A DNA stretch of 64,000 nucleotides from contig NZ_JAGGKR010000001.1 in assembly GCF_017873855.1 (NCBI RefSeq), positions 1,927,529 to 1,991,528 on the forward strand, given 5' to 3'. A model generated the notes under the pieces. The model did no database searches and was not told the origin of the DNA. It saw nothing but the letters and a program-made list of their open reading frames with translations. Positions within the stretch are counted from its first letter, which is position 1, and each line of letters begins with the position of its first letter. Below, in pieces: positions 1-64,000 of this stretch. This DNA is from Methanolinea mesophila. Its GTDB lineage: Archaea > Halobacteriota > Methanomicrobia > Methanomicrobiales > Methanospirillaceae. Both the position numbers and the translations under genes were made by a program.

Positions 1-293
1 TTGATATCCTTGCGCATCCCGGTCTTCTTACCTCCGAGGAGGCTGAACTTGCGAAGGAAAACGGTGTCATGGTCGAGCTGACCTCCCGCGGAGGGCACAA
101 CAGGACCAACGGCCACGTGGCCCGGGTCGCACGTGAAGCAGGGTGCACGCTCGTGGTGAACTCGGACGCGCATGCTCCACATGATCTCCTCGACAAGCGC
201 GCGAAATTCATCATAGCCACCGGATCGGGACTTAAGAATGAAGAGGCCTCCCGCGCAATCTCTTTAAATATTGAGAAAATTTTCCCGGAGTAA
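1..293 (+). CDS. PHP-domain phosphoesterase, 3' end only
   Basis: The reading frame is open from base 3 to the stop at 293, so the 5' part lies outside the window. The translation starts DILAHPGLLT and contains a conserved NSDAHAPHDL segment. Such His/Asp clusters are metal ligands of PHP-type (histidinol-phosphatase-like) phosphoesterases. About 97 C-terminal residues are visible. The substrate cannot be told from this fragment. An internal ATG at 69 is in frame but lies inside the conserved domain, so it is not the start. Confidence 0.75.
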   Translation, partial: DILAHPGLLTSEEAELAKENGVMVELTSRGGHNRTNGHVARVAREAGCTLVVNSDAHAPHDLLDKRAKFIIATGSGLKNEEASRAISLNIEKIFPE

Positions 294-319
294 AAATAAT
301 ATTTATACCTTATCGATAT

Positions 320-352
320 CTTTTTATAGACTTATCAACAATATATATAGAT
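320..352 (+). promoter_or_regulatory. TATA-rich promoter upstream of gar1-tfb
   Basis: An AT-rich stretch holds two TATA-like elements (tttttataga at 321-330, atatatatag at 341-350), 60 to 90 bases before the gar1 start. Transcription from the second would begin near 370-376 and give a short leader. The assignment is by position and composition only. Confidence 0.5.
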
Positions 353-411
353 TACTAAACATCTCACTCTGCCTGTTCCTCAGGTGAGAGGTTTGTTGAC
401 GGGGTTATCTT

Positions 412-636
412 GTGAAGGTAATTGGTAATACACTTCATACTGTCGGGTCACGCATCCTTGTTGTGCGGTGCGATCCTGCACAACTACCCAAATTGTATGG
501 CGAGGTTATCGACCGCCGCATGAAACCCGTGGGGAAGATCATCGAGATCTTCGGGAACGTATCCGCCCCTTATGCTGCCGTGCTCTGCAGGGGTCAGTGC
601 GAGAGGCTGGAAGGCGAGAAACTGTTCATAAAATAA
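412..636 (+). CDS. gar1: H/ACA RNA-protein component Gar1
   Basis: A 74-residue protein with a GTG start. The segment LPKLYGEVIDRRMKPVGKI, followed by a hydrophobic beta-rich tail, fits archaeal Gar1, a small six-stranded barrel. Gar1 binds Cbf5 in the H/ACA ribonucleoprotein that makes guide-directed pseudouridines in rRNA. Length is typical for archaeal Gar1 without the eukaryotic glycine/arginine-rich ends. Only 12 bases separate it from tfb downstream on the same strand, so the two are probably co-transcribed; a gar1-tfb pair is common in methanogens. Confidence 0.85.
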   Translation: MKVIGNTLHTVGSRILVVRCDPAQLPKLYGEVIDRRMKPVGKIIEIFGNVSAPYAAVLCRGQCERLEGEKLFIK

Positions 637-648
637 GGAGAATCAACC

Positions 649-1659
649 ATGCAGGAAGTCGAAAAACTCAAAATCCTCCAGACTGAGAGAGAGGCACTCA
701 AAGCCCGGCTCAAAGAGAGGGTAAAAGAGCACGAGAAGAAGGCGGAAGATCACACCGAGACCGTCTGCCCCGAGTGCGGCAGCAGGCAGCTGGTGCATGA
801 CTACGAGAGGGCCGAACTGGTGTGCCAGAGCTGCGGCCTTGTCATAGACGACGATTTCATCGACCGCGGGCCCGAGTGGAGGGCATTCGATCACGATCAG
901 CGCATGAAGCGTTCCAGGGTGGGCGCTCCCATGACCTTCACCATCCATGACAAAGGGCTTTCGACCATGATCGACTGGAGGAACCGGGACTCGTATGGTC
1001 GGGCAATCTCCAGCAAAAACCGTGCCCAGCTCTACCGGCTGCGGAAGTGGCAGCGCAGGATCCGGGTAAGCAACGCAACGGAGCGGAACCTTGCATTCGC
1101 TCTGAGCGAGCTGGACCGGATGGCATCGGCGCTCGGTCTTCCCCGGAACGTCAGGGAAACTGCCGCGGTGGTCTACCGCGATGCAGTGGACAAGAACCTG
1201 ATCCGTGGAAGGAGTATCGAGGGGGTCGCTGCCGCCGCCCTTTACGCCGCATGCCGCCAGTGCAGCGTGCCCCGGACCCTTGACGAGATTGCCGAGGTAT
1301 CGCGGGTATCCCGGAAAGAGATCGGAAGGACCTACCGGTTCATATCCCGCGAGCTGGGACTCAAACTCCTGCCCACCTCGCCTATCGATTACGTGCCCCG
1401 TTTCTGCTCCGGTCTAAACCTCAAGGGGGAGGTGCAGAGCCGGGCGGTGGAGATCCTCCGCCAGGCCGGCGAGCGCGAACTGACCAGCGGGCGCGGCCCC
1501 ACCGGTGTCGCTGCGGCGGCGATCTATATCTCGTCAATTCTCGGCGGAGAACGGCGTACCCAGCGGGAAGTCGCCGAGGTAGCAGGGGTGACCGAGGTCA
1601 CAATAAGGAACAGATATAAGGAACTGGCAGAGAAATTAGATATCGAGATCATTCTCTGA
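649..1659 (+). CDS. tfb: Transcription initiation factor TFB
   Basis: This 336-residue protein has the TFIIB/TFB layout. A lysine/glutamate-rich N-terminal extension of about 38 residues precedes a zinc ribbon with Cys40, Cys43, Cys59 and Cys62. A B-reader/linker (RGPEWRAF...RVGAPMT) follows, then two cyclin-like core repeats from about residue 125 to the end. TFB binds TBP on the TATA box and recruits RNA polymerase. The charged extension is longer than the minimal archaeal TFB N-terminus and looks helical. An AAGGAG ribosome-binding site lies just upstream of the ATG. Confidence 0.95.
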
Positions 1660-1669
1660 TCTCGTTTTC

Positions 1670-1741
1670 GGGCTTGTAGATCAGGGGTAGATCGTTACGT
1701 TCGCAACGTAAAGGCCGCGGGTTCGAATCCCGCCAAGTCCA
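1670..1741 (+). tRNA. tRNA-Ala (anticodon CGC)
   Basis: A 72-base cloverleaf. The acceptor GGGCTTG pairs with CAAGTCC, including the G3:U70 wobble that is the alanine identity element. The anticodon stem TTACG/CGTAA encloses loop TTCGCAA (anticodon CGC), and the T arm is GCGGGTTCGAATCCCGC. Discriminator A is at 1741 and CCA is not encoded. A T-rich stretch follows directly and may terminate transcription. It lies 10 bases after the tfb stop. Confidence 0.95.
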
Positions 1742-1863
1742 TCGTTTTTATCTTAAAACTTTTTTCACGGTCTGGTATCCAAATTCTTTCATATTCTTAC
1801 CTCTGCATAACACCGATCCATTCAGCAAGAGATATATCGTCACGGAAAAAATTAGATAGGAGA

Positions 1864-1935
1864 GGGCTCGTAGATCAGGGGTAGATCGTCACGTTTGCAA
1901 CGTGAAGGCCACGGGTTCGAATCCCGTCGAGTCCA
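1864..1935 (+). tRNA. tRNA-Ala (anticodon TGC)
   Basis: A 72-base cloverleaf nearly identical to the tRNA-Ala about 190 bases upstream. The acceptor GGGCTCG pairs with CGAGTCC and keeps G3:U70. The anticodon loop TTTGCAA gives TGC. Discriminator A is at 1935 and CCA is not encoded. The T arm and acceptor 3' strand (from 1913) are copied again 141 bases downstream in a tandem duplication. Confidence 0.95.
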
Positions 1936-2202
1936 TCGTTTCTCATGATTTTCATGGTTTTCACGGTTTTCACTTCATCCGAATGTGTGCTTTTTTCGGT
2001 GTGAAGCCAGTCACGATTGGGGGTCGAGGGGCGAAGCCCCCGGATGGGAAAAGGGGTTCGAATCCCGTCGAGTCCATCGTTTCTCATGATTTTCATGGTT
2101 TTCATGGTTTTCACTTCATCCGAATGTGTGCTTTTTTCGGTGTGAAGCCAGTCACGATTGGGGGTCGAGGAGCGAAGCCCCCGGATGGGTAACGGGGTTC
2201 GA
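1913..2202 (+). repeat. 141-bp tandem duplication including the tRNA-Ala 3' end
   Basis: Two nearly identical 141-base units run 1913-2053 and 2054-2194, and the first 8 bases of a third unit (gggttcga) follow. Each full unit starts with the T-arm and acceptor 3' strand of tRNA-Ala(TGC), then a phased run of tttcatggt/tttcacggt words, and ends in a GC-rich gggtcgag..gcgaagcccccggatggg segment. The copies differ at only a few positions (for example acggttt versus atggttt, gaggggc versus gaggagc). The second tRNA 3' end has no 5' half, so it is a dead fragment. The open frames across it are by-products of the repeat. Confidence 0.9.
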
Positions 2203-2325
2203 AGGGGCAGGGCCCCTCGGATGGAAAAAGCGGAGCCCTTCTGATGAGCAAAAAAAATTTGAAGGATGAATGCCCCCCGGCGGGAAATAAGGGTGGAGCT
2301 TCCCGGATGAGTTAGGAATAATACC
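2160..2325. repeat. Degenerate GC-rich hairpin words after the tRNA duplication
   Basis: The stretch between the duplication and the next gene repeats a loose word of the form 'gggtcgag-gcgaagcccccggatggg': cgaggagcgaagcccccgg, gaaggggcagggcccctcgg, gcggagcccttctgatgag, gtggagcttcccggatgag. Each can fold as a small hairpin (for example aggggc/gcccct). No coding frame is supported. It may be an eroded array of the same unit as the neighbouring tandem repeat. Confidence 0.5.
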
Positions 2326-2327
2326 TT

Positions 2328-2606
2328 TTAATCCACCCAGTCGAGGAGGTCGGATTTCTTACCGCTCTCTCTCCGGATCTGTGACTCGGGGATCAGGGTC
2401 TTCTCCTGTGTCGTAAAAACATCTGTTAAGGGTACGATCTCTTCGTGATGCCCGGTCTCCCGGGCAATGATAATATCCGGTGCGGGAGGTCTTGACGGCA
2501 GGCCGGAGTGCTGCCTCCCGCGCTCCAGGAGAAAGTCGATGTAATCTTCTACCTCCTTCTGCTGGTCAGGTGTAAGCCTCGAGATCTTCTCATCCAGATA
2601 TCCCAT
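2328..2606 (-). CDS. Small DUF2281-like protein
   Basis: A frame open further upstream overlaps the aldolase gene, so the start is placed at the ATG at 2606, preceded by GGGAGGAG. That gives 92 residues beginning MGYLDEKISRLTPDQQKEV. The EKISRLTPDQQKEVEDYIDFLLER helix pair resembles DUF2281/antitoxin-like proteins, where it is a dimerising N-terminal motif. The rest is polar, with a Pro-rich middle and an acidic end LLDWVD. No toxin-like partner is visible next to it. Function is unknown; an orphan antitoxin or adaptor is possible. Confidence 0.6.
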   Translation of the reverse strand: MGYLDEKISRLTPDQQKEVEDYIDFLLERGRQHSGLPSRPPAPDIIIARETGHHEEIVPLTDVFTTQEKTLIPESQIRRESGKKSDLLDWVD

Positions 2607-2649
2607 ATTGCTCGTGTGCTCCTCCCTAAGTATCGTCGGGGCGAGAATA

Positions 2650-3219
2650 TCAATCTCCCGGGGGCGGGGAACTTTCAGGGCGAGGCTGGTGAAACGCACC
2701 CAGCTGCCATAGCACCCTGCAGCTGTGCTCGACAAGAGAGGTGAGGATGTACGCTTCATCGAGACCCCTCCCTGCGGCAAATGTACCGTGGCCTTTCACG
2801 AGCACTATATTCGCAAGCCGGAGCGCTTCCGCAACGTTCCTGCCGATCTCGTCCGAACCGGGTTTTCCTTCGACTACCGAGATCACAGGGCAGAACATCA
2901 CCCCTTCGCTGTCCCGCGGGACTACCTCGTCTGTAACCAGCGAGGCCGCGACCGCGTGAGGTGGATGGGCATGCACTAACGCGGAGTGCCGGGTGGCACG
3001 GTAAACCTCCCGGTGCGCCCGGTACTCGCTCGAAGCGTCCGCCGGCACCGGCCCCTCGAACGGCACCTGCACCACCTTTCCCGGGCAATCCAGGTATGCC
3101 CCGGCGCTGGTGATGAAAAACCCGCTAACATCCCGGACGCTTATGTTCCCGAAATTCGCGTTTACAAGGCCTTCGCTCCGGAGTCTCGCCCCGATCCGCG
3201 CAAACTCACTCTCGTGCAT
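2650..3219 (-). CDS. Class II aldolase family protein (fuculose-phosphate aldolase-like)
   Basis: This 189-residue protein has the class II aldolase/adducin fold signatures. These are the phosphate loop NANFGNISVRD (residues 20-30), the zinc ligands His83 and His85 in HAHPPH, a catalytic acid Glu71 in HREVY, and the third zinc ligand His144 in VKGHGTFAAG. Family members split sugar phosphates into dihydroxyacetone phosphate and an aldehyde. Methanogen homologues are annotated as L-fuculose-1-phosphate aldolase, but the natural substrate is not evident here. It lies 31 bases downstream of the F420:NADP reductase on the same strand. Confidence 0.85.
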   Translation of the reverse strand: MHESEFARIGARLRSEGLVNANFGNISVRDVSGFFITSAGAYLDCPGKVVQVPFEGPVPADASSEYRAHREVYRATRHSALVHAHPPHAVAASLVTDEVVPRDSEGVMFCPVISVVEGKPGSDEIGRNVAEALRLANIVLVKGHGTFAAGRGLDEAYILTSLVEHSCRVLWQLGAFHQPRPESSPPPGD

Positions 3220-3250
3220 TTCTCCGTCACCAGGCCCGGGAATACCGGGT

Positions 3251-3901
3251 TCACCTGAACTGGATGCCTACGTCCCGCAACCTGTTGAACCTGGCGATGT
3301 TGAGGAGCAGGGGGGTGAGGCACTCCACCATGCAGGAGGCTGCGAGGGGCCCGGCGTCATATGCCCGGATATGAGGTATACAATTTACCAGGGTCATCAC
3401 CGTCTCCTTCGCTGCCGGATTGTCCCCGCATACGGGGATTGCGAACTCAAGATCTTCCGTCAGGGCTTTCCATTTATTGGCGGCCACCGTGTTGAATGCC
3501 GTACACAACCTGGTCCCGGCAGGAAGCTTCTTTTTGATGTAAAGCGCCGCGGATCCCTCCGGAGGAGGAGTATAGACAAAATAATCCCGTTTCTCCATCG
3601 GGTTGACCGGCGAGACCACGATCTTGTGCTCCAGGCCGTGCAAAGACGAGAGGGTGGATTCGACGTGTTTGAAAGGGAGAGCGAGGATGATCACCTCGCC
3701 CCGGTCGACCGCCTCCTGGTTGGAGACTCCGCTGATCGTGCACGACAGCCCCATATCGGTCAGGGTCCGGTAACACTCTTCGCTGCTGGTTACGGCTTTT
3801 TCCGCTTCGCGGGACCCGATGATCACTTCGTGGTGCTGGGAGAGGCGCATCGCAATCCCCTCCCCGATATCCCCGGTACCGCCGACAATACCGACCTTCA
3901 C
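3251..3901 (-). CDS. npdG: F420-dependent NADP reductase
   Basis: A 216-residue protein with a GTG start. It begins with a Rossmann motif MKVGIVGGTGDIGEGIA, followed by IIGSREAEKA, which carries the Ser-Arg used by F420:NADPH oxidoreductases to hold the NADP 2'-phosphate. The segments LALPFKHVESTL and TAFNTVAANKW are characteristic of Fno/NpdG. The enzyme moves hydride between reduced coenzyme F420 and NADP+, supplying NADPH for biosynthesis. The start abuts the stop of the thioredoxin gene (TGAGTG), indicating translational coupling. Confidence 0.93.
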   Translation of the reverse strand: MKVGIVGGTGDIGEGIAMRLSQHHEVIIGSREAEKAVTSSEECYRTLTDMGLSCTISGVSNQEAVDRGEVIILALPFKHVESTLSSLHGLEHKIVVSPVNPMEKRDYFVYTPPPEGSAALYIKKKLPAGTRLCTAFNTVAANKWKALTEDLEFAIPVCGDNPAAKETVMTLVNCIPHIRAYDAGPLAASCMVECLTPLLLNIARFNRLRDVGIQFR

Positions 3902-4174
3902 TCATTCCACCAGCGGCTTGAGCATGGAGGCCAGTGATTCGGCACCCGTGACCCCCTCAAGTGTCCTGACCACTTTTCCGTCCTTCTCGATGATAAGCGT
4001 GGGGACCACCCGGATCCCGTATTTATTCGCCAGTTCCATATTCTGGTCGACGTCGATCTTCCTGATCTCTATCGTGTCTCCCATTTTACCCTTCAATTCC
4101 TCGAGAATGGGCCCCTGGCGCTTACACGGGCCGCACCACTCAGCAAAAAAGTCCAGCAGAACAGGCTTGCTCAT
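3902..4174 (-). CDS. Thioredoxin
   Basis: A 90-residue protein with the active site WCGPC at residues 13-17 (Cys14 and Cys17) and the conserved cis-proline segment VVPTLIIEKDGK. It is a short archaeal thioredoxin/glutaredoxin-like protein, acting in the cytoplasm as a disulfide reductant. It is first in a two-gene unit with npdG, so NADPH made from F420H2 and thiol redox control may be linked; that link is inference from the gene order. Confidence 0.92.
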   Translation of the reverse strand: MSKPVLLDFFAEWCGPCKRQGPILEELKGKMGDTIEIRKIDVDQNMELANKYGIRVVPTLIIEKDGKVVRTLEGVTGAESLASMLKPLVE

Positions 4175-4228
4175 ATCGATTACCTGTTGAGTAATGGATA
4201 AAAAAAGCAGATAAAGGTTTTTGTATTG

Positions 4229-5824
4229 TTATTTGGAAAGGATTCCCATGATTATCTTCCCGTATGCCGGCCGGGTGATAAGGACCCCGATCACCACACC
4301 GAGGATGGTGATGATGGCGAATCCCCGGAGGCTGGAAAGGTCCAGCAGGGCAAGGGGGAGCATCGCGATCACGACCGTGGCCGCGGAGACCATGATGATA
4401 CCGAGTGCCCGGGTAAGCCTTTTCTGGTAAAGGGTCGGTGAAGGTACGCGTCCCTCGTGCAGGATCTCGTCGGTGATCACCACGAGCTGGTCGATCCCCG
4501 TACCAAGTACGGCGATCAGCCCGGCGATGGCGGCAAGGTCCAGTTGCTGTATAAATGTTGCAATACCAAGAAGAATGATGATCTCCGCGATGTTCGTGGC
4601 GATCATGGGAAGGACGATCGTGGGCTCACGGTATCGGTAGTAAATCACCACTCCCACCGCAACCAGCGCCAGGAGGCCGGCAAGGACCACCATGAACTTG
4701 TAATAGTCCGAGAAGTTCGCCGGAGTATATCCTGCACCTGCGACCACTACATCGACCGGCAACGCTCCCGCCCTGAGATGGATCTCCAGGTTCTTGGCGG
4801 ACTGCAGCCCTTCATCGCCCGATCCAGTGGACGCAAAAAGCTGGCGGATGGGTTCGGTCTGGATTTTTGCGGCGAGATCCTGGGAGAGGGGTGCCGAGTA
4901 CACCACCGCGTCGTCAAGGAGCATGTCGAGCCGGTGCGAATCGGGATCCGTCACCGCACCGTACTTGATGGCGGCCTGTCTGAACTGGTCGGCTCCCTGG
5001 TCGCTCAGGGTGAATGATACACCCCAGGATCCGCTGCCCGGTGGTTCCTGGCTCGGGATACCTACGCTTGTAATGGTGTCCCCGTAGAGCACGTGTTCGG
5101 TCTGGTTGCCGGTAGTGTGGATTCTGATCTCGAATTTACCCTGCTTCCCGACGATCTCCTTGGCTTCGGAGAGACTTGTCCCGGCGAGCTCCACCCTGAT
5201 GTAATGCGCGACACCGTCAAGCCCGATCAGGGGGTTGACGTTGGCATTTTTGGTGCCCAGGCTGTTCAGCTTGTTCTCCAGGATCGTCTTGACCTGCTCC
5301 GCGGTCTCCCGGGATACTCCCACCTCGTAACTGGTGAGCGTTCCGCCGGAATCCGAGAAGATCTGACGCAATTGATCTTCCGGTATGAGTTGTCGTATCT
5401 CCAGCCGGTTATCATCGATCAGATAAATCTCCGCATCGAGGTTCTTCTGGAGGTTCGTAAGGAACTGCGAAGTCGTAAGATCGGTCTCGAATCCCACAAC
5501 TTCGGACTGGAATTCCATCTGGAGCCAGGTCCCCGTCTGGAGATCAAGCCCGAACTGGAGGTTGGTAGTGAACTGGCCGTCTTCGAAATGGGGGTTTATC
5601 GCGACTATGGAGGCAGCTACGAGGATAATAACCAGGGCGACCTGCCAGTTTTTGATAATTCCAATCCAGTCTATTCCTTTTTTACCCGAAGGAGATGCAC
5701 CGGCGGAGGCTGCTTTTTTCGGGGCTGCAGCGGGAGGCTGGACCTGCTCTGCCTGGGGTTTTGCTGCTGCCGCCTGCCCGGGAGCCTCGGATTTCGTGTC
5801 CTTCTTCTCCTTCTTCCTGCTCAT
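4229..5824 (-). CDS. secD: Protein-export membrane protein SecD
   Basis: About 531 residues when started at the ATG at 5824, which overlaps the secF stop as ATGA. A longer frame upstream lies over secF and is not used. Order: an Ala/Pro/Lys-rich cytoplasmic N-terminus of about 50 residues, one membrane helix, a large external domain (including FGLDLQTGTWLQMEF and the SecD P1-like region), then five further membrane helices with the family motif near AVLGTGIDQLVVITDEIL. SecDF pulls secreted proteins across the membrane from the outside. The long low-complexity N-terminus is unusual. Confidence 0.93.
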   Translation of the reverse strand: MSRKKEKKDTKSEAPGQAAAAKPQAEQVQPPAAAPKKAASAGASPSGKKGIDWIGIIKNWQVALVIILVAASIVAINPHFEDGQFTTNLQFGLDLQTGTWLQMEFQSEVVGFETDLTTSQFLTNLQKNLDAEIYLIDDNRLEIRQLIPEDQLRQIFSDSGGTLTSYEVGVSRETAEQVKTILENKLNSLGTKNANVNPLIGLDGVAHYIRVELAGTSLSEAKEIVGKQGKFEIRIHTTGNQTEHVLYGDTITSVGIPSQEPPGSGSWGVSFTLSDQGADQFRQAAIKYGAVTDPDSHRLDMLLDDAVVYSAPLSQDLAAKIQTEPIRQLFASTGSGDEGLQSAKNLEIHLRAGALPVDVVVAGAGYTPANFSDYYKFMVVLAGLLALVAVGVVIYYRYREPTIVLPMIATNIAEIIILLGIATFIQQLDLAAIAGLIAVLGTGIDQLVVITDEILHEGRVPSPTLYQKRLTRALGIIMVSAATVVIAMLPLALLDLSSLRGFAIITILGVVIGVLITRPAYGKIIMGILSK

Positions 5825-6675
5825 CGCTCTCCCCTCCGGAGCAGGTACCACTTGATAATCCCCGCATTCGTCAGCCACGTGTTTATCATATCGATGATGA
5901 GCCCGATAATCAGGACCGTTGCGATCTCCCATATGACGATGATCTGGCCAAAAAATGCCACGACCCACATTGCCGCGACCGCCGCGAGCGTGGTGGTGGT
6001 CATGATGATACCGGTGCGGAACGCCCCCGAGAGCTTATCCTCAAGTTTTCCCTGCCTCTTCAGGGTCCGCATGGTAAGAAGGATATCACTATCCACCGAA
6101 TACCCGATGAGCATCAGCAGGGCTGCGGTCGTGGCGAGGGAAAGCTCAATTCCTACAAGGTTCATCGCCGCTGCGGTCATGACGATGTCAGCGAACGCCG
6201 AGAGCACAACCGCCGCTGCAGGCACGAACGTGCGGAACGCGATGAACACCACGATTGACATCCCGACAAACGAGAATATCAGGGCAAGGATTGACTGTTG
6301 CTGAAGTGTCTGCCCGAATGTCGCCCCGATCTGGTCGATCTTGGCATCGGGATAGTGATCGTTGATGACCGTGGCGAGCGATTGCAGTTGGTCGTCACTC
6401 ATCGGGCCGAACTTCAGGTATTTTCCATTATTGATACCGCCCGTTATGCTGATCAGGGGATAACCGGCAAACACCTCTTCCATCTGGGTATCCGTATCGG
6501 TTGTGAAGAGGGTTACCGCTGTCCCCCCGGAGAAATCAAGCCCTGGTTTCACCGGCATACCTGTCGTCGCCATCATATATCCCAGCGAGGCGAGCGCAAG
6601 TATGAGAAGAATCAGCGGGATGATTACCATCTGTTTGGGGGAATATCGATTTACATCGTAGCTGATAAATCCCAT
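5821..6675 (-). CDS. secF: Protein-export membrane protein SecF
   Basis: 284 residues with six predicted membrane segments: one near residues 16-36, then five from about 135 to 275. The SecF signature is GLDFSGGTAVTLF in the first external segment, with YSVDSDILLTMRTLKR between helices. It partners SecD in export. The gene precedes secD with a 4-base overlap, the order usual in euryarchaea and opposite to most bacteria. Confidence 0.93.
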   Translation of the reverse strand: MGFISYDVNRYSPKQMVIIPLILLILALASLGYMMATTGMPVKPGLDFSGGTAVTLFTTDTDTQMEEVFAGYPLISITGGINNGKYLKFGPMSDDQLQSLATVINDHYPDAKIDQIGATFGQTLQQQSILALIFSFVGMSIVVFIAFRTFVPAAAVVLSAFADIVMTAAAMNLVGIELSLATTAALLMLIGYSVDSDILLTMRTLKRQGKLEDKLSGAFRTGIIMTTTTLAAVAAMWVVAFFGQIIVIWEIATVLIIGLIIDMINTWLTNAGIIKWYLLRRGER

Positions 6676-6883
6676 ATCATATATGTTTGAAAGCTCGAGG
6701 GTAAAATGCTTCGGATATCGGAGGCATAATAGTCCCTAAATTGCCGTCGGATAGTAGATCAAAAAGATATTCTGCCCGGAGAGCGCTTCGCTCCGGTCTG
6801 GAAGCCTCCCTTTTACCCAGCGGGGTCCGCAACCACGAAAAAAAAGAAAAACCTTATATAAATGAGGAGAGTGAGTACCAATT
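6676..6883. promoter_or_regulatory. Intergenic region between secF and the DUF2551 gene, with a strong TATA box
   Basis: The two genes diverge here. On the plus strand, ccttatataaatg (6852-6864) is a near-ideal archaeal TATA element centred about 27 bases before the ATG at 6884. It would start transcription at or next to that codon, giving a leaderless or very short leader. On the minus strand, AT-rich steps near 6700-6715 could serve secFD. No gene is seen in these 208 bases. Confidence 0.6.
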
Positions 6884-7198
6884 ATGAGATCTCCTGCCGA
6901 GATCACTCACCTCATAGAATCCAGGTTAAACAGCTATCTCTCCCGTGACAGAACCGGCATCCGCCGTGCAATGCTCAACCTGTTTCTTCGGATCAAATCC
7001 CTCACGATAGCCCAGATCTTTTCGGCCCTTAATGAGCAGTTCAATATCAGCTATCATTCGGTGGCCGCGATGGTGGGCATAATCGCCTCGAGAATCGGTA
7101 TACTGCATGTCGTCAAGAACCGCGAGGGGACCTGCAGTATCTACCAGCTGAAGGAACAGTACAAGGAGATAGTGGTAAGGATCGTAAAGGCTGCATAA
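6884..7198 (+). CDS. DUF2551 family protein (winged-helix-like)
   Basis: 104 residues, all-helical with a short beta wing. It runs from an N-terminal helix through LFLRIKSLTIAQIFSALNEQFNISYHSVAAMVGIIASRIGIL, which looks like a helix-turn-helix, to a wing VVKNREGTCSIYQL. The pattern matches DUF2551, a small protein family of methanogens with a DNA-binding-like fold. Role unknown. Its promoter is strong and the gene stands alone, which would suit a regulator. Confidence 0.75.
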   Translation: MRSPAEITHLIESRLNSYLSRDRTGIRRAMLNLFLRIKSLTIAQIFSALNEQFNISYHSVAAMVGIIASRIGILHVVKNREGTCSIYQLKEQYKEIVVRIVKAA

Positions 7199-7260
7199 AC
7201 CCCTGACCGGTGCCCGCTCCGGGGCCAGCATAATTTTTTTCAGCCCTGCCTTCGTAGTAT

Positions 7261-7545
7261 ATGAGCATCATGTATGCTCATCCCAACGATACGTTTCATC
7301 CGGAAAATATCCATATCGCGAAGGAAGTGATCGAGTACATCGACAAAAGAGGGTGTGATTTCAGGATCTCCACATCCTGCGGGGGGCCGTTGCTCCTGCC
7401 CGTGAGTATGAAACCTCCGAAATCGACTGACTTGCAGGTTAAGGCTGGGATCCATACCATTTTTATCTCAATTCACCAGGCCCGGTACCTCAATGTCATC
7501 GACATGAGCATGATCCCACTTTTTTTTGATGATCCGGAGAATTGA
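7261..7545 (+). CDS. Conserved hypothetical protein
   Basis: 94 residues, starting at ATG 7261 or at the in-frame ATG 7270. The sequence has a segment RISTSCGGPLLLPVSMKPPKS with one Cys and a beta-rich C-terminal half ending IPLFFDDPEN. No signal peptide or membrane segment is visible, and I do not recognise the family. It ends 12 bases before the archease ATG on the same strand, so it may belong to the archease-rtcB unit. Confidence 0.6.
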   Translation: MSIMYAHPNDTFHPENIHIAKEVIEYIDKRGCDFRISTSCGGPLLLPVSMKPPKSTDLQVKAGIHTIFISIHQARYLNVIDMSMIPLFFDDPEN

Positions 7546-7556
7546 TCTCTACCGCG

Positions 7557-7964
7557 ATGAGTTACGTTGAACTGGAGCATACGGCAGACGTGAAACTAAG
7601 GGTCGAGGCAGGGACCCTTGAGGAACTTTTCTCCGAGGCCGTCCGGGCCCTGATGGCGACCATGTACGGGAGCGTGGAGCCCGGAACCCGCGCTGTCAGC
7701 GTGGAGGTACACTCTGCAGACCTTGAGGGCCTGGTCCACGATCTCCTTTCGGAGGCGCTGTTCCTTTCAGATGTCGAAGAGGTGGTCTTTTCCTCGGCCC
7801 GACTGACGATCGGGAAGGATTCCGTTTCCGGAATCCTCCTGGGGGAGCCGTTTGACCCCTCCAGGCACAGGGGGGGAAGCGAGGTCAAAGGAATCTCCTA
7901 TTCCGGAATGAAGATCGGGAAAGAGGATGATACATATATACTTGATGTCATTCTTGATGTGTGA
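7557..7964 (+). CDS. Archease (RtcB activator)
   Basis: The start is placed at ATG 7557, not at the upstream in-frame TTG, because MSYVELEHTADVKL is the usual archease N-terminus. The 135-residue protein has the HTADV motif with metal-binding Asp and the C-terminal acidic end TYILDVILDV containing the other conserved Asp. Archease helps the RNA ligase RtcB to load GTP and perform multiple turnovers in tRNA splicing. It sits 6 bases before rtcB, the classic pairing. Confidence 0.93.
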   Translation: MSYVELEHTADVKLRVEAGTLEELFSEAVRALMATMYGSVEPGTRAVSVEVHSADLEGLVHDLLSEALFLSDVEEVVFSSARLTIGKDSVSGILLGEPFDPSRHRGGSEVKGISYSGMKIGKEDDTYILDVILDV

Positions 7965-7970
7965 TGGGGT

Positions 7971-9404
7971 ATGCTGGAAGGAATAAAGAGGATAGGGCCG
8001 TGTGAGTGGGAGGTCCCCCGTGGTTTTGTCCCGGCTATGAGGGTTCCCGGGAGGTTCTTCCTCTCGGATGCACTGATGGAGACGCTGGAGGAAGGAGCGA
8101 TCCATCAGCTCGCGAACGTCGCCACGATGCCGGGGATAGTGAAAAATTCACTGGCGATGCCGGACATTCACTGGGGCTACGGTTTTCCCATCGGAGGTGT
8201 CGCGGCATTCGACCTGGAAGAAGGGGTCATCTCCCCGGGAGGCGTGGGTTTTGACATCAATTGCGGGGTCCGCCTCCTGTCTACCCCTCTTCGTGCCGGG
8301 GAGATCACCAACCGGAGAGCGCTGATCGAACGTCTTTTCAAGGCGGTCCCGACTGGCGTGGGCGCAAAAAGCACGCTCAGGCTTTCGACGAAAGAACTCG
8401 AAGCCATGCTCCTGAAAGGGAGTGCATGGGCGGTCGACCAGGGGTACGGGACCGCGAAGGATATCGTCCGTTGCGAGGAGCAGGGGCAGATGAAATCCGC
8501 AGATCCTTCTGCGGTCTCCGCAAAGGCACGACAGCGGGGAATGCCCCAGAGCGGGACCCTGGGTTCCGGGAACCATTTCCTGGAGGTGCAGGAGGTGCGG
8601 GAAATCTACAACCCTCCGGCGGCAGCCCGGATGGGACTCTCCGTGGGACAGGTCTGTATCATGATTCACTGCGGTTCCCGGGGTCTCGGTCACCAGGTCT
8701 GTACTGACCACCTGAAAGTGCTGGAAGGTGCTACCAAGCGGTATAAGATAACCCTTCCCGACCGGCAGCTCGCGTGTGCTCCGCTGGACTCTCCGGAGGG
8801 AAGGGCATATTTCGGGGCAATGGCGGCCGCGGCAAACTATGCCTGGGCAAACCGCCAGGTGATCATGCACATGACAAGAGGTGTACTCACATCGCTCTAC
8901 GGGATCGCGGAGGACGAGATGCCCCTGATCTACGATGTGGCGCATAACGTCGCCAAGTTCGAGGAGCACGAGGTTGACGGCATGCGGAGAAAGGTCTGTG
9001 TCCACCGGAAAGGAGCTACCAGGGCTTTCGGGCCCGGGAGCCATGACATCCCCCCCGAATTCTCAGATATCGGCCAGCCGGTGATCATCCCCGGGAGTAT
9101 GGGAACTCCCTCGTACCTGCTGAACGGGACCCTGCACGCCATGGAACGGACCTTCGGGAGCACCTGCCACGGGGCGGGGCGGGTGATGAGCCGTTCAAAG
9201 GCAAAAAAGGCATTAAGTGGTCAGGAAGTCAAAGAAGCTCTGGAGAACGAAGGAATCATTGTCAGGGCACCCAGTGTGGGTGCAATCGTCGACGAGGCCC
9301 CCGAGGTCTATAAACCGAGTGCAGAAGTGGTGAGAGTCGTGCACGATGTGGGAATTTCAAGACTTATCGCACGGCTCGAGCCCATGGGAGTGATAAAAGG
9401 GTGA
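7971..9404 (+). CDS. rtcB: tRNA-splicing RNA ligase RtcB
   Basis: 477 residues, close to the usual 480. Visible hallmarks are the metal-binding GVGFDINCGVRLL segment, GSGNHFLEVQ, the double-glycine HCGSRGLGHQV, and CHGAGRVMSRS, in which His400 is the residue guanylylated during catalysis. RtcB joins 2',3'-cyclic phosphate and 5'-OH RNA ends, sealing tRNA exons after intron removal. Two intron-containing tRNA genes are present in this window as potential substrates (17441 and 63341). No intein is seen; the gene is continuous. Confidence 0.97.
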   Translation: MLEGIKRIGPCEWEVPRGFVPAMRVPGRFFLSDALMETLEEGAIHQLANVATMPGIVKNSLAMPDIHWGYGFPIGGVAAFDLEEGVISPGGVGFDINCGVRLLSTPLRAGEITNRRALIERLFKAVPTGVGAKSTLRLSTKELEAMLLKGSAWAVDQGYGTAKDIVRCEEQGQMKSADPSAVSAKARQRGMPQSGTLGSGNHFLEVQEVREIYNPPAAARMGLSVGQVCIMIHCGSRGLGHQVCTDHLKVLEGATKRYKITLPDRQLACAPLDSPEGRAYFGAMAAAANYAWANRQVIMHMTRGVLTSLYGIAEDEMPLIYDVAHNVAKFEEHEVDGMRRKVCVHRKGATRAFGPGSHDIPPEFSDIGQPVIIPGSMGTPSYLLNGTLHAMERTFGSTCHGAGRVMSRSKAKKALSGQEVKEALENEGIIVRAPSVGAIVDEAPEVYKPSAEVVRVVHDVGISRLIARLEPMGVIKG

Positions 9405-9976
9405 TACAGCGATCCGGACTGGTGTGGGACACGAACCTGATGTTCCACCGGTATATCGAGGACTGCGGGGTTTCCTGCGAGCACGTGACCCCGCACATGC
9501 TTGCAGCGCCATTCTTCAGGGGAAGGTATGTTACCCTGGTCATTCCCACGGGATTTGGCAATCCCTCGTATTCACGACTGCTTCCCGCCCTGCGGGCATC
9601 TTCGGGGAGGATCAGGAGATTCGTGGAGAACGGGGGAAACCTGTTGGTGTTCGGGGCGGCCGAGGACAAGAATGAACCCTACGACTGGCTCCCGTTCCGC
9701 GTGGTCTACCGGCACCAGTACCAGGCACGGGCCGTCGAGGTCGAACCCGCTCATCCATGTGCAGGCATCATCGCCGATTTCGATTCAGAATCCATCGAAT
9801 GCGATGGTTTTTTCCCCGAACACGAAGGCGAGGTGGTGGCACACTCGGGCGGCCTCCCCGTAGCGATCTCCCGCAGGGTTGGAGAGGGATCGGTTCTCGT
9901 CACCTGCATTCATGAATATCCCTCGAGACGCTTCCTCTCATATTTCTGCAGCGCCGAAGGGGAAACATTATTTTAA
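9401..9976 (+). CDS. Unknown protein translationally coupled to rtcB
   Basis: 191 residues. The GTG start at 9401 overlaps the rtcB stop (GTGA). The sequence looks soluble and alpha/beta: LVIPTGFGNPSYSRLLPALRAS, then RRFVENGGNLLVFGAAED, and a later ISRRVGEGSVLVTCIHEYPSRRFL. The VENGGNLLVFG strand resembles ThuA/GATase-like folds, in which a trailing glycine loop follows a core strand, but I do not see a catalytic Cys-His pair. Overlap with rtcB suggests a role in RNA end joining or tRNA repair; this is inference from position. Confidence 0.7.
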   Translation: MIQRSGLVWDTNLMFHRYIEDCGVSCEHVTPHMLAAPFFRGRYVTLVIPTGFGNPSYSRLLPALRASSGRIRRFVENGGNLLVFGAAEDKNEPYDWLPFRVVYRHQYQARAVEVEPAHPCAGIIADFDSESIECDGFFPEHEGEVVAHSGGLPVAISRRVGEGSVLVTCIHEYPSRRFLSYFCSAEGETLF

Positions 9977-10007
9977 CTGGAAACCGACGGATTGATGAGG
10001 TTAACCC

Positions 10008-10430
10008 ATGCGCAGCTATGTCATCTCGTCCAGTTCACGCGCGGAAGATATGGAACCGGTGGGGATGGCGCTTCACGAGCTTCTGAACCGTCTCCCGGTC
10101 ACTGCACGGTCGAAAGAGAGGCCCGGGATCCGGATCGAAGACGGGAAGGTAGTGGACAGGAATTACACCGGCCCCGTCCTGGAAGAAGTGCTGCATCGCA
10201 ACGTCCTGATCAAGCAGACTCCGGTAACCGGGGAATACCGGGGTGTCCCGGTGGTGGTGAGCCCGATCCGGGAAGAGGGTGGCGAGGCCATCGGTGCGAT
10301 AGGCGTGGTGGACATCACCGGGATCTTCGATCTCGCCACGCTCATGGAACATCAGTCCGCAATTTTAAAGCAGGTATGCGGAAAGGACCCCTGTCCTCTT
10401 CCCACGGAACAGATCGGAGCAAAGAGGTAG
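10008..10430 (+). CDS. DUF2111 family protein
   Basis: 140 residues with a central PVTGEYRGVPVVVSPIREEGGEAIGAIGVVDITGIFDL segment typical of DUF2111, a methanogen-restricted family resembling a PAS/GAF-like sensor fold. The ATG at 10008 follows a GATGAGG ribosome-binding site. It ends 7 bases before birA on the same strand, so it is probably co-transcribed with it. Function unknown. Confidence 0.75.
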   Translation: MRSYVISSSSRAEDMEPVGMALHELLNRLPVTARSKERPGIRIEDGKVVDRNYTGPVLEEVLHRNVLIKQTPVTGEYRGVPVVVSPIREEGGEAIGAIGVVDITGIFDLATLMEHQSAILKQVCGKDPCPLPTEQIGAKR

Positions 10431-10437
10431 GGAGATA

Positions 10438-11415
10438 ATGTACGAAGCGGCATTCCGGGTGCTGGAGATTCTGGAGAACAGTGAAGGGCCTGTGTCCGGG
10501 GAACAGATCAGCAGCAGGCTGGGAATATCCCGATCAGCGGTGTGGAAGCACATCAAGGAGCTGAACAACATGGGGTACGAGGTCTCGGCATCCCACAAGG
10601 AAGGATACCAGCTGAAGAAAAGCAGCAACCGGCTGCTTCCCTACGAGGTGCATAAAAAACTCCGGACCACCTTCATCGGGAAGAAGATGCGCTACCTGGA
10701 AAATACTCCCTCAACCATCTGGAAGGGGAAACAGCTCGCGAACGAGGGGGATGTCAACAAACTTCACGGGATGGTCATCATCGCCGAAGAACAGACCGGG
10801 GGGGTAGGGAGGCTGGGCAGGGCCTGGGTCTCGCCGGTAGGAGGGATCTGGATCACCATCGTCCTAACCCCGAAGATCCCGGTAGACCACGTTTTCATGG
10901 TGACTATGGCCTCTTCGGTGGCGGTGGCCCGGGCGATACGGAAAGAATTCGACCTGGGGGCGCTGATCAAGTGGCCGAACGACATCTATATCGGTGACTC
11001 GAAGGTGGCCGGGCTCCTTCTTGAACTCTCGGCCGAGGCTGATACCATACACTACTGCCTGCTCTCTATCGGGGTGGACGTCAATGTGGCCCCCCATCAG
11101 CTCTCGAGCGTCCCGAACTCGGTCACCTCCATTAGTGCGGAACTGGGCCACGATGTCGACCGGGCAACGTTCCTGGCCCGGATCCTGCGTGAATTCGAGA
11201 GCCGGTACCTGTTGCTCGAATCCGGGGAGTACGAGGCCATTATCAGGGAATGGAAGAGCCTTTCCTGTACCCTGGACCACAGGGTCGAGATAAAAACCAT
11301 GCGAAGCACCTTCGAGGGAGAAGCTATCGATATCGATGAATTCGGTGCATTGCTGATCCGGAAGGACAACGGTAAGATCGAACGGGTTATCGCCGGGGAC
11401 TGCGTTCAGCGATAA
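10438..11415 (+). CDS. birA: Bifunctional biotin repressor / biotin-protein ligase BirA
   Basis: 325 residues. Residues 1-60 form a winged helix-turn-helix (SGEQISSRLGISRSAVWKHIKEL). The ligase domain follows with the ATP/biotin loop VGRLGRAWVSPVGG, the segment KWPNDIYI with active-site Lys, and a C-terminal SH3-like cap. It makes biotinyl-AMP and transfers biotin to carrier lysines; holo-BirA also represses biotin genes. The only evident acceptor in the window is PycB. A palindrome fitting its operator overlaps the start of bioY, 6 bases downstream of this gene. Confidence 0.95.
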   Translation: MYEAAFRVLEILENSEGPVSGEQISSRLGISRSAVWKHIKELNNMGYEVSASHKEGYQLKKSSNRLLPYEVHKKLRTTFIGKKMRYLENTPSTIWKGKQLANEGDVNKLHGMVIIAEEQTGGVGRLGRAWVSPVGGIWITIVLTPKIPVDHVFMVTMASSVAVARAIRKEFDLGALIKWPNDIYIGDSKVAGLLLELSAEADTIHYCLLSIGVDVNVAPHQLSSVPNSVTSISAELGHDVDRATFLARILREFESRYLLLESGEYEAIIREWKSLSCTLDHRVEIKTMRSTFEGEAIDIDEFGALLIRKDNGKIERVIAGDCVQR

Positions 11416-11421
11416 CCTGAT

Positions 11422-11455
11422 ATCGTCAACCAGAAAATAATTTCAGGTTGACGAT
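11422..11455. promoter_or_regulatory. Probable BirA operator over the bioY start
   Basis: A perfect 10-base inverted repeat: left arm ATCGTCAACC (11422-11431), 14-base spacer, right arm GGTTGACGAT (11446-11455). Known bacterial and archaeal BirA sites have AACC and GGTT half-sites facing inward over a spacer of 14 to 16 bases, which this matches in layout and core. The right arm contains the first two bases of the bioY ATG, so bound BirA would cover the translation start or block transcription. The neighbouring birA encodes the required HTH domain. Confidence 0.75.
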
Positions 11456-12011
11456 GCAGGACACCCGTGATCGCGCACTTCTTATTACCAGGACCGCAGC
11501 ATTTACCGGTCTTATCGCCGTCGGGGCCTGGATCTCCGTACCTTTTTTTCCGGTGCCCCTCACGTTCCAGACCCTCTTCGTCCTTCTTGCCGGGGCGGTG
11601 ATGCGTCGATACGCAGTTATCCCTGCTTCACTGTATCTGCTTCTGGGGGCTTTGAACCTCCCGGTATTCCATAATGGTACCGCGGGACTCGGCATCCTGC
11701 TGGGGCCGACCGGGGGGTATATGGTGGGGTTCGTCCCCGCGGCGTTGATCGTCGGGCTTGCGTACGAACAGGAGCGGAAGAGCATACGGATCGCGGGACT
11801 GATCGGGGGAAGCGCCTCAATATACGCATTCGGCACCGTGTGGCTCGCCTTTTCAGCAGGGCTCCCTTTGTACGAGGCCCTCGTGATCGGGGTAATCCCA
11901 TTCATCCCCGGGGATATCCTGAAAGCCTACGCGGCGTACCTGATAGCCGATCGGCTGGAGAGGAGAAGGTGGCCGCACCTGCCCGGGGGTAACGGGGGTG
12001 CGGGTACATGA
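11454..12011 (+). CDS. bioY: Biotin ECF transporter S component BioY
   Basis: 185 residues from the ATG at 11454 (a TTG at 11448 is an alternative). It has about six membrane helices and BioY hallmarks: FPVPLTFQTLFVLLAGAV near the N-terminus, LGALNLPVFHNGTAGLGILLGPTGGYMVGF in the middle, and PFIPGDILKAYAAYLIA near the end. BioY binds biotin in the membrane and works with the EcfAA'T module encoded directly downstream (4-base overlap with the next gene). The probable BirA operator overlaps its start. Confidence 0.93.
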   Translation: MQDTRDRALLITRTAAFTGLIAVGAWISVPFFPVPLTFQTLFVLLAGAVMRRYAVIPASLYLLLGALNLPVFHNGTAGLGILLGPTGGYMVGFVPAALIVGLAYEQERKSIRIAGLIGGSASIYAFGTVWLAFSAGLPLYEALVIGVIPFIPGDILKAYAAYLIADRLERRRWPHLPGGNGGAGT

Positions 12012-12688
12012 TCCTGTTGTCCGGTCTCCGGTTCAACACCCTGTGCATACCCCGTCTCGAAATCCCCCCCGGAAGGACGGCGATCATCGGGAGAAACGGT
12101 TCGGGGAAGACCTCGCTCCTCCGGTTGCTCGCGGGGCTGGTGTCACCGGAAGAAGGGGCCATCGACAGACCGGGCGAACCCGGAGAGATGCGGGTCGGAT
12201 GGGTGGACGAATACCCGGATCGCAATTTCATTTTTTCCCGCGTGCGTGACGAGATCGCGTCATCCTGCAGGTTCAGGCATATCTCCTGTGAAGAAACGGA
12301 CGGGATGGTCACGAACATTGCATCGAAGGCAGGGATCTCTCATCTGCTCGACCGGAATATCAGGACACTTTCGGGAGGGGAAAAGGCGATGGTGGCGCTC
12401 TCTGCCGCACTGGTCACCTCGCCGCCAGTAGTGGTGCTTGACGAATATGACTCCCATCTCGATGCCCCTTCAATCGATGCGGCGGAAGTTCTGCTCGGTG
12501 CATCCGGAGCCCGGTACATCGTACAGTGCACCCAGAACATGGAACTTGCCGCGTGGTGCGATACCGTGGTGGTCCTCGGGGAAGGAAAAGTAGCGTGCGC
12601 CGGACCCCCCGCTGACGTGTTCAGGTCCCTGGAAAAAACCTGTTTCTATCCATTTTCCTGGAGGGTTCGCGATGCGGGTTGTCTTTGA
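12008..12688 (+). CDS. ECF transporter ATP-binding subunit EcfA (switch His replaced)
   Basis: 226 residues with Walker A GRNGSGKT, signature LSGGEKA, and Walker B VVVLDEYDSHLD including the catalytic Glu. The H-loop position reads IVQCTQNMELA where the family has THD.ELA, so the switch histidine is replaced by glutamine. This suggests that its own Walker site hydrolyses ATP poorly while its signature remains canonical. It overlaps bioY by 4 bases and the next ATPase by 17. It energises BioY as a heterodimer with the second ATPase. Confidence 0.9.
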   Translation: MILLSGLRFNTLCIPRLEIPPGRTAIIGRNGSGKTSLLRLLAGLVSPEEGAIDRPGEPGEMRVGWVDEYPDRNFIFSRVRDEIASSCRFRHISCEETDGMVTNIASKAGISHLLDRNIRTLSGGEKAMVALSAALVTSPPVVVLDEYDSHLDAPSIDAAEVLLGASGARYIVQCTQNMELAAWCDTVVVLGEGKVACAGPPADVFRSLEKTCFYPFSWRVRDAGCL

Positions 12689-13364
12689 GGACACCGGGTT
12701 CTCAAGGGACCTCTTCGCGGTCCGGGCATCCGGATCCTTTCCCGAGGGGGTCCACCTCGTATCGGGCCCGGTGGGGTCGGGAAAAACGACGCTTGCCCTC
12801 GCTGCAACGGGATTGAGATCGCCGGAGAGAGGGAAGATAGTCCGGGAGGGCGTGACGAAGTTCACGCTCTCCCAGCAGTTCCCCGAGTATCATGTCACCG
12901 GAACAACGCTGAAGGAGGAGATCGCGGGATGGGGTATCGAACCTGATGCTATCCTGGAAAAAACGGGGTTCTCCGGACAGGGCTCGAGAGACCCGTTCAG
13001 CCTGGCGAGGGGAGAACTGAAACGGGTGCATCTCGCCTGCGTCTTTGCGGGGGACTGGGATCTCCTGGTACTCGACGAACCTTTCAGCGGTCTGGACTGC
13101 CGGGAAAAAACGAGGATCGCGAGTGAGATAGGGTTGCTGAAGGCGAAGATCGTGATCATCTTCACCCACGAACAGACGATCTTCCCCCGCGTCGACCGCG
13201 TATGGGAAATTCGTGATGGATCACTGGAAGATCTGGGCACGTTTCCGGAAGCGTTCCTGCAATGGAAAGGGGCGCCCCCGATTCTTCGCACACTTCGTGA
13301 AAAAGGCGTGATCCCACGTAATCTGACGGGGAAGGATCTTCTGGAGGCCGCATGCAGGATGTAA
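12672..13364 (+). CDS. ECF transporter ATP-binding subunit EcfA' (degenerate signature)
   Basis: 230 residues with Walker A GPVGSGKTT, Walker B LLVLDEPFSGLD and an intact H-loop (IIFTHEQ). The ABC signature is degenerate: FSLARGELKR in place of LSGGQ.QR. It complements the first subunit, which has a good signature but lacks the switch His. The pair would therefore have one competent and one degenerate ATP site. It overlaps ecfT by 13 bases. Confidence 0.9.
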   Translation: MRVVFEDTGFSRDLFAVRASGSFPEGVHLVSGPVGSGKTTLALAATGLRSPERGKIVREGVTKFTLSQQFPEYHVTGTTLKEEIAGWGIEPDAILEKTGFSGQGSRDPFSLARGELKRVHLACVFAGDWDLLVLDEPFSGLDCREKTRIASEIGLLKAKIVIIFTHEQTIFPRVDRVWEIRDGSLEDLGTFPEAFLQWKGAPPILRTLREKGVIPRNLTGKDLLEAACRM

Positions 13365-14002
13365 GGATCAGGGTCGGTTCCACCCTCCTTCTTTCGTTCG
13401 CGACATTCATCAGCATCCCGGGGGCCATTGCCGCAATGGTCTGGTGGCTCGTTGCGGGGGGGCCTTCGACCGTGAGATCTTCCCGCTACGCCCTGGTCTT
13501 CATCGGGGCTGCAGGCCTGGTCTCGCTCCTCGTGGAGTTATCAGGGGGCAACGGGGTCTCGTATTTCATCCGCATGTCGGTGATCCTCCTCATCGCATTC
13601 TGGGCCTTCGCTCACCAGACTCCCGGGGAGTTCATGGATCTCGCGGTCTGGGCCGGGGGAACTACCAGGGGATTCGAACTGGGACTGGTCGCCGAGGCCA
13701 CGCTCCAGTCCATCAATGCGATCAGGGACGACATCGAAAGGATAAGAGTCGCCCTCACCCTCAAAGGCATGGGTACAGGCATCCGGGGGCTCCTTCCCGC
13801 GGCATCCGTTCTGATTATCACCCACCTCTCCAGGGCGGAAGATCAGGCGGACCTGCTGGTGGTCAGGGGGTATCGCCGGGGTGGATCATGGTGCCCGGAA
13901 TTCCCGAAAAATACCAGTGACCTCGTAGGCGGAATCGGGGCAATTCTTGTCCTTTTGGTGGCTTTCATTCCTATTCGTGAGATTTTTATACTTTTACAGT
14001 GA
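13352..14002 (+). CDS. ECF transporter transmembrane subunit EcfT
   Basis: 216 residues with about five membrane helices (three near residues 8-95, one near 145-165, one at the C-terminal end). The cytoplasmic coupling region includes ERIRVALTLKGMG and DQADLLVVRGYRRG, corresponding to the EcfT coupling helices with Ala/Val-Arg-Gly motifs that dock on the ATPases. It completes the bioY-ecfA-ecfA'-ecfT transporter. The pyc promoter overlaps its 3' end. Confidence 0.88.
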   Translation: MQDVRIRVGSTLLLSFATFISIPGAIAAMVWWLVAGGPSTVRSSRYALVFIGAAGLVSLLVELSGGNGVSYFIRMSVILLIAFWAFAHQTPGEFMDLAVWAGGTTRGFELGLVAEATLQSINAIRDDIERIRVALTLKGMGTGIRGLLPAASVLIITHLSRAEDQADLLVVRGYRRGGSWCPEFPKNTSDLVGGIGAILVLLVAFIPIREIFILLQ

Positions 14003-14040
14003 AGGTTTTAGAGACTTGAACGCTATTATGCAGAGCGTTC
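13982..14040 (+). promoter_or_regulatory. pyc promoter with inverted repeat in the leader
   Basis: A TATA element (tttttatac, 13983-13991) lies over the end of ecfT; transcription would begin near 14012. Just after that point a 7-base inverted repeat, GAACGCT (14018-14024) and AGCGTTC (14034-14040), flanks 9 bases. It could be an operator or a leader stem-loop. It does not match the BirA-type palindrome, so pyc may be under different control. The RBS GGAGGAG precedes the ATG at 14063. Confidence 0.5.
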
Positions 14041-14062
14041 GTTTTCAGCCAGGAGGAGTTAC

Positions 14063-15799
14063 ATGAGTGTTGCGAACCATAAAGTACTGATCACAGATAC
14101 TACCCTGCGGGATGCGCATCAGTCTTTGATCGCCACACGGCTGAAGACTGACGATATGATCGTCCTTGCAAAACAGATCGACAGCATAGGCTTCTTTTCC
14201 GTTGAGGCGTGGGGTGGGGCAACCTTTGATTCGAGCATCCGGTATCTCGCCGAAGACCCCTGGGAGCGCCTCCAGCTGCTCAAGCAGGAACTTACAAGGA
14301 CCCCTATCCAGATGCTCCTTCGCGGCCAGAACCTCGTAGGGTACCGTCATTATCCCGACGATGTCGTAGACAAATTCGTGGAACAGGCCTACAAGAACGG
14401 GGTGGACATCTTCCGGGTATTCGACGCCTTAAACGATATCCGGAACATGACCGAGTCGATGAAGATGGTGAAGAAGATGGGGGCACACCTCCAGGGCACT
14501 ATCTCGTATACCACAAGCCCGGTCCATTCCACTGAAAAGTTCATCCAGATGGCAGAGGAGCTCTATGCCCTCGACTGCGATTCCATCTGTATCAAAGATA
14601 TGGCGGGGCTCATCATGCCCGATGCCGCACGGGACCTGATCAGGGGGATCAAGGACGCTATCGACATAAAAGTGGACCTTCACAGCCATTCTACCAGCGG
14701 AATCGCGCCGATGAGTTACCAGGCGGCGGTGGAAGCGGGCGTGGATATCCTGGACACCGCGATGTCGCCGTTCGCCCTGGGAACTTCCCAGCCGCCGACT
14801 GAGAGCGTGGTGGCGGCGCTCAAGGGAACCCCTCGTGATACCGGGATCGATCTCCTCGCACTGAGAGATGTGCGGAACACCTGCCGTTCGCTCCGGGAAA
14901 AGTACCAGGGGCTGCTCAATCCCATTTCAGAACGGGTTGACAGCGACGTTCTGATCTACCAGCTCCCCGGTGGGATGATCTCGAACCTGGTTTCACAGCT
15001 CCAGGAGCAGGACGCACTGGAACGGATGCCGGAGGTATACCAGGAGATCCCACGTGTAAGGGAGGATTTGGGATATCCCCCCCTCGTCACACCCACCTCC
15101 CAAATCGTGGGGACCCAGGCCGTGATGAACGTCCTCCTTGGCGGAGAGCGGTACCGCAACGTGACCAAGGAGGTCAAGGACTACGTACGGGGACTCTACG
15201 GGAGGTCGCCGGCACCAATCTCGGAGAAGATAAAAAAACTCATAATCGGTGACGAACCGGTCATCACCGTCCGGCCCGCAGACCTGCTCGAACCCGTCTA
15301 CGAGAAGATGAAGACACAGGCCGTTGCCGACGGGCTGGTCAGGAAAGAGGAAGATGTCCTTACCTACATCCTTTACCCGGCGATAGCGCCGTCATTCCTC
15401 CGCGGCGAGCGGAAAGTGGAAGAGATCCCTGTCCCGCAGAAACCATCCAGTGCCCCCGTCGAAATCCCCCGGTCCATGGAAGTCGAGGTGGACGGGGAGA
15501 TCTTCAATGTCAGGATTATCTCCATTGAGGGAAGCGCCACGGCAGTCGCGGTTCCTGCGGGAGAGAAGATCCCCCGCGGGGAGATCAAAGGCGGGGTCAA
15601 GTCCAACATGCAGGGGATGGTCCTCGAGGTTGCGGTGCGGAGAGGGGAGGAGGTCAAAAAAGGAGACGTCCTGCTCGTCCTGGAAGCCATGAAAATGGAA
15701 AACCCCATTCACAGCCCTGTCGACGGGAAAGTGAGCGAAATATTTGTCGACGTGGGTGACGTGGTCCAGAATGGCGACGTGCTCATGGTGGTGGAATGA
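14063..15799 (+). CDS. pycB: Pyruvate carboxylase subunit B (carboxyltransferase and biotin carrier)
   Basis: 578 residues. An N-terminal TIM-barrel carboxyltransferase domain ([23 protein letters not shown] metal motif, to about residue 280) is followed by the PycB/OadA conserved domain and a C-terminal biotinyl domain. Lys544 in EAMKMEN is the biotin attachment site, and a Pro/Val-rich linker lies near residue 460. With PycA it makes oxaloacetate from pyruvate and bicarbonate, feeding the incomplete reductive TCA route of methanogens. It overlaps pycA by 4 bases (ATGA). An OAD alpha subunit is an alternative, but no OAD beta or gamma genes are adjacent. Confidence 0.95.
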
Positions 15800-17277
15800 A
15801 ATACTTCGAGAAAGTACTTGTCGCCAACCGGGGAGAGATCGCCATCCGCGTCATGAGGGCGTGCCGGGAGTTAAATATCGAGACCGTGGGGATCTACTCC
15901 ACCGCGGACAAGGATGCGCTCCATGTGAAGTATGCCGACGAGGCGTTTCCCGCCGGGGAAGCCCCCCCCTCGAAGAGCTACCTCAACATGGAAAGGATCG
16001 TGGATATCGCCCGCAAATCGGGCAGCGAAGCGGTCCATCCCGGCTATGGGTTCCTCGCAGAGAACTATAAATTCGCAAAACTCTGCCAGGATGAAGGTAT
16101 TACTTTCATCGGGCCTTCCTGGAAGACGATCAGGTCCATGGGCTCCAAGATCGAGAGCAAGAAGACCATGAAGGACGCCGGAGTGCCGGTCCTCCCCGGG
16201 ACCGAGGGTGGGGTCAAGGACCCCGAATCGGCCAAATCCATCGCCGCAGAGATCGGGTACCCGGTTATCGTGAAAGCGAGTGCCGGAGGCGGCGGGATCG
16301 GCATGCAGATCGCTCACGACGAGAAGGCCCTGGAAGACGCGATAACTGCAGGGATGAGGATCGCGGAATCAGCATTCGGCGACGCCACGGTCTTTGTGGA
16401 GAAATACCTGGTCAAACCGAGGCATATTGAGTTCCAGATCCTCTCGGATGAACACGGCAACTGCATCCACCTGTACGACAGGGAGTGCTCTATCCAGAGA
16501 AGGCACCAGAAACTTGTAGAAGAGGCTCCCTGCCCCATTATGACCCCGGAACTCCGGGAGAAGATGGCGGAGTCCGCGATTGCCGTGGCCAGGGCATCGG
16601 ATTATACCAATGCGGGCACCGTCGAGTTCCTCTACGCGGCCGGGGATTATTATTTCATGGAGATGAACACCCGGCTGCAGGTGGAGCATACGGTGACCGA
16701 ACTGATCACCGGTCTCGATATCGTGAAGCGACAGCTTTCCATCGCGGCCGGGGAGCCCCTGCCTCTTGAGCAGGACGATGTGAGCATACGGGGGCACGCG
16801 ATCGAGTGCCGGATCAATGCCGAGGACCCCCTCAACAATTTCACTGCCGACCCGGGGAAGATCCTCCGCTACCGGTCTCCGGGCGGCCCGGGAATGAGGG
16901 TCGATTCAGGTATCCACATGGGATATACGATCCCGCCGAATTACGACTCGATGATCGCCAAGTTGTGTGCATGGGGGATGAACCGACAGGAGGCTATCGA
17001 GCGGATGAGGCGTGCGATCTACGAGTACGTGATCATCGGGGTCAAGACCACTATCCCGCTCCATCACGCGATCATGCACAACCAGCATTTCGTGGATGGG
17101 AACACCCACACCCATTTCCTTCAGGAGGAACACATCGCAAAGACTCTGGCGAGATATGTCCGCGAGGAGGAGACGAGGATCCATACCCTCGCCGCATCGC
17201 TCCGGGGCGGAAAACAGACCGCAGCGGTCACCGCGGCGGTCACCGCCTATCTGGCGAGCCAGCAGAAAAAACAGTAA
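15796..17277 (+). CDS. pycA: Pyruvate carboxylase subunit A (biotin carboxylase)
   Basis: 493 residues with an ATP-grasp biotin carboxylase fold. It has [18 protein letters not shown] at the N-terminus, the glycine-rich lid [12 protein letters not shown], and [14 protein letters not shown] containing catalytic Glu and Arg. It uses ATP and bicarbonate to carboxylate the biotin on PycB. Length matches methanogen PycA. It overlaps pycB, ensuring paired synthesis. Biotin import, ligation and use are thus encoded in one 7-kb stretch. Confidence 0.96.
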
Positions 17278-17440
17278 AACCCGCTCCCTTTTTTGCAACC
17301 CGGATATTTTGTTGTGTAATTCCGGAATTAATGAGCCAGGAAATCTGGAATTGACTTCATTTGAAAGTGACATGGCTCGGGAGGAACGAATATGAGAACA
17401 TTTAATAGTTGAAAAGACGTTTTTATTATGCATTTTGTGT

Positions 17441-17552
17441 GCTGCGGTGGCCTAGCTGGTTAGGGCGCCAGACTCATAGGGTTTTTGAGCAAACCGATGC
17501 GTCCATAATCTGAGACATCTGGAGGTCGCGGGTTCGGATCCCGTCCGCAGCA
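17441..17552 (+). tRNA. tRNA-Met (CAT), elongator type, with a 38-base intron
   Basis: The acceptor GCTGCGG pairs perfectly with CCGCAGC (17545-17551), with discriminator A at 17552. Anticodon stem CCAGA (17468-17472) pairs with TCTGG (17518-17522). The anticodon CAT is at 17475-17477 and the exon loop is CTCATA plus A. The intron occupies 17479-17516, between positions 37 and 38. The weak initiator features and canonical intron position favour elongator Met; tRNA-Ile2 (CAT) is a less likely alternative. A TATA-like acatttaatag lies at 17398-17408. Confidence 0.93.
17479..17516 (+). other. Archaeal tRNA intron with bulge-helix-bulge motif
   Basis: CTCA (17473-17476) pairs with TGAG (17511-17514) as the central 4-bp helix. 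The 3-base bulges TAG (17477-17479) and ACA (17515-17517) lie on opposite strands, and GGTT/AATC forms the inner helix. Cuts after the second base of each bulge remove exactly 38 bases. This is the canonical substrate of the archaeal splicing endonuclease, and the exons would be sealed by RtcB (7971-9404). Confidence 0.9.
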
Positions 17553-17705
17553 TTTCTTTCGAATCGACCTTTAAAGGATTTTTCGGGGCAATCCTGATTT
17601 TACGGCAATTAGTCCGCGAAACGAATCGGTCCTTCGTGTCCTTTACGGATCCGGAACGTCCGGTGAACCCATAATAATAAAAACCAGGAGCGACATTCCG
17701 GAAGT

Positions 17706-18221
17706 ATGAAATTATTCATACTTTGTGTCAGCACTTGTGTGCTCCTCGCATTGCTCGTGGCAGGATGCACTACACCGACCCCGCCGGTTACTCCCACGGC
17801 GACACCTACCCCGACAGAGACCTTTACCCCCGTTCCCACCACCGCCGCTGCTCCTGTTATCGATCCCGCACTCCTCGGGACTTGGACACTCCAGCAGATG
17901 TATGTCCAGGGTTCGGGCGATCCTATCACTGCATTCAACGTCCCGATCACCGCGACATTTGACAATCAGAGCAATTTGTACGGAAACGGCGGTTGTAATA
18001 ACTATAACGGGGCATACACCCTCTCCGGGGGGACGAACGAATTCGGAAAAGATATCCGGATCGGTCCCCTGATCAGCACGCTGATGTATTGTGAGTCAAC
18101 CAGCAGCACTGAGTCCATGTATCTCGGGATAATGAATAGTGCGACGAGTTATGCGGTGCCGAACCCCCAGACCCTCTCGATCAGGGACCCCTCCGGAAAC
18201 ACTCTCGTATTCACGATGTAG
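17706..18221 (+). CDS. META-domain lipoprotein
   Basis: 171 residues. The N-terminal signal ends in lipobox LLVAGC (Cys20), followed by a Thr/Pro-rich linker (residues 22-50). A META (HslJ-like) domain follows: LLGTWTLQQMYV, YGNGGCNNYNGAYTL, IGPLISTLMYC. The GxGGCNxYxGxY motif is the family signature. It is probably anchored on the outer face of the membrane. META domains occur in heat-shock-linked HslJ and in many lipoproteins of unknown role. Confidence 0.88.
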   Translation: MKLFILCVSTCVLLALLVAGCTTPTPPVTPTATPTPTETFTPVPTTAAAPVIDPALLGTWTLQQMYVQGSGDPITAFNVPITATFDNQSNLYGNGGCNNYNGAYTLSGGTNEFGKDIRIGPLISTLMYCESTSSTESMYLGIMNSATSYAVPNPQTLSIRDPSGNTLVFTM

Positions 18222-18335
18222 ACGGTGTCGCAGTACCTTCACTTTTTTTACGGAGATTTTCGAACACTACGGGCCCTCTTCGAATCCCGGACCATAAAAT
18301 TGAAAACGGGGGTGATTTGGGCACGCCACGGGGAA

Positions 18336-19127
18336 CTATTCTTTCGGGGCACATGCGTCGCAGGCGTTCCGCATCGCGGTAATGAAACCGGGGAGGTTGC
18401 GCCCTGCATCACGCCCGATGATATCGACAATTGCAGAACCGACGATGATCGCCCCGGCCCCTGCAGCGAAGAGGGGGGCAATATGCTCAGGTTTCGATAT
18501 CCCGAACCCGACGGCGACGGGTATCCGGCTAGCACGGGCGGTCCTCCTCACCAGGTCGAGGACCTGCGGGGAGAGTTCATTCCTGGCCCCGGTGATCCCC
18601 AGCACCGAGATGAGATAAATGAACCCCGACGCCCGTTCCATGGTGGCATTCAACCGGGGTCCCTTCGTTGTGGGGGCAACCAGAAAGATGTGGTCTATTC
18701 CTTGTTCCTCTGCCGCCCGCTGGGCCTCTTCCGATTCTTCAAGGGGGAGATCCACCACCAGGATCCCGTCGACACCTGCTGACGCGGCGCTCCGATAGAA
18801 GTCCGGTATTCCCCTGGCGTAGAGGTGGTTTGCATAGACCAGAAGGACTATGGGTGACTGGTATTCCCTTCGGAGCGTTGCCGCCATCCGGAAGACATTT
18901 TCCTGGGTCATACCGTGTTCCAGCGCCCTCTGGTGGGCCTGCTGAATCGTAGGGCCGTCAGCCAGGGGATCGGTGAACGGCATCCCGATCTCCAGGATAT
19001 CCACCCCGGCATCGAGCATCGTCCTGGCCGCTTCCAGGGATTGTTCGTAATCCGGGTCTCCCGCCACCAGGTAGCCGATGAATACCGGTCGCCCCGCGGT
19101 GGAAAAAGTCCGTTCGATCCTGCTCAT
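18336..19127 (-). CDS. trpA: Tryptophan synthase alpha chain
   Basis: 263 residues, TIM-barrel. Conserved segments are GYLVAGDPD, DILEIGMPFTDPLADGPTIQQA (catalytic Glu and Asp), VLLVYANHLYARGI and VGFGISKPEH. It splits indole-3-glycerol phosphate to indole and G3P. It is the last gene of the operon, adjacent to trpB with no gap. Confidence 0.97.
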   Translation of the reverse strand: MSRIERTFSTAGRPVFIGYLVAGDPDYEQSLEAARTMLDAGVDILEIGMPFTDPLADGPTIQQAHQRALEHGMTQENVFRMAATLRREYQSPIVLLVYANHLYARGIPDFYRSAASAGVDGILVVDLPLEESEEAQRAAEEQGIDHIFLVAPTTKGPRLNATMERASGFIYLISVLGITGARNELSPQVLDLVRRTARASRIPVAVGFGISKPEHIAPLFAAGAGAIIVGSAIVDIIGRDAGRNLPGFITAMRNACDACAPKE

Positions 19128-20297
19128 TTATGCCACCCCCCGCAACCGGGCAACCTCACCCACGTCCTTGTCACCCCGCCCGGAAAGGTTGATGATGAGA
19201 GTGTCGTCCCGGGAGCACTGCGCTGCGAGTTCGACCGCATAGGCTACGGCGTGGGAGGATTCCAGGGCGGGGATGATCCCTTCCGTGCGGGAGAGGAGGA
19301 AGAATGCGTCAAGGGCCTGATCGTCCGTGACGGCATGGTAGCATACCCTCCCGCTATCCTTGAGCATACTGTGTTCAGGCCCCACTCCGGGATAATCCAG
19401 CCCGGCCGAGACGCTGTGGGTGGGGAGTATCTGGCCGTCCCCGTCCATGAGGAGATAGGAGAGGGCCCCGTGGAGGACCCCCCTGCGTCCTGCACAGAGC
19501 GAAGCCCCGTGTTCATTGCCGTCGAGCCCTTTTCCCCCCGCCTCGACACCGTGAAGATCCACGCGGTCCTTCAGGAACGGATGGAAGATTCCTATGGCAT
19601 TGGAACCCCCCCCGACACAGGCAATCACCGCATCGGGAAGACAGCCCTGCTGCTCGAGCATCTGGGCCCGGGCCTCCTCCCCGATAACGGACTGGAAATC
19701 CCGGACCATCTGCGGGAATGGGTGCGGCCCTACCACCGAACCTATCAGGTAGTGGGTCTCCTGCACGTTGGCCACCCAGTCTCGGAGCGCCTCGTTTATG
19801 GCATCCTTGAGGGTCCTGCTCCCGGTCTCAACCGGGATGACCTTCGCACCGAGCAGTTGCATACGGAATACATTCAACTTCTGCCGGGCAACGTCCGTCG
19901 CTCCCATATAAACCTCGACCGGCAGCCCGAGTGCCGCACCCGCGATGGCGGTGGCCACCCCGTGCTGCCCTGCACCGGTCTCCGCAATAAGCCGTTTTTT
20001 TCCCATGAACCGGGCAAGGAGCGCCTGCCCGAGGGTGTTGTTGATCTTGTGCGCACCCCCGTGGAGGAGATCCTCCCGCTTGAGGTAGATATTACAGCCG
20101 AGCTGCCGGGAAAGGTTTTCGCAGAACGTGAGCCTGGTAGGTCTCCCCGCATACTCGGTCAGGTACCGGGATAAAATCTGCTGGTAATCCTGATCTTTTA
20201 CGAACCGGGCATATGCATCATCAAGCTCTTCCAGTGCGCTCATCAGGGTCTCGGGCACATATTGCCCTCCATAATCTCCGAAACGTCCTTTTTTCAT
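19128..20297 (-). CDS. trpB: Tryptophan synthase beta chain
   Basis: 389 residues from the ATG at 20297, which overlaps the trpF stop (ATGA). The PLP lysine lies in [15 protein letters not shown] (HKIN), and the phosphate loop is [11 protein letters not shown]. Beginning with [17 protein letters not shown], it is a TrpB1-type enzyme that condenses indole with serine and is partnered by TrpA. Confidence 0.97.
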
Positions 20298-20872
20298 AGT
20301 GTTCCCCCGAAACATGCACGCATGAAAGCCCGCACCTTTTCCGGGTCTTTTATACCCGGGCGTGACTCGACCCCGGTCGCAACGTCGACCGCATAGGGAC
20401 GCACCTCCCGGATGGCCCCGGCGACGTTGGCAGGAGTAAGCCCGCCGGCAAGGATTACCGGAACTGTCGAGCGTTCCACCACCTTCCGTGCATAGACCGG
20501 GTCGTAGGGCAGTCCTTTTCCCTGGCTCGCATCCACTACCAATGCATCACAGTCATCCGGGATTCGTTCGCCGGGGCGTATCGACCGGATAATCTTCACC
20601 CCTCTGCCCCTGAGATCCGGGAAGGGGTGGGAGATCTGGAGAGCGCAGGGGTTGAGTCCGATGATACTGTCGATATCCTCCATATCCCGTGTATGGGTAA
20701 CTATGACCGTCACGGTCAGCGGACCCGCGTTATCGAGCAGGATCCCGGCCTGTTCGGAGTGTACCGAACGCGGAGAATCGCTGCACATCACGATGCCGAC
20801 TGCCGATGCACCCGCTTCTACGGCAAGGAGTATATCCTCCTCCCTGGTTATCCCGCAGATCTTTACCCGAAT
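20294..20872 (-). CDS. trpF: Phosphoribosylanthranilate isomerase with a non-standard start
   Basis: About 192 residues if started at ATT 20872. An internal ATG at 20791 would give only 165 residues and lose the first strand and its catalytic Cys ([11 protein letters not shown]). No ATG, GTG or TTG occurs in frame between the trpC-side GGAGGG (20881-20876 on this strand) and that motif. The ATT at 20872, a few bases after GGAGGG, is the best-placed start, inside the last codons of trpC. Further motifs are [11 protein letters not shown] and [12 protein letters not shown]. The enzyme converts PRA to CdRP. Confidence 0.85.
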
Positions 20873-21630
20873 ACGAATCCCTCCAGGGCCTTGGCCGGAC
20901 TCGGCGAACGCATCAGCGATGTCCCGATAAGGTAGGCATCGCAGTAGTCCTTCAGCAACCTGACGTCATAGGGCCAGAGAATTCCGCTCTCCGAGACCAC
21001 CAGTCGTCCGGATCTCCTGATCATCTCTCCCAGCCTGATGGTCGGGCGCAGACTCACCTGCAGCGTGGTAAGGTCACGGTTGTTGATACCGATGATCCGG
21101 GCCCCGGATTGAAGGGCAATCTCGGTATCTTTCCTGTCCCGGACTTCAACAAGGGGTTCGATCCCGAGTTCTGCACATCGTTCGACAAAGGAGGGCAGCT
21201 TTTCTTTCAATACCCCCGATATGAGCAGCACCGCGTCCGCGCCCATATCGAGGCTCTCCTCGAGCTGCCGGTCGTCGATAATGAAGTCTTTCCGAAGTAC
21301 CGGCACCGCCACCGCCTCCCTGACCGCGTGCAGGTCCTCCGGAGATCCATGGAAATAATGAGGTTCGGTATGGACCGACAGGGCGATGCATCCGTTCTGC
21401 ACGAACTCGAGCGCCAGCCCCCGGGGATCGGAGTACGGGCGGATGGAGCCTCTGCTGGGCGAGGAGAACTTCAACTCGGCGATTATCGCGTGCCTCGGCG
21501 AGGGAGAATATTTCACGTCACGTATCGAAGCCTCAAGGCTCCTGCACGTTCCCCTGCTGTACTCCCCCCTCGCCCGGGGGATTGACTCGACCCGTTCGGC
21601 GGTCCGGGAGAGGATATCATCGAGGATCAT
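20863..21630 (-). CDS. trpC: Indole-3-glycerol phosphate synthase
   Basis: 255 residues. IAELKFSSPSRG carries the catalytic Glu-Lys, VLRKDFIIDDRQL the second catalytic Lys, and ELGIEPLVEV, IIGINNRDLTT and VVSESGI are typical. It closes CdRP to indole-3-glycerol phosphate. It overlaps trpD upstream (ATGA) and trpF downstream. Confidence 0.97.
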   Translation of the reverse strand: MILDDILSRTAERVESIPRARGEYSRGTCRSLEASIRDVKYSPSPRHAIIAELKFSSPSRGSIRPYSDPRGLALEFVQNGCIALSVHTEPHYFHGSPEDLHAVREAVAVPVLRKDFIIDDRQLEESLDMGADAVLLISGVLKEKLPSFVERCAELGIEPLVEVRDRKDTEIALQSGARIIGINNRDLTTLQVSLRPTIRLGEMIRRSGRLVVSESGILWPYDVRLLKDYCDAYLIGTSLMRSPSPAKALEGFVFG

Positions 21631-22643
21631 GAGGCACCCCCGGTCTCAATGACCAGGGTCTCGAGGACCCGCATCGCATTGTGAGTATCTATTGAATGTG
21701 CAGCCGCATGAATCCCTTCCCCGAGACTTGCAGCCCCCCCGCCGAGGTATATGGCGGCCCCTGCGTTCATGAGAACGACGTCCCTCGCAGGTCCGCGGTC
21801 CCCGGCGAGAATACCGCGTATGATCGCGGCATTCTCGGTGGCAGTGCCACCCCGGAGTTGCCCCGGCTCCGCACACGGAATCCCGAAATCGTCCGGGCTG
21901 ATCGAATACTCCCGTATCTCCCCCCCGGCAAGTTCTGCGACCATTGTCGGGCCGGTGGTGGTGATCTCGTCCATTCCGTTGCCGTGCACCACCATTGCTC
22001 GGCCGACCCCCAGACACCGGAGGACCCGGGCCAGCGTGTTCGTCAATGCAGGGTCGAATACCCCGAGGACCTGGTTTTTGGCCCCGGCGGGGTTGGCAAG
22101 AGGCCCGAGCAGGTTAAATACGGTCTTTATACCAAGTTCCCCGCGGATCCCTGATACCCTCGCGAGCGAGGGATGATAAAGGGGAGCGAACAGGAATACC
22201 ATCCCTGCTTTTTCCAGTACTTGTGAGGCCTTTTCCGGGGTGATATTCACGGTGACTCCCAGGGCGGCCATTACATCCGATGACCCGCACCTGCTGCTTA
22301 CCCCCCGGTTTCCGTGTTTGACCACCGGAATGCCTGCCCCCGCGGCAACAATGGCCGAGGCGGTGCTGATGTTGAATGTTCCCGCACCGTCCCCCCCTGT
22401 CCCGCACGTGTCGACGATACGGTTGGGGTCTGCGACCATGAGCGGTACCGAAAGTTCCCTGAGCACCCCTGCAAACGAGAGGATCTCGCCGAATGATTCT
22501 TTTTTAACCCGTAGACCTGCGAGGAGCGCTCCCACCTGGGCGGGGGTCGCCGCTCCTTCAATGATGTCCCGCATCACCCGGTCGGCCTCTGAGGGAAGCA
22601 GGTCAGTTCCCTCCGTCACCCGCGCCAGCGCTCCACGGATCAT
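21627..22643 (-). CDS. trpD: Anthranilate phosphoribosyltransferase
   Basis: 338 residues from ATG 22643, whose ATGA overlaps the trpG stop (a GTG two codons earlier is an alternative). The PRPP site DTCGTGGDGAGTFNIST and VVKHGNRGVSSRCGSSDVMAALG (KHGNR and ALG motifs) are clear. It adds phosphoribose to anthranilate. It is encoded separately from trpG, not fused. Confidence 0.97.
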   Translation of the reverse strand: MIRGALARVTEGTDLLPSEADRVMRDIIEGAATPAQVGALLAGLRVKKESFGEILSFAGVLRELSVPLMVADPNRIVDTCGTGGDGAGTFNISTASAIVAAGAGIPVVKHGNRGVSSRCGSSDVMAALGVTVNITPEKASQVLEKAGMVFLFAPLYHPSLARVSGIRGELGIKTVFNLLGPLANPAGAKNQVLGVFDPALTNTLARVLRCLGVGRAMVVHGNGMDEITTTGPTMVAELAGGEIREYSISPDDFGIPCAEPGQLRGGTATENAAIIRGILAGDRGPARDVVLMNAGAAIYLGGGAASLGEGIHAAAHSIDTHNAMRVLETLVIETGGAS

Positions 22644-23221
22644 GCGCACACCGCCGTGGAGGCAAGGAAATTGGAGAGGATCCGGTCTCCTTCCTGCGTT
22701 AGGATGCTTTCCGGGTGGAACTGAACCCCGCGTATGGGAAAGCGCCGATGCCGGACTCCCATCACGTATCCGTCATCCCTGCTCGTGGCGCATACTTCAA
22801 GTTCTGAGGGAAGGCTCTCCCGCTCCGCTATCAGAGAATGATAGCGGGTGGCGGTGAACGGGTTGCACACCCCGGAAAAGAGGTCCTGCCCGTCGTGAAC
22901 GATAGTGGATACCTTGCCATGGACCAGGTGGGCTGCGCGTACTACCTCGCCTCCGAAGGTATAGCAGATGGCCTGGTGCCCCAGGCAGACCCCCAGGGTG
23001 GGTACGGACCTGCTCATCGAGTGGAGGACCTCGAGGCATAACCCGGAATCCTCCGGTTTACCCGGCCCGGGTGAGAGGATTATCCGATCGAATGCGCTTC
23101 CCGCAATCTCGCGAAAAGATGCGTCGCAGGTCATTACCACGGGGGTGGCACCGAGCCTGCCTACCTGCTGCACGAGGTTATAGGTGAAGCTGTCGAAACA
23201 GTCGACGATGAGGACTTTCAT
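22640..23221 (-). CDS. trpG: Anthranilate synthase component II (glutamine amidotransferase)
   Basis: 193 residues from ATG 23221 (a longer frame overlaps trpE). Class I amidotransferase: ILSPGPGKPEDSG oxyanion loop, nucleophile Cys in TLGVCLGHQ, and His-Glu in VQFHPES. It supplies ammonia to TrpE. The start overlaps the trpE stop by 4 bases. Confidence 0.97.
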   Translation of the reverse strand: MKVLIVDCFDSFTYNLVQQVGRLGATPVVMTCDASFREIAGSAFDRIILSPGPGKPEDSGLCLEVLHSMSRSVPTLGVCLGHQAICYTFGGEVVRAAHLVHGKVSTIVHDGQDLFSGVCNPFTATRYHSLIAERESLPSELEVCATSRDDGYVMGVRHRRFPIRGVQFHPESILTQEGDRILSNFLASTAVCA

Positions 23222-24756
23222 GAGGGAGAACCCCCTGCGGACTCCAGGGCCCGGAGCATCGCACCTGCTTTGTGCTCGGTCTCTTCCCACTCCCTCGCAG
23301 GGTCGGAATCGGCGACAATACCCGCACCGACCTGGAAGGACGCAACCCTGTCCTTCACCACGATCGTCCTGATAGTGATTGCGAACTCCATGTTCCCGTC
23401 AAGCCCGAAGTATCCCACGGCTCCTGCATAGATCCCCCGGGGATCGGGCTCCAGCGAATCGATGATCTGCATGGCACGGATCTTTGGCGCCCCGCTTACC
23501 GTGCCCGCGGGGAAACATGAGATCAGGGCGGCAGCGGGGTGAAGTACCGGGGAGAGCTCCCCCTCCACGACAGACACCAGGTGCTGGACGTGGGAAAATT
23601 TCTCCACGCTCATAAACTCCGTCACCCCGACAGTCCCGAAGGAACATACCCGTCCAAGGTCGTTTCTTGCCAGGTCTACCAGCATGGTATGTTCTGCACG
23701 TTCTTTCTCGTCGGAAAGGAGATTTTGTTCCAGCAGAGCATCCTCTTCGCGGGTTCTGCCCCGGAGCCGGGTCCCTGCGATCGGGACGGTGGTGACCCTC
23801 CGGCCTTCGACCCGGACGAGCATTTCCGGCGAGGATCCGATCACCTTAGTGTCACCGAAGTCGAGGTAGTACATGTAGGGGCTGGGATTTATCCTCCGGA
23901 GCGCTTCGTAGAGTGCAAAACTGTCGCCTTCGAGAGCGCAATCGATCCTGCGTGAGATCACCGCCTGGAATATATCCCCTGCCCTGATATGCTCCTTTAC
24001 GACCATTACCGCGTCCTCGAATTCGCGGCGTGACATATTTGAACGGCGGGGGCCGCTCTTTGCGGAGGGAGTGTAATGGCCGGCGGGGCCGTCGTTCCGG
24101 TCCCCGATAGTTCCGATTTTTTCCAGGAGATCGAAAATCCGGGCTCTGCAGCGGTAATATTCATCTTCAGGATGTGTGGAGGGCATTACCAGCGCATTGC
24201 ACACGATCCTCAGGATGCCGGCTTCGTGGTCGAATACCAGATTATCCCTGGATAACATGAAACGGGCGTAATTATCTTCAGGATTTCTCTTTCCCGAGAT
24301 ATCCACCCGGGGCTCGAGGTCTTTCACCAGGTCGTAGGTGCAGTACCCGACCAGCCCCCCGGAATAACGGGGGAACCGGGGACCCGCCACGGTGTACCGT
24401 GCGAGCAGATCCTGTAGTCGTGCGATGGGGTTCTCTCCGGCAAGTCCTGAAAAGAACGAGATGAGCGTTTCATCCCCCTCACACCAGGTCGTTCTCCCCA
24501 GGCGCAACTCGAGGTCGGGTCTTACTCCGAGGAATGAATACCTCGCATTTCGCGAGGGCCCCTCCATCGATTCGAGAAGGAACCCGGTTTGCGGGTTCAA
24601 TCCCGAGTAGACCGCGGGGGGGGTGATCCCTGGCAGGGGGCATTCGAGGCAGAGCGGGACAAAAACGGGCATGTCCCTGTTCCTGACCAGGGTATAAAAC
24701 TCATCGTACCCGAGATTAAGCACTAAAGCGGCATCGTCTATGCCGCATTTCGCCAT
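23218..24756 (-). CDS. trpE: Anthranilate synthase component I
   Basis: 512 residues. An N-terminal regulatory domain (Trp-binding region around LLESMEGPSRNARYSFLG) is followed by the chorismate-using domain with PSPYMYYLDFG, PIAGTRLRGRT, DLARNDLGRVC, FPAGTVSGAPKIRAM and the final FQVGAGIVADSDP.REWEE. It converts chorismate plus ammonia to anthranilate. The LLES...S motif suggests that feedback inhibition by tryptophan is kept. It is first in the trpEGDCFBA operon. Confidence 0.97.
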   Translation of the reverse strand: MAKCGIDDAALVLNLGYDEFYTLVRNRDMPVFVPLCLECPLPGITPPAVYSGLNPQTGFLLESMEGPSRNARYSFLGVRPDLELRLGRTTWCEGDETLISFFSGLAGENPIARLQDLLARYTVAGPRFPRYSGGLVGYCTYDLVKDLEPRVDISGKRNPEDNYARFMLSRDNLVFDHEAGILRIVCNALVMPSTHPEDEYYRCRARIFDLLEKIGTIGDRNDGPAGHYTPSAKSGPRRSNMSRREFEDAVMVVKEHIRAGDIFQAVISRRIDCALEGDSFALYEALRRINPSPYMYYLDFGDTKVIGSSPEMLVRVEGRRVTTVPIAGTRLRGRTREEDALLEQNLLSDEKERAEHTMLVDLARNDLGRVCSFGTVGVTEFMSVEKFSHVQHLVSVVEGELSPVLHPAAALISCFPAGTVSGAPKIRAMQIIDSLEPDPRGIYAGAVGYFGLDGNMEFAITIRTIVVKDRVASFQVGAGIVADSDPAREWEETEHKAGAMLRALESAGGSPS

Positions 24757-24822
24757 TCCACCGGCATCACCCCGGGGGAGACGGCAGAACAGGACCCTGG
24801 CACGGTATGTCTGGGGTCATGA

Positions 24823-24883
24823 ATGAGGTGTGCCTCATGGTTCATACATTAGGATGTGCTTTGCACATATATATACATTAATG
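24823..24883 (-). promoter_or_regulatory. trp operon promoter with operator-like palindromes
   Basis: On the minus strand a TATA element (tgtatatatatgtg, 24878-24865) would start transcription near 24840. A palindrome ATGTGC-TTT-GCACAT (24854-24868) lies directly downstream of and touching the TATA, an ideal repressor position. A second inverted repeat, ATGAGG-TGTG-CCTCAT (24823-24838), lies at the expected transcript 5' end. No regulator gene is adjacent. These are probably operator sites for a Trp-responsive or general repressor; the identity of the regulator is not shown. Confidence 0.55.
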
Positions 24884-24969
24884 TTCATTTATGTTGGGGG
24901 ATGTTGGAAAAAGGGAAAAGTTCGCCCGGAGCCCGGGCGATCCCACCGGGGTCCTATCCCGGGTCCTGT

Positions 24970-26535
24970 CTATAATGTTCTGATCAGTGCACCTTTGTTG
25001 GCTGCCGAGGTATGGATGAACGATGCAGGCATTCCCTGGAGCGTCTCCCGGGCGGCACGTTCCAGCGCCTCCGGGGAGGAATCCGTGATACAGAAGACCG
25101 TGGGGCCGAACGAGCTCATCCCCGTGCACGCGGCACCTGCTGACCGCAGCGAACGCAGGAGGTCCCCGAGTAACGGAGGTTGGTGGGAGCGTTCAACCTC
25201 CTTGAACCCAAGGTGCTGGATCCGGTTGACACCGGCTGAAAACAGGTCGAGGTCATGGTCCACCAGTCCGGGAAGGACCCTCATGATTACTTCGCGGCAG
25301 GTCTCACCTACTTCGCCCTCCGGTACTGGACACGCCCTGGCAAACAGGTCTCGTTCCTCTTCGCCGTAGACCCGGAGGAGACCGTGCGGAATGACCAGGA
25401 GTATCTTCCATTCTTCAGGGAAGGCGTGCCGCGCGATAAGCGGCGGTGGGGAAAGCCCTTTGGATGCCGCCGAAGGGAGAAAAGATTCCTTATCTGCAGA
25501 CTTTCCAAAACTATGGCCGCCGTCGAGGAGAAACCCCCCGAATTCGAACGCGCCGGTACCGACCCCGGAGGTCCCCCCCCGCCCAACGGCCCTCGCCAAA
25601 TCCCTGACCGGGAGTTCGATCCGGTAGAGTTCGCAGACGGCCCGGGCTGCCGAGAGACCGAGGGCGGTACCCGCTCCCAGGCCCACGTGTTCAGGGGGTG
25701 ATGCATGCAGGGTAAGGAACGCACCGCCAGATATTCCCTGCCGGGCAAGAATTGACAAGGCCGCCTCGGCGGCCCTCCGGTTCATTTCCGGGGTCCCCCC
25801 CTCAACGTGCAATTCCGGTGCCAGACGGGCCGAAAGGATGGTAGCGGGGTGCGAGAGGGCGAGGCCGATCCCTCCGTCAACTCTCGACAGTCCCCCGTGG
25901 AGATCGATGAGCCCGAAATGGAGACGAGAAGGAGCGCGAATGACCACACCAGCCCCCCTGGAGAAGGACTGCAGAGGAAATTTCTCGTGAATATCAATGA
26001 GCGGGAGTCCCCGGTGGATTATCCGGTATTCCCGTTTGAGGAGGAGATCGCCGGGGTCGATCCCGAATATCCCGGCCATTTTCACTCCGGCGGGTTCCAG
26101 TCCTACGTCCAGGAGCTCTCTTCTGGCCTCGATCTTGTGCCCGGCAAGGATTTTACCTATCGGGACGTCCGCCCTCACCAGGTCCTGGCGCCATTCGGGC
26201 TCCAGCCTGGAAAGCGGGGTGAACGAGGTCGCGTGGAGCAGCACGGCGCCCGTATCCGTGCGCCTGATCTCGACGATCCGGTGGTTCACCGCTTCTCCGG
26301 GGTTTACGTCCAGCACTGCGGACTCCGGCGGGGAGGATTCGACGGTCTGCTGGTGAAGGGTGACGATCCCGATCCCCGAGCCGGTGAACGCCTCCAGCAG
26401 GCGGGTAACGGACCCGTCCGTGGTTATGAGAATCTTCTGCACGGGGGAAAGGGGGCCGACGTCCTCTTCGATGCTCCGGAGGCTGGAAGAAAAACGATCC
26501 CCGGCATCCCCGTCAGGCTTCCCGGGAGATTGCAT
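24970..26535 (-). CDS. Chorismate lyase-like domain fused to RFAP synthase (methanopterin pathway)
   Basis: 521 residues with two domains. Residues about 30-190 match the DUF98/UbiC-like chorismate lyase type (SPVQKILITTDGSVTRLLEAF, then DVPIGKIL). Residues about 205-521 are a GHMP-fold beta-ribofuranosylaminobenzene 5'-phosphate synthase (VIRAPSRLHFGLIDL, GLGAGTALGLSAARAV, TSGVGTGAFEFGGFLLDGGH, SFGPTVFCI). The first makes a hydroxybenzoate from chorismate and the second joins the aromatic acid to PRPP, two early steps to tetrahydromethanopterin. It lies upstream of trpE, which also uses chorismate. The fusion strongly implies channelling. Confidence 0.85.
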   Translation of the reverse strand: MQSPGKPDGDAGDRFSSSLRSIEEDVGPLSPVQKILITTDGSVTRLLEAFTGSGIGIVTLHQQTVESSPPESAVLDVNPGEAVNHRIVEIRRTDTGAVLLHATSFTPLSRLEPEWRQDLVRADVPIGKILAGHKIEARRELLDVGLEPAGVKMAGIFGIDPGDLLLKREYRIIHRGLPLIDIHEKFPLQSFSRGAGVVIRAPSRLHFGLIDLHGGLSRVDGGIGLALSHPATILSARLAPELHVEGGTPEMNRRAAEAALSILARQGISGGAFLTLHASPPEHVGLGAGTALGLSAARAVCELYRIELPVRDLARAVGRGGTSGVGTGAFEFGGFLLDGGHSFGKSADKESFLPSAASKGLSPPPLIARHAFPEEWKILLVIPHGLLRVYGEEERDLFARACPVPEGEVGETCREVIMRVLPGLVDHDLDLFSAGVNRIQHLGFKEVERSHQPPLLGDLLRSLRSAGAACTGMSSFGPTVFCITDSSPEALERAARETLQGMPASFIHTSAANKGALIRTL

Positions 26536-26921
26536 GGTGAAAGTACATCAGAGCGGAAAAAGATGAAGATATGGGACCTGCCCGGACTCCGCCCTTCCCG
26601 AGTCAGGGCAACCTTTTAAGAAATCCGGTCCGGTCGAATTCCACGCATATCCTGAAATGGAATCTTTAATCGGCCTCCGAAATTGAAGGATCAATAAGGA
26701 GGATTTGATCCTCCGGGCGATACCCGGGGAGCACTGGGATATCCATATTCCCGCTGTCCCGGGATCCATGAATCTGGTCCCGCTTCACCCGTAGGGTGAA
26801 CATTCCCCCGCCGGAACCCGGGAGTTTTCTCTATAGACTCGGTCCTCTCTGTCGAAAAACCATATATCGGCGAAGGGTTTTTCTACATTCGGGTGCCAAC
26901 CCCGCGCATAGTGGAGTCGCA
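26536..26921. other. Intergenic region with hairpins and a TATA box
   Basis: No supported gene in 386 bases. Two small inverted repeats lie together: GGAGGA/TCCTCC (26698-26714) and CCGGG/CCCGG (26713-26727). The plus-strand TATA ccatatatcgg (26859-26869) sits about 55 bases before the TTG start at 26922. It shows that an upstream ATG at 26796 in the same frame would precede the promoter and is not the start. Confidence 0.5.
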
Positions 26922-28871
26922 TTGACCACAAAGGAGTCAATAATCCGGGAACTGGGGGAGAACGAGCTGGTTCTTCCGGTCCTGGTTAATAATGCCCTGG
27001 CAGCGAACGACAGGATAAAATACTATTTTACACTTCTTCAGGCCGCCCTCGCAAAAGGTCTGGAACCGTACCGCGAATATTCAAATCTGCGCATCGAGCG
27101 GGAGACCGCAGGGATCACCGACAGCCAGCTGGACACCGTGGTACACGGGAGCAGCATGGTTTCCCCCGATACGATAAGGATCCCCCGGGTGGCAGGGATC
27201 TTTTCTGAGATCAAGCAGTGTCTTGATGAGATGATCCTGCCCTTGAAGATGGCGGCTACGGAGGCGACGGAACGGTATGAAGAGCGTGCCCTGGGGCTCA
27301 TGGAGCGTATCGGCACGGCGCCGGACGACCTGGTGCGTAAGAGTGTCATTCTCGACATAACATCGGGAGACCCGGAAGAGAACGACAGCGTGCACCTGCT
27401 GGTTATCGACCTCCATCAGGCCCTGAACCGGCTGCAGAGCCAGCTTTCAGGTGAGACCGTAGACGGTGCGATAACTTATCTTCTCCAGCCCGGCGATCAT
27501 GACATCATAAGGGCATTCATGGCCGGAGTGAACCGGAACGCCCCATTGAAATTCGGGCATCCCGGGTTGGGGACCACCGCGACACGAACGGGCCGAAAGA
27601 TAGTGATCCAGAATGACATCGGGATGACCGATGCGCATGTCCTGGTGATCAACGTGACCGATGAGGAAGTGTCGGTTATCTACACCGATATCCACATGCC
27701 TCGCGTCCAGTTTTTCCACAGCCTTTTCCCGCCCGGTACGATAAGATGGGAGGATACGCTCTCGAGGAAAGGTGCCGAAGACTTCGAGAAGAAGATGTAT
27801 CACCTCTCGGTCGGGAGATATCACGCCCGCGATAGGGAAGATCTCCTTGGCTTCGCTGAATTCCTCGGTTCGAGGCTTGTGTTCCTGATCGACTGGAACC
27901 GGGCCCGCAAAAAGATGCGGAATTTCCTTCCGAACAGGGATAGCGTTGCCGTGTTGAAGTGGGCGGCGGACCACAATTACGGGCACATGGCGTTCCTTCT
28001 GGTAGGAGGAGAGCAGCTTATCTACGAAGCCCTCCAGTTCGCCGCGGGAGTGCCCATCAGGTACGGGGAACCCCTCTACCAGATACTGGGCCGGGAAAAG
28101 ACCGTGGAATACTTCCAGTGGGTGATGAAGACCGCGGCATCGGGGCTCGTTGCCGGCCAGTCCCACCAGCTGATCCAGGACGAGATCCGGACCGAACTGC
28201 TCAGGTATTTCCGTTCCGCACACGAGGACCTCATCACGATATGCGAGGATCACGCCACCTACACTATCGAGGTCGCGATGGTGGCAAGGGACTCCCTCCT
28301 CCATATCCGGCGGAGGATGAACGGGGAGTTCGTCACACGGAATGCAAAGAGGGCAAAGATCTGGGAAAGCCGGGCCGATGCACTGGTGAACGAGGTCAGG
28401 AAGATCTCGCGGAGGATCGAGGAGGGCGGGTTCTTCGAGGAGCTGATGCATACCTCCGACGACGCCCTCGATTATCTCGAGGAGGCCTGTTATTTCATCA
28501 CCCTGGTCCCCGGGATATCGTCCTCCAGGGGAGTGAGCGAGGAGCTGGTGACGATGGCTGAGATCGCGGTCAGGAGTTGTCAGGAATATCTCCGGGCTCT
28601 CATGGCCTCCAGGTATTTGCACCGGTCCTACAGCCGGGAGGAACTGCAGGATTTCCTCCTCGCGATAGACCGTGTGGTGGGGCTCGAGAGGGAATGCGAC
28701 GAAGAACTCAGGAAAGCCCAGAAGTCCATCCTGATGGAGACCACAGATTACAAAGAACTCTGGCTTTTTTCCGAGATCGCACGAACTGTCGAGGAGTCCA
28801 CCAACTCGATGATGAAGGCTGCGTTCCTGCTCCGCGACGCCATGCTCGAGCAGATGAGCAGGAGGGGATGA
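26922..28871 (+). CDS. Large protein with a C-terminal DUF47/PhoU-like helical domain
   Basis: 649 residues from TTG 26922, with GTGGAG as ribosome-binding site. The N-terminal 400 residues are a soluble domain I do not recognise (ITDSQLDTVVHGSSMV, DAHVLVINVTDEEVSVIYTDIHMPRVQFF). From about residue 440 the protein is all-helical with the DUF47/PhoU-like pattern (ESRADALVNEVRKISRRIEEGGFFEEL, AIDRVVGLERECDEELRKAQKSI, TVEESTNSMMKAAFLLRDAML). DUF47 proteins accompany phosphate transport, but no transporter is here. It is coupled to the PPDK-like gene that follows (start overlaps stop). Confidence 0.75.
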   Translation: MTTKESIIRELGENELVLPVLVNNALAANDRIKYYFTLLQAALAKGLEPYREYSNLRIERETAGITDSQLDTVVHGSSMVSPDTIRIPRVAGIFSEIKQCLDEMILPLKMAATEATERYEERALGLMERIGTAPDDLVRKSVILDITSGDPEENDSVHLLVIDLHQALNRLQSQLSGETVDGAITYLLQPGDHDIIRAFMAGVNRNAPLKFGHPGLGTTATRTGRKIVIQNDIGMTDAHVLVINVTDEEVSVIYTDIHMPRVQFFHSLFPPGTIRWEDTLSRKGAEDFEKKMYHLSVGRYHARDREDLLGFAEFLGSRLVFLIDWNRARKKMRNFLPNRDSVAVLKWAADHNYGHMAFLLVGGEQLIYEALQFAAGVPIRYGEPLYQILGREKTVEYFQWVMKTAASGLVAGQSHQLIQDEIRTELLRYFRSAHEDLITICEDHATYTIEVAMVARDSLLHIRRRMNGEFVTRNAKRAKIWESRADALVNEVRKISRRIEEGGFFEELMHTSDDALDYLEEACYFITLVPGISSSRGVSEELVTMAEIAVRSCQEYLRALMASRYLHRSYSREELQDFLLAIDRVVGLERECDEELRKAQKSILMETTDYKELWLFSEIARTVEESTNSMMKAAFLLRDAMLEQMSRRG

Positions 28872-30466
28872 TGGAAAATCTCGGGAAAAGGATGATCAGG
28901 TTTGGCCCCGGCACCGTGGATGAGGAGATAACCGCCGAATATTTCGGAAACAAGGCCGCAGGGCTGGCGGAGCTGGTACGCCTTGGGATACCCGTCCCTC
29001 CTGGTTTCGCACTTTCGGTCGTATTGTGCGAGGAATATTTTGCGGGGGGCGGAAAGGCGCCTGATGATCTCCGGGAGCTGCTCAGGGAAGGGATATCGTT
29101 CCTTGAACGGGCTACATTGCGTAAATTCGGGGGGGCGAGAAACCCCCTCCTGGTCTCGGTCAGGTCCGGGGCCGCGGCCTCGATGCCCGGGGTGATGGAG
29201 ACGCTCCTGAATGTGGGCTTATCCAGGGAAACGGTCCGGGGCCTGATATTTCTGACAGGGAACCCTCGTTTCGCCTGGGACACCTACCGGCGCGCACTCC
29301 AGAATTTCGGGCAGGCCATATACGGACTGGATGGAGGATGGTTCCATGCCCGGCTTTTGGAAGCGATGGCCGCGGAAGACATCCGGGACGAAGTCGAACT
29401 GGATGCACACAGCCTGAAGCAGCTGTGCGACGAGTATGAGAAGGAGTTTTCTACTGCAGGAGTAAATTTTCCGCAGGACGTGATGGTTCAGCTCGAACTG
29501 TCCGCGCTCGGGGTATTGCGCTCCTGGGAGGGACCGCGTGCGCGTGCGTTTCGGAAGATGAACCTGGTGGAGGGTGCGCGAGGAACCGCGGTGACCGTCC
29601 AGGCGATGGTCTACGGCAACCTTGGATCGCAGTCCGGTGCCGGGGTGGCCTTCACGCGGAACCCGTGGAAGGGCGATAACGAGCTGGTGATAGACTTCAA
29701 GTTCGGGGCCCAGGGAGAGGACGTGGTCTCGGGTGACCAGGCCGCGACAACCCAGGATGAATTCAGGGCGGCAATGCCCGGCGTATACGATCAACTCTCA
29801 GGTTTCGGACGGATGCTCGAACTGCATTTCCACGATATGCAGGATATTGAGTTCACCGTTCAGGACGGCGATCTCTTCATCCTCCAGACAAGAATAGGGA
29901 AACGGTCGCCGTATGCGGCACTTGCCATCGCGGTAAACATGGTGATGGAGGGTATACTTACCTCGTCCGATGCGCTGTGGATGTTGCGGGATGTAGACAT
30001 CGACCGGATCTCGGTCCAGAAGATCAGTTCCCGCGATTATCCGGTGGCAATCGGGGTTCCGGCATCAAGCGGAGTGGCTTCGGGAATGATTGCCCTCAGC
30101 AGTGAGCGGGCGGCTCGCGACGCGGAGGAAGGAAAGGACGTGATCCTCGTGAGCGAGACTGCGTCACCGGACGACCTGCCGGGGATCCACTTCGCCAGGG
30201 GACTCCTTACCTCCCGTGGCGCAAGAACCTCCCATGCGGCAGTGGTAGCCCGGCAGCTCGGAAAGATCTGCGTGGTGAACTGCACGACGCTGGAGATCGA
30301 TCTTCCCCGCCACCGATGTACCATCGGTGGGCAGGAACTGCGGGAAGGCGAGGTAATCACAATCGACGGCAACACCGGAAGGGTATACCTCGGAGAAGTT
30401 GAAGTGATCCTTGAAAAACCCCAGGATTTGATCGATACGGTCCACTCGTGGGAAAATACCGGGTGA
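28871..30466 (+). CDS. PPDK-like protein lacking the PEP/pyruvate barrel
   Basis: 531 residues. Residues 1-380 are the ATP-grasp domain of pyruvate phosphate dikinase: FGNKAAGLAELVRLGIPVPPGF, LVSVRSGAAASMPGVMETLLN, GAGVAFTRNPWKGDNEL, GAQGEDVVSG. Residues about 400-520 form the swivelling phosphohistidine domain with the phosphorylated His in SRGARTSHAAVVARQLG. The protein then stops; the C-terminal TIM barrel of about 340 residues that binds PEP/pyruvate is absent. It can probably use ATP to phosphorylate its own His, but the acceptor must be different or be supplied by a partner. An overlapping DUF47-like gene precedes it. Confidence 0.85.
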   Translation: MENLGKRMIRFGPGTVDEEITAEYFGNKAAGLAELVRLGIPVPPGFALSVVLCEEYFAGGGKAPDDLRELLREGISFLERATLRKFGGARNPLLVSVRSGAAASMPGVMETLLNVGLSRETVRGLIFLTGNPRFAWDTYRRALQNFGQAIYGLDGGWFHARLLEAMAAEDIRDEVELDAHSLKQLCDEYEKEFSTAGVNFPQDVMVQLELSALGVLRSWEGPRARAFRKMNLVEGARGTAVTVQAMVYGNLGSQSGAGVAFTRNPWKGDNELVIDFKFGAQGEDVVSGDQAATTQDEFRAAMPGVYDQLSGFGRMLELHFHDMQDIEFTVQDGDLFILQTRIGKRSPYAALAIAVNMVMEGILTSSDALWMLRDVDIDRISVQKISSRDYPVAIGVPASSGVASGMIALSSERAARDAEEGKDVILVSETASPDDLPGIHFARGLLTSRGARTSHAAVVARQLGKICVVNCTTLEIDLPRHRCTIGGQELREGEVITIDGNTGRVYLGEVEVILEKPQDLIDTVHSWENTG

Positions 30467-30491
30467 TGCAGGGAGAGATCCTGCCCCCCCA

Positions 30492-31835
30492 TCAGGTGAG
30501 GTTCTCCCGACCGAACCGGAGGGATGCATACTTGATCAGGGAAGAGAGCCCGTCGGCTTCCGGGTGGACTTCCAGGAATTTCTGGAAATCGTGGACGTTT
30601 ACTCCCATACTGACCAGGAACGTGGAATAAGCCGCGATGATTCCCCCGGCGGGTGCGGCAACACATATCTCTTCGATCTCTCCGGAATCCGGGTCGGCGG
30701 TGAGTTTTGCCATGCCTGTGCGGCCTTCCGGAACGCTCCAGAAGGTACCCGGTCCGGCCGGGCCGGGAACCCAGAGCGATACTCCTTCCGTCTTCGCGTT
30801 CCGGGCGAACGCGTACTCGTACATAAGGTTCATCGATTGTGGGATCAAGGTATAGTTCATCTCGCAGGGTCTCCCGAGAATATTATCGGCCGCAACCATT
30901 CCTTCCCGCCGGGCGACCGGGGTCAGGCACGGGCAGCCGGTCACGTCCCCCGCAGCGTATACCCCGGAGACGCTGGTCTCCATTCTCCCGTTTACCAGGA
31001 TCTCTCCAAGGGCCCCTTTTTCGATCCCTGATATATGTTCCGACCGGGGGGCAAGTCCCGCGGCGAGAAAGACCGCATCGCAATTCACTTCTTCCGGCTC
31101 TCCTTCGTGTACGAACCGTACCGAACCTGCAGCCTCTTCACCTCCGATCCCGACGAGACGGGCGTGTTCATGAAGGGTGATCCCGGAGAGGTCCCTGATC
31201 GCAGCCTCACGGAGCCGGGGATCCAAATTTTTAAGGAACCCGCTCCTTGACACCAGGTCCACGGTGCTCCCCAGGGATTGAAAGATGAATGCAAATTCGG
31301 CCGCCATTATCCCTCCCCCCACCACGGTTATCCTGCGCGGAAGGGAGGGAATCTCCGAAAAGGTATGCGAAGTATAGACCCCCGGAAGCCCGATGCCGGG
31401 AACATCCGGTATCAATGGACACGAGCCGGTTGCGATCAGCAGGTGATCAGGGGTGTGCGGGTCGTCATCGACAAGGACCGTTTTCCCCTGTACATGGGCC
31501 TCTTTCCCGTAAATAATCTCTATCCCGGCATCCCGGGTTTCCTTGTCGAGAAATTCCGCAATTTTTCCCTGCACTTCCGAAAGGCCTGCGACCAGCGCCT
31601 CAAAATCGATATCAGGGAGGGACCCGAGTATTCCTCTCCGCCGGAGTACGGCGGACTGGGCCCTGACCCTGGCCACGTCGTTCAGACCGCAGACCAGCAT
31701 ACAGCCGTAATGGAGGCACTGACCCCCGATGCCGCTTTTCCCCCCGGACTCGATCAGCCTTACTTCCTCACCCGCGTGTGCCATGTATACGGCCGCATTG
31801 CGCCCTGCGGGCCCCCCGCCGACAACGGTGATCAT
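30492..31835 (-). CDS. Pyridine nucleotide-disulfide oxidoreductase (dihydrolipoamide dehydrogenase-like)
   Basis: 447 residues. FAD Rossmann motif VVGGGPAGRNAA at the N-terminus, redox-active disulfide GGQCLHYGCM (Cys-x4-Cys), NAD-binding ITVVGGGIMAAEFA, FAD motif VYAAGDVTGCP, and a C-terminal dimerisation domain with VHPEADGL in place of the usual HPTLSE active His-Glu. It is related to LPD/mercuric reductase. No lipoyl enzymes are nearby, so the substrate is open: thiols, CoA disulfide or a metal are possible. Confidence 0.85.
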   Translation of the reverse strand: MITVVGGGPAGRNAAVYMAHAGEEVRLIESGGKSGIGGQCLHYGCMLVCGLNDVARVRAQSAVLRRRGILGSLPDIDFEALVAGLSEVQGKIAEFLDKETRDAGIEIIYGKEAHVQGKTVLVDDDPHTPDHLLIATGSCPLIPDVPGIGLPGVYTSHTFSEIPSLPRRITVVGGGIMAAEFAFIFQSLGSTVDLVSRSGFLKNLDPRLREAAIRDLSGITLHEHARLVGIGGEEAAGSVRFVHEGEPEEVNCDAVFLAAGLAPRSEHISGIEKGALGEILVNGRMETSVSGVYAAGDVTGCPCLTPVARREGMVAADNILGRPCEMNYTLIPQSMNLMYEYAFARNAKTEGVSLWVPGPAGPGTFWSVPEGRTGMAKLTADPDSGEIEEICVAAPAGGIIAAYSTFLVSMGVNVHDFQKFLEVHPEADGLSSLIKYASLRFGRENLT

Positions 31836-31843
31836 GGCCGGAG

Positions 31844-32797
31844 TTACAGAATTTCCACGCCTTCATCCATCGGTTCGGTGAGTATCTCCCCGTTGAACGC
31901 ATTGATCTCCACGATCTTCTTGCCCCTTATCTGCCAGACCGGCACGTACACCTGGCTGATCTCGATGGCGATGTTCTTCTTCTCGGGTTTGATCACCTTC
32001 TCTTCGTAAAATATCGCGTCTCCTTTCACCTGCCTGAGACGCACGTGCTGGGTCAGTTTTTCCACGAGCTCGTTAAAGATCCGCTCCGATGCATCTTCTT
32101 TGGTGATATGGGGTTTTACGATATCCGCTTCCGCAGGGACCTCGTCCTCGATCGCGGAGGCCAGGTCCCATCCCATGCAGCTGCCGTTGATCGCATTCAT
32201 GGCCCCGCTGCCTTCGGAATCGAAGGGGATTCGTTTTTCCTTGTATACCTGTTCACCGGAACTCACGAAATGGTAGTACCAGTGAGGCATGAACCGGAGG
32301 GTCGCATTCCCCTGGGTATTGGCGATCTTCTCGGCTGACTGCCGGTTGATCTTGACCGGAAGGTGGAGCAGGGAGATTCCCGAACCGGCAGGTGCCGGTG
32401 CTTCGGCCCTGGGCGTAGGTTCCGCCCTGGCCGGTTCCGCGGAAAAGGACAGGACAAGTTCCTTGTCCATTACCCGTGCGAGGGTCGCTTCTCCCGCGTA
32501 CCTCATGAACTCCTTCTGCCCCCAGACGACGCTGTTATCCGCCCTGACAGATTCATCGTAGGAGAGCAGGAGTTTTCTGCAGGATAGCTCCTGCTCGTCG
32601 TTCTTTACCGTATACCTGGTGGAATCGAACTCCCTGATCTCGTCGGTATCGTCGTTGATCATCACGATAAGGCATTCATTACCTTTTATTGCCGAAAGAT
32701 CAAGTGGAGGATCAACCTCCGAAACCTCGTAACCTGCTGCAGAGATTATCCCTCTCATCGCAACCCTTGCCCGTTCCCGCAAATTCTGGTCCATCAA
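31844..32797 (-). CDS. Unknown conserved two-domain protein
   Basis: 317 residues. An N-terminal domain (1-120) with alternating strands and acidic residues (NECLIVMINDDTDEIREFDSTRY) faintly recalls a nuclease-like alpha/beta core. A Pro/Ala/Glu linker (about 120-140) leads to a second domain that ends in paired strands (AIEISQVYVPVWQIRGKKIVEINAFNGEIL). No membrane segment is visible. It is 8 bases from the upstream end of the disulfide oxidoreductase and probably co-transcribed with it. I do not recognise the family. Confidence 0.65.
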   Translation of the reverse strand: MMDQNLRERARVAMRGIISAAGYEVSEVDPPLDLSAIKGNECLIVMINDDTDEIREFDSTRYTVKNDEQELSCRKLLLSYDESVRADNSVVWGQKEFMRYAGEATLARVMDKELVLSFSAEPARAEPTPRAEAPAPAGSGISLLHLPVKINRQSAEKIANTQGNATLRFMPHWYYHFVSSGEQVYKEKRIPFDSEGSGAMNAINGSCMGWDLASAIEDEVPAEADIVKPHITKEDASERIFNELVEKLTQHVRLRQVKGDAIFYEEKVIKPEKKNIAIEISQVYVPVWQIRGKKIVEINAFNGEILTEPMDEGVEIL

Positions 32798-32839
32798 CGT
32801 ACATTTCCTCCAGCCTTATAGAACAATTTTTCTATTGCA

Positions 32840-33604
32840 ATGAATGAAGAATTATTGATGAGTCTCCCCCTGAAGTTTGTGAATAACACGATTGAAGACT
32901 ATGCGATGCAGGTGACCTTCGACCCGCGGGAAGGGACCGGAAAAGTGGTCTACAATCTTTCCCTGGTTGACGACAAGGATCTGGAGACATCGATCTCAAT
33001 TTTTAAGGACGCGTATAAATCGGGGATCTGTGTCAGCGGACTTGTCCGTTTCATCGAAGCCGGAAAAAAGATCGGGGATCTCGTGGTTCCGCAGGGACAG
33101 ACCGCGATAATCACCATGTGCAGTTCGACCCTGGATGGGATCCTCTTAAAAAAAGGTGTTCCGCTCAACCCGATCGGCGGCGGAGTCGTCGAGATCGAGC
33201 GAAGAATCCCCCGCAGGTTTACCCATATCATCCTGTACGAGCATACGACCATCGACCCGCTCCAGGTCCTCATATCTCAGGAGATCACCTCCATCACCAG
33301 CGTGATGCGGAAGGGCAGCGGAAACATCCTGGCAAACATCCGGCAGTGCCATATGGAGGCGGAGGCCCTCATCGGGGAAGTGATGGACGACCTTGCAGGG
33401 AGCAGTTTTTCGGGGATACTGGACGTGGGCCTCCCGAACACACCCACATTAGGCGTTGCGGTCGACCCTCAGTACATGGGGATAGTCGCGGTCGGAGGTA
33501 CCAACCCGATAGCCGCGATCCGAGAAGACGGGGTTAATGTCGTCACCCACGCCATCAAGGGACTGATGGAAGCGGATACCATGATCGAGATACTGGATTA
33601 CTGA
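32840..33604 (+). CDS. NrpR-type regulatory domain protein without HTH
   Basis: 254 residues matching a single NrpR/DUF128 ligand-binding domain: VTFDPREGTGKVVYNLSLV, VPQGQTAIITMCSSTLDGILLKKGVPLNPIGGGVVEI, DVGLPNTPTLGVAVDPQYMGIVAVGGTNPIAAIREDG. NrpR senses 2-oxoglutarate and represses nitrogen-fixation and assimilation genes. The DNA-binding winged helix found in NrpRI is missing, as in NrpRII of Methanosarcina, which acts with a separate HTH partner. A TATA (ccttatagaac) about 25 bases upstream implies a leaderless transcript. It overlaps the convergent trmB-type gene by 7 bases. Confidence 0.85.
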   Translation: MNEELLMSLPLKFVNNTIEDYAMQVTFDPREGTGKVVYNLSLVDDKDLETSISIFKDAYKSGICVSGLVRFIEAGKKIGDLVVPQGQTAIITMCSSTLDGILLKKGVPLNPIGGGVVEIERRIPRRFTHIILYEHTTIDPLQVLISQEITSITSVMRKGSGNILANIRQCHMEAEALIGEVMDDLAGSSFSGILDVGLPNTPTLGVAVDPQYMGIVAVGGTNPIAAIREDGVNVVTHAIKGLMEADTMIEILDY

Positions 33605-34377
33605 GCCTCCGTGCCGGCCCATGCGGAGAAAAAATTCCAGTATATTGAAAAAAACCGTAAAAATCCGATCGATTCAGAGTATAGCGCGGTAAACCCCTCT
33701 TCATTTGAGCCCATCAGTACCATGGACTTTTTCGCGTCGACCAGGAAGACGCCTCCGGCAAATGACCGGGGCGTTATCTGTTCGTGATCTTTTGGCCCCT
33801 GCTTGATATGCACATTCATCCCTTTGGGAACCTGGCCGTCCCATTGATCGGTAATAATCTCCACCGAGATGCGGGCTGCCAGTTCGGAGAGTATCTCGGT
33901 TATTTCCTGCTTTAAAAACCCGTGAAAGAAGATGATCTTCACCGAATCTTCCGCTCCGGAGATCATATCGATCAACCGGACTCTGATATTCTCGTTCCCG
34001 TAGATGCTCCAGATCAGCTCCTGGTTTCCACGATCGGGCGAGGAGCGCTCCCGGTACATTTTGTTGAGGATCTTTTTCGCCTGCCTGGCGTCGGATTCCA
34101 CGGTCTTAAGCAGGCTGTCGATCCCTTCATCGGGGGGGATCGAGGTGAAACGTTTGGGGGTTGTATGGGAGACTGCAACAAGGTTCTTTTGAAGAAGCCT
34201 GTCCAGGACCGGGTAGACCGATGCGCGTGGCACCCCGGATATCTCGTGGATCTCTGTCGCGGTCGCACCGGTGACCCGGAGCAGTGCAATGTACACCAGT
34301 GCCTCATATTTGGTTAAACCGAGAGATTTGAGAGATTCCGCAATCGTCAGTTGCTGGGGTGACAACTCAGTCATCAA
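33598..34377 (-). CDS. TrmB-family transcriptional regulator
   Basis: 259 residues (ATG at 34377 or 34374). The N-terminal TrmB winged helix is LGLTKYEALVYIALLRVTGATATEIHEISGVPRASVYPVLDRLLQKNLV. A coiled linker (VESDARQAKKILNKMYRE) and a C-terminal phospholipase-D-like ligand domain with KIIFFHGFLKQEITEIL and RSFAGGVFLVDAKKSMVLMGSNEEGFTALYSES follow. TrmB proteins sense sugars or other metabolites. It is divergent from the surface-protein gene across a palindromic operator and is probably autoregulated. Confidence 0.88.
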   Translation of the reverse strand: MMTELSPQQLTIAESLKSLGLTKYEALVYIALLRVTGATATEIHEISGVPRASVYPVLDRLLQKNLVAVSHTTPKRFTSIPPDEGIDSLLKTVESDARQAKKILNKMYRERSSPDRGNQELIWSIYGNENIRVRLIDMISGAEDSVKIIFFHGFLKQEITEILSELAARISVEIITDQWDGQVPKGMNVHIKQGPKDHEQITPRSFAGGVFLVDAKKSMVLMGSNEEGFTALYSESIGFLRFFSIYWNFFSAWAGTEAQ

Positions 34378-34381
34378 TTAC

Positions 34382-34427
34382 CTATATATATAGTAGAATA
34401 ATAAATGTTGTTATTACAATAACAACA
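34382..34427. promoter_or_regulatory. TATA boxes and palindromic operator between trmB and the surface protein gene
   Basis: ctatatatatag (34382-34393) is a symmetrical TATA placed for the plus-strand gene (transcription near 34412). Directly on that start point lies a perfect inverted repeat: arm TGTTGTTATT (34406-34415), centre AC, arm AATAACAACA (34418-34427). An AT-rich element (tttattatt, minus strand, about 34404-34396) could serve the regulator gene. Position and symmetry point to a binding site for the adjacent TrmB regulator. Confidence 0.7.
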
Positions 34428-34438
34428 AGTGATCGACC

Positions 34439-35716
34439 ATGGATCTGCGATATCTTGCGTTAATAGCCGTTATAATGGGCTTAATAGTATCCCCGGTTAT
34501 GGCTGGGACCAAGTACATGTCCGGGGGTCCCGATATCTCCGCAGCACTCTCAGGTTCCAACCAGTTCTCCCCGGGCCAGGACACCACCCTCAATGTAAAA
34601 ATCGAAAACAAGGGGCTTATCGATATAAAATTTGTCCAGTCCGGGATCGTCGATCGCGATGACCTTCCGAATACCGCAAAACTGGTAAGTGTCGCACTCT
34701 CGCCCGGGGATGCCCCTATCGTCATCAAATCCGATCCCCAGAACGTGGGAGACATCCCTGGAGGGAAGAGCGCATCGGCATCCTTTGCAGTGAAGTTCTC
34801 CTCGGATGCCGCTGCGGGAAGATACGTGCTCCCCCTGACGGTCAAATACACGTACCTTAGCTCCGCTGAACAGATCGGTCAGGACAGCATCCAGTATATC
34901 TATAAGGATGTCGAGGAGACTATCGACCTCCCCGTCTCCATAGAACCAAGGGTGATACTGGAAGTCGTCTCCGCGGACCCGGAACACCTGAATGTGGGAA
35001 ACGAGGGATATCTGCACGTTAAAGTGAAAAATACCGGTCTGGAGACCGGCGAGTCGACCATCATAAAGATCGCCCGCAATGGGAACAGTCCCCTCATCCC
35101 TACAGACAGCAGCGTGTACATCGGCACCCTCAGCCCTGGTGAGACGGTGGACTGCACATTCAAGGTCTCGGTATCCCGCGATGCAACCGCCCAGACGTAC
35201 CCCGTGGACCTTCTCGCAGTGTACCAGGACCACGAGGGGGACACGGTGACCTCCGATCCCGTGACCGTGGGGGTTCCTGTGGGCGGGAAGGTTTCGTTCG
35301 AAGTGATCTCGACACCAGGCGAGCTCACCCCGGGAGTCAAAAAGGTAATCGAGGTGGAATACAGGAATACCGGAGATACTACGGCGTACAATGCCCAGGC
35401 GCGGATTAGCGCGATCGATCCGTTCACGAGCAACGACGATACCGCGTTCCTCGGTGACCTTGCACCAGGGGACACTGCTATCGCCCGCTACGAAGTGAGC
35501 GTGGACCAGGCGGCTGTTGCCAAAGATTACGGGCTTGATTCTGAGATCCGGTACAGGGATGCTTTGGACAACAGCCAGATCTCGGATACCATGAAAGTCC
35601 AGGTGAAGGTTGCCCCGGCCGGATCCCCCCTGCCGATGATAATAGGAATCATCATCATACTCGGGATAGTGGGAGGGGTCGGGTATTATGTGTACCAAAA
35701 ACGAAAGAAGAACTGA
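34439..35716 (+). CDS. Surface-anchored protein with CARDB-like beta domains
   Basis: 425 residues. Signal peptide 1-22 (VSPVMA/G), three successive Ig-like/CARDB-type beta domains (each with a 'VKIENKGLID', 'VKVKNTGLETGES' or 'VEYRNTGDTTAYN' strand and an 'LSPGETVDC' or 'LAPGDTAIA' turn), and one C-terminal membrane helix (PMIIGIIIILGIVGGVGYYVY) before a basic QKRKKN tail. It matches S-layer-related COG1361 proteins. It is exposed outside the cell and is probably controlled by the divergent TrmB. The pgi gene start overlaps its stop. Confidence 0.85.
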   Translation: MDLRYLALIAVIMGLIVSPVMAGTKYMSGGPDISAALSGSNQFSPGQDTTLNVKIENKGLIDIKFVQSGIVDRDDLPNTAKLVSVALSPGDAPIVIKSDPQNVGDIPGGKSASASFAVKFSSDAAAGRYVLPLTVKYTYLSSAEQIGQDSIQYIYKDVEETIDLPVSIEPRVILEVVSADPEHLNVGNEGYLHVKVKNTGLETGESTIIKIARNGNSPLIPTDSSVYIGTLSPGETVDCTFKVSVSRDATAQTYPVDLLAVYQDHEGDTVTSDPVTVGVPVGGKVSFEVISTPGELTPGVKKVIEVEYRNTGDTTAYNAQARISAIDPFTSNDDTAFLGDLAPGDTAIARYEVSVDQAAVAKDYGLDSEIRYRDALDNSQISDTMKVQVKVAPAGSPLPMIIGIIIILGIVGGVGYYVYQKRKKN

Positions 35717-36423
35717 TGGTTTTGTGGGGATGGACCCTTCCCGAGCCTGACATCCGCACAGGCACCGATATGCACCGGGTGCTGCAGTCACCTGCCTGCG
35801 CAACGGATACCCCCCTCTATTTTATGTACCGGGACCTGGCCCGGTCTGAGAGAGATAAACTCTGGTTACAGAGCCACAATGTGCGGTTCGACCTGACCAT
35901 CATCCCCCCACGCCAGATATGCGGCGAGTTCGTCAAGACCAAAGGGCATTATCATCCAAAAAATGCCGCAGGTGTAGGGTACCCCGAGATCTACGAGGTT
36001 ATTTCGGGAGAAGCGCATTACCTGCTGCAGCATCGGGACCTGCACGACGTGGTAGTGATCCCCGCGTATGAAGGTGATGTGGTGATCATCCCACCGGGGT
36101 ACGGGCATGTCACGATAAACCCGGGATCGTGCAGACTTAGCATGTGCAACCTCGTCTCGACGGAATTCAGGAGCGAATACGAGGAGTTCGAACAGAACCA
36201 GGGGGCGGCGTATTACGAACAATGCGACGGATCATTCGTAAAGAACAGCCGCTACCGGGACCTGCCGCCGCTCCGCATCGCGGAGCCGTCACTGCTCGGC
36301 AACGAGTTCAGGGAAATAAATGCCCCGCTGTACGAACTGGTGGGACACGGGGGGGAGCTGCCCGGGCTCCTCAACAACCCGGAACGCTACCTTGACCGTT
36401 TCAGCAGATTCCGACCAGACTAG
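35716..36423 (+). CDS. pgi: Glucose-6-phosphate isomerase, archaeal cupin type
   Basis: 235 residues with the cupin PGI signature KGHYHPKNAAGVGYPEIYEVISGEAHYLLQ, whose His residues and Glu bind the metal, and the second cupin motif IIPPGYGHVTINPG. It interconverts glucose-6-P and fructose-6-P. The ATG overlaps the preceding stop (TGATG). Its 3' end overlaps the convergent nadE by 23 bases. Linkage to a TrmB-controlled gene hints at sugar-dependent regulation. Confidence 0.93.
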   Translation: MVLWGWTLPEPDIRTGTDMHRVLQSPACATDTPLYFMYRDLARSERDKLWLQSHNVRFDLTIIPPRQICGEFVKTKGHYHPKNAAGVGYPEIYEVISGEAHYLLQHRDLHDVVVIPAYEGDVVIIPPGYGHVTINPGSCRLSMCNLVSTEFRSEYEEFEQNQGAAYYEQCDGSFVKNSRYRDLPPLRIAEPSLLGNEFREINAPLYELVGHGGELPGLLNNPERYLDRFSRFRPD

Positions 36424-37147
36424 GGGCCGGTAAACGTTTATGCTCGCTTTTCTTGACCATTTCGAGCACCTTCTCCTCCCGGTTGTTCTTCGGTCGCCAT
36501 TCCTGCGCTTCCAGCGCACGGATCGCCGTGTCGATCTCGGCATAGGTCATCCCGATCTCCCCCTCGTCGCTCTGCCCCGGCCATAGCCCTGCGGAAGGAG
36601 CTTTTTTAATAATGGCCTCGGGAATGCCCAGTTCTTGTGCCACTTCGACGACCTCTGTTTTCAGGAGGTGCAGGATCGGCTGGAAATCCCCGGCGTTATC
36701 CCCGTATTTCGTGGTGTAACCGAGCAGAAACTCGCTCCGGTTCGAGGTCCCGCAGACGAGCCGCCGGTCCCGGTTCGCATAATAATAGAGGATCGCCATC
36801 CTGCTCCTCGCCATCAGGTTGCCAGTGAGGTACGGGGTCTCCATAAACCCAGGCATCGCCCGGTATGCGTCCAGCATGGGATCTATCCGCACTACCATAT
36901 GTGATATCCCGAGGTATTCGCAGAGGGCTCTGGCATCAAGGAGGTCCTCCTCCCTCGAGACGGCGCTTGGCATCGATAATCCGAGAATGTTCCCGCCTCC
37001 TATCGCTTTCTCGCAGAACGCCGCAGCAACCGCAGAATCTATACCGCCGGAAATCCCGATAACGATGCCGCCCGCACCGCTGTTCCAGAGTGTGTAGCGG
37101 ATCATCTGTTCTATCCTGCCCATCGCACAACCAAGATCGCCTTTCAT
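36401..37147 (-). CDS. nadE: NH3-dependent NAD+ synthetase
   Basis: 248 residues with PP-loop GISGGIDSAVAAAF, TSNRSEFLLGYTTKYGDNAGDFQPI and KKAPSAGLWPGQSDEGEIGMTY, all typical of NadE. No glutaminase domain is attached. It amidates deamido-NAD+ with ammonia and ATP. Start at ATG 37147. Confidence 0.96.
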   Translation of the reverse strand: MKGDLGCAMGRIEQMIRYTLWNSGAGGIVIGISGGIDSAVAAAFCEKAIGGGNILGLSMPSAVSREEDLLDARALCEYLGISHMVVRIDPMLDAYRAMPGFMETPYLTGNLMARSRMAILYYYANRDRRLVCGTSNRSEFLLGYTTKYGDNAGDFQPILHLLKTEVVEVAQELGIPEAIIKKAPSAGLWPGQSDEGEIGMTYAEIDTAIRALEAQEWRPKNNREEKVLEMVKKSEHKRLPAPSLVGIC

Positions 37148-37163
37148 ATCACACCTTCAGCCA

Positions 37164-38873
37164 TCATAATAATCGGATAAATTTTCTCAATCCCTCTGTA
37201 TCGCCCATTGCGATCAGTTCGTCTCCTTCCTGCAGCGCCTCGCCAGGGCCGGGCCTGACCAGCGACCGGTTCCGCCCCTCGATACCGATCACCTTCACCC
37301 CGGCTTTTTTCTCTATCCATTCGATATTCTGTGAAAGGACCTTCATCGCCCGTTTCCTGACCACTTTCCTCCCGTCAGGGAGGTTAAGGATGACCTGCAC
37401 GATGTCGGAGAGCACGACCCCCCCGATCACCTGCCCTCCGATGCTCGGGAGCAGGGCGACGTAATCCGCACCCGCACGGTAGAGTTTGTCCACCGATACC
37501 GGTTCGTTGGCACGGGCCAGGATCCTGATTCCCGGGTTTAAGTCCCGTGCCATGAGGGTCGTAAAAATGTTCAGTGTATCGTCATTAAGAGCTACGATGC
37601 AGAACTGCGCCTCCTCGACATGCGCCTCCCGGAGGATCCGCTCATCCTCGGCGTTACCTATCACCTGGGAGACCGGGTGCTCCTTCTGGTCGATGACCAC
37701 GCAGTCGATCCCGAGCCCGGTAAGTTCCCTGTATGCGGCGGATCCCACGTCTCCGAACCCGGCGATAACCGCGAGCGAACTTCCCCGTTCGTCGATAACG
37801 AACTCCTGCTCCATCATATTTCCGATATGCTGCACCGATCCGAGGAGAAAGAGCATGGTTGAGGTGTCGAGTATATCGTCGTCCCCGGGCTCGAACGAAT
37901 AGCGGCCACCCTGCGAGAGAAAGAGTGTCTCGATCTCATACCTGGTAAAGAGGGAGAGGTCCCCGAGTCTCTTTCCCGCGGCCCTGGACCCGGGAATAAC
38001 AGGGATATTGACAAGTCGCAGTGTTTTCCCGGGATCGGTCCCCGGTGCCCGGGGTTCGCGGTCGGTGATGGTCTCTTCCACTATTGTGCTCACATGGGAG
38101 GAGAGTGCGGCGTGGCGGGCCAGGATCTGGCCGGTGACGTGCTTCGGCGAGAGCACGTATTCGGCCCCGGCATAATGAAGGTACCGGTCGAATGCAAGCT
38201 TGTCCACCACCGCGATGATCCGTCCCCGGGTTATCTCACGTATCCCGAGGATGACATTCGCTGTGATCTTCTCGTCCTCGTTCACCACGACATTGCTCGC
38301 CGTCCGGACCCAGGAATTTGCCCAGGTCGCAGGGTTTGAATAATCCCCCCATACGACGAACGCCCTTCTCCCGTACTTCCGGGTAAGCTCCCTTGCGACA
38401 TCCTGCGAGTCAGAGACGATGACCATGTCCATCTCTGATATGAGGAGACTGTCGATGAGCGACTTGGTCAGTTCGCCAAACCCTATGATCACCACGTGAC
38501 CGTACATGCCGTGGGGGGTTTTCCTCGGGGGGGTCGAATAGAAGAGGTTGCTTAGGTAAGGAACAAGGAGCAAAGGCACGATCATGAAGATCAGGATGAT
38601 CCCGGTGAGCATCATCAGGATGGTAATCCCCACCGTGATCTGGTTCTGGAATGGGAGGAGTTCTCCGTACCCCGTCGTGGTGACCGTCTCCATCACGAAA
38701 AGGAGCGCTGCAGGCCAGGTGATGGGCTTTTCCTCGAGGATCGGGTAGGCATAGTGGAAAAGGAACGTATACGCAGCGATTTGAAGAAAGAACAGGGAGA
38801 AAAAGAACGCAATCTTCATCCTCCCCGATCCGTGAACCAGGCGCCAGAGGAATCCTCTCTTGTTCAGGACCAT
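37164..38873 (-). CDS. Potassium channel protein with two RCK (TrkA) modules
   Basis: 569 residues from ATG 38873, which overlaps the tRNA-thiolase stop; a longer frame is not used. Two membrane helices flank a pore loop VTTTGYGELLPF, whose TTGYG is a K+ selectivity filter. A TrkA-N domain follows (GHVVIIGFGELTKSLIDSL), a TrkA-C-like segment, then a second TrkA-N (SLAVIAGFGDVGSAAYREL) and a C-terminal TrkA-C. It is like MthK but with two RCK units in tandem per chain. Gating ligand (Ca2+, NAD or ATP) is unknown. Confidence 0.92.
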   Translation of the reverse strand: MVLNKRGFLWRLVHGSGRMKIAFFFSLFFLQIAAYTFLFHYAYPILEEKPITWPAALLFVMETVTTTGYGELLPFQNQITVGITILMMLTGIILIFMIVPLLLVPYLSNLFYSTPPRKTPHGMYGHVVIIGFGELTKSLIDSLLISEMDMVIVSDSQDVARELTRKYGRRAFVVWGDYSNPATWANSWVRTASNVVVNEDEKITANVILGIREITRGRIIAVVDKLAFDRYLHYAGAEYVLSPKHVTGQILARHAALSSHVSTIVEETITDREPRAPGTDPGKTLRLVNIPVIPGSRAAGKRLGDLSLFTRYEIETLFLSQGGRYSFEPGDDDILDTSTMLFLLGSVQHIGNMMEQEFVIDERGSSLAVIAGFGDVGSAAYRELTGLGIDCVVIDQKEHPVSQVIGNAEDERILREAHVEEAQFCIVALNDDTLNIFTTLMARDLNPGIRILARANEPVSVDKLYRAGADYVALLPSIGGQVIGGVVLSDIVQVILNLPDGRKVVRKRAMKVLSQNIEWIEKKAGVKVIGIEGRNRSLVRPGPGEALQEGDELIAMGDTEGLRKFIRLL

Positions 38874-39760
38874 TGTCTCACCTGCCCGAGGATCTCGCAG
38901 CTCCTGCATGTCGTCCCGCACGGCTCCCCGCATATCCGGCACACCCCTCTCTCCGGAGATTTTCCGGGAGACGTCGTCCCGGAGAGTTCTTCGCCAAGAT
39001 TTACCAGCGAATGGCGGGCGGACGGATGATACCAGGCATACTGGTTCAGCATCAGGCGAACTTCTGCCCGGAGGGCGTTATGGGAGTACGGGCAGCGGCC
39101 CAGTTCGAAGCCCTTCACGTTAAGAAAGGAGTAGAGTGCGACCTCCCGTTCAGGGACGAGGATAAACGGTTTGATCCGGGGGACCATTCCGGGAAAAGGG
39201 ACTGCCTTTCTCTGGAGCCGGGCAACATCTCCCCGGAGGACATTCATCAGTATACTCTGTGCTTCGTCATCGAGGTTAAATCCGAGGGCGAGTTTGGTCA
39301 CCCCGTTCTCCCTCGCGACCTTGTTGATCAGGTGACGCCGGAGGACCCCGCAATAGGAGCAGGACTGGGCCTCACCGGTCCGCTCAAGAATACGGTCAAG
39401 GGGGATCCCGTATTCTTCTTCAAACGAGGCGGTAATGCAGTCAATCCCCATTCCCCTGGCAAGGTCGCGGGGGGCTTCCGGAGTACGGTACCCCCGGATC
39501 CCTTCGTCTATCGTGATAGCGATGAGATCCACGTCCTTCCGGGGCGACAGGATCTTCTCGAGAAAGTAGAGCAGTGCACTGCTGTCCTTGCCTCCGCTTA
39601 TCGCCACCCCGACACGATCTCCCGGCAGAATCCACCGGTGGGTCCTTACGGCTCTTTTCGCTTTGGTCTCCACGTCCTGGATAAAATGGCTTTCGCAAAG
39701 GTGGAGCCCGGAATAACGCTGGAATATTATGGCAGGCCGGAGGCATTTGGTGCAGCGCAT
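38864..39760 (-). CDS. tRNA 2-thiolation protein (TtuA/Ncs6 family)
   Basis: 298 residues from ATG 39760, chosen because MRCTKCLRPAI starts the N-terminal zinc finger. It has PP-loop SGGKDSSALL, catalytic CSYCGVLRR, and a C-terminal zinc finger (CRICGEPCGTTCRSC). It adenylates and thiolates uridine in tRNA. It is divergent from rio2 and overlaps the K+ channel gene. The longer frame to 39850 would overlap rio2 and is less likely. Confidence 0.92.
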   Translation of the reverse strand: MRCTKCLRPAIIFQRYSGLHLCESHFIQDVETKAKRAVRTHRWILPGDRVGVAISGGKDSSALLYFLEKILSPRKDVDLIAITIDEGIRGYRTPEAPRDLARGMGIDCITASFEEEYGIPLDRILERTGEAQSCSYCGVLRRHLINKVARENGVTKLALGFNLDDEAQSILMNVLRGDVARLQRKAVPFPGMVPRIKPFILVPEREVALYSFLNVKGFELGRCPYSHNALRAEVRLMLNQYAWYHPSARHSLVNLGEELSGTTSPGKSPERGVCRICGEPCGTTCRSCEILGQVRQWS

Positions 39761-39814
39761 ATAGGGTATCAGATCAACCTTTATCATCAGGATAGATAAA
39801 AATGTGTAGAAACC

Positions 39815-40675
39815 ATGGGAATTTCTGCTGATCATATACGGAAACTGCATAAATACGAGATCCGCATACTGGTCGCCCTGGAACGCCTGATGAAGCGTTA
39901 CCAGTGGGTTCCCCTTGATATTCTCACCAGAACCGTCCGGCTTTCGGAGTCGGAAGTGAGCTACCGCCTGGGACGACTGATGGACTGGGGCATGGTCCGG
40001 TACGATACCGTGCCGTACGAAGGGTATACGCTTATCTTTTCAGGATATGATACGATCGCCCTGATCTCGCTCACGCGAAAAGGAACGGTGAGCGCTCTGG
40101 GATGCATGATCGGCGAGGGGAAAGAAGCCCTTGTATACGAAGGCCTCGGGCTGGGCCCGGTGGCGCTGAAATTTCACCACGTCGGGCAGCGCTCATTCCA
40201 GTCTGCCCGGGTCACCCGGGAATACCTCCCGGAACAGGGACACTGCCCATGGATCTTTGCCTCGGGATACTCGGCTGAAAGGGAATACCAGGCGCTCCAG
40301 CGCCTGCAGCCCGCGGTAAGCGTCCCCCTTCCCATCGATCATAACCGTCACGTGGTAGTGATGGAACTCATCTCCGGGGCGACCCTGAACAGGTGCAGGC
40401 TCAGCGAACCCCGGGTCGTACTGGATGCGATACTCGAAAACGTACGGAAATCCTACGAGGCGGGGATAATCCACTCAGACCTGAGTGAGTTCAACGTGAT
40501 GGTGGACGGGGACGAGCAGGTCTACCTCATCGACTGGCCCCAGTGGATCGACCCCGCCCATCCCAATGCAGAAGAAATCCTTGCCCGCGACGTGGACAAT
40601 ATAATCCGGTATTTCGACCGCAAATACAGGATATCCTATGCCCTGCAGGACGCAATGGCGCTGGTGATGCGATGA
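39815..40675 (+). CDS. rio2: Rio2 atypical protein kinase
   Basis: 286 residues. The N-terminal winged helix (1-85) is a Rio2-specific feature. The kinase domain has IGEGKEALVYEG as nucleotide loop, VALKFHH with the ATP Lys, HSDLSEFNVMV as catalytic loop and LIDWPQWID as metal loop. It functions in late small-subunit ribosome maturation. Its stop overlaps the DUF460 start (ATGA). Confidence 0.95.
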   Translation: MGISADHIRKLHKYEIRILVALERLMKRYQWVPLDILTRTVRLSESEVSYRLGRLMDWGMVRYDTVPYEGYTLIFSGYDTIALISLTRKGTVSALGCMIGEGKEALVYEGLGLGPVALKFHHVGQRSFQSARVTREYLPEQGHCPWIFASGYSAEREYQALQRLQPAVSVPLPIDHNRHVVVMELISGATLNRCRLSEPRVVLDAILENVRKSYEAGIIHSDLSEFNVMVDGDEQVYLIDWPQWIDPAHPNAEEILARDVDNIIRYFDRKYRISYALQDAMALVMR

Positions 40676-42624
40676 AGGTATACGGGATCGATATCATCAG
40701 GGGGTCGGTGAGGTCCAGGTCCCGTCGCCCCATGTATGCCCTGGTCCGGATGCATGACCAGGAAATTCTGTCCGAGACCGAGATCTCCTCGTTCCGGCTG
40801 GAGAGAATTTTATCGAATGAAAAGCCCGACATCCTGGCGGTCGACAGTCTCCAGGAGATATCGGTCGACCAGCACGACCTCTTTGCATTTCTCCAGGCAA
40901 TGCCCCCCTCGGTCCGCCTGGTCCAGGTTACCGGTGGCGAGCGAAAAGAAAGCCTCGGCAAGGTTGCCGCCCGGTTCAATATCAGTTTCAACCGCTTTGA
41001 CCCTTTTGCAGAAGCACGAACCATTGCGAGGGTCGCCTCTCTCGGAGCGGGATACGAGGTGATCGCGTTCGAGAATACGAGCGACATCGTGGTGAGCAGG
41101 CACCGCTCCCCCGGGAAGGGAGGATGGAGCCAGAACCGGTATGTGCGGAAGATCCACGGGGCGGTCCAGCAGAAAGCGCGGGAGATTGAGATGGAGCTGG
41201 TTGCCGCGGGGCATCGGTACGAGAAGAAAGAGACACGTGCCTTCGGAGGGTGCAGCAGGGTCTCGTTCCAGGTATTCGCCCCGAGGGATCAGATGCCGGT
41301 CGCAATGTACCGCGGGGCGGACGTCCAGGTTCGGATCAGCGGGAAAAAACTGGACCGGATCAGGTTCAAACCGCTGACTGGACGGCCAAAATACCTCATC
41401 GTGGGGATCGATCCCGGTACCACCACCGCAATCGCGGCCCTGGACCTCGAAGGGAACCTGCTTCACCTCTCCAGCTCCCGCCAGATGTCCATGTCGGACG
41501 TTACCGAAGTACTGTACAAAGTGGGAAAGCCGCTGATCATCGCATCCGACGTTCATGAAATGCCGTATTCAGTAGAGAAAATACGAAGAGCGTTCAACGG
41601 CGTGGCCTATACTCCGCGCCAGGATATGAGCGTGGAAACCAAGCTCGATCTCGCGGCCCCTCACCCGTATAAAAACGACCACGAACGGGATGCCCTTTCA
41701 GCGGCCCTCGATGCACACAGGAGTTATAAGAACAAGTTCCAGAGTATCCAGAAGAGAGTACCTCCGGGCTACGACCTGGACGAAGTCCGTGCGGCGATAG
41801 TGCGGGGCCTGTCGGTGGAACAGGCCCTGGGGGAGATCAAAGGGCGGGAAGCCCCGGAGGTCACCGTGACCCCGCATGTTGAAGTGCAGGCTCCGGGTGA
41901 CGAAAGGATCCGGATCCTCGACGGGACGGTGAAGCGGTTACGTTCTCTGATACAGGAGATGCAGGAGGAATCGAAGCAGAAGGACAGGGAGATCATCCGT
42001 CTCCAGGGAAGGTTGAGGAGGATACGTTCTCACCGGGAAGACAAGATCCGGAAGGATAACGAGATCGTCAAGCGCGATGCGATCATCACCAGCCTGAAAA
42101 AAAGGGTCAGGCGGGAAGAACGGGTAAACAGGAACCTACGGAAACGGGTGAGCCGGCTGAAGGAGTTTGAAAGCCTGCAACAGCAGGAAAATGCAGTCCC
42201 GTTGAAGATTCTCGTCTCGTTTACCAGGGAAGGGTTAAAGTCCCTGATCGAGGAGTTCGGGCTCCGGGAAGGAGAGCTCGTATACATCGCCAGGATCGAC
42301 GGTTGGAGCCGGAACGTGGTCCGCGATCTCGCTGGCACCGGCATCATGGGCCTGGTGGTCGGCGACGAGGAGAGCATTCCCGGCGACCCCCGGTTCATGG
42401 AGCCTTTCCATGAGTATAACATCCCCCTTCTTAACGGGGAGGATGTCGATGCCAGGGTAAAAGGCAAACAAGGCTCGGCGAATAAAAAAATGGTCGACGA
42501 TGCCCTTTCCGACTGGGAGGAGCGGCGAAAGACCTATGAACTCGAGAAGAAGGCGAAGATGCTCGAGCATATATTCAAAGAATACCGGTCCGAACGTGGA
42601 AAGGAGATGAAGAAAGTTGGATGA
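40672..42624 (+). CDS. DUF460 family protein (RNase H-like, coiled coil)
   Basis: 650 residues from ATG 40672; the longer upstream frame is over rio2. An N-terminal RNase-H-like half (KVYGIDIIRGS, DILAVDSLQEI) is followed by a second RuvC/YqgF-like domain LIVGIDPGTTTAIAALDLEGNL with conserved acidic residues. A long coiled coil (residues about 415-505, repeated KR/RL/EE) leads to a C-terminal domain (FTREGLKSLIEEFGLREGELVYIARIDG). It is conserved in archaea, function unproven; nuclease-like folds suggest RNA or DNA processing. Coupled to rio2 and thiL. Confidence 0.85.
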   Translation: MKVYGIDIIRGSVRSRSRRPMYALVRMHDQEILSETEISSFRLERILSNEKPDILAVDSLQEISVDQHDLFAFLQAMPPSVRLVQVTGGERKESLGKVAARFNISFNRFDPFAEARTIARVASLGAGYEVIAFENTSDIVVSRHRSPGKGGWSQNRYVRKIHGAVQQKAREIEMELVAAGHRYEKKETRAFGGCSRVSFQVFAPRDQMPVAMYRGADVQVRISGKKLDRIRFKPLTGRPKYLIVGIDPGTTTAIAALDLEGNLLHLSSSRQMSMSDVTEVLYKVGKPLIIASDVHEMPYSVEKIRRAFNGVAYTPRQDMSVETKLDLAAPHPYKNDHERDALSAALDAHRSYKNKFQSIQKRVPPGYDLDEVRAAIVRGLSVEQALGEIKGREAPEVTVTPHVEVQAPGDERIRILDGTVKRLRSLIQEMQEESKQKDREIIRLQGRLRRIRSHREDKIRKDNEIVKRDAIITSLKKRVRREERVNRNLRKRVSRLKEFESLQQQENAVPLKILVSFTREGLKSLIEEFGLREGELVYIARIDGWSRNVVRDLAGTGIMGLVVGDEESIPGDPRFMEPFHEYNIPLLNGEDVDARVKGKQGSANKKMVDDALSDWEERRKTYELEKKAKMLEHIFKEYRSERGKEMKKVG

Positions 42625-43477
42625 TCGGGAGCTCCTCCGTGAAGTCATGGAGATTGTAGGAAAGGAGTGCTGCCTCGACGACTGTGCGGTGATTCCCGCC
42701 GGAGAGCGCTACCTGGTGGCATCGACCGATATGCTCCATAGAAAAACCGATTTTCCTGAAAGGATGTCGGAGTGGCAGATCGGGTGGACCTCGGTGGCGG
42801 TGACCCTGAGCGATATCGCTGCGATGGGAGCCAGGCCCTGTTTTGTGCTCCTCGCCGTAGGACTGGATGCAAACACCGCGATCGCTCCGCTCCTGAAGGG
42901 AGCGAAGGACTGTTGCGATACGTACGGAACGGACCTGGCAGGGGGGGACCTCGACCATCATGACGAGCTCACGCTCGTGAGTTCCGGAGTCGGCGAAGTC
43001 TCCCGCACTCACATTGTGCGGAGGCGGGGGGGCACGCCTGGCGACCTCATATGCGTTACCGGAATTCCCGGGAGGGCCCAGGCAGCGCTTGAGGGCTACC
43101 AGGAGTTCGATCGGTATCTTCTCGAGCCCAGACCGAGGGTAAAGGAGGGGCAGATCCTGGGGACGGCGGGAGCGACCTCCATGATGGATCTGAGCGACGG
43201 ACTGGCGCTCTCGCTCTATGACCTGTCCCTCGCCGGGGATGTGGGGTTCGCCCTCGATTCACGATGTATTCCACGAATTCCAGGGATCCCTGCGGACAAG
43301 GGTCTCGAATGTGCGTTGTTCGGCGGAGGAGATTACGAGCTCCTTTTTACCTGCCCGGCAGGCATGCTCCCGGTGGAAGGGGTCGATGCCACCCCGATCG
43401 GATCCGTCACCTCAAAAAAAGAGGTCAGCATGGATGGCGCCCCCCTCCCGCGGAGAGGATACCAGCACTCCTGGTAA
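42617..43477 (+). CDS. thiL: Thiamine-monophosphate kinase
   Basis: 286 residues starting at TTG 42617 inside the end of the DUF460 gene. The AIRS-like motifs are DDCAVI, STDMLHRKTDFPERM, SDIAAMGARPCFVLLAVGL, DLAGGDLD, MMDLSDGLALSLYDL and FGGGDYELLFT. It phosphorylates TMP to the cofactor TPP. The Asp-rich metal sites are intact. Confidence 0.93.
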   Translation: MDDRELLREVMEIVGKECCLDDCAVIPAGERYLVASTDMLHRKTDFPERMSEWQIGWTSVAVTLSDIAAMGARPCFVLLAVGLDANTAIAPLLKGAKDCCDTYGTDLAGGDLDHHDELTLVSSGVGEVSRTHIVRRRGGTPGDLICVTGIPGRAQAALEGYQEFDRYLLEPRPRVKEGQILGTAGATSMMDLSDGLALSLYDLSLAGDVGFALDSRCIPRIPGIPADKGLECALFGGGDYELLFTCPAGMLPVEGVDATPIGSVTSKKEVSMDGAPLPRRGYQHSW

Positions 43478-43491
43478 CCCGGCCGAGCGGA

Positions 43492-43629
43492 GTGCCCGGA
43501 CTGATTCGGGAGATCTCGCGGGCGGTTTGTGTGGATCAGGAAAGTGCACGAATTGCAGGCGGAGAGATGTTCAAGTACGGGTCAGGTAACTCGGGATACG
43601 ACCGGTTATACCGTTATCAGGAACAATAA
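43492..43629 (+). CDS. Possible small protein after thiL
   Basis: A 45-residue frame from GTG 43492, 14 bases after thiL: MPGLIREISRAVCVDQESA then GGEMFKYGSGNSGYDRLY. It has a plausible amphipathic N-terminal helix and a Gly/Tyr-rich end, but no clear ribosome-binding site. It could be a small protein or non-coding. Low confidence. Confidence 0.25.
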   Translation: MPGLIREISRAVCVDQESARIAGGEMFKYGSGNSGYDRLYRYQEQ

Positions 43630-43644
43630 AATTACAGAAAGGGA

Positions 43645-45621
43645 TTATCCCGGGTAGTTGGGCCAGTTTACCTGGATTGCCTGGATCTTCCCGTATTGTG
43701 CGTCGGTGTTTCGGGGATCCAGTTCGAGTGCCCGGTCGAACGAACTGATCGCCTCGCTGATATCGCCGAGTTTGATCAACGCGAAGCCTCTGTTGGCCCA
43801 AGCCATGGAGATATTCGGGTTGATCGCGATCAGTGCGTCGTATGACTCGAGCGCTTCTTCGAACATGTCATTCCTGTAGAGTGCGATCCCCTTATACATG
43901 TAGGCCTCCGTATTATCCGGGTCGATGGCAAGCACCCTGTCATACATCTGGATCGCGGGGAGATATCCTCCCTGGTTCATCCGCTCGTAGGCGAGGTCGA
44001 GCATCGCCACCGTGTTGTCAGGCTGAATATCGAGGACCTTCTGGTAGAGACGGATGGCATCGGAATAGTCCCCGAGCCGGTCGAACGCGTACGCGGTATT
44101 CATCAGTGCGGGAATGTTTTCCGGGTCGTCTCTGAGTACTTTATCGTAAATACGGGTGGTCTCCTCTCCTCTTCCGAGACTGTGGTACGCCGAGACTTCA
44201 TAGGACCACGCGACGGAGTTGGAGGGGTCCAGTTCCAGGGCCTTATTATATGCGGCAATGGCATCCAGGTATTTTCCCATGTTATGGAGTGCGAGTCCTT
44301 TGGATATCCAGAGCGTAGTAAAGCGCGGGTTCATCGTGAGCGCGGCATCGTAGGCATCTGCTGCCTCCTGATACCTTCCGAGTGCATTAAGGGCGTTTCC
44401 TTTCGCCATCAGGGCCATGAAGCTTCCGGGGTCCAGTTCCAGCGCTTTTCCGGCGGCTTCCAGTGCGTCGCTGCTGCGTCCCACGTTCACCAGGGAATTC
44501 GCCTTGTAGGCATAGGCGACAGAAATGTCAGGGTCGAGGGCGAGTGCTTTGTCGTACGAGACAAGGGCGTTCTTGTCCTGACCCATGCTGGCCTGGGCGT
44601 AGCCCATATTTGTCCATGCCACCGAATTCTCCGGGTCAAGCGCGAGGGATGCATTGTACGCTTCGATCGCCTCGCTGTAACGACCCATGCTGTTAAGCGC
44701 AAACCCTTTATTATTCCATGCCACCGAATTCTCCGGGTCGACCTCCAGTGCCCGTTCACTTGCGTCCAGACCGTCGGAATACCTGCCGAGGTTGTTCAAC
44801 GCGTAGCCCTTGTACGCCCATGCAGAAGCGTCGCCAGGGTTCTGGTCGTTTATCCTCTGATATACCTGGATTGCTTCCGTGTATCGTCCCATGCTGTTGA
44901 GCACGATACCCTCACTGGAGAGCAGAACGGTGCTGTTCGGGGAGATATTGAGTGCGTACTGATATGCCTGCAGGGCCTCGTTGTATTGCCCGAAAGCCTT
45001 GTAAAGGTCCCCGATCTTCTTCGCGGCACTGGTCTGTTCCGGATTTATGGCTATAGCGTTCTTATACGCGGCCAGCGCTTCGTTATATTGTCCCATCTGG
45101 AGGAGGAGGTCGCCCTTGTTCTCTGCGGCTATCGCAAGTTTCGGGTCAACCTCAATGGCCGTATCGAAGGCATCGAGCGCCTTCTGATAATCTCCCATCC
45201 TAGCGTACACAATGGCCTTGTACCCCCAGGCGACACCGAGCGAAGGGTCTATGGACAGGGCCTTGTCGTAGGCGTCAAGGGCGTCCTGGTATCTTTCAAG
45301 AGTCTGAAGCGAGTTGCCCTTGTACCCCCAGACGATCGCAAGGTTCGGATCCAGCGCAAGGGCATGGTCGAACGATTCGATCGCTTCGGTGTTCCGCCCG
45401 AGGTTCTGGAGTGCCATACCTCTCCGGGTCCACGCAAGTGCATTTCCCGGTTCTGATTTTACAATCGAATCGTATATCTCGAGTGATTCGTTATATTTTC
45501 CCGAGGCCTCGAGCTGTTTCCCCGCGTCAAGGGATGATTCCGACTGATTGGTCAGGCAGCCAGCGGAAAATATCACTGCGAGGAGGGATACGATCACGAT
45601 GGCGGGGAATATTTTCATCAT
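43645..45621 (-). CDS. Large TPR-repeat lipoprotein
   Basis: 658 residues. Signal with lipobox IFSAGC (Cys22), then about 18 tandem 34-residue tetratricopeptide repeats running to the end (recurring NALGRYQEAADAYDAALTMNP-like pattern; W/Y at position 4, A at 8, Y at 11, P at 32). It is a helical scaffold anchored outside the membrane. A strong TATA (aggtttatatg) lies about 30 bases upstream, giving a near-leaderless transcript. It is divergent from the secreted-protein family cluster, whose members it might bind; that is conjecture. Confidence 0.9.
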   Translation of the reverse strand: MMKIFPAIVIVSLLAVIFSAGCLTNQSESSLDAGKQLEASGKYNESLEIYDSIVKSEPGNALAWTRRGMALQNLGRNTEAIESFDHALALDPNLAIVWGYKGNSLQTLERYQDALDAYDKALSIDPSLGVAWGYKAIVYARMGDYQKALDAFDTAIEVDPKLAIAAENKGDLLLQMGQYNEALAAYKNAIAINPEQTSAAKKIGDLYKAFGQYNEALQAYQYALNISPNSTVLLSSEGIVLNSMGRYTEAIQVYQRINDQNPGDASAWAYKGYALNNLGRYSDGLDASERALEVDPENSVAWNNKGFALNSMGRYSEAIEAYNASLALDPENSVAWTNMGYAQASMGQDKNALVSYDKALALDPDISVAYAYKANSLVNVGRSSDALEAAGKALELDPGSFMALMAKGNALNALGRYQEAADAYDAALTMNPRFTTLWISKGLALHNMGKYLDAIAAYNKALELDPSNSVAWSYEVSAYHSLGRGEETTRIYDKVLRDDPENIPALMNTAYAFDRLGDYSDAIRLYQKVLDIQPDNTVAMLDLAYERMNQGGYLPAIQMYDRVLAIDPDNTEAYMYKGIALYRNDMFEEALESYDALIAINPNISMAWANRGFALIKLGDISEAISSFDRALELDPRNTDAQYGKIQAIQVNWPNYPG

Positions 45622-45744
45622 CAGGAATGCAATGTAAATACATATAAACCTCGCAGAGCTGGCAGCAGGGGTTAGTATAACCTAAGAGATAAAAAAATAT
45701 TTATCCCAGAGAATTAAATTATCAATTAAAAGGAGGTAGGATAG

Positions 45745-46128
45745 ATGATATCAATCAGGACCGCAGGAGCAATTGCGATGGTGCTGGTATTTTTAACCGC
45801 CATGGCAATGCCGGTCTCCGCGGCAGCAGATTTCAGCAATCTGATCAATTCAGGGAGCTCGATGAATGGAAACATAGGCTCCCTGGCGACCAGCCTGTCG
45901 TCAACCATGACCGGACAGCCAAGCGTGAACTATAATGTCGGGCTCCAGGGGATAGGAAATACTCCGGCTCAGGGGAGCATTTCGGCATATGCCAGTGCGA
46001 ATCTTATGGAAGGAAGATCGGACGGAAGCCTCGCGCAACAGATTCTCTATAGCCAGAGATCCACGGCGAGCGGAGAAATCTCCCTGTTCAGCTTCTCTTT
46101 CAGCTATCTGAGCAAATTAAACTCTTAA
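45745..46128 (+). CDS. Short secreted member (A) of the repeated family
   Basis: 127 residues. Signal peptide 1-26 (AMPVSA/A), a Ser/Asn/Gly-rich stretch, then the family C-terminal module: NYNVGLQGIGNTPAQGSIS, AYASANLMEGR, LYSQRSTASGEISLF. The module matches the ends of the four larger neighbours, but the N-terminal 'SYTEDTIADQG' domain is absent, so this is a single-module member. A perfect AAAAGGAGG ribosome-binding site precedes the ATG, and a TATA (aaaatatttatcc) lies about 45 bases upstream. Confidence 0.8.
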   Translation: MISIRTAGAIAMVLVFLTAMAMPVSAAADFSNLINSGSSMNGNIGSLATSLSSTMTGQPSVNYNVGLQGIGNTPAQGSISAYASANLMEGRSDGSLAQQILYSQRSTASGEISLFSFSFSYLSKLNS

Positions 46129-46223
46129 AATTAATTTTTCCATCCGTTTTTTTGTCAGACATTTTTTTTATACGAATTGGTCATTTAATCCCCTGTTAGG
46201 TAAAACGGAGACCAATTCAAGGG

Positions 46224-46283
46224 AAACTATAAATACTACCACGTAATTATCATTATTTTGATCCGATTCGAAAAGTCGATCAA
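46224..46283 (+). promoter_or_regulatory. Promoter and leader stem-loop of member B
   Basis: The TATA aactataaatac (46227-46238) sets transcription near 46257. An inverted repeat starts there: TTGAT (46258-46262) with ATCAA (46279-46283), a bulged C, then CGA (46264-46266) with TCG (46276-46278). It runs straight into the AAGGTGG ribosome-binding site. The layout (5'-end hairpin, then ribosome-binding site) is the same as in the minus-strand members, although the sequence differs. Confidence 0.5.
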
Positions 46284-46292
46284 GGTGGCAAA

Positions 46293-47111
46293 ATGAAGAC
46301 GAGACTGTTATTACTACTGGTCATCCCGATGCTGATGATCGTATGTGTCACTCCTGCTCTCGGAGCCAGGACAATCCCTGCGAGTAATGAGACCAACCAG
46401 TTGACGGTGGTCACCTCGGCAGCGGCGATTGGTTCCGTGACTGCACACACCACTATTGTCTACACCCAGGGGAACGGAAACCTTACGGACAACCCGCCCC
46501 TCGAATCCGGTGAAGGCCAATCTACTATTGCCTACACTGAGGATACCTTGGCGGTAAACGGTGCGGTGACCTATGATAAGTACACCAACCTCGATACCGG
46601 CAACCAGGGTCCCAACGGAGATAACCTGGAGACCGAGAGGATCATAGAATACTCCGCGGAAGGCGATGGCCAGACCGGAGGCCGTATGCTCTCGAGTGAA
46701 GAGATATTGGTTGACACGGCCGCTACCGGAACCATCGACAGTGCGGGATGCTGTCCGTGGGGCTCTGGTCAGGACCAGGTATTGCCAGCTAACAATGATA
46801 TCGTGGTGGCAGGCTCTACAATGGACGTGACCGAGGCATCGGTGGCATCCACATCCGGGGCAAGGACTACCTCTTCATCGGTCGACACACCTGTGGAGCT
46901 CACCTATAGCGTGAACATCCAGGGTATTAACCAGACACCGGGCGACATGAATGAGGCGGCCCAGGGAAGTGCGACGGCCTACGTGAGCGCCAACCTCCAG
47001 GAAGGGCTCGGCAACGAGACTGCGAAGGGTACTGATGTCCAGTACAGTGACGTGACCTCCGCAAGCGGCCTGTTCGACCTGGCAAAGGAAGTCTCCTATA
47101 CTTCAGGGTAA
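46293..47111 (+). CDS. Secreted family member B
   Basis: 272 residues. Signal peptide to about residue 24 (TPALG/A). The family blocks occur in order: VVTSAAAIGSVT, IAYTEDTLAVNGAVTY, LDTGNQ...IIEYSAEGDG..GGRMLSSEEILVD, SAGCCPWGSG, STMDVTEASVAST, and the C-terminal LTYSVNIQGINQTP..AAQGSATAYVSANLQEGL..YSDVTSASGLFDL. It is the most divergent full-length copy. It has adjacent Cys residues (CC) where C, D and E have a C-x13-C pair. Function unknown. Confidence 0.85.
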   Translation: MKTRLLLLLVIPMLMIVCVTPALGARTIPASNETNQLTVVTSAAAIGSVTAHTTIVYTQGNGNLTDNPPLESGEGQSTIAYTEDTLAVNGAVTYDKYTNLDTGNQGPNGDNLETERIIEYSAEGDGQTGGRMLSSEEILVDTAATGTIDSAGCCPWGSGQDQVLPANNDIVVAGSTMDVTEASVASTSGARTTSSSVDTPVELTYSVNIQGINQTPGDMNEAAQGSATAYVSANLQEGLGNETAKGTDVQYSDVTSASGLFDLAKEVSYTSG

Positions 47112-47361
47112 TTTTAAACCCACACCTCTTTTCTTTAAAATTTCCACTGATTCACAGGTTGAACCGCCTGGTTCTCCCGCGGGATATCGTTCCGACTCCT
47201 TCCCGGGAGTTTTATTCCACGGTCTTCAAGGGTATATCATCGTAAATGCGGCGCTCATATGGTGAATTCTTTGAAAAAATATTTCATCCCGACTGTTTTA
47301 TGACGTCCATTTTCCCCTCTGGGCATTCTTTTGAGGTTCCCCGGCTCTGCAGCAGCCCCCG

Positions 47362-48024
47362 GTGCGATATCTCTTTAGCATGGTTTCAAGATGGGTGTCA
47401 ATGCCATGGTGTGTTCCGGATTTTGTAGATCTATGGAGCATATTTTATCGATATCAGCTGAAAATCTTTCCGGAAACACGAGCGTTCAGGACTAACCTTG
47501 TCGGGACGCGAAAGCGGCGGGTATGCCGCCCCTTACGCGTCATTTACGGAATGATTCGTCGCCTTCATTTGTCCGGGGAGAGGCCTTGGAATATATGTAC
47601 CTGCAATAAGGTGCTCAAGGAATTCAACAGGGATTCTAACCCGGGCGAAGTCCATCTCACCGAATTTGATGAGTTGTTATCCGAGACATTACCTTTCAGG
47701 ATTTACTGTCGGGCCTATTGTGAGAATTCTTATGAACGGGAAATCTGGCAAATACCTTCTCCATCGACCTGCCAGCATATTGAATGGAATATAATCCGTT
47801 CCCCATACTTTTATCCGGAAGGGACATTCCGGCATATTTGCCGGATTCCGGGCGCTTTCTCCACCAGGGATCTGCCTCCCGAAGGTTTTTCTGTTTGTCA
47901 TATATTTATCATTTCATATAATCATGAACATTCACGATTCGTACCGGGTTTTAATTGCCTGAGAAAAGAGGATACCGTGGTTATAGGATGTCCAGGGGAG
48001 TTTTCCGCCATCTGGAAATCGTAA
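47362..48024 (+). CDS. Orphan open frame, doubtful gene
   Basis: 220 codons without a stop, longer than chance would readily give in 1.15 kb. The product is rich in Cys, Arg, Phe and Tyr (FRIYCRAYCENSYEREIW), has no signal peptide, no recognisable domain and no clear ribosome-binding site, and its composition is unlike its neighbours. It is either an orphan foreign gene or a chance frame. Confidence 0.25.
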   Translation: MRYLFSMVSRWVSMPWCVPDFVDLWSIFYRYQLKIFPETRAFRTNLVGTRKRRVCRPLRVIYGMIRRLHLSGERPWNICTCNKVLKEFNRDSNPGEVHLTEFDELLSETLPFRIYCRAYCENSYEREIWQIPSPSTCQHIEWNIIRSPYFYPEGTFRHICRIPGAFSTRDLPPEGFSVCHIFIISYNHEHSRFVPGFNCLRKEDTVVIGCPGEFSAIWKS

Positions 48025-48221
48025 TTCTCACTTTTTTCCAGGGTCCCCGGGGGGAAAGTGATCCTGAAGAAGTTCTCCACTGACGGATAATCCATCAGAA
48101 ATTTTCCATTATTCTTTACACCGGGATATTTTTCTTGGGCAGTACCCTGAAAATTACATCCACCGGGCAACCGGTGCAATGACTCAAAAATATACTCAAA
48201 AGTACGCGTCTGCCAAGAAAA

Positions 48222-48249
48222 GGGATGGTTGAGGAGAAACCTCAATCCC
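48222..48249 (-). terminator. Terminator-like hairpin after member C
   Basis: An inverted repeat TTGAGG/CCTCAA (48229-48234 with 48240-48245), extended by GGGA/TCCC around a 3-base bulge, lies just past the stop of member C on the minus strand and is followed by TTTTC. Probably a transcription end or a 3' stabilising hairpin. Confidence 0.45.
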
Positions 48250-48264
48250 CTTTATCCTGAGACT

Positions 48265-49065
48265 TCAGAACCGGCGGAGGCCGGACTGGTATGCAATTAC
48301 CTTCTGGAACAGGGTGATGTCGCCTGCTGCAGTGGACATCTCGGAGTAGGTCAGGTCTTCTGCCTTCGCTCCGTCGTCGGTGCGGGCCTCCTGGATGTGC
48401 GCATTGATGTACGCGTCAGCGGATCCCATTGCGGGGACGTCGCCGAAGCCGGTCATCTTGATCGCATAGTCGACTTCAACAGCCGGGTCGCTGGACTTCA
48501 TGACATGGCGCTCGTCTGCTGCGGTGGTGAGGGACGCAAGGGTCACGTCAACGTCGCTGCCGACCTCGATGATGTTACAGAACGGCGGCATTTCCTCGGT
48601 CACACCTACTGCGAACGGGCAGATGAATCCTGTTGCTACATCCTTTCCTTCGGCTGCACCGTCAAGGACCATGTTCTCGGAAGAGAGCATGCGGCCGGTG
48701 TCGAGGCCGATGAACTCGACGACCTTTCCGGTCTCGAAGTTATAGGTGCCTGCGACCATGTTCGCGGTGTCAAGGGACTGTCCCTTTACATAGCTGACCA
48801 GGCCCTGGTCCGCAATGGTGTCCTCGGTATAGGACATGACGTAGTAGATCTCGTCATCCCCGAGCGGCGGAACAGTGAGGTCCAAGTATGCAAGCGACCA
48901 TACGATGGTGTCGGTCTCGGTAACGGTTCCCAGTGCTTCGATGTTGGTTGCCGTCACAATTCCCTGGGTCTCAGGTACCTGGTTGACCCCGGTATCGGCC
49001 ATGGCCATACCGGTGAATGCAACGAGCATGGCCAGTGCAATGACCATGATTGTGAGTTTCTTCAT
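48265..49065 (-). CDS. Secreted family member C
   Basis: 266 residues. Signal peptide 1-23 (TGMAMA/D). Blocks: VPETQGIVTATNIEALGTVTETDTIVW, VMSYTEDTIADQGLVSYVKGQSLDT, GKVVEFIGLDTGRMLSSENMVLDG, Cys pair in FICPFAVGVTEEMPPFC (C-x13-C, likely a disulfide outside the cell), EVGSDVDVTLASLTTAADERHV, and the C-terminal GFGDVPAMGSADAYINAHIQEAR...LTYSEMSTAAGDITLFQ. There is no membrane anchor, so it is probably released or part of the envelope. It is closely related to D and E. Confidence 0.88.
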   Translation of the reverse strand: MKKLTIMVIALAMLVAFTGMAMADTGVNQVPETQGIVTATNIEALGTVTETDTIVWSLAYLDLTVPPLGDDEIYYVMSYTEDTIADQGLVSYVKGQSLDTANMVAGTYNFETGKVVEFIGLDTGRMLSSENMVLDGAAEGKDVATGFICPFAVGVTEEMPPFCNIIEVGSDVDVTLASLTTAADERHVMKSSDPAVEVDYAIKMTGFGDVPAMGSADAYINAHIQEARTDDGAKAEDLTYSEMSTAAGDITLFQKVIAYQSGLRRF

Positions 49066-49083
49066 TTAGTTCCTCCTACAGTT

Positions 49084-49137
49084 ATGCTGATACTCTCAGC
49101 ATCAAACCAGTTTTTTAGTTGCACGATGTTAATAAAC
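49084..49137 (-). promoter_or_regulatory. Promoter and conserved leader stem-loop of member C
   Basis: On the minus strand: TATA gtttattaac (49138-49129), about 30 bases, then stem-loop ATGCTGA-GAGTA-TCAGCAT (49102-49084), then GGAGGA and the ATG at 49065. Transcription should begin near 49107, so the stem-loop forms the 5' end of the mRNA. The same arrangement is found before members D and E. Confidence 0.75.
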
Positions 49138-49450
49138 TTTCCCTCGAATTGACCACGTATCCAGCCATTTTTACCGGCGAGATAGCTCCGTCAACCGTGG
49201 ACACGGATGATCAAACCGGGAAAACGTTCGATTAACCCCGGGATCTCATGACCGGACGGACCCTGCAGGCAACGCAGGATCTGCCCTGTTACGAGACCAT
49301 CAGAACAAGATTCCGAATGAATCCGGATAATCCGGAGAAAGAAGATCCGGACTGATAAGATTCACTGTAGTGCACACTTCCAGAAATCAGCGCCAGAAAT
49401 CGCAATGGCATGAGGATTATTACAATCCGAAAACAGAATAAAATTTAAAG
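49138..49450. other. Intergenic region, no gene seen
   Basis: About 310 bases between the member C promoter and the member D terminator. No open frame of note, no repeats recognised. Confidence 0.5.
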
Positions 49451-49470
49451 GGTTTGGGTTTCCCCAAACC
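49451..49470 (-). terminator. Terminator-like hairpin after member D
   Basis: GGTTTGGG (49451-49458) pairs with CCCAAACC (49463-49470) around a 4-base loop. On the minus strand it is followed by TTTAAATTTTATTC, an intrinsic-terminator-like arrangement just after the stop of D. The same hairpin is found after member E. Confidence 0.6.
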
Positions 49471-49485
49471 GGTCCATCTGAGACC

Positions 49486-50286
49486 TTAGTACCGGCGGAG
49501 GCCGGACTGGTAGGTGATTGCCTTCTGGAACAGGGTGATGTCGCCTGCTGCAGTGGACATCTCAGAGTAGACTACATCCTCAGCCTTGCCACCGGTTGCA
49601 GTGCGGGCTTCCTGGATGTGCGCATTGATGTACGCGTCAGCGGATCCCATTGCGGGGATGTCGCCGAAGCCGGTCATCTTGATTGCGTAGTCGACTGCGA
49701 CTGCGGGGTCACCGGAGGCCATGACATGGCGCTCGTCTGCTGCGGTGGTGAGGGACGCAAGGGTCACGTCAACATCGCTGCCGACCTCGATGATGTTGCA
49801 GAACGGCGGGATAGTCTCGGTCACGGCGGATGCGAACGGACAGATGTAGGTAGTAGCGGTGGTCTGGCCGTTGCCTGCACCGTCGAGGACCATGTTCTCG
49901 GAAGAGATCATGCGACCGGTGTCAAGACCGACGAACTCGACGACCTTGCCGGTGTCGAAGTTGAAGGTGCCTGCGACCTTGTTCGCGGTGTCAAGGGACT
50001 GTCCCTTGGCGTAGCTGACCAGGCCCTGGTCTGCAATGGTGCTCTCGGTGTAGGACATGACATACATCTTGTCACCTGCATCGAGCGGCGGAACGGCGAG
50101 GTTGGGGAATCCCAGCTGCCATACGACGCTGTCGGTCTCGGTGACGGTTCCCACTGCCTGGACGGCGGTGGAGGTAACGATGCCCTGGGTCTCAGGGACT
50201 GCATTGATTCCGGGGTCTGCCATCGCAACTCCGGTGAGCGCGAAGAGCATGGCCACGGCAATGACCATAAGTCCGAATTTCTTCAT
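49486..50286 (-). CDS. Secreted family member D
   Basis: 266 residues with all family blocks and the same signal peptide type (TGVAMA/D). It is very close to E along most of the length (identical VPETQGIVTSTAVQAVGTVTETDSVVWQLG in both) and to C in the C-terminal half. Cys pair in YICPFASAVTETIPPFC. Ends YQSGLRRY. The high identity at DNA level between D and E indicates recent duplication or gene conversion. Confidence 0.88.
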   Translation of the reverse strand: MKKFGLMVIAVAMLFALTGVAMADPGINAVPETQGIVTSTAVQAVGTVTETDSVVWQLGFPNLAVPPLDAGDKMYVMSYTESTIADQGLVSYAKGQSLDTANKVAGTFNFDTGKVVEFVGLDTGRMISSENMVLDGAGNGQTTATTYICPFASAVTETIPPFCNIIEVGSDVDVTLASLTTAADERHVMASGDPAVAVDYAIKMTGFGDIPAMGSADAYINAHIQEARTATGGKAEDVVYSEMSTAAGDITLFQKAITYQSGLRRY

Positions 50287-50305
50287 TTAATATCCTCCTA
50301 CAGTT

Positions 50306-50358
50306 ATGCTGATACTCTCAGCATCAACCATAAAATTCAATCTGGTTCCTTAATAACC
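50306..50358 (-). promoter_or_regulatory. Promoter and conserved leader stem-loop of member D
   Basis: TATA ggttattaag (minus strand, 50358-50349), then about 25 bases, then stem-loop ATGCTGA-GAGTA-TCAGCAT (50324-50306), CTGTAGGAGGA ribosome-binding site and the ATG at 50286. The stem-loop is identical to that of member C although the spacer to the TATA differs in sequence, which points to selection on the hairpin. Confidence 0.75.
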
Positions 50359-50639
50359 TTTCTTTTTCTTCTCTGAATTTCGAGGTTTTTATGCGATTAC
50401 AAACCCATTTTGAATTTATTATAATAAATAAAACGCCTGGCAACATCTGAAATTTTCCCAGGTCCGGAAACAATCAAAGGAGCGCCCGTAGGCATTTGCC
50501 GCCAAAGACCGCGGGGACTGTCATCCTCTGTGCCGATATGGATGATTTTGGGCTACATGTGGAATAATGGTTGATTTTTCGGGTGCGAATGAACAGGTGT
50601 GCCTGGTTGCAGCTGCCTGCATCTTGAGCGGTTGAGAAC
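50359..50639. other. Intergenic region upstream of member D
   Basis: About 280 bases. The first 90 are AT-rich; the rest has normal GC. No gene is supported. The adjoining 50640-50775 is a decayed family copy, so part of this region may be its eroded 5' or 3' surroundings. Confidence 0.4.
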
Positions 50640-50775
50640 CCCACACCGCCGGTGCAAGGCGGACGAACTCAACGACATCCGCTAGTGAAGGGAAGGTGTC
50701 AGCGACCTTGTTCGCGGTGTCACGGGATTGCCTCTTGGCGTAACTGACCTGGCCCTGGTCCGTAATAGTGAATTC
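50640..50775 (-). pseudogene. Decayed sixth copy of the secreted family
   Basis: Read on the minus strand the segment translates as TITDQGQVSYAKRQSRDTAN then KVADTFPSLADVVEFVRL. It aligns in one frame with TIADQGLVSYAKGQSLDTAN / KVAGTFNFDTGKVVEFVGL of member D. No start, signal peptide or C-terminal module remains. It is a clear relic of a sixth gene between D and E. Confidence 0.85.
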
Positions 50776-50866
50776 TCAAACTTAAGCCAAACCGCGTTCT
50801 GATGGCCCGGAAAAGATACCAAAAAACACCTGATGGCCTCTGAAAAACAAAATCGATAAAAAATTG

Positions 50867-50886
50867 GGTTTGGGTTTCCCCAAACC
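50867..50886 (-). terminator. Terminator-like hairpin after member E
   Basis: GGTTTGGG (50867-50874) with CCCAAACC (50879-50886), loop TTTC, identical to the hairpin after member D, followed on the minus strand by AATTTTTTATCG. Lies 16 bases past the stop of E. Confidence 0.6.
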
Positions 50887-50902
50887 AGTCTTATCTGAGA
50901 CC

Positions 50903-51706
50903 TTAGTACCGGCGGAGGCCGGACTGGTAGTCGATTGCCTTCTGGAACAGGGTGATGTCGCCTGCTGCAGTGGAGGTCTCGGAGTATGCTACATCCTCAG
51001 CCTTGCCACCGTCGCCGGTGCGTGCTTCCTGGATGTGTGCATCGATGTACGCGGTTGCGGATCCCATCGCGGGGATGTCGCCGAAGCCGGTCATCTTGAT
51101 GTCGTAGCCGACTGCAACACCCGGGTCGCCGGAGGCCATGACATGGCGTTCGTCAGCGGCGGTGGTCAGGGATGCAAGGGTTACATCGACATCGCTGCCG
51201 ACCTGGATGATGTTGCAGAACGGCGGGATGGTGTCGGTGGTGGCGGATGCGAACGGACAGATGTAGGTAGTAGCGGTGTCCTGACCGTTGCCTGCACCGT
51301 CGAGGACCATGTTCTCGGAAGAGAGCATGCGGCCGGTGTCGAGGCCTACGAACTCAACGACCTTCTGGGTTGCGAAGTTGTTGGTGCCTGCGACCTTGTT
51401 TGCGGTGTCAAGGGACTGTCCCTTGGCGTAGCTGACCAGGCCCTGGTCTGCAATGGTGTTCTCGGTGTAGGACATGACGTAGTACTTGCCGCCTTCAGGG
51501 TCGAGCGGGGGTACTGCAGCGTTGGGGTATCCCAGCTGCCATACAACACTGTCGGTCTCGGTTACGGTTCCCACTGCCTGGACGGCGGTGGAGGTGACGA
51601 TACCCTGGGTCTCAGGGACTGCATTGATCCCGGGGTCTGCCATTGCCATTCCAGTGAATGCAACGAGCATTGCCAGGGCAATTGCCACGAATGCGAATTT
51701 CTTCAT
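50903..51706 (-). CDS. Secreted family member E
   Basis: 267 residues, signal peptide TGMAMA/D, all blocks present, Cys pair in YICPFASATTDTIPPFC. Differences from D are concentrated in the segment after WQLG (YPNAAVPPLDPEGGKYYV) and in AVGYDIKM. Ends YQSGLRRY. Probably secreted in quantity: consensus ribosome-binding site, conserved stem-loop leader and terminator hairpin. Confidence 0.88.
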   Translation of the reverse strand: MKKFAFVAIALAMLVAFTGMAMADPGINAVPETQGIVTSTAVQAVGTVTETDSVVWQLGYPNAAVPPLDPEGGKYYVMSYTENTIADQGLVSYAKGQSLDTANKVAGTNNFATQKVVEFVGLDTGRMLSSENMVLDGAGNGQDTATTYICPFASATTDTIPPFCNIIQVGSDVDVTLASLTTAADERHVMASGDPGVAVGYDIKMTGFGDIPAMGSATAYIDAHIQEARTGDGGKAEDVAYSETSTAAGDITLFQKAIDYQSGLRRY

Positions 51707-51724
51707 ATTGTTCCTCCTACATTT

Positions 51725-51776
51725 ATGCTGATACCCTCAGCATCAACCAATTTGTTGGAGACAATCGGTTATCAAC
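51725..51776 (-). promoter_or_regulatory. Promoter and conserved leader stem-loop of member E
   Basis: TATA gttgataacc (minus strand, about 51776-51767), then about 25 bases, then stem-loop ATGCTGA-GGGTA-TCAGCAT (51743-51725), AGGAGGA ribosome-binding site and the ATG at 51706. The only change in the hairpin relative to C and D is one loop base; both stem arms are kept. Confidence 0.75.
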
Positions 51777-51924
51777 TTTTCTCCGTTTTTACGGGAAACG
51801 GGGTTAATATATCATTCCTTTTGGTGAAATGATAGAAATTTGAGGTTAATTCGTATAACCTGCAGGTTCAACACATCGAGGAAAGATATCCCTGCTTATT
51901 TCTTGATTACCTCAAAAAATAAAG

Positions 51925-52650
51925 TTATTTCCGGGCGACCGTCAGGTAGCCGCTATGGCATACCCTGGTCGAAGGCCGGGTTCCCCGTGTGCTGCGGGTC
52001 ATCTCCCGTTCGATGCACTCGCGGGAATTCACCTCCGAAAACAGCCCCCCCGCCGCATCCGCGACGAGCGCGAGATGTTCGAAGAACGGGGTGTAGCATA
52101 CCAGGAATCCCCCGGGGACAAGAAGCCGGTGGGCGAGGCTGACATGGTCCCGGGTCAGAGTCATGTCAAAGTTCACCACGTCGAATGTTCCCTCCGCATT
52201 CAGCACGTCGTCTGCCACGACATGTACGTTCGTAAGTCCTGCGTCGGTAATATTCGCCGAGGCGAGGCGGGCGAAATCGGGACGCACTTCGTAGGTCGTG
52301 ACCTCCTTCGCGATCCCTCCGAAGTATATCGCCGCAATTCCCGAACCGGTCCCCGCATCGAGGACCCGGTCGTCCCGGTTCATGCCGGTATACGCGATGA
52401 CCATCCCGATATCCCTGGGGAGCATGGGGGCCCCGCTTCTCTTGGAATATTCGAAAAAGTCAGGAGCCCGGGGACGCAGAATGAGAAAAGAGTTTCCGTT
52501 GTGGGACTCGATGCAATCACCGCTCTCCTTTCCGACCGCCTGGCCCAGGTCTATCATGCCCAGGTCGGTGGAGAACGTCCCGCTGCCCGCACGGACGAAA
52601 TATTTCCGGTCGGGACCGACCAGGAGAATCCGTTCTCCCTCGCCGATCAT
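51925..52650 (-). CDS. trmI: tRNA (adenine-N1)-methyltransferase TrmI
   Basis: 241 residues from ATG 52650, which overlaps the NAC stop (ATGA). The N-terminal beta domain (GERILLVGPDRKYFVRAG) is followed by a Rossmann methyltransferase fold: RVLDAGTGSGIAAIYFG (SAM loop), VTTYEVRPDFARLA, VVNFDMT. TrmI methylates A57/A58 in the T loop of archaeal tRNAs. Confidence 0.92.
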   Translation of the reverse strand: MIGEGERILLVGPDRKYFVRAGSGTFSTDLGMIDLGQAVGKESGDCIESHNGNSFLILRPRAPDFFEYSKRSGAPMLPRDIGMVIAYTGMNRDDRVLDAGTGSGIAAIYFGGIAKEVTTYEVRPDFARLASANITDAGLTNVHVVADDVLNAEGTFDVVNFDMTLTRDHVSLAHRLLVPGGFLVCYTPFFEHLALVADAAGGLFSEVNSRECIEREMTRSTRGTRPSTRVCHSGYLTVARK

Positions 52651-52988
52651 TGCTGCGAGACCGAGAGGATTGCCTCTGCAATGTCCCCTTTGCACCGGAT
52701 CAGGGCTTCACGCGCCTTATCCATAGGGACCCCGGACTGCTCGGCCACCATCTTCACATCGTCTTCCGGAATGTCCGGAGCCGACTCCTCGAAACGGGGC
52801 TGGCCCATGATCTGGTACGTGGTGACACCCTGCATCACCATCGCAGTGACCTCTGCAGAGTCGAAAATGTACCTGCCTCTGGAGGTGGTGATGACGATCT
52901 GCTGCACATCCTCGATGGGCTCGATCTGCATACCCATCTGCTTCATCATCTGTTTCATCTTTTTTGGGTTCACATTCCCCGGAAACAT
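52647..52988 (-). CDS. nac: Nascent polypeptide-associated complex protein
   Basis: 113 residues. N-terminal basic segment (MFPGNVNPKKMKQMMKQMGMQIEPI), NAC beta-barrel core (VTTSRGRYIFDSAEVTAMVMQG) and C-terminal UBA helices (VKMVAEQSGVPMDKAREALIRCKGDIAEAIL). It forms a homodimer at the ribosome exit tunnel. Coupled to trmI. Confidence 0.95.
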   Translation of the reverse strand: MFPGNVNPKKMKQMMKQMGMQIEPIEDVQQIVITTSRGRYIFDSAEVTAMVMQGVTTYQIMGQPRFEESAPDIPEDDVKMVAEQSGVPMDKAREALIRCKGDIAEAILSVSQQ

Positions 52989-52990
52989 GG

Positions 52991-53467
52991 TTATGCACTT
53001 CCTTGCCGTACTTTTACCGCTACACCGTAATTAAATGCCAGCATCTCTCCGCCCGACATCACCGCCGACCCCGTTGCGAGCAGGTCGTCCGCACTGCTCA
53101 CGACCAGCACCTCGTCGTCCGCCCGGATCGCGGGATCGGCTGCCACGACGTGTTTCGCGAACGCATTCTTCCCCTGCCGGATAAATTCCGTCACTTCGGG
53201 ATCGATTACCACGCGGTACGACGGAGGGGAGAGTACTCTTTTCAGCCGGAGGCCTCCCTCGATCCCCAGGGTGAGGCGGCCGTCTTCCGCCCGGACCGTC
53301 GCCAGGCGTTTCTTTCCGAGAAGTATCTGCCGGATCCTCCCGGTTCTCGAAAAAATAAAAGTACACTCCTCCGGAAAGAGTTCCGGTCCGATACCCGAGC
53401 CGAACTGGTATTCAGCAATCGTTCTTGCCCGCCGAAGCGAACTGTTCTCCAAGCAACTCGTTGACAC
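52991..53467 (-). CDS. PUA-domain RNA-binding protein
   Basis: About 158 residues. The start is unsure: GTG 53467 is 10 bases after GAGGAG and fits; TTG codons at 53476 and 53452 are alternatives. The N-terminal domain SLRRARTIAEYQFGSGIGPELFP is followed by a PUA domain (YRVVIDPEVTEFIRQGKNAFAKHVVAADPAIRADDEVLVV, then GGEMLAFNYGVAVKVR). Similar to archaeal PUA proteins related to tRNA-modification enzymes. Two bases from nac and overlapping the DHH gene. Confidence 0.88.
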   Translation of the reverse strand: MSTSCLENSSLRRARTIAEYQFGSGIGPELFPEECTFIFSRTGRIRQILLGKKRLATVRAEDGRLTLGIEGGLRLKRVLSPPSYRVVIDPEVTEFIRQGKNAFAKHVVAADPAIRADDEVLVVSSADDLLATGSAVMSGGEMLAFNYGVAVKVRQGSA

Positions 53468-54812
53468 GATGTACAAACTCCTCTTCGCTGGTTTTTGGTA
53501 TGAATGCTCCGGCGGCTATCCTGTGGCCTCCTCCCGCCCCCCCGAACTCGGCGGAGGCGGTCGTAAGGGCCTGCTGGAGGTCGATTCCCCGGGCGACCGT
53601 ACGTTCGTTGGTCCTCATGGATACTTTGGTGACCAGGGGATCTTCGGGCTGTTCCACCAAGATCATGATCGGTTTGCCCATGTCCAGTTTCGAGAGCGCC
53701 ATTCCTGCGCCGATTCCGACGATGGTATCGGGATACCGGTCCCCCACGTGGATATACTGGAGGTGCGGGAGGTGCTTCACCCCGGTATCCAGGATATAGG
53801 AGAGGAGATCGCGGATCACCGCCCGGTGGTTGGAGAGCATGTGTTCGGCCTGGCGGTAGGACTCACCGCGATCTCCCCTGCAGATCATGCCTCCCACCCG
53901 GGGTCTGGACCACCTTCCGCAGGCGTTCAGCAGGGTCGCGAACTCCTGCGCATTCCGGAGTGGTGTTCTCGCGGTTTCCCCCGGGAAAAGGTAGCTCTCG
54001 GCGAACAGCCGTTTCACCGGCTCACCCCGTGACACGAGGTGCTGGATCAGCATGCTCGCGATGGCCCGTTTCTCTTCGAGTGAGAGCTCTTCCCAGACCC
54101 GCCATCTCTTTGTTCCGGTCTGGAGCGGTATTTTCAGTCCCTGGAGAAATTTCAGCGCCCCATTGGGGTTGTTGGAGATCCCCGGGATGTAGGGGTCGTC
54201 GTTATAGGCGAGGCAGACATGCACGGGCCGGGTCGACGTTCCGTAGCAGTTGAGGTCTTTCTTCACGATCTCGATATGCCCGTGTTCCGCTCCTTCCCTG
54301 GCGATATCGGCCGCCGGACCGACCAGCCCGCAGTCTTCCCTTGCCATCATGTCTCCGACGTTTCCAATCACCGCGAGCGGGGCGAGGTCGACATTCGCCG
54401 GGTCCATCTCCCTGGCGACCAGATACGCGACTCCTGCGGCACTGAGTTTTGTATGTCCGTAAGGAAGACTGTTCACCTGACGGTAGTCGGTTTCGCACGG
54501 CTGGCTCACATGGTGATCGAGGATAAGCACGTCCTCCGCCCGGAGGCCCTTCTCGAGAAGGAGGTTCTGCTGTCCGGAACCTAGGTCGCAGAACACCTTG
54601 AAACTCTCGTCCTCCGGGATACGGTGCATGGTAAGCGGCTCCAGCTGTCGGACGAAGACCGATTCTACCCGTATTTCAGCCCTGGCCAACGCCTGGGCCA
54701 GAATGCTCTCGCCCGAGATGCCGTCCGCATCGATATGGGAGATCACGGTCACTTCGTCATGCGACAGAAGTTCTTTGGCTGCGTCCCTGATCTCCCCGGT
54801 AAAGCCCATCAT
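53412..54812 (-). CDS. DHH-family phosphoesterase (RecJ-like)
   Basis: 466 residues. The DHH motifs are ISHIDADGISGESIL, FCDLGSGQ, LILDHHVSQP and IGNVGDMM. The C-terminal DHHA1 domain has GGAGGGHRIAAGAF. These are RecJ-like single-strand nucleases; archaeal members associate with GINS (GAN) or act in RNA turnover. No GINS gene is adjacent, so the precise role is not fixed. Confidence 0.9.
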   Translation of the reverse strand: MMGFTGEIRDAAKELLSHDEVTVISHIDADGISGESILAQALARAEIRVESVFVRQLEPLTMHRIPEDESFKVFCDLGSGQQNLLLEKGLRAEDVLILDHHVSQPCETDYRQVNSLPYGHTKLSAAGVAYLVAREMDPANVDLAPLAVIGNVGDMMAREDCGLVGPAADIAREGAEHGHIEIVKKDLNCYGTSTRPVHVCLAYNDDPYIPGISNNPNGALKFLQGLKIPLQTGTKRWRVWEELSLEEKRAIASMLIQHLVSRGEPVKRLFAESYLFPGETARTPLRNAQEFATLLNACGRWSRPRVGGMICRGDRGESYRQAEHMLSNHRAVIRDLLSYILDTGVKHLPHLQYIHVGDRYPDTIVGIGAGMALSKLDMGKPIMILVEQPEDPLVTKVSMRTNERTVARGIDLQQALTTASAEFGGAGGGHRIAAGAFIPKTSEEEFVHRVNELLGEQFASAGKNDC

Positions 54813-54969
54813 AAGGTAATTGACGAACCAGGGTAAAAATCTCGCTTTAACGGAATGGATCTAAGTCAAAAAATGAACGTCAAAAAATGACACGTCGCGC
54901 CATCGGTCCCGGCTTGCCCGCGAAACTTCCGGTCCTGGAAAAAAGACATGAATACGAACGAATAAATGA

Positions 54970-56373
54970 GTGAATACAGTACGGAAACCAGGGATGCGTG
55001 AATTTCTCGAGACCGGGGTCATCTCCCCGGCAAGGATGCGGGCGGTGGACCGGAATGCCGCCGCCCTGGGGGTCGGGGCGCTCCAGCTGATGGAAAGTGC
55101 GGGGATGGCCCTCGCACGGAAGGTGCGGGAAGAAGACCCGTCAGGGGTGCTTATCCTGTGCGGGAAAGGAAACAACGGGGGGGACGGGATGGTTGCAGCC
55201 CGCCATCTCCAGGACCTCGAACCGGCGGTGTGCTATCTCGATCTCCCCGGGCAGAGCAGGGAGACCGCATTGCAACTTGCGGCCCTGCGTCATTGCGGCG
55301 TTGAACTTTTCCCTGTCCGCTGTGAGGAGAACCTCAACGCCCTTGACCGGCATTTTTCATCGGCAGGGGTCATCCTCGATGCCCTGCTCGGAACAGGAGC
55401 ACGAAGCGGACTGGCGGGACCGATCGCCGGGCTCGTGGAACGGGCGAACAGGAGCGGGGCGAGGATAATCGCTGCGGATATCCCCACACCGGGTATGAGG
55501 GCAAACCTCGTGCTCTCGTTTCACCGGCCGAAAGTGGCCGGGGCGGAAACCGTCGGCATCGGGATTCCACTCGAGGCGGAGTGTATGACAGGACCCGGGG
55601 ACCTGACCCTCGTCCCGGGAAGGGAGCGATCGGCACACAAGGGAGCCGGAGGGAAGGTATTGATCATCGGTGGAGGCCCGTACCAGGGAGCGCCGTTCCT
55701 CGCAGGCCTCGGGGCGCTTCGTGCCGGAGCGGATATCGTCCGGGTCGCATCCCCCGCATTTGAACCCGTTCCGGAGCTGATCTATGAAAGATTACCCGGA
55801 ACGGTCATTACCCGGGACCATATAGATGACCTTCTCCGGCTGGCAGATCTTTCCGATGTCGTGGTGATGGGAAACGGCATCGGGGAAGGGAGCCACGAGG
55901 TGGTCAGAGAGGTCGCGGCCCGATGTAAAAAGGCGGTTTTCGACGCCGATGCACTCAGGCTGCCCCTCCCAAGCGCGGAAGAGTCTTTGTATACTCCCCA
56001 TGCGGGTGAGTTCACCAGGATCACGGGCATCATCCCTCCGGAAGATCTCTCCGGCAGGGGACACGCGGTAAAAGTCGCTGCATCGCAGGGGACAATCCTG
56101 CTAAAAGGACCGGTCGACGTGATTTCGGACGGCGACCGGGTCCGGTTCAATCGCACCGGCACTCCGCTCATGACTGCCGGAGGGACGGGGGATGTCCTGG
56201 CCGGGGTTGCAGGGGCACTGTTCTGTCACCTGCCCGCGTTCGATGCGGCCTGCATCGCGGCGTACGCAAACGGGAAGGCGGGAATGGCAGTCGAATATAC
56301 TCGCGGAGGAGGGCTCATGGCCGGAGAGCTGGCAGACCACATTCCGCGGGAACTTTTCAGAGGAGGATTGTAA
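54970..56373 (+). CDS. nnr: Bifunctional NAD(P)H-hydrate epimerase/dehydratase
   Basis: 467 residues (GTG 54970, or ATG 54994). N-terminal YjeF_N epimerase domain (to about 210): GKGNNGGDGMVAARHL, ALLGTGARSGLAGPIAGLV. C-terminal ribokinase-like dehydratase: HKGAGGKVLIIGGGPYQGAPFLAGLGALRAGADIVRV, TPHAGEFTRITG, TGTPLMTAGGTGDVLAGVAGAL. It repairs hydrated NAD(P)H. The stop overlaps the moaC ATG. Confidence 0.95.
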   Translation: MNTVRKPGMREFLETGVISPARMRAVDRNAAALGVGALQLMESAGMALARKVREEDPSGVLILCGKGNNGGDGMVAARHLQDLEPAVCYLDLPGQSRETALQLAALRHCGVELFPVRCEENLNALDRHFSSAGVILDALLGTGARSGLAGPIAGLVERANRSGARIIAADIPTPGMRANLVLSFHRPKVAGAETVGIGIPLEAECMTGPGDLTLVPGRERSAHKGAGGKVLIIGGGPYQGAPFLAGLGALRAGADIVRVASPAFEPVPELIYERLPGTVITRDHIDDLLRLADLSDVVVMGNGIGEGSHEVVREVAARCKKAVFDADALRLPLPSAEESLYTPHAGEFTRITGIIPPEDLSGRGHAVKVAASQGTILLKGPVDVISDGDRVRFNRTGTPLMTAGGTGDVLAGVAGALFCHLPAFDAACIAAYANGKAGMAVEYTRGGGLMAGELADHIPRELFRGGL

Positions 56374-56837
56374 TGGCAGAGTTCAGTCACATAAAAGAGG
56401 ACCGGGTTCACATGGTGGACATCGGGGAGAAGTCCGAAGTACGAAGGACCGCGACCGCACGGGGGAGGATCCACCTCAGGGATACCACGCTTCTCGCGAT
56501 CCGGGAAGGGGCGGTGGTGAAAGGGAACGTGCTCGCGACCGCCCGCATCGCGGCTACCCTCGCAGTCAAGGACACCCCGCGCCTGATCCCTATGTGCCAT
56601 ACGATCCCGATCAGCAGTATCAGTGTCGACTTCTCCGAGGAAACCGGGTGTATCGAGGCAATAGTGAAGGTAAGCTCGGTAGGAAGGACCGGGGTTGAGA
56701 TGGAGGCGCTCACCGGGGTAAGCGTGGCACTCCTCACCATCTGGGACATGGTCAAGTCCGCCGAGAAAGACGAGCAGGGGCAGTATCCCTGTACCCGGAT
56801 AACCGGTATCGAGGTCACCGAGAAGCGGAAAGGATGA
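56373..56837 (+). CDS. moaC: Cyclic pyranopterin monophosphate synthase MoaC
   Basis: 154 residues with MVDIGEKSEVRRTATARG at the N-terminus, LIPMCHTIPISSISVDF and GVEMEALTGVSVALLTIWDMVKS with the catalytic Lys. It acts in molybdopterin/tungstopterin synthesis, used for formylmethanofuran dehydrogenase in methanogens. Confidence 0.96.
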   Translation: MAEFSHIKEDRVHMVDIGEKSEVRRTATARGRIHLRDTTLLAIREGAVVKGNVLATARIAATLAVKDTPRLIPMCHTIPISSISVDFSEETGCIEAIVKVSSVGRTGVEMEALTGVSVALLTIWDMVKSAEKDEQGQYPCTRITGIEVTEKRKG

Positions 56838-56984
56838 GGCACTTTTACGGGGTGCGCCCGGCCCCGGGACCTTCATGCACGGTGGAGTTTAATACCACGA
56901 ACGTCGAATATTACTGGTCTTTCGGGATCCGTCCCGAAGAAGGAATGTGGCTCGTTCGCGAGCTGAACCTGAAGGTGAAGAATT

Positions 56985-57575
56985 ATGGCGAAATCAATGT
57001 ATGCGTACGTCAGGGACGCCTGGAAGAGACCTGAAGATTCCGAAGTCAAGGCTCTCCAGTGGGAAAGGATGCAGATCTGGCGGCGCGAAGGGAGTGTCGT
57101 CCGCATCGAGCGCCCGACCAGGATCGACCGCGCCCGGTGCCTCGGCTACAAGGCAAAACAGGGCATTGTAGTTGTACGGGTGAGCGTCCGCCGCGGAGGA
57201 AGGAGAAAATCCCGGTACGTCCGCGCCCGGAGAAGCGCAAGGATGGGAATGGCACGGATGACCGCGGGCAAGAGCCTCCAGCGGATCGGCGAAGAGCGTG
57301 CGTCCCGAAAATACCCCAATATGGAGGTCCTGAACTCCTACTGGGTGGGGCAGGACGGCAGGCAGAAATGGTTCGAAGTCATCCTGGTCGATGGCCACCA
57401 CCCCTCGATCCGGCGTGACCCCCGCCTGAACTGGATAGGAAGACCCCAGAACCGCGGCCGTGCGGAGCGGGGAAAGACCAGTGCGGGAAGGAAAGGCAGG
57501 GGTATGAGGTACAGGGGCAAGGGTACCGAAAAGACCCGCCCGAGTATCCGGTCCCACGGCAACATCGGGAAATAA
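56985..57575 (+). CDS. rpl15e: Ribosomal protein L15e
   Basis: 196 residues, strongly basic: [24 protein letters not shown]-like [53 protein letters not shown]. Large-subunit protein. A TATA-like gagtttaatacc (56884-56895) lies about 90 bases upstream. First gene of a run of seven to eight translation, RNA and proteasome genes. Confidence 0.97.
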
Positions 57576-57606
57576 TCATATCCTCTTTTTTACCACAGTA
57601 TTCACA

Positions 57607-58248
57607 ATGTCCCTTACCGACGCATGTGTCCACCCCTTCCCGGCCGGCGATTCCAGCATCCGGCGTATGGCCCTCGAAGCCCGCCAGCTGGGGCTTTCCG
57701 GACTTGTCGCCATCGACACACCCCCGGGGATCGTCGAGGGGATGAAGGTGACCAGGGGGGTGATCATCGCTGCCACGCAAGTGAAGGAGGTGCTCTCGAC
57801 GCTCCGCAAAGTACCGAGGGCCGACACCCTGGTAATGGTGAACGCGACCGATCCCGGGTTTGTAAGGGCGGTTATCGGATTGAAGAGCGTTCATATCCTG
57901 CGGCACGTGCACAAGGCAGAGAAGTATGCGTTCGACCATGTGGCCGCACGGATGGCGGCCGACCACGGGGTGGCGGTGGACTTCGATCTCCGCCCTGTCG
58001 TGTATTACCGGGGTGTACCCCGCCAGAAGGTTCTCCAGAGATACCGGGACGTCCTGACCCTTCACCACCGGTACGAGTTTCCGCTCACTATTTCCACAAA
58101 CTCCCGTTCGATACTCGACATGCGGGGGCCACGCGAGCTCCGTGCGCTCTCTGCCCTGTTCGATATGGATGAAGTGGTCTTCGACGGAATCGCCCCCGCG
58201 GTGGACCGGCTTCTCTCCCCAGGAAATCCGGTGAGGGTGATCGGATGA
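57607..58248 (+). CDS. rnp3: Ribonuclease P protein component 3 (Rpp30)
   Basis: 213 residues with a TIM-barrel PHP-like fold: CVHPFPAGDSSIRRMALEARQLGLSGLV, VDFDLRPVVYYRGVPRQKVLQRYRDVLTLHHRYEFPLTISTNS. Assists the RNase P RNA in trimming tRNA 5' ends. Its stop overlaps the rnp2 start. Confidence 0.92.
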   Translation: MSLTDACVHPFPAGDSSIRRMALEARQLGLSGLVAIDTPPGIVEGMKVTRGVIIAATQVKEVLSTLRKVPRADTLVMVNATDPGFVRAVIGLKSVHILRHVHKAEKYAFDHVAARMAADHGVAVDFDLRPVVYYRGVPRQKVLQRYRDVLTLHHRYEFPLTISTNSRSILDMRGPRELRALSALFDMDEVVFDGIAPAVDRLLSPGNPVRVIG

Positions 58249-58733
58249 AACCGAGACCCCCCACCCTTCGGGAGAAACGCCGGTACCTGCTGGTGAGGAT
58301 CGCCCCTCCTTCGAACGTTGTCGAACCCCGTGAACTCTACCTCGCGATACTCGAGGCTCTCTCCTCCCTGCACGGGGATACCACCGTGGCGAAAGTCCAG
58401 ATGGCCGTCGTGAAAGCAACCGGAGAGTACGCGATAGTACGATGTACCCGGGGGTGGGAGGCACTGGTAACGGGGGCGATGAGCACCGTAACCGCGGTAA
58501 ACGGAAACCGGGTCGCGCTCCGCACGCTTGCCGTTTCGGGCACCATACTCGCACTGCAGAAGAGAATGGCAGGATCCGGGGGTGGCGGGCCGGAGAGGAC
58601 CTGTGATCTCATGTATCGGGAGAAATGGTACCAGGCGTACTATTATAGCGGGGAAAAGGTTGATTTGATTGAAAAAGGATTTAAAAGTCAGGAACTATTG
58701 TTTCTCACAACTGAAGATCTGGAGGAGTTATAA
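58245..58733 (+). CDS. rnp2: Ribonuclease P protein component 2 (Pop5) with C-terminal extension
   Basis: 162 residues. Core: MKPRPPTLREKRRYLLVRI, ELYLAILEALSSLHGD, ATGEYAIVRCTRGWEALVTGAMSTVT. Residues about 120-162 (CDLMYREKWYQAYYYSGEKVD then acidic end) extend past the usual Pop5 length. Partner of Rnp3 in RNase P. The stop overlaps the psmA start. Confidence 0.9.
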   Translation: MKPRPPTLREKRRYLLVRIAPPSNVVEPRELYLAILEALSSLHGDTTVAKVQMAVVKATGEYAIVRCTRGWEALVTGAMSTVTAVNGNRVALRTLAVSGTILALQKRMAGSGGGGPERTCDLMYREKWYQAYYYSGEKVDLIEKGFKSQELLFLTTEDLEEL

Positions 58734-59458
58734 TGCAGCCACAGGCATATCAGATGGGATATGACAGGGCAATCACGGTATTCAGCCCTGACGGCCGTCT
58801 TTATCAGGTCGAATACGCCCGGGAAGCCGTGAAGAGAGGTACAACCGCGGTCGGCATCAAGTGCAACGACGGGCTCGTGCTGATAGTGGATAAGCGGGTG
58901 AGTTCACGACTTCTTGAAGCCTCGTCAATAGAGAAGATCTTCAAGATCGACGAACATATCGGGGTTGCATCATCCGGACTGGTCGGCGACGCGAGAGCAC
59001 TTGTCGATCGGGCCCGCGTGGAATCGCAGATTAACAGGGTCACCTACGACGAAAAGATCGATGTCGAGACCCTGGCAAAAAAACTCTGCGACCACATGCA
59101 GACCTATACCCAGTTCGGGGGAGCGAGACCCTATGGAACGGCGCTTCTTATCGCAGGGATAAGCGACGGGGAACTGCGCCTTTTCGAGACGGATCCCAGC
59201 GGCACGCTCCTTGAGTACAAAGCGACCGGGATCGGGATAGGCAGAAATGCGGTCATGAAGGTCTTCGAGGAGGAGTATAATCCCGAAGCCCCCCTGAAAG
59301 AATGCATCCTGCTTGGAATAAAAGCCCTTCACGACGCCACCGAAGGAAAATTCGACGTAAATACGGTGGAGATCGGGATTATCGAGACCGATAACCCGGT
59401 GTTCCGGAAGATGAGCAAGGAAGAAGTGGCCTCGTTCGTGGAAGGCTTCGAGAAATAG
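58733..59458 (+). CDS. psmA: Proteasome alpha subunit
   Basis: 241 residues with [27 protein letters not shown] at the N-terminus and the alpha-type core ([33 protein letters not shown]). Lacks the N-terminal Thr of beta subunits. Forms the outer rings and gate of the 20S particle. Confidence 0.97.
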
Positions 59459-59469
59459 GGGCGATCGGG

Positions 59470-60174
59470 ATGATACCACTCGAAAAGGCAGTGGTAGCCC
59501 GGCTCGACAGCCACGGCGAACGGTTCGAGATCCTGGTGGACCCGGACCTTGCGGTCAGGTTCCGCCAGGGGGAACCGCTGGAGATCGAGGACGTGGTCGC
59601 GGCACTCTTCGTATTCGAGAACTCATCCCATGCGACACGCGCTTCGGAAGAATCCCTCCAGAAAGTCTTCCATACGACTGATTTTAGCCCGGTTGCAAAA
59701 AGAATCATCGAGAAAGGAGAGATCCACCTCACCGCCGAGCAGCGGCGCCACATGATCACCGAGAAAAGGAGACAGGTCGTAGCGTTCATTTCCAGGAACG
59801 CGATCAACCCCCAGACCGGCCTTCCCCATCCTCCGCAGCGGATTGAGATGGCGATGGAGGAGGCGAGGGTCAATATTGACCCCTTCAAGCACCTCGACGA
59901 ACAGGTCAAGGAGACCGTCAAGGCACTTCGGCCCATTATTCCCATAAAATTCGAGGAGATAAGGATCGCGGTAAAGATACCCGCGGATTATGCGCCGAAG
60001 GCTTACGGTGACATCCAGGCCGCCGGCACAATGGAACGCGAGGAATGGCAGAAGGACGGGTCCTGGATATGCGTTCTCAGGATACCTGCCGGGATCCAGT
60101 CTGATCTCTACGACCTGATCAACCGGCTCACCAAGGGTCAGGGCGAGGTGAAGATCCTCAATCAAGTATATTAA
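59470..60174 (+). CDS. sdo1: Ribosome maturation protein SBDS (Sdo1)
   Basis: 234 residues, three domains: FYSH ([25 protein letters not shown]), helical middle ([43 protein letters not shown]) and a ferredoxin-like end. Releases aIF6 from the large subunit. Confidence 0.96.
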
Positions 60175-60217
60175 TGCAGACCACGAATTATATAAGACAG
60201 CTATCAGGGTAGTCACT

Positions 60218-60505
60218 ATGAGCAGGCAACAGAAAGCAAAAGGACGGGTGACCGGAAGCGCAGGAAGATTCGGCCCCAGGTATGGACGATTTATCCGGAA
60301 AAGAGTAGCCGAGACCGAGAAGATATCAAAGGCCGTTCACCCGTGCCCCCGTTGTGATGTCCTTGCGGTGCGCCGGGAAGGAACCGGGATATGGGCGTGC
60401 CGGAAGTGCGGGTTCAAGTTTGCCGGAGGGGCATACCAGCCGCAGACCCCGCAGCTCCGGGTAGCACTCCGGACCATTGACCGGGCGCTCCAGAAGGAGG
60501 CGTGA
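60218..60505 (+). CDS. rpl37ae: Ribosomal protein L37Ae
   Basis: 95 residues with a zinc ribbon: [23 protein letters not shown]-terminus [17 protein letters not shown] is typical. Large-subunit protein. Confidence 0.96.
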
Positions 60506-60511
60506 AGGACA

Positions 60512-60646
60512 GTGGCAAGTACCTACAAGTGTGCCAGATGCAAACAGAAGGTTGAGATCGACGTAAACGTCCGGTGCCCTTACTGCGGCCACCGGATCCT
60601 GTTCAAAGAACGCGGTGCCGGGATCAAAGAGCTGAAAGCTCGATGA
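60512..60646 (+). CDS. rpoP: DNA-directed RNA polymerase subunit P
   Basis: 44 residues from GTG 60512: [20 protein letters not shown] then [17 protein letters not shown], a zinc ribbon (C-x2-C ... C-x2-C) with conserved RILFKER. Equivalent to Rpb12/Rpc10. The gene is short and easily missed; its stop overlaps the next ATG. Confidence 0.95.
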
Positions 60647-61050
60647 CCACGGTGACCACGTCCAGAAAGCCTGAATCCGAAGTGCGTGCCCTGGCCAAGG
60701 ACCTCGCATTCGCCGCAAAATGCCGGTACATGGTGAGGGGTAAGATGGGGATGAAAGAAGTCGGGGAACAGGACCCTTTTTTTTTGATTGTGTTCCGGGA
60801 AAAGGGAGAGATGAGGATCCAGGCGTTCGATCACGGGGTGCCCTCAGGAGAGATCATCGCCACCTCGGTCTCGGTCTCCCGGCGTGAAGACGAGTTCAAA
60901 TCCGGGATTTTCACCTCAAACCAATCTATTTATGAACTGCTGAAATCATATGTACCGGTGACCCTGTCAAAAGGAGGCAAGGATATGCTTTCTTTCGACG
61001 GCACGAGAAGAACCCGTTACCATCTCACCGTGGTTATCCATGCGGCATGA
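60643..61050 (+). CDS. Brix-domain ribosome biogenesis protein
   Basis: 135 residues from ATG 60643 (ATGA overlap with rpoP). [19 protein letters not shown] and [20 protein letters not shown] match the archaeal Brix domain (Imp4-like). Acts in rRNA processing. The neighbouring order rpl37ae-rpoP-brix-pcc1-prefoldin is conserved in euryarchaea. Confidence 0.9.
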
Positions 61051-61297
61051 GGCGATATTCCGGGTGCATCACCCCGACGCGGTATACCTGTTCGGGGCAG
61101 TGGCACCGGAGATGGATGAGAAGAATCAGCGGTCAAGGGCGGAATGCCGGCTCGAAGGACGCGAGACCCTGGTGCTGAAGGTAACCGCCAGGGATATCGC
61201 TGCGTTGCGGGCGGCACTGAATATGTGGCTCCGCCTGATCAATGTCGCGAAAGAGATGCAGGACCTGATTAAAAGACCAGGAGAACACGACACATGA
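61040..61297 (+). CDS. pcc1: KEOPS complex subunit Pcc1
   Basis: 85 residues, alpha/beta: [51 protein letters not shown]. Pcc1 dimerises in the KEOPS complex that makes t6A in tRNA. Overlaps the Brix gene by 11 bases and prefoldin by 4. Confidence 0.9.
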   Translation: MRHEAIFRVHHPDAVYLFGAVAPEMDEKNQRSRAECRLEGRETLVLKVTARDIAALRAALNMWLRLINVAKEMQDLIKRPGEHDT

Positions 61298-61656
61298 ATG
61301 GAATTTCACCAAAAGTCCAGAACCAGATCGCCATGCTGCAACAGATCCAGCAGCAGATGCAGACCATAGGGGCACAAAAGACCCAGTACGAGATGGCGGT
61401 ACGGGAAGCGAAAAGGGCGACGGAGGAGCTAAAGGACGTTGCCGAGGATGCACCCGTGTACCTGAGCGTAGGTACCGTAATGATGCAGAAGAAGAAAGAA
61501 GAAGTCGAAAAGAACCTGACCGAGAAGATCGAGACCCTGGAACTCCGGGTAAAATCCCTGGAAAAGCAGGAGACCATGCTCCAGGGCAAGTTCGAGCAAC
61601 TCCAGGCCCAGATCAAGCAGGCGCTGGAGGGCAAGGCCCCCGTTAACGCCTCTTAA
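61294..61656 (+). CDS. pfdB: Prefoldin beta subunit
   Basis: 120 residues, helical coiled coil at both ends (QNQIAMLQQIQQQMQTIGAQ, then EKNLTEKIETLELRVKSLEKQETMLQGKFEQL) with a beta hairpin between (DVAEDAPVYLSVGTVMMQKKKEE). Holdase with prefoldin alpha. Last gene of the run. Confidence 0.95.
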   Translation: MNGISPKVQNQIAMLQQIQQQMQTIGAQKTQYEMAVREAKRATEELKDVAEDAPVYLSVGTVMMQKKKEEVEKNLTEKIETLELRVKSLEKQETMLQGKFEQLQAQIKQALEGKAPVNAS

Positions 61657-61680
61657 TTCTTTTTTCCTTCAAAAAACTGT

Positions 61681-63210
61681 TCACAACGGGCCTTTTACCC
61701 GCTGTAATAAGTTTATGGCATTGATCATCGCTTCGGCAGACGAGAGCACGATGTCGTCGCCCGAGGCACTCGCATCGAAGACATGCCCGTGCTCATCCTC
61801 GACCGCGATGGTCACGTGACCGATCGCGTCCGACCCCCCGGAAATGGCCTCGATGTTGAACTCCTTGAGTTGTATCCGTGCCGGGAGGATACCGAGGATG
61901 GCCTTCAATGCGGCATCCACGGGCCCGTTGCCGGTGCTGGAAAAGACATGCTCTTTTCCGTTCACCAGTGCCTTCACGCTTGCGGTGGGGATAACATGAT
62001 TTCCGGTCATGATGGCAATATCCTCGAGCTGGATCACCTTTTTACCGGTTTCAAGCCCCATGACGCTCTCCGCAATCTCATAGAGATCCGCATCGGTCAC
62101 CCGCTTCCCCTTGACCGAGATGAACTTGACCTTCTCGACGATGGCATCGAGCTGTTCGTCGGAGGGGTTCATGTGCACCTCCTGGAGCATCTGGCGGACC
62201 GCGTGCCTGCCTACATGCTTACCCAGGGTGAGCTTTCTCCGGTGCCCCACCATCTCGGGGGTCATGATCCCGGGCTCGAACGTGGCGGCACAGGCGATCA
62301 CCCCGTGGGAATGGATCCCGCTCTCGTGGGAGAACGCGTTGTCCCCCACGATTGGCTGGATGGGCGGGATGCCGATCCCGGAATACCGTGAAATCAACCG
62401 GGAGGTCTCGACCAACCGGGGGAGATCAATCCCCGTCCGGATCCCGAAGATGGTCTCGAGGATCATCACCGACTGGGCAAGGTCCGCATTTCCGGCCCGT
62501 TCGCCGAGTCCGTTCACCGTGACCTGCATCTGCGACGCACCCGCTTCGACCGCGGTGATGGTGTTCGCCACCGCGAGGCCGAAGTCGTTATGACAATGGA
62601 CGTCAACCGGGCAGTCCACATCCGCGACAATGCGGGAGACGAGGGCCCGCATCGCCGACGGAGCATAAACCCCGACGGTATCAGGTACATTGATGATGGT
62701 GGCCCCGGATTCTGCCGCCGCCCGGAACACCGAGATAAGGTATTCCGGTTCGGTACGGGTGGCATCCATCGCAGAGAACATGCACTGGTCGCAGTGTTCC
62801 CGGACATAGGCCACGATCTCCCGGGTGATATCAAGCACTTCTTCGGGAGATTTCCGGATAGTGTGTACCCGCTGCACCTCGGAAGTGGGGATAAAGACAT
62901 GCACCATGTCGACCCCGCAGTCGAGACAGGTATCCACGTCCTCCTTTCTCGAACGGGCGAGCCCGCAGACTACCGAGTCGAGCCCCAGATCAACGATGGC
63001 CCGGACCGTTTCCCGTTCTCCCTGCGAGGACGCAGGGAAACCGGCCTCTATGGCATGGACCCCGATTGAGGATAACTGGCGAGCGATCTCCAGTTTTTGT
63101 TCGAATTTAAACGAGATACCCGGCGTTTGTTCGCCATCCCTGAGGGTGGTATCAAAGACAGTGACTTTTCTGGTCGACTGGCTATCGGTGAAGAAAACAA
63201 TTCCCCGCAA
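61681..63210 (-). CDS. 2-isopropylmalate synthase / citramalate synthase family
   Basis: 509 residues from TTG 63210. HMGL-like barrel: FDTTLRDGEQTPGISF, VDVHCHNDFGLAVANTI, VNGLGERAGNADLAQ, then the LeuA regulatory domain (GSDAIGHVTIAVEDEHGHVFDASASGDDIVLSSAEAMINAIN). Condenses acetyl-CoA with a 2-oxoacid: leucine (LeuA), isoleucine (CimA) or coenzyme B (AksA) pathway. The allosteric domain fits LeuA or CimA best. TATA ttttatac at 63261-63254 on this strand. Confidence 0.9.
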   Translation of the reverse strand: MRGIVFFTDSQSTRKVTVFDTTLRDGEQTPGISFKFEQKLEIARQLSSIGVHAIEAGFPASSQGERETVRAIVDLGLDSVVCGLARSRKEDVDTCLDCGVDMVHVFIPTSEVQRVHTIRKSPEEVLDITREIVAYVREHCDQCMFSAMDATRTEPEYLISVFRAAAESGATIINVPDTVGVYAPSAMRALVSRIVADVDCPVDVHCHNDFGLAVANTITAVEAGASQMQVTVNGLGERAGNADLAQSVMILETIFGIRTGIDLPRLVETSRLISRYSGIGIPPIQPIVGDNAFSHESGIHSHGVIACAATFEPGIMTPEMVGHRRKLTLGKHVGRHAVRQMLQEVHMNPSDEQLDAIVEKVKFISVKGKRVTDADLYEIAESVMGLETGKKVIQLEDIAIMTGNHVIPTASVKALVNGKEHVFSSTGNGPVDAALKAILGILPARIQLKEFNIEAISGGSDAIGHVTIAVEDEHGHVFDASASGDDIVLSSAEAMINAINLLQRVKGPL

Positions 63211-63340
63211 CCTTTGTTATGGGAGACATACACCTATTACAATGCGCCCGAAGTATAAAAGAGTCGCGGGAACGGCTCGCGAGGATATCGTAAATCGGAA
63301 CGTTTAATAAGTTACCTCTCCATATATGATGAGCGCAGAA

Positions 63341-63446
63341 CCCGCCTTAACTCAGCCTGGTAGAGTGCGCGGCTGTAGTATGAGTTGCCGTTCAGGCAAA
63401 TTGCGCGGCTACCGCGATGTCCCCGGTTCGACTCCGGGAGGCGGGA
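63341..63446 (+). tRNA. tRNA-Tyr (GTA) with a 32-base intron
   Basis: The acceptor CCCGCCT pairs with AGGCGGG (63439-63445), beginning C1:G72, the archaeal Tyr identity. Anticodon stem CGCGG (63368-63372) with CCGCG (63412-63416), anticodon GTA at 63375-63377. The intron is 63379-63410, between 37 and 38; the central helix CTGT/GCGG (63373-63376 with 63405-63408) includes two G-U pairs, giving a relaxed bulge-helix-bulge. Discriminator A at 63446. TATA gtttaataag at 63302-63311. Confidence 0.88.
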
Positions 63447-63470
63447 TATCTTCCAGCGCGAAACAACGGT

Positions 63471-63543
63471 GCCCAGGTAGTGTAGCGGCCTATCATGTCT
63501 GCCTGTCACGCAGACGACTCGGATTCGAATTCCGACCTGGGCG
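63471..63543 (+). tRNA. tRNA-Asp (anticodon GTC)
   Basis: A 73-base cloverleaf: acceptor GCCCAGG (63471-63477) with CCTGGGC (63536-63542), anticodon loop CTGTCAC (GTC), T arm ending TCGAATTCCGA, discriminator G at 63543 as expected for Asp. No intron and no CCA. It is 24 bases after tRNA-Tyr, probably one transcript. Confidence 0.95.
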
Positions 63544-63869
63544 TAGCAATCTTTTCGCCATAATCTGTGCAGGGAAGACTACCTCACTTTTCTAGGCTAA
63601 GTCAATCAAGGTGACCTGATATTTTTTATAATTTTATATTCGGGCTGACCTCCGTGATAATCTCTATTCCGGCATTTCTCCCTAATCGGAAACAAGTAAA
63701 ATCAAGATATGCGGGTATGACAGCCCATGGACGAAAGTGCGGTGTTCCGGAAAAACAAAGGCCGGCGGACCTGTCCTTCCAGGGGAGAACTATCCCGGCC
63801 GGATTGAAAATAATTTCATATAGCCCGGCGTAGATACATTCAGTGATCGCGATGGACTCCGGAAATATT
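63544..63869. other. Intergenic region before the last gene
   Basis: About 325 bases. A T-run after tRNA-Asp (ttttctaggc, then attttttataatttta) may end transcription. A TATA ttcatatagc (63816-63825) is placed for the secreted protein starting at 63852 or 63870. A 113-codon minus-strand frame here has no supporting features and is not called. Confidence 0.45.
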
Positions 63870-64000
63870 ATGATACGATTACTATTGCTGACTTTTTGCG
63901 GGTTCCTGGTATTCCAGGCGGCTTCAGCCAGCTGCCCCTGTCTTTTGCCAAACTTTTCCCATGGCAATACCAGTTATTCCCCATCGCAATGTCTCTGCCC
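63870..64000 (+). CDS. Secreted protein, 5' end only (cut by window edge)
   Basis: From ATG 63870 (or ATG 63852 in frame) the frame stays open to the edge. It begins MIRLLLLTFCGFLVFQAASA, a signal peptide, followed by a Cys/Pro-rich stretch SCPCLLPNFSHG. Identity unknown; mature part is outside the window. Confidence 0.6.
   Translation, partial: MIRLLLLTFCGFLVFQAASASCPCLLPNFSHGNTSYSPSQCLC

Follow-up and report, generated by a model that had tools for sequence, protein, structure and literature searches.

What could a pyruvate phosphate dikinase (PPDK) that ends before its PEP/pyruvate barrel do together with the PhoU-like protein encoded immediately upstream of it? The question is raised by two genes in the 64-kb stretch of DNA analyzed here (the window), in which all features described below lie on the plus strand. 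Gene 1 (26922..28871) starts with a TTG at 26922, which coincides with the aligned start Met of its relatives, and ends with a TGA at 28869-28871; it encodes a 649-aa protein composed of an unnamed N-terminal domain and a PhoU-fold C-terminal domain. Gene 2 (28868..30466) encodes a 532-aa protein with the ATP-grasp and phosphohistidine domains of PPDK and without the barrel. The coupling junction (28860..28873) consists of AGGAGGGG (28860-28867), placed directly ahead of the gene 2 ATG at 28868, followed by ATGATG. Because the TGA lies within this hexamer and gene 2 starts at ATG 28868 (alternatively 28871), the gene 1 stop and the gene 2 start overlap, as an earlier note on this DNA had read. 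Both genes and their adjacency are kept down to ~40% identity, and the pair is therefore not a product of chance.

Gene 2 matched the PPDK model TIGR01828 over positions 14-523 of 865 (E 8.7e-159), ending ahead of the barrel, and Pfam assigned PPDK_N and PEP-utilizers only, with no match to PF02896 (PEP/pyruvate barrel). It shares both domains with PPDKs of solved structure (PDB 1kbl, 1kc7, 1dik, and 9pzl), at 40% identity over 493 aligned residues. The ATP-grasp nucleotide-binding part spans residues 23-345 (28934..29902), and the swivelling phosphohistidine domain spans residues 390-516 (30035..30415; PF00391 match at 423-504). Nine of ten mapped nucleotide and histidine positions, which we take to be the relevant ones in PPDK, were retained: K22, R92, E279, D321, E323, Q335, R337, T453, and H455 correspond to K29, R99, E284, D326, E328, Q340, R342, T454, and H456 of gene 2, and T253 alone is replaced (A258). 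The codon of His456 (30233..30235) falls within the motif TSHAAVVAR, and this residue was invariant in 17/17 sequences. Among the weaker matches of gene 2 were rifamycin phosphotransferase, PigC, and RedH, members of the ATP-grasp/phosphohistidine superfamily that use other acceptors.

Since ATP-grasp and His domains of this kind are typical of PPDK, another gene might supply the barrel of a split enzyme, and the complex would then make or use PEP. No free-standing barrel gene was found in the host genome, whose sole PEP-utilizers_C match shares an 809-aa frame with PPDK_N and the His domain and thus belongs to a whole PEP synthase. The split was thus rejected for this genome, and the separately encoded barrel that the earlier note had set against its own proposal did not appear. 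Barrels in 20 other genomes carrying the pair were mostly located in frames whose length would accommodate PTS enzyme I, PEP synthase, or an entire PPDK; the shorter barrel frames (203-464 aa), considered as a group, lay for the most part where contigs of fragmented assemblies end. Both observations make a split PPDK most improbable.

The structure model of the gene 1 tail (residues 421-645; 28182..28856) adopts a PhoU/DUF47 fold (PhoU_div, PF01865; PDB 3l39, 2iiu, and 4q25), with a Z score of 25.0 and an rmsd of 2.9 over 205 residues to 3l39, and Z scores of 20.8-22.2 to eight further PhoU-type chains. Three motifs, E482xxxD486, D513xxxD517, and E589xxxD593, are conserved in at least 97% of 93 sequences; such E(D)xxxD motifs, named in PMC5686610, are shared with PhoU/DUF47. 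Sequence similarity to this family is weak. The Pfam PhoU_div/DUF47 match in the C-terminal part (E 7.5e-4, 19.4 bits) is under the gathering cutoff of 24.4, matches at E up to 1 were obtained for 8 of 16 relatives (best 2.9e-6), and a gene 1 profile run against PDB sequences returned PhoU at E 0.022 along with one unrelated chain at 0.66. The PhoU-like helical end proposed in the earlier note is thus borne out mainly at the level of fold. Unlike PhoU/DUF47 proteins, gene 1 carries ~415 additional N-terminal residues and has a PPDK half as its fixed partner.

This N-terminal region (residues 1-415; 26922..28166), modelled alone with a mean pLDDT of 87.6, is indeed of an unrecognized type. It had no match in Pfam or NCBIfam; Foldseek against the PDB yielded nothing at E 0.001 (best 0.059, unrelated), and the best VIA Z scores, 8.6 (Prex-1) and 7.9 (phage T4 MotA C-domain), are within the stated noise of the tool. 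With no recognized fold, its substrate is not readable from structure. The CHAD part of YgiF, weakly matched at first (Z 6.6), was absent from the 50 matches listed for the N-domain model, so the domain is not claimed to be CHAD-like. Conservation peaks at residues 190-365 (27489..28016), the proposed acceptor station, where H213, T218, T219, Q230, N231, D232, H239, D256, H258, R261, D324, N326, R329, K330, and H355 are each conserved in at least 97% of 93 aligned sequences (near-duplicates included). Overall, about 25 polar residues of the N-domain are near-invariant, among them H158, H165, H213, H239, H258, and H355, a pattern that resembles an active site more than it does a scaffold.

The two genes are inseparable in their distribution. 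Near-full-length gene 1 was found in 17 of 344 genomes of the phylum (six more had weak DUF47 matches only), and these are exactly the genomes with a short-frame PPDK (527-565 aa; own frame, 634); the other PPDK matches among those listed had full-length frames of 885-1008 aa. Gene 1 and gene 2 are adjacent in all 16 relatives. In a wider set of 101 loci, duplicates included, they are adjacent in the same order and on the same strand in 95, with a median gap of ~10 nt, and the remaining six loci stop at a contig edge. Distances among gene 1 proteins correlate with those among gene 2 proteins (r 0.79, 45 loci, 0/2000 permutations). Gene 1 and gene 2 are an obligate module. When 84,980 species genomes were scanned, 472 relatives were confirmed in a scattered range of hosts, with methanogens, Nitrososphaerota, Proteobacteria, and Planctomycetes among them; two cultivated species, Methanolobus psychrotolerans (L104) and Pseudomonas mandelii (L149), carry the pair. 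The search for the pair in archaea suggested by the earlier note therefore succeeded and also placed the module in bacteria. As for the phosphotransfer unit envisaged there, the retained residues, perfect co-occurrence, fixed adjacency, correlated divergence, and the VadK precedent lend it strong support, and the interpretation given in that note as a whole holds in part.

Barrel-less PPDK kinases as such are already published. VadK (Rv1127c) of Mycobacterium tuberculosis, as described in PMC13400623, lacks the barrel, autophosphorylates on the matching His, binds methylcitrate-cycle enzymes, and gains solubility from its operon partner. VadK and short Actinomycetota PPDKs thus share with the pair a PPDK without a barrel and an operon partner, and alignment predicts in gene 2 the equivalent of the catalytic His that VadK autophosphorylates. 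By analogy, gene 2 could be a regulatory histidine kinase whose autophosphorylation responds to ATP and phosphate and precedes the binding or modification of target enzymes, with gene 1 as sensor, scaffold, or phospho-acceptor; neighboring polyphosphate and polyhydroxyalkanoate (PHA) genes would then mark what is regulated rather than substrates. Beyond VadK itself, this explanation draws on the PhoU fold, typical of phosphate regulators, and on neighbors that vary by lineage (see below). The active site-like polar residues of the gene 1 N-domain speak against it, and so does phylogeny. In a quick tree built without bootstrap, gene 2 proteins of the pair (46 rows) and VadK-like proteins (4 rows from Actinomycetota genomes, Rv1127c itself not included) were separated by a branch of SH-aLRT 99. 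The PPDK halves of the pair formed one clade, apart from both full PPDK and the actinobacterial VadK-like proteins, and are apparently a separate lineage of single origin; a full PPDK differs from gene 2 also in having the barrel and no obligate partner gene. At locus L206, a frame that continues for 325 residues belongs to the VadK-like clade, so barrel loss probably occurred separately in the two lines. Gene 1 profiles gave no credible match at the VadK-like loci L203-L206, and the conserved neighbor at two of these Actinomycetota loci (L204 and L205) is an unrelated protein of ~201 aa with no PhoU match. Identity of the pair with VadK was rejected on phylogeny, and the neighbors at these loci, which stand in for Rv1127c and Rv1126c themselves, differ too. 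We consider a regulatory kinase of this type rather unlikely; were it true, PPDK halves would have turned into signaling kinases at least twice.

Gene neighborhoods suggest that the pair handles polyphosphate, the phosphate store of the cell. Of 51 methanogen-lineage loci, 13 have polyphosphate genes in their flanks, compared with 2 among 80 control segments (Fisher p 8e-5, with profiles built from pair loci that are not phylogenetically independent), and PPK1 or CHAD occurred in 0/80 control segments. The strength of this enrichment depends on the restriction to methanogen lineages, which was chosen after the hits proved methanogen-heavy, given that a first comparison with 40 control segments and all lineages yielded p 0.07. 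The flanking DNA examined held no polyphosphate gene at the other 38 methanogen-lineage loci, nor did the window; PPK1 of the host genome lies on the same contig, ~1.26 Mb from the pair. Among the bacterial, Nitrososphaerota, and Thermoplasmata loci (of 80 loci), flanks were devoid of polyphosphate genes except at L151. At this planctomycete locus, known from one metagenome assembly, a CHAD domain (PF05235, E 9e-35, residues 79-304) is fused ahead of gene 1; CHAD is described as a polyphosphate-binding domain (PMC6537752). Of 149 Planctomycetota genomes searched for further CHAD fusions, just one had gene 1, namely the seed itself, and no second fusion emerged. At the genome level, PPK1 accompanied the pair in 16 of 17 genomes versus 98 of 327 others, a co-occurrence confounded by kinship and for that reason dropped as evidence. 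At three Nitrosopumilales/Thaumarchaeota loci, a PHA synthase-like (PhaC-like) gene adjoins the pair instead, pointing to a broader role in storage or energy. The sensing of energy or phosphate supposed in the earlier note thus pointed in the right direction, and the neighbors narrow it toward polyphosphate.

PPDK-like halves are also known to phosphorylate a specific small molecule or carboxylate, as in rifampin phosphotransferase and prodigiosin ligase. The pair could act likewise on a compound bound by gene 1, with the polyphosphate neighborhood incidental; the weaker gene 2 matches listed above and the majority of loci without a polyphosphate neighbor are compatible with such a role. Yet no recurrent biosynthetic neighborhood was found at pair loci, polyphosphate genes are what recurs across methanogen genera, and CHAD is fused to gene 1 at L151. 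Bacterial loci had no recurrent neighbor among the 66 of 89 listed neighbor proteins that were aligned and scanned (first 25 of 79 families). A dedicated small-molecule kinase accordingly appears improbable.

Our preferred reading, which we hold tentatively and at somewhat short of an even chance, is that both proteins form a single phosphohistidine phosphotransferase of two subunits, working in phosphate (polyphosphate) storage. As the conserved residues and VadK suggest, ATP would charge His456 as in the first half-reaction of PPDK (ATP + Pi + His -> His-P + AMP + PPi). The His domain would then swing to the gene 1 N-terminal domain, which, judging from the obligate pairing, may serve as a second docking station in place of the absent barrel. 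There, the phosphoryl group would pass to, or from, a phosphate acceptor, for which polyphosphate is the best candidate in view of the neighbors and the one domain fusion. The PhoU-fold tail, as its fold implies, probably acts as a phosphate or metal sensor or as a tether for the complex. In its bold form, this two-subunit phosphotransferase would add one more type of kinase, unrelated to those known, that forms or uses polyphosphate; in it, a PPDK-derived His-P carrier would shuttle phosphate between polyphosphate bound by gene 1 and ATP/(AMP + PPi). This putative polyphosphate-kinase function, to which the neighborhood and the fusion point, is in our estimate unlikely as yet. PPK1 works through a phosphohistidine intermediate; the proposed likeness lies in linking such an intermediate to polyphosphate, and PPK1 is a genomic neighbor at part of the loci. 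Unlike PPK1, with which no sequence relation was seen, the pair would have a putative donor chemistry that forms AMP and PPi, not ADP.

Barrel-less PPDK kinases had been described from mycobacteria and bacteria related to them, and the pair extends the barrel-less form across archaea and bacteria. What is new, as sequence comparison has it, is a barrel-less PPDK obligately paired with gene 1 in a clade distinct from the VadK-like proteins. The two-gene pair was not found among the matches listed in literature searches on PPDK, VadK, DUF47/PhoU, CHAD, and archaeal polyphosphate, and an archaeal polyphosphate survey (PMC6864096) mentions neither 'dikinase' nor 'CHAD'. If the polyphosphate reading is true, phosphate storage gains an enzyme, and polyphosphate synthesis in PPK-less archaea becomes testable with two genes. 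The polyphosphate-kinase form, if correct, would make the pair a candidate for the polyphosphate gene that some archaea seem to lack. In Nitrosopumilus maritimus, polyphosphate granules are reported although no known polyphosphate gene is present (PMC11082331). Among 28 pair genomes searched for PPK1, exactly six lacked it, five from Nitrososphaerota and one from Thermoplasmata.

Gene 1 runs on the forward strand from a TTG at 26922 to a TGA ending at 28871, and gene 2 from an ATG at 28868 to 30466; stop and start overlap, as the earlier note had described, in an ATGATG preceded by AGGAGGGG. Gene 2 covers positions 14 to 523 of the 865 in the pyruvate phosphate dikinase (PPDK) model, which upholds its reading as the ATP-grasp and phosphohistidine part of PPDK, ending short of the PEP/pyruvate barrel. 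PPDK chains are its closest solved structures (E about 1e-173; 40% identity to 9pzl_A over 493 residues), and 9 of the 10 mapped positions that we take to be those that matter in PPDK are kept, the exception being T253, replaced by Ala. The alternative of a split PPDK, with the barrel encoded elsewhere as a subunit, was not borne out in the Methanolinea mesophila assembly (completeness, 98.98%): its one match to the barrel family PF02896 lies in an 809-aa frame that, because it also holds PPDK_N and PF00391, is a full PEP synthase and no split subunit. Barrel genes were present in 20/20 other genomes carrying the pair, mostly in long frames, the short ones being mostly pieces at contig edges.

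Gene 1 was found near full length in 17 of the 344 genomes of the phylum. The gene 2 query matched 79 phylum genomes at E 1e-60, with short frames in exactly those 17 and, among the matches listed, all others in frames of 885 to 1008 aa; in G231, one of these 17, a full PPDK occurs alongside the short one. The two-gene pair sought in archaea was adjacent in 16/16 relatives, in one of which (L046) gene 1 is in pieces, and it also occurs in bacteria. When 84,980 species genomes were scanned with the alignment of gene 1, 472 relatives were confirmed, and the best 80 were taken further. Over 101 loci (the window, the 16 and 80 relatives, and 4 more, duplicates included; 82 different gene 1 sequences at 98% identity among 93 aligned), both genes share strand and order in 95, and in the remaining 6 the contig runs out inside gene 1, directly behind it, or near the start of gene 2. 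By their labels, hosts include Methanomicrobiales, Methanosarcina, Methanolobus, Methanoperedens, Thaumarchaeota, and Thermoplasmata, as well as Betaproteobacteria, Pseudomonas mandelii, Accumulibacter, Deltaproteobacteria, and Planctomycetes; the pair is sparse in bacteria (3/329 genomes of one phylum, seed genome counted, and 1/149 of another, the seed itself). The pair is real and conserved, and the two genes form an obligate module. Pairwise distances for the two genes rise together (r 0.79 across all 45 loci, 0.90 among the 19 bacterial and 0.91 among the 26 archaeal ones), as common descent would also produce. Gene 1 is present twice in full in a betaproteobacterial genome (G348; loci L208 and L211; E 2e-249 and 2e-248), the sole doubling among three matched genomes. 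Two Methanosarcina records have an in-frame stop within gene 1, TAG where a relative has Glu (L119:7132-7134) and TGA (L134:2296-2298), and L046/L140 have the gene in pieces; these interruptions may reflect assembly error, decay, or pyrrolysine.

By sequence, gene 1 yields only a sub-threshold DUF47 match. Its predicted model (mean pLDDT, 84.7) has a clear PhoU fold at residues 421 to 645, in agreement with the PhoU-like helical end proposed previously, and structure comparison of the modeled N-domain gave no recognized fold. Conservation among the 93 aligned sequences peaks at residues 190 to 365 (mean majority frequency, 0.70 versus 0.55 to 0.59 elsewhere; 42 positions at 97% or above), including H213, T218, T219, Q230, N231, D232, H239, D256, H258, R261, D324, N326, R329, K330, and H355. 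Since H213 to T219, D232, H239, and D256/H258 are placed at the starts or ends of consecutive model strands (217-223, 226-232, 240-246, and 249-256), they should lie on one shared sheet edge.

VadK (Rv1127c of Mycobacterium tuberculosis), also a PPDK lacking its barrel, autophosphorylates at His422 and interacts with enzymes of the methylcitrate cycle; its solubility rises when it is coproduced with Rv1126c, the product of its operon partner gene (PMC13400623). Searches of that paper's main text gave no mention of PhoU, DUF47, polyphosphate, or archaea. A quick ML tree of gene 2 and other PPDK sequences (68 rows, midpoint root, SH-aLRT support without bootstrap, one long branch, L047) separated three groups, each set off by a single branch: the sequences from the pair (46 rows; SH-aLRT 99), full-length PPDKs (18 rows; 98), and VadK-like proteins of Actinomycetota (4 rows; 100). 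The VadK-like and full-length PPDKs stood together opposite the pair (99). These groupings, and the 325 residues that remain beyond the His domain in the VadK-like row L206, make separate barrel losses in the pair and in VadK most likely. The actinobacterial L206 frame (L206:6148-8718, minus strand; 856 aa), which groups with the VadK-like short PPDKs despite that extension, is a possible intermediate of barrel loss. The pair is a variant of the barrel-less PPDK kind, differing from VadK in partner, origin, and, probably, theme; the literature searched held no name for the two genes as a pair.

This anatomy suggests that the pair would act as a phosphohistidine phosphotransferase with gene 1 in place of the PPDK barrel. 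Charging of gene 2 by ATP is very probable from its conserved residues and the example of VadK, and the pairing argues, with somewhat less assurance, for gene 1 as an obligate second station. Recurrent neighbors at methanogen pair loci are PPK1, Ppx/GppA, CHAD, CYTH-CHAD, and metallophosphatase-HD proteins. With local profiles made from these same loci, at least one polyphosphate-type neighbor was detected in 16/102 pair-locus records (counting duplicates and two stretches of flank only) and, after deduplication, at 13 of 51 methanogen-lineage loci, listed by hand and including one labeled Thermoleophilia (L103; gene 51% identical to that of the window), versus 2 of 80 control segments of 0.9 to 20 kb from pair genomes. 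Both control matches were Ppx only, on contigs drawn from the PPK1 listing, and neither PPK1 nor CHAD occurred in the 80 segments. In 4/17 phylum genomes (G049, G086, G187, and G247), the distance between PPK1 and the pair is about 10 kb or less. The profile scan found no polyphosphate-type gene in the window or beside bacterial pairs, except at the planctomycete locus L151, where a CHAD domain, a polyphosphate binder (PMC6537752), is fused N-terminally to gene 1. These neighbors make service in phosphate storage an even prospect; polyphosphate as direct acceptor or donor, suggested by the CHAD fusion and the chemistry, seems rather unlikely.

PPK1 was present in 22/28 pair genomes searched, the six without it being the five Nitrososphaerota and the one Thermoplasmata of the set, all draft assemblies. 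Polyphosphate granules in the absence of known polyphosphate genes are reported for Nitrosopumilus maritimus (PMC11082331), and an archaeal polyphosphate survey states that PPK1 and PPK2 are missing from Crenarchaeota and that uncharacterized pathways may exist (PMC6864096). A class III PhaC-like PHA synthase adjoins the pair in three Nitrosopumilales/Thaumarchaeota loci (L122:3948-5309, L126:1561-2937, and L129:3932-5317, all on the minus strand), with matches of 304 to 318 bits, below the curated cutoff of 365.

In the protein of a minus-strand gene (24970-26535) upstream of the pair in the window, beta-RFAP synthase (NF040726, residues 198 to 517) follows a chorismate pyruvate-lyase-like domain (PF01947, residues 38 to 188), a fusion that may unite two neighboring steps of methanopterin synthesis. 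A plus-strand gene at 32840-33604 encodes a 254-aa protein in which an NrpR regulatory domain (NRD1_2, E 1.4e-89), the sole Pfam match, stands alone; a TrmB-type regulator adjoins this gene on the opposite strand.

Follow-up and report, generated by a model that had tools for sequence, protein, structure and literature searches.

Tandem genes for capless SH/MspA-family proteins in Methanolinea mesophila and the leader hairpin that precedes them

The SH/MspA family forms the amyloid-like sheath, a tube, around some methane-producing archaea. SH/MspA of Methanospirillum hungatei is secreted and assembles by stacking into rings that surround the cell; its core consists of six beta-arches, which make up two six-stranded sheets (PMC6242892, PMC10593813). 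The gene Mhun_2271 of strain JF-1 (WP_011449234.1) has been shown biochemically to make the sheath of M. hungatei, in which the cap domain joins the hoops, and a single SH gene dominates transcription in this organism (PMC11576556). According to the 2018 paper MspA has one cysteine, C271 (PMC6242892); two, C257 and C271, are implied by the 2023 paper (PMC10593813) and are present in the sequence. Coordinates of SH have apparently not been deposited, as the data statement names EM maps only. In the survey of Medvedeva et al. 2024 (PMC11576556), SH families consist of proteins of 150–350 aa (without Ig-like domains) with a signal peptide, multi-copy and clustered, with caps that are diverse or absent, and a cap is not needed for the definition, capless SH proteins having been reported there. 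Viral SH-like genes have also been reported.

The window analysed here is a stretch of 64,000 nucleotides from M. mesophila, and genes within it are referred to by their lower coordinate (Table 1). All five ORFs of the island were found, each with a hydrophobic signal-like N-terminal segment and no membrane segment further on, which confirmed the first-pass annotation of four full-length copies and one short copy, all with signal peptides. The three minus-strand copies (48265, 49486 and 50903, hereafter the array) were 76–88% identical to one another; the 46293 copy was about 35% identical to them, and the 45745 copy could be aligned to their C-terminal part only. Between the 49486 and 50903 genes a stop-containing remnant was detected by blastn, its DNA being 78–81% identical to that of the complete array genes. 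A profile built from the island proteins recovered all five of them plus 22 others from this genome of 2.66 Mb in two contigs; the resulting 27 members, at about 15 places, were counted by first searching the genome for relatives and then running the profile over the surrounding regions. The relatedness proposed at first pass was thus upheld and the count of five in one island was not; the island is a small visible portion of a genome-wide family expansion. By comparison, M. hungatei has one copy at the locus and seven members, and the survey described a single SH cluster per Methanomicrobiales genome (PMC11576556). The alignment of all 27 members was too diverse for the scan of the genome collection, for which a closer subset was used.

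Table 1. Features of the SH island and its neighbour (positions in the window).
Feature	Position	Strand	Basis
TPR-repeat lipoprotein, neighbour of SH islands in three genera	43645..45621	-	Pfam TPR; synteny
Short secreted SH-like protein, C-terminal part of core only, 127 aa	45745..46128	+	alignment, profile
Divergent SH protein, older separate lineage, 272 aa	46293..47111	+	alignment, profile, synteny, tree
Main-type SH sheath protein without cap, 266 aa	48265..49065	-	ORF, alignment, profile, hhalign, codon adaptation
SH leader of 48265 gene: hairpin (49084-49104), RBS, gene start	49063..49107	-	model R1 E 5.3e-17; pattern
8-bp hairpin with GAAA loop just after 49486 gene	49451..49470	-	read from sequence; fold -13.7 kcal/mol
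Main-type SH sheath protein without cap, 266 aa	49486..50286	-	ORF, alignment, profile, codon adaptation
SH leader of 49486 gene: hairpin 50306-50326	50284..50329	-	model R1 E 3.9e-15; pattern
Remnant (pseudogene) of another SH gene of the main type	about 50648..50777	-	blastn; internal stop
Same kind of 3' hairpin after 50903 gene	50867..50886	-	read from sequence
Main-type SH sheath protein without cap, 267 aa; AlphaFold model with six beta-arches	50903..51706	-	ORF, alignment, AlphaFold, hhalign, codon adaptation
SH leader of 50903 gene: hairpin 51725-51745	51704..51748	-	model R1 E 1.9e-16; pattern

The island proteins, previously annotated as of unknown function, belong to the known SH/MspA family, in which one member has been studied both biochemically and structurally (PMC6242892, PMC10593813, PMC11576556); the suggestion of an extracellular envelope matrix was right, and the proteins are specifically sheath (SH) proteins. 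The window-genome family profile was aligned over its full length with a Methanospirillum SH profile by hhalign (99.7%, E 9e-26), and matched the M. hungatei SH protein at E 5e-47. This reference protein has 377 aa with D43, C257, C271 and K363, as published for SH/MspA, and the seven SH members of the reference genome agree with the count of the 2018 paper. The four longer copies, with 266–272 aa and a signal peptide, lie within the SH length range of 150–350 aa; the 45745 copy, with 127 aa, lies below it. The five proteins gave no match above threshold in Pfam and NCBIfam, neither of which holds a model for the SH family, no meaningful match in PHROGs and, with the family profile, none in a PDB sequence search. 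In viral contigs neither an SH relative nor the leader described below was found, and the reported viral SH-like genes could therefore not be linked to this SH branch. The family is already known; to it the island adds new members, which lack a cap and are located at the ancestral main locus.

The 50903 protein was modelled by AlphaFold with the 27-member alignment (pLDDT 82), giving a signal helix and, after it, six long pairs of strands; by the secondary structure of the model, the arches comprise residues 35–59, 74–100, 111–139, 163–187, 198–228 and 235–261. M. hungatei SH, modelled likewise with weaker, low confidence (pLDDT 65), gave arches at 34–58, 182–206, 218–245, 270–295, 305–338 and 348–373, with the cap inserted between the first and the second. 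As judged by secondary structure, a signal peptide and a core of six beta-arches are common to both proteins; they differ at the cap position, where M. hungatei SH has about 120 residues and the 50903 protein about 14, which is why the latter is regarded as capless. A cysteine pair, expected in SH proteins to provide disulfides between rings, lies in the linker of arches 3 and 4 (C150 and C164), 14 residues apart as are C257 and C271. The cysteines of the 46293 copy differ, being an adjacent CC, and the linker cysteines are absent from the 45745 copy, which is too short for the whole six-arch core. Foldseek searches against the PDB and viral models returned no solved or viral counterpart; long-strand matches were discarded as meaningless, with TM-scores mostly near 0.1.

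The position of the array is conserved. Leader-bearing SH genes in UBA467, in genera g10 and g17 and in M. hungatei adjoin the flanking genes of the window array, a putative methyltransferase gene next to the array (matched by N-terminal sequence and place) and, further out, a putative DHH gene (matched by blastp), the g17 stretch (G225) stopping short of the latter. By position, the array therefore corresponds to Mhun_2271. Since it is flanked by one set of housekeeping genes in several genera, the idea that the island derives from a provirus was rejected. A close likeness was found in Methanoregulaceae archaeon UBA467 (L032/L098/L201), which is unmentioned in the survey text (PMC11576556). 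It has three tandem copies, 70–72% identical to the 49486 protein of the window, with the same leader and the same neighbours (methyltransferase, NAC, DHH); no 45745- or 46293-type copies were seen alongside in the stretch examined.

The island is bordered by the TPR lipoprotein, as in g10 and g17 (36–45% identity); the stretches examined of M. hungatei and UBA467 did not show it. This recurrence lends some support to the proposal that it is a partner of the secreted proteins, the docking itself being putative. Counterparts of the 46293 copy were found in g10 (54–63%) and g17 (45%), and it grouped with a Methanospirillum pair in a quick tree (support 91, long branches); it belongs to a separate old SH lineage. 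Short secreted SH-like proteins (about 120–185 aa) were observed in other genera (L079, L088, L048, L049, L050 and L129), and short SH relatives are present in M. hungatei too. The 45745 copy may be one example of this recurring type, and it and the 46293 copy are probably minor or specialised components. In M. hungatei, an 840-aa membrane protein is encoded between two SH genes (L198, 9218-11740); its N-terminus may resemble that of an AglB-type oligosaccharyltransferase.

Codon adaptation was calculated as similarity in codon use to a set of eight genes for ribosomal proteins. Ranks one to three among the 27 SH genes went to the array genes, the 49486 gene being highest, and all three lay above 93–97% of the other genes tested; most SH paralogs were poorly adapted. 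The hairpin just after the 49486 gene is probably a transcript 3' end, and each array gene would be its own transcription unit. The individual regulation suggested at first pass is supported for the three minus-strand genes, each of which has its own leader hairpin.

The hairpin TGATGCTGAGRGTATCAGCAT lies upstream of each array gene and ends a few bases before the ribosome-binding site (RBS). Stems of 6 bp or more whose end lay no further than 12 nt from the RBS were found in 116 of 166 SH genes (ten genera), against 19 expected from shuffled sequences; among non-SH genes of the window genome such a stem was found in 18 of 92, not far above the chance rate, and the TGCTGA/TCAGCA form of the hairpin in none of the 92. 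When 33 leaders were aligned, pairing was seen in 99.1% of cells, and four of the seven pairs changed on both sides, which was reached by none of 500 shuffles; the covariation weighs more than the pairing figure, since the 33 leaders were selected for having hairpins. A covariance model gave six strong matches in the window genome, all of them SH leaders and the three array genes best, and in the M. hungatei genome exactly one (E 2.8e-17), directly before Mhun_2271. In three g11 genomes, which are without SH genes, no match was obtained. In three further genomes the strong matches checked all preceded SH genes, two of them just past the distance limit of the script but before listed SH ORFs, the sole exception lying at the end of a contig, which would truncate the gene. 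Weak matches in G140, which lacks SH genes (E 3.6e-4 and worse), were taken as chance, the three examined not being before SH genes. The leader marks SH genes in at least nine genera. Near-identical hairpin copies were also observed away from any SH gene at L093 ~1501-1521 (G000:C1:42535) and L097 ~1501-1521 (G000:C2:179099), the first followed by a T run and terminator-like. No matching family was found in Rfam, the SH survey text (PMC11576556) does not mention the leader, and it was not found in the papers searched; an SH-specific leader appears to be new.

In several SH paralogs of the window genome, none of the codons ATG, GTG and TTG is suitably spaced from the RBS, and ATT, ATC or ATA occurs at the expected start of the signal peptide, 6–10 nt after a good RBS; in two such ORFs there is no in-frame ATG, GTG or TTG up to the signal core. 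The genes concerned are L023, L021, L026 and L028 (window genome, C1) and L033 and L100 (UBA467). In the quick tree most paralogs with these starts share a clade, near which the UBA467 genes starting with ATT or ATC are placed. By one start-codon criterion, 5 of 27 SH genes were positive, compared with 4 of 149 other ORFs, in which the sites were mostly deep inside the ORF and look spurious. AUU, AUC and AUA starts in several SH paralogs are probable and appear to be new; gene callers would mis-start these paralogs.

A hairpin at the 5' end beside the RBS would most likely keep the mRNA stable and well translated, and would perhaps place the main sheath genes under common control. With somewhat less than even odds, the leader may be a new cis-acting RNA, dedicated to sheath genes in Methanomicrobiales, through which a common factor would set subunit amounts and beside which, in part of the family, weak AUU, AUC and AUA starts would keep minor subunits scarce. 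It is unlikely, yet worth weighing, that the leader is instead a DNA operator whose palindromic sequence binds a transcription factor: in its commonest form the leader is palindromic almost throughout and hardly differs between genera, and the two outlying copies in the window genome would fit such a site. Against an operator, paralogs retain the hairpin despite altered sequence, as the double changes at four of seven pairs indicate, and its spacing of a few bases from the RBS is kept, which suits an mRNA.

Codon adaptation, leader and locus together make the array genes the likely main subunits, and the three are therefore probably the main sheath subunits of the organism. The island is very probably the main SH locus of a sheathed methanogen, whose tandem genes encode secreted capless subunits; homology, fold pattern, conserved locus, leader and codon bias form the basis for this. 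The missing cap, the low confidence of the M. hungatei model and the want of a solved counterpart in the fold search count against it. Once the signal peptide had been removed, each array protein would fold into six beta-arches, and the subunits would assemble laterally into extracellular rings, with linkage by the cysteines of the arch 3 to arch 4 loop, following the M. hungatei model; polymerisation and a sheath in this organism are thus expected by analogy. There is a small chance that the SH fold has been reused for biofilm or partner attachment, the proteins forming a secreted amyloid matrix or adhesive fibre and not a closed tube. The scatter of 27 divergent paralogs would agree with this, as would the poor codon adaptation of most, by which many may not be bulk structural subunits; however, the three main copies occupy the position of the proven sheath gene and carry its leader, and no adhesin domains were found in Pfam or NCBIfam. 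S-layer proteins or phase-variable surface antigens would likewise be secreted, duplicated and clustered, but are very improbable given the homology to SH, the lack of S-layer or Ig-like matches above threshold in Pfam and NCBIfam, and main copies conserved in position with no sign of switching at the locus. The adhesion layer or variable antigen proposed at first pass is accordingly not supported, the main copies being positionally conserved across genera.

An island of apparently unknown genes is now placed in a studied system, and the likely main subunits among 27 paralogs are indicated. The leader is a sequence signature that in M. hungatei singles out the proven sheath gene genome-wide, and from this single match it follows that it can predict main sheath genes in uncultured archaea. 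It also raises the question of how a cell controls the making of large amounts of one structural protein.
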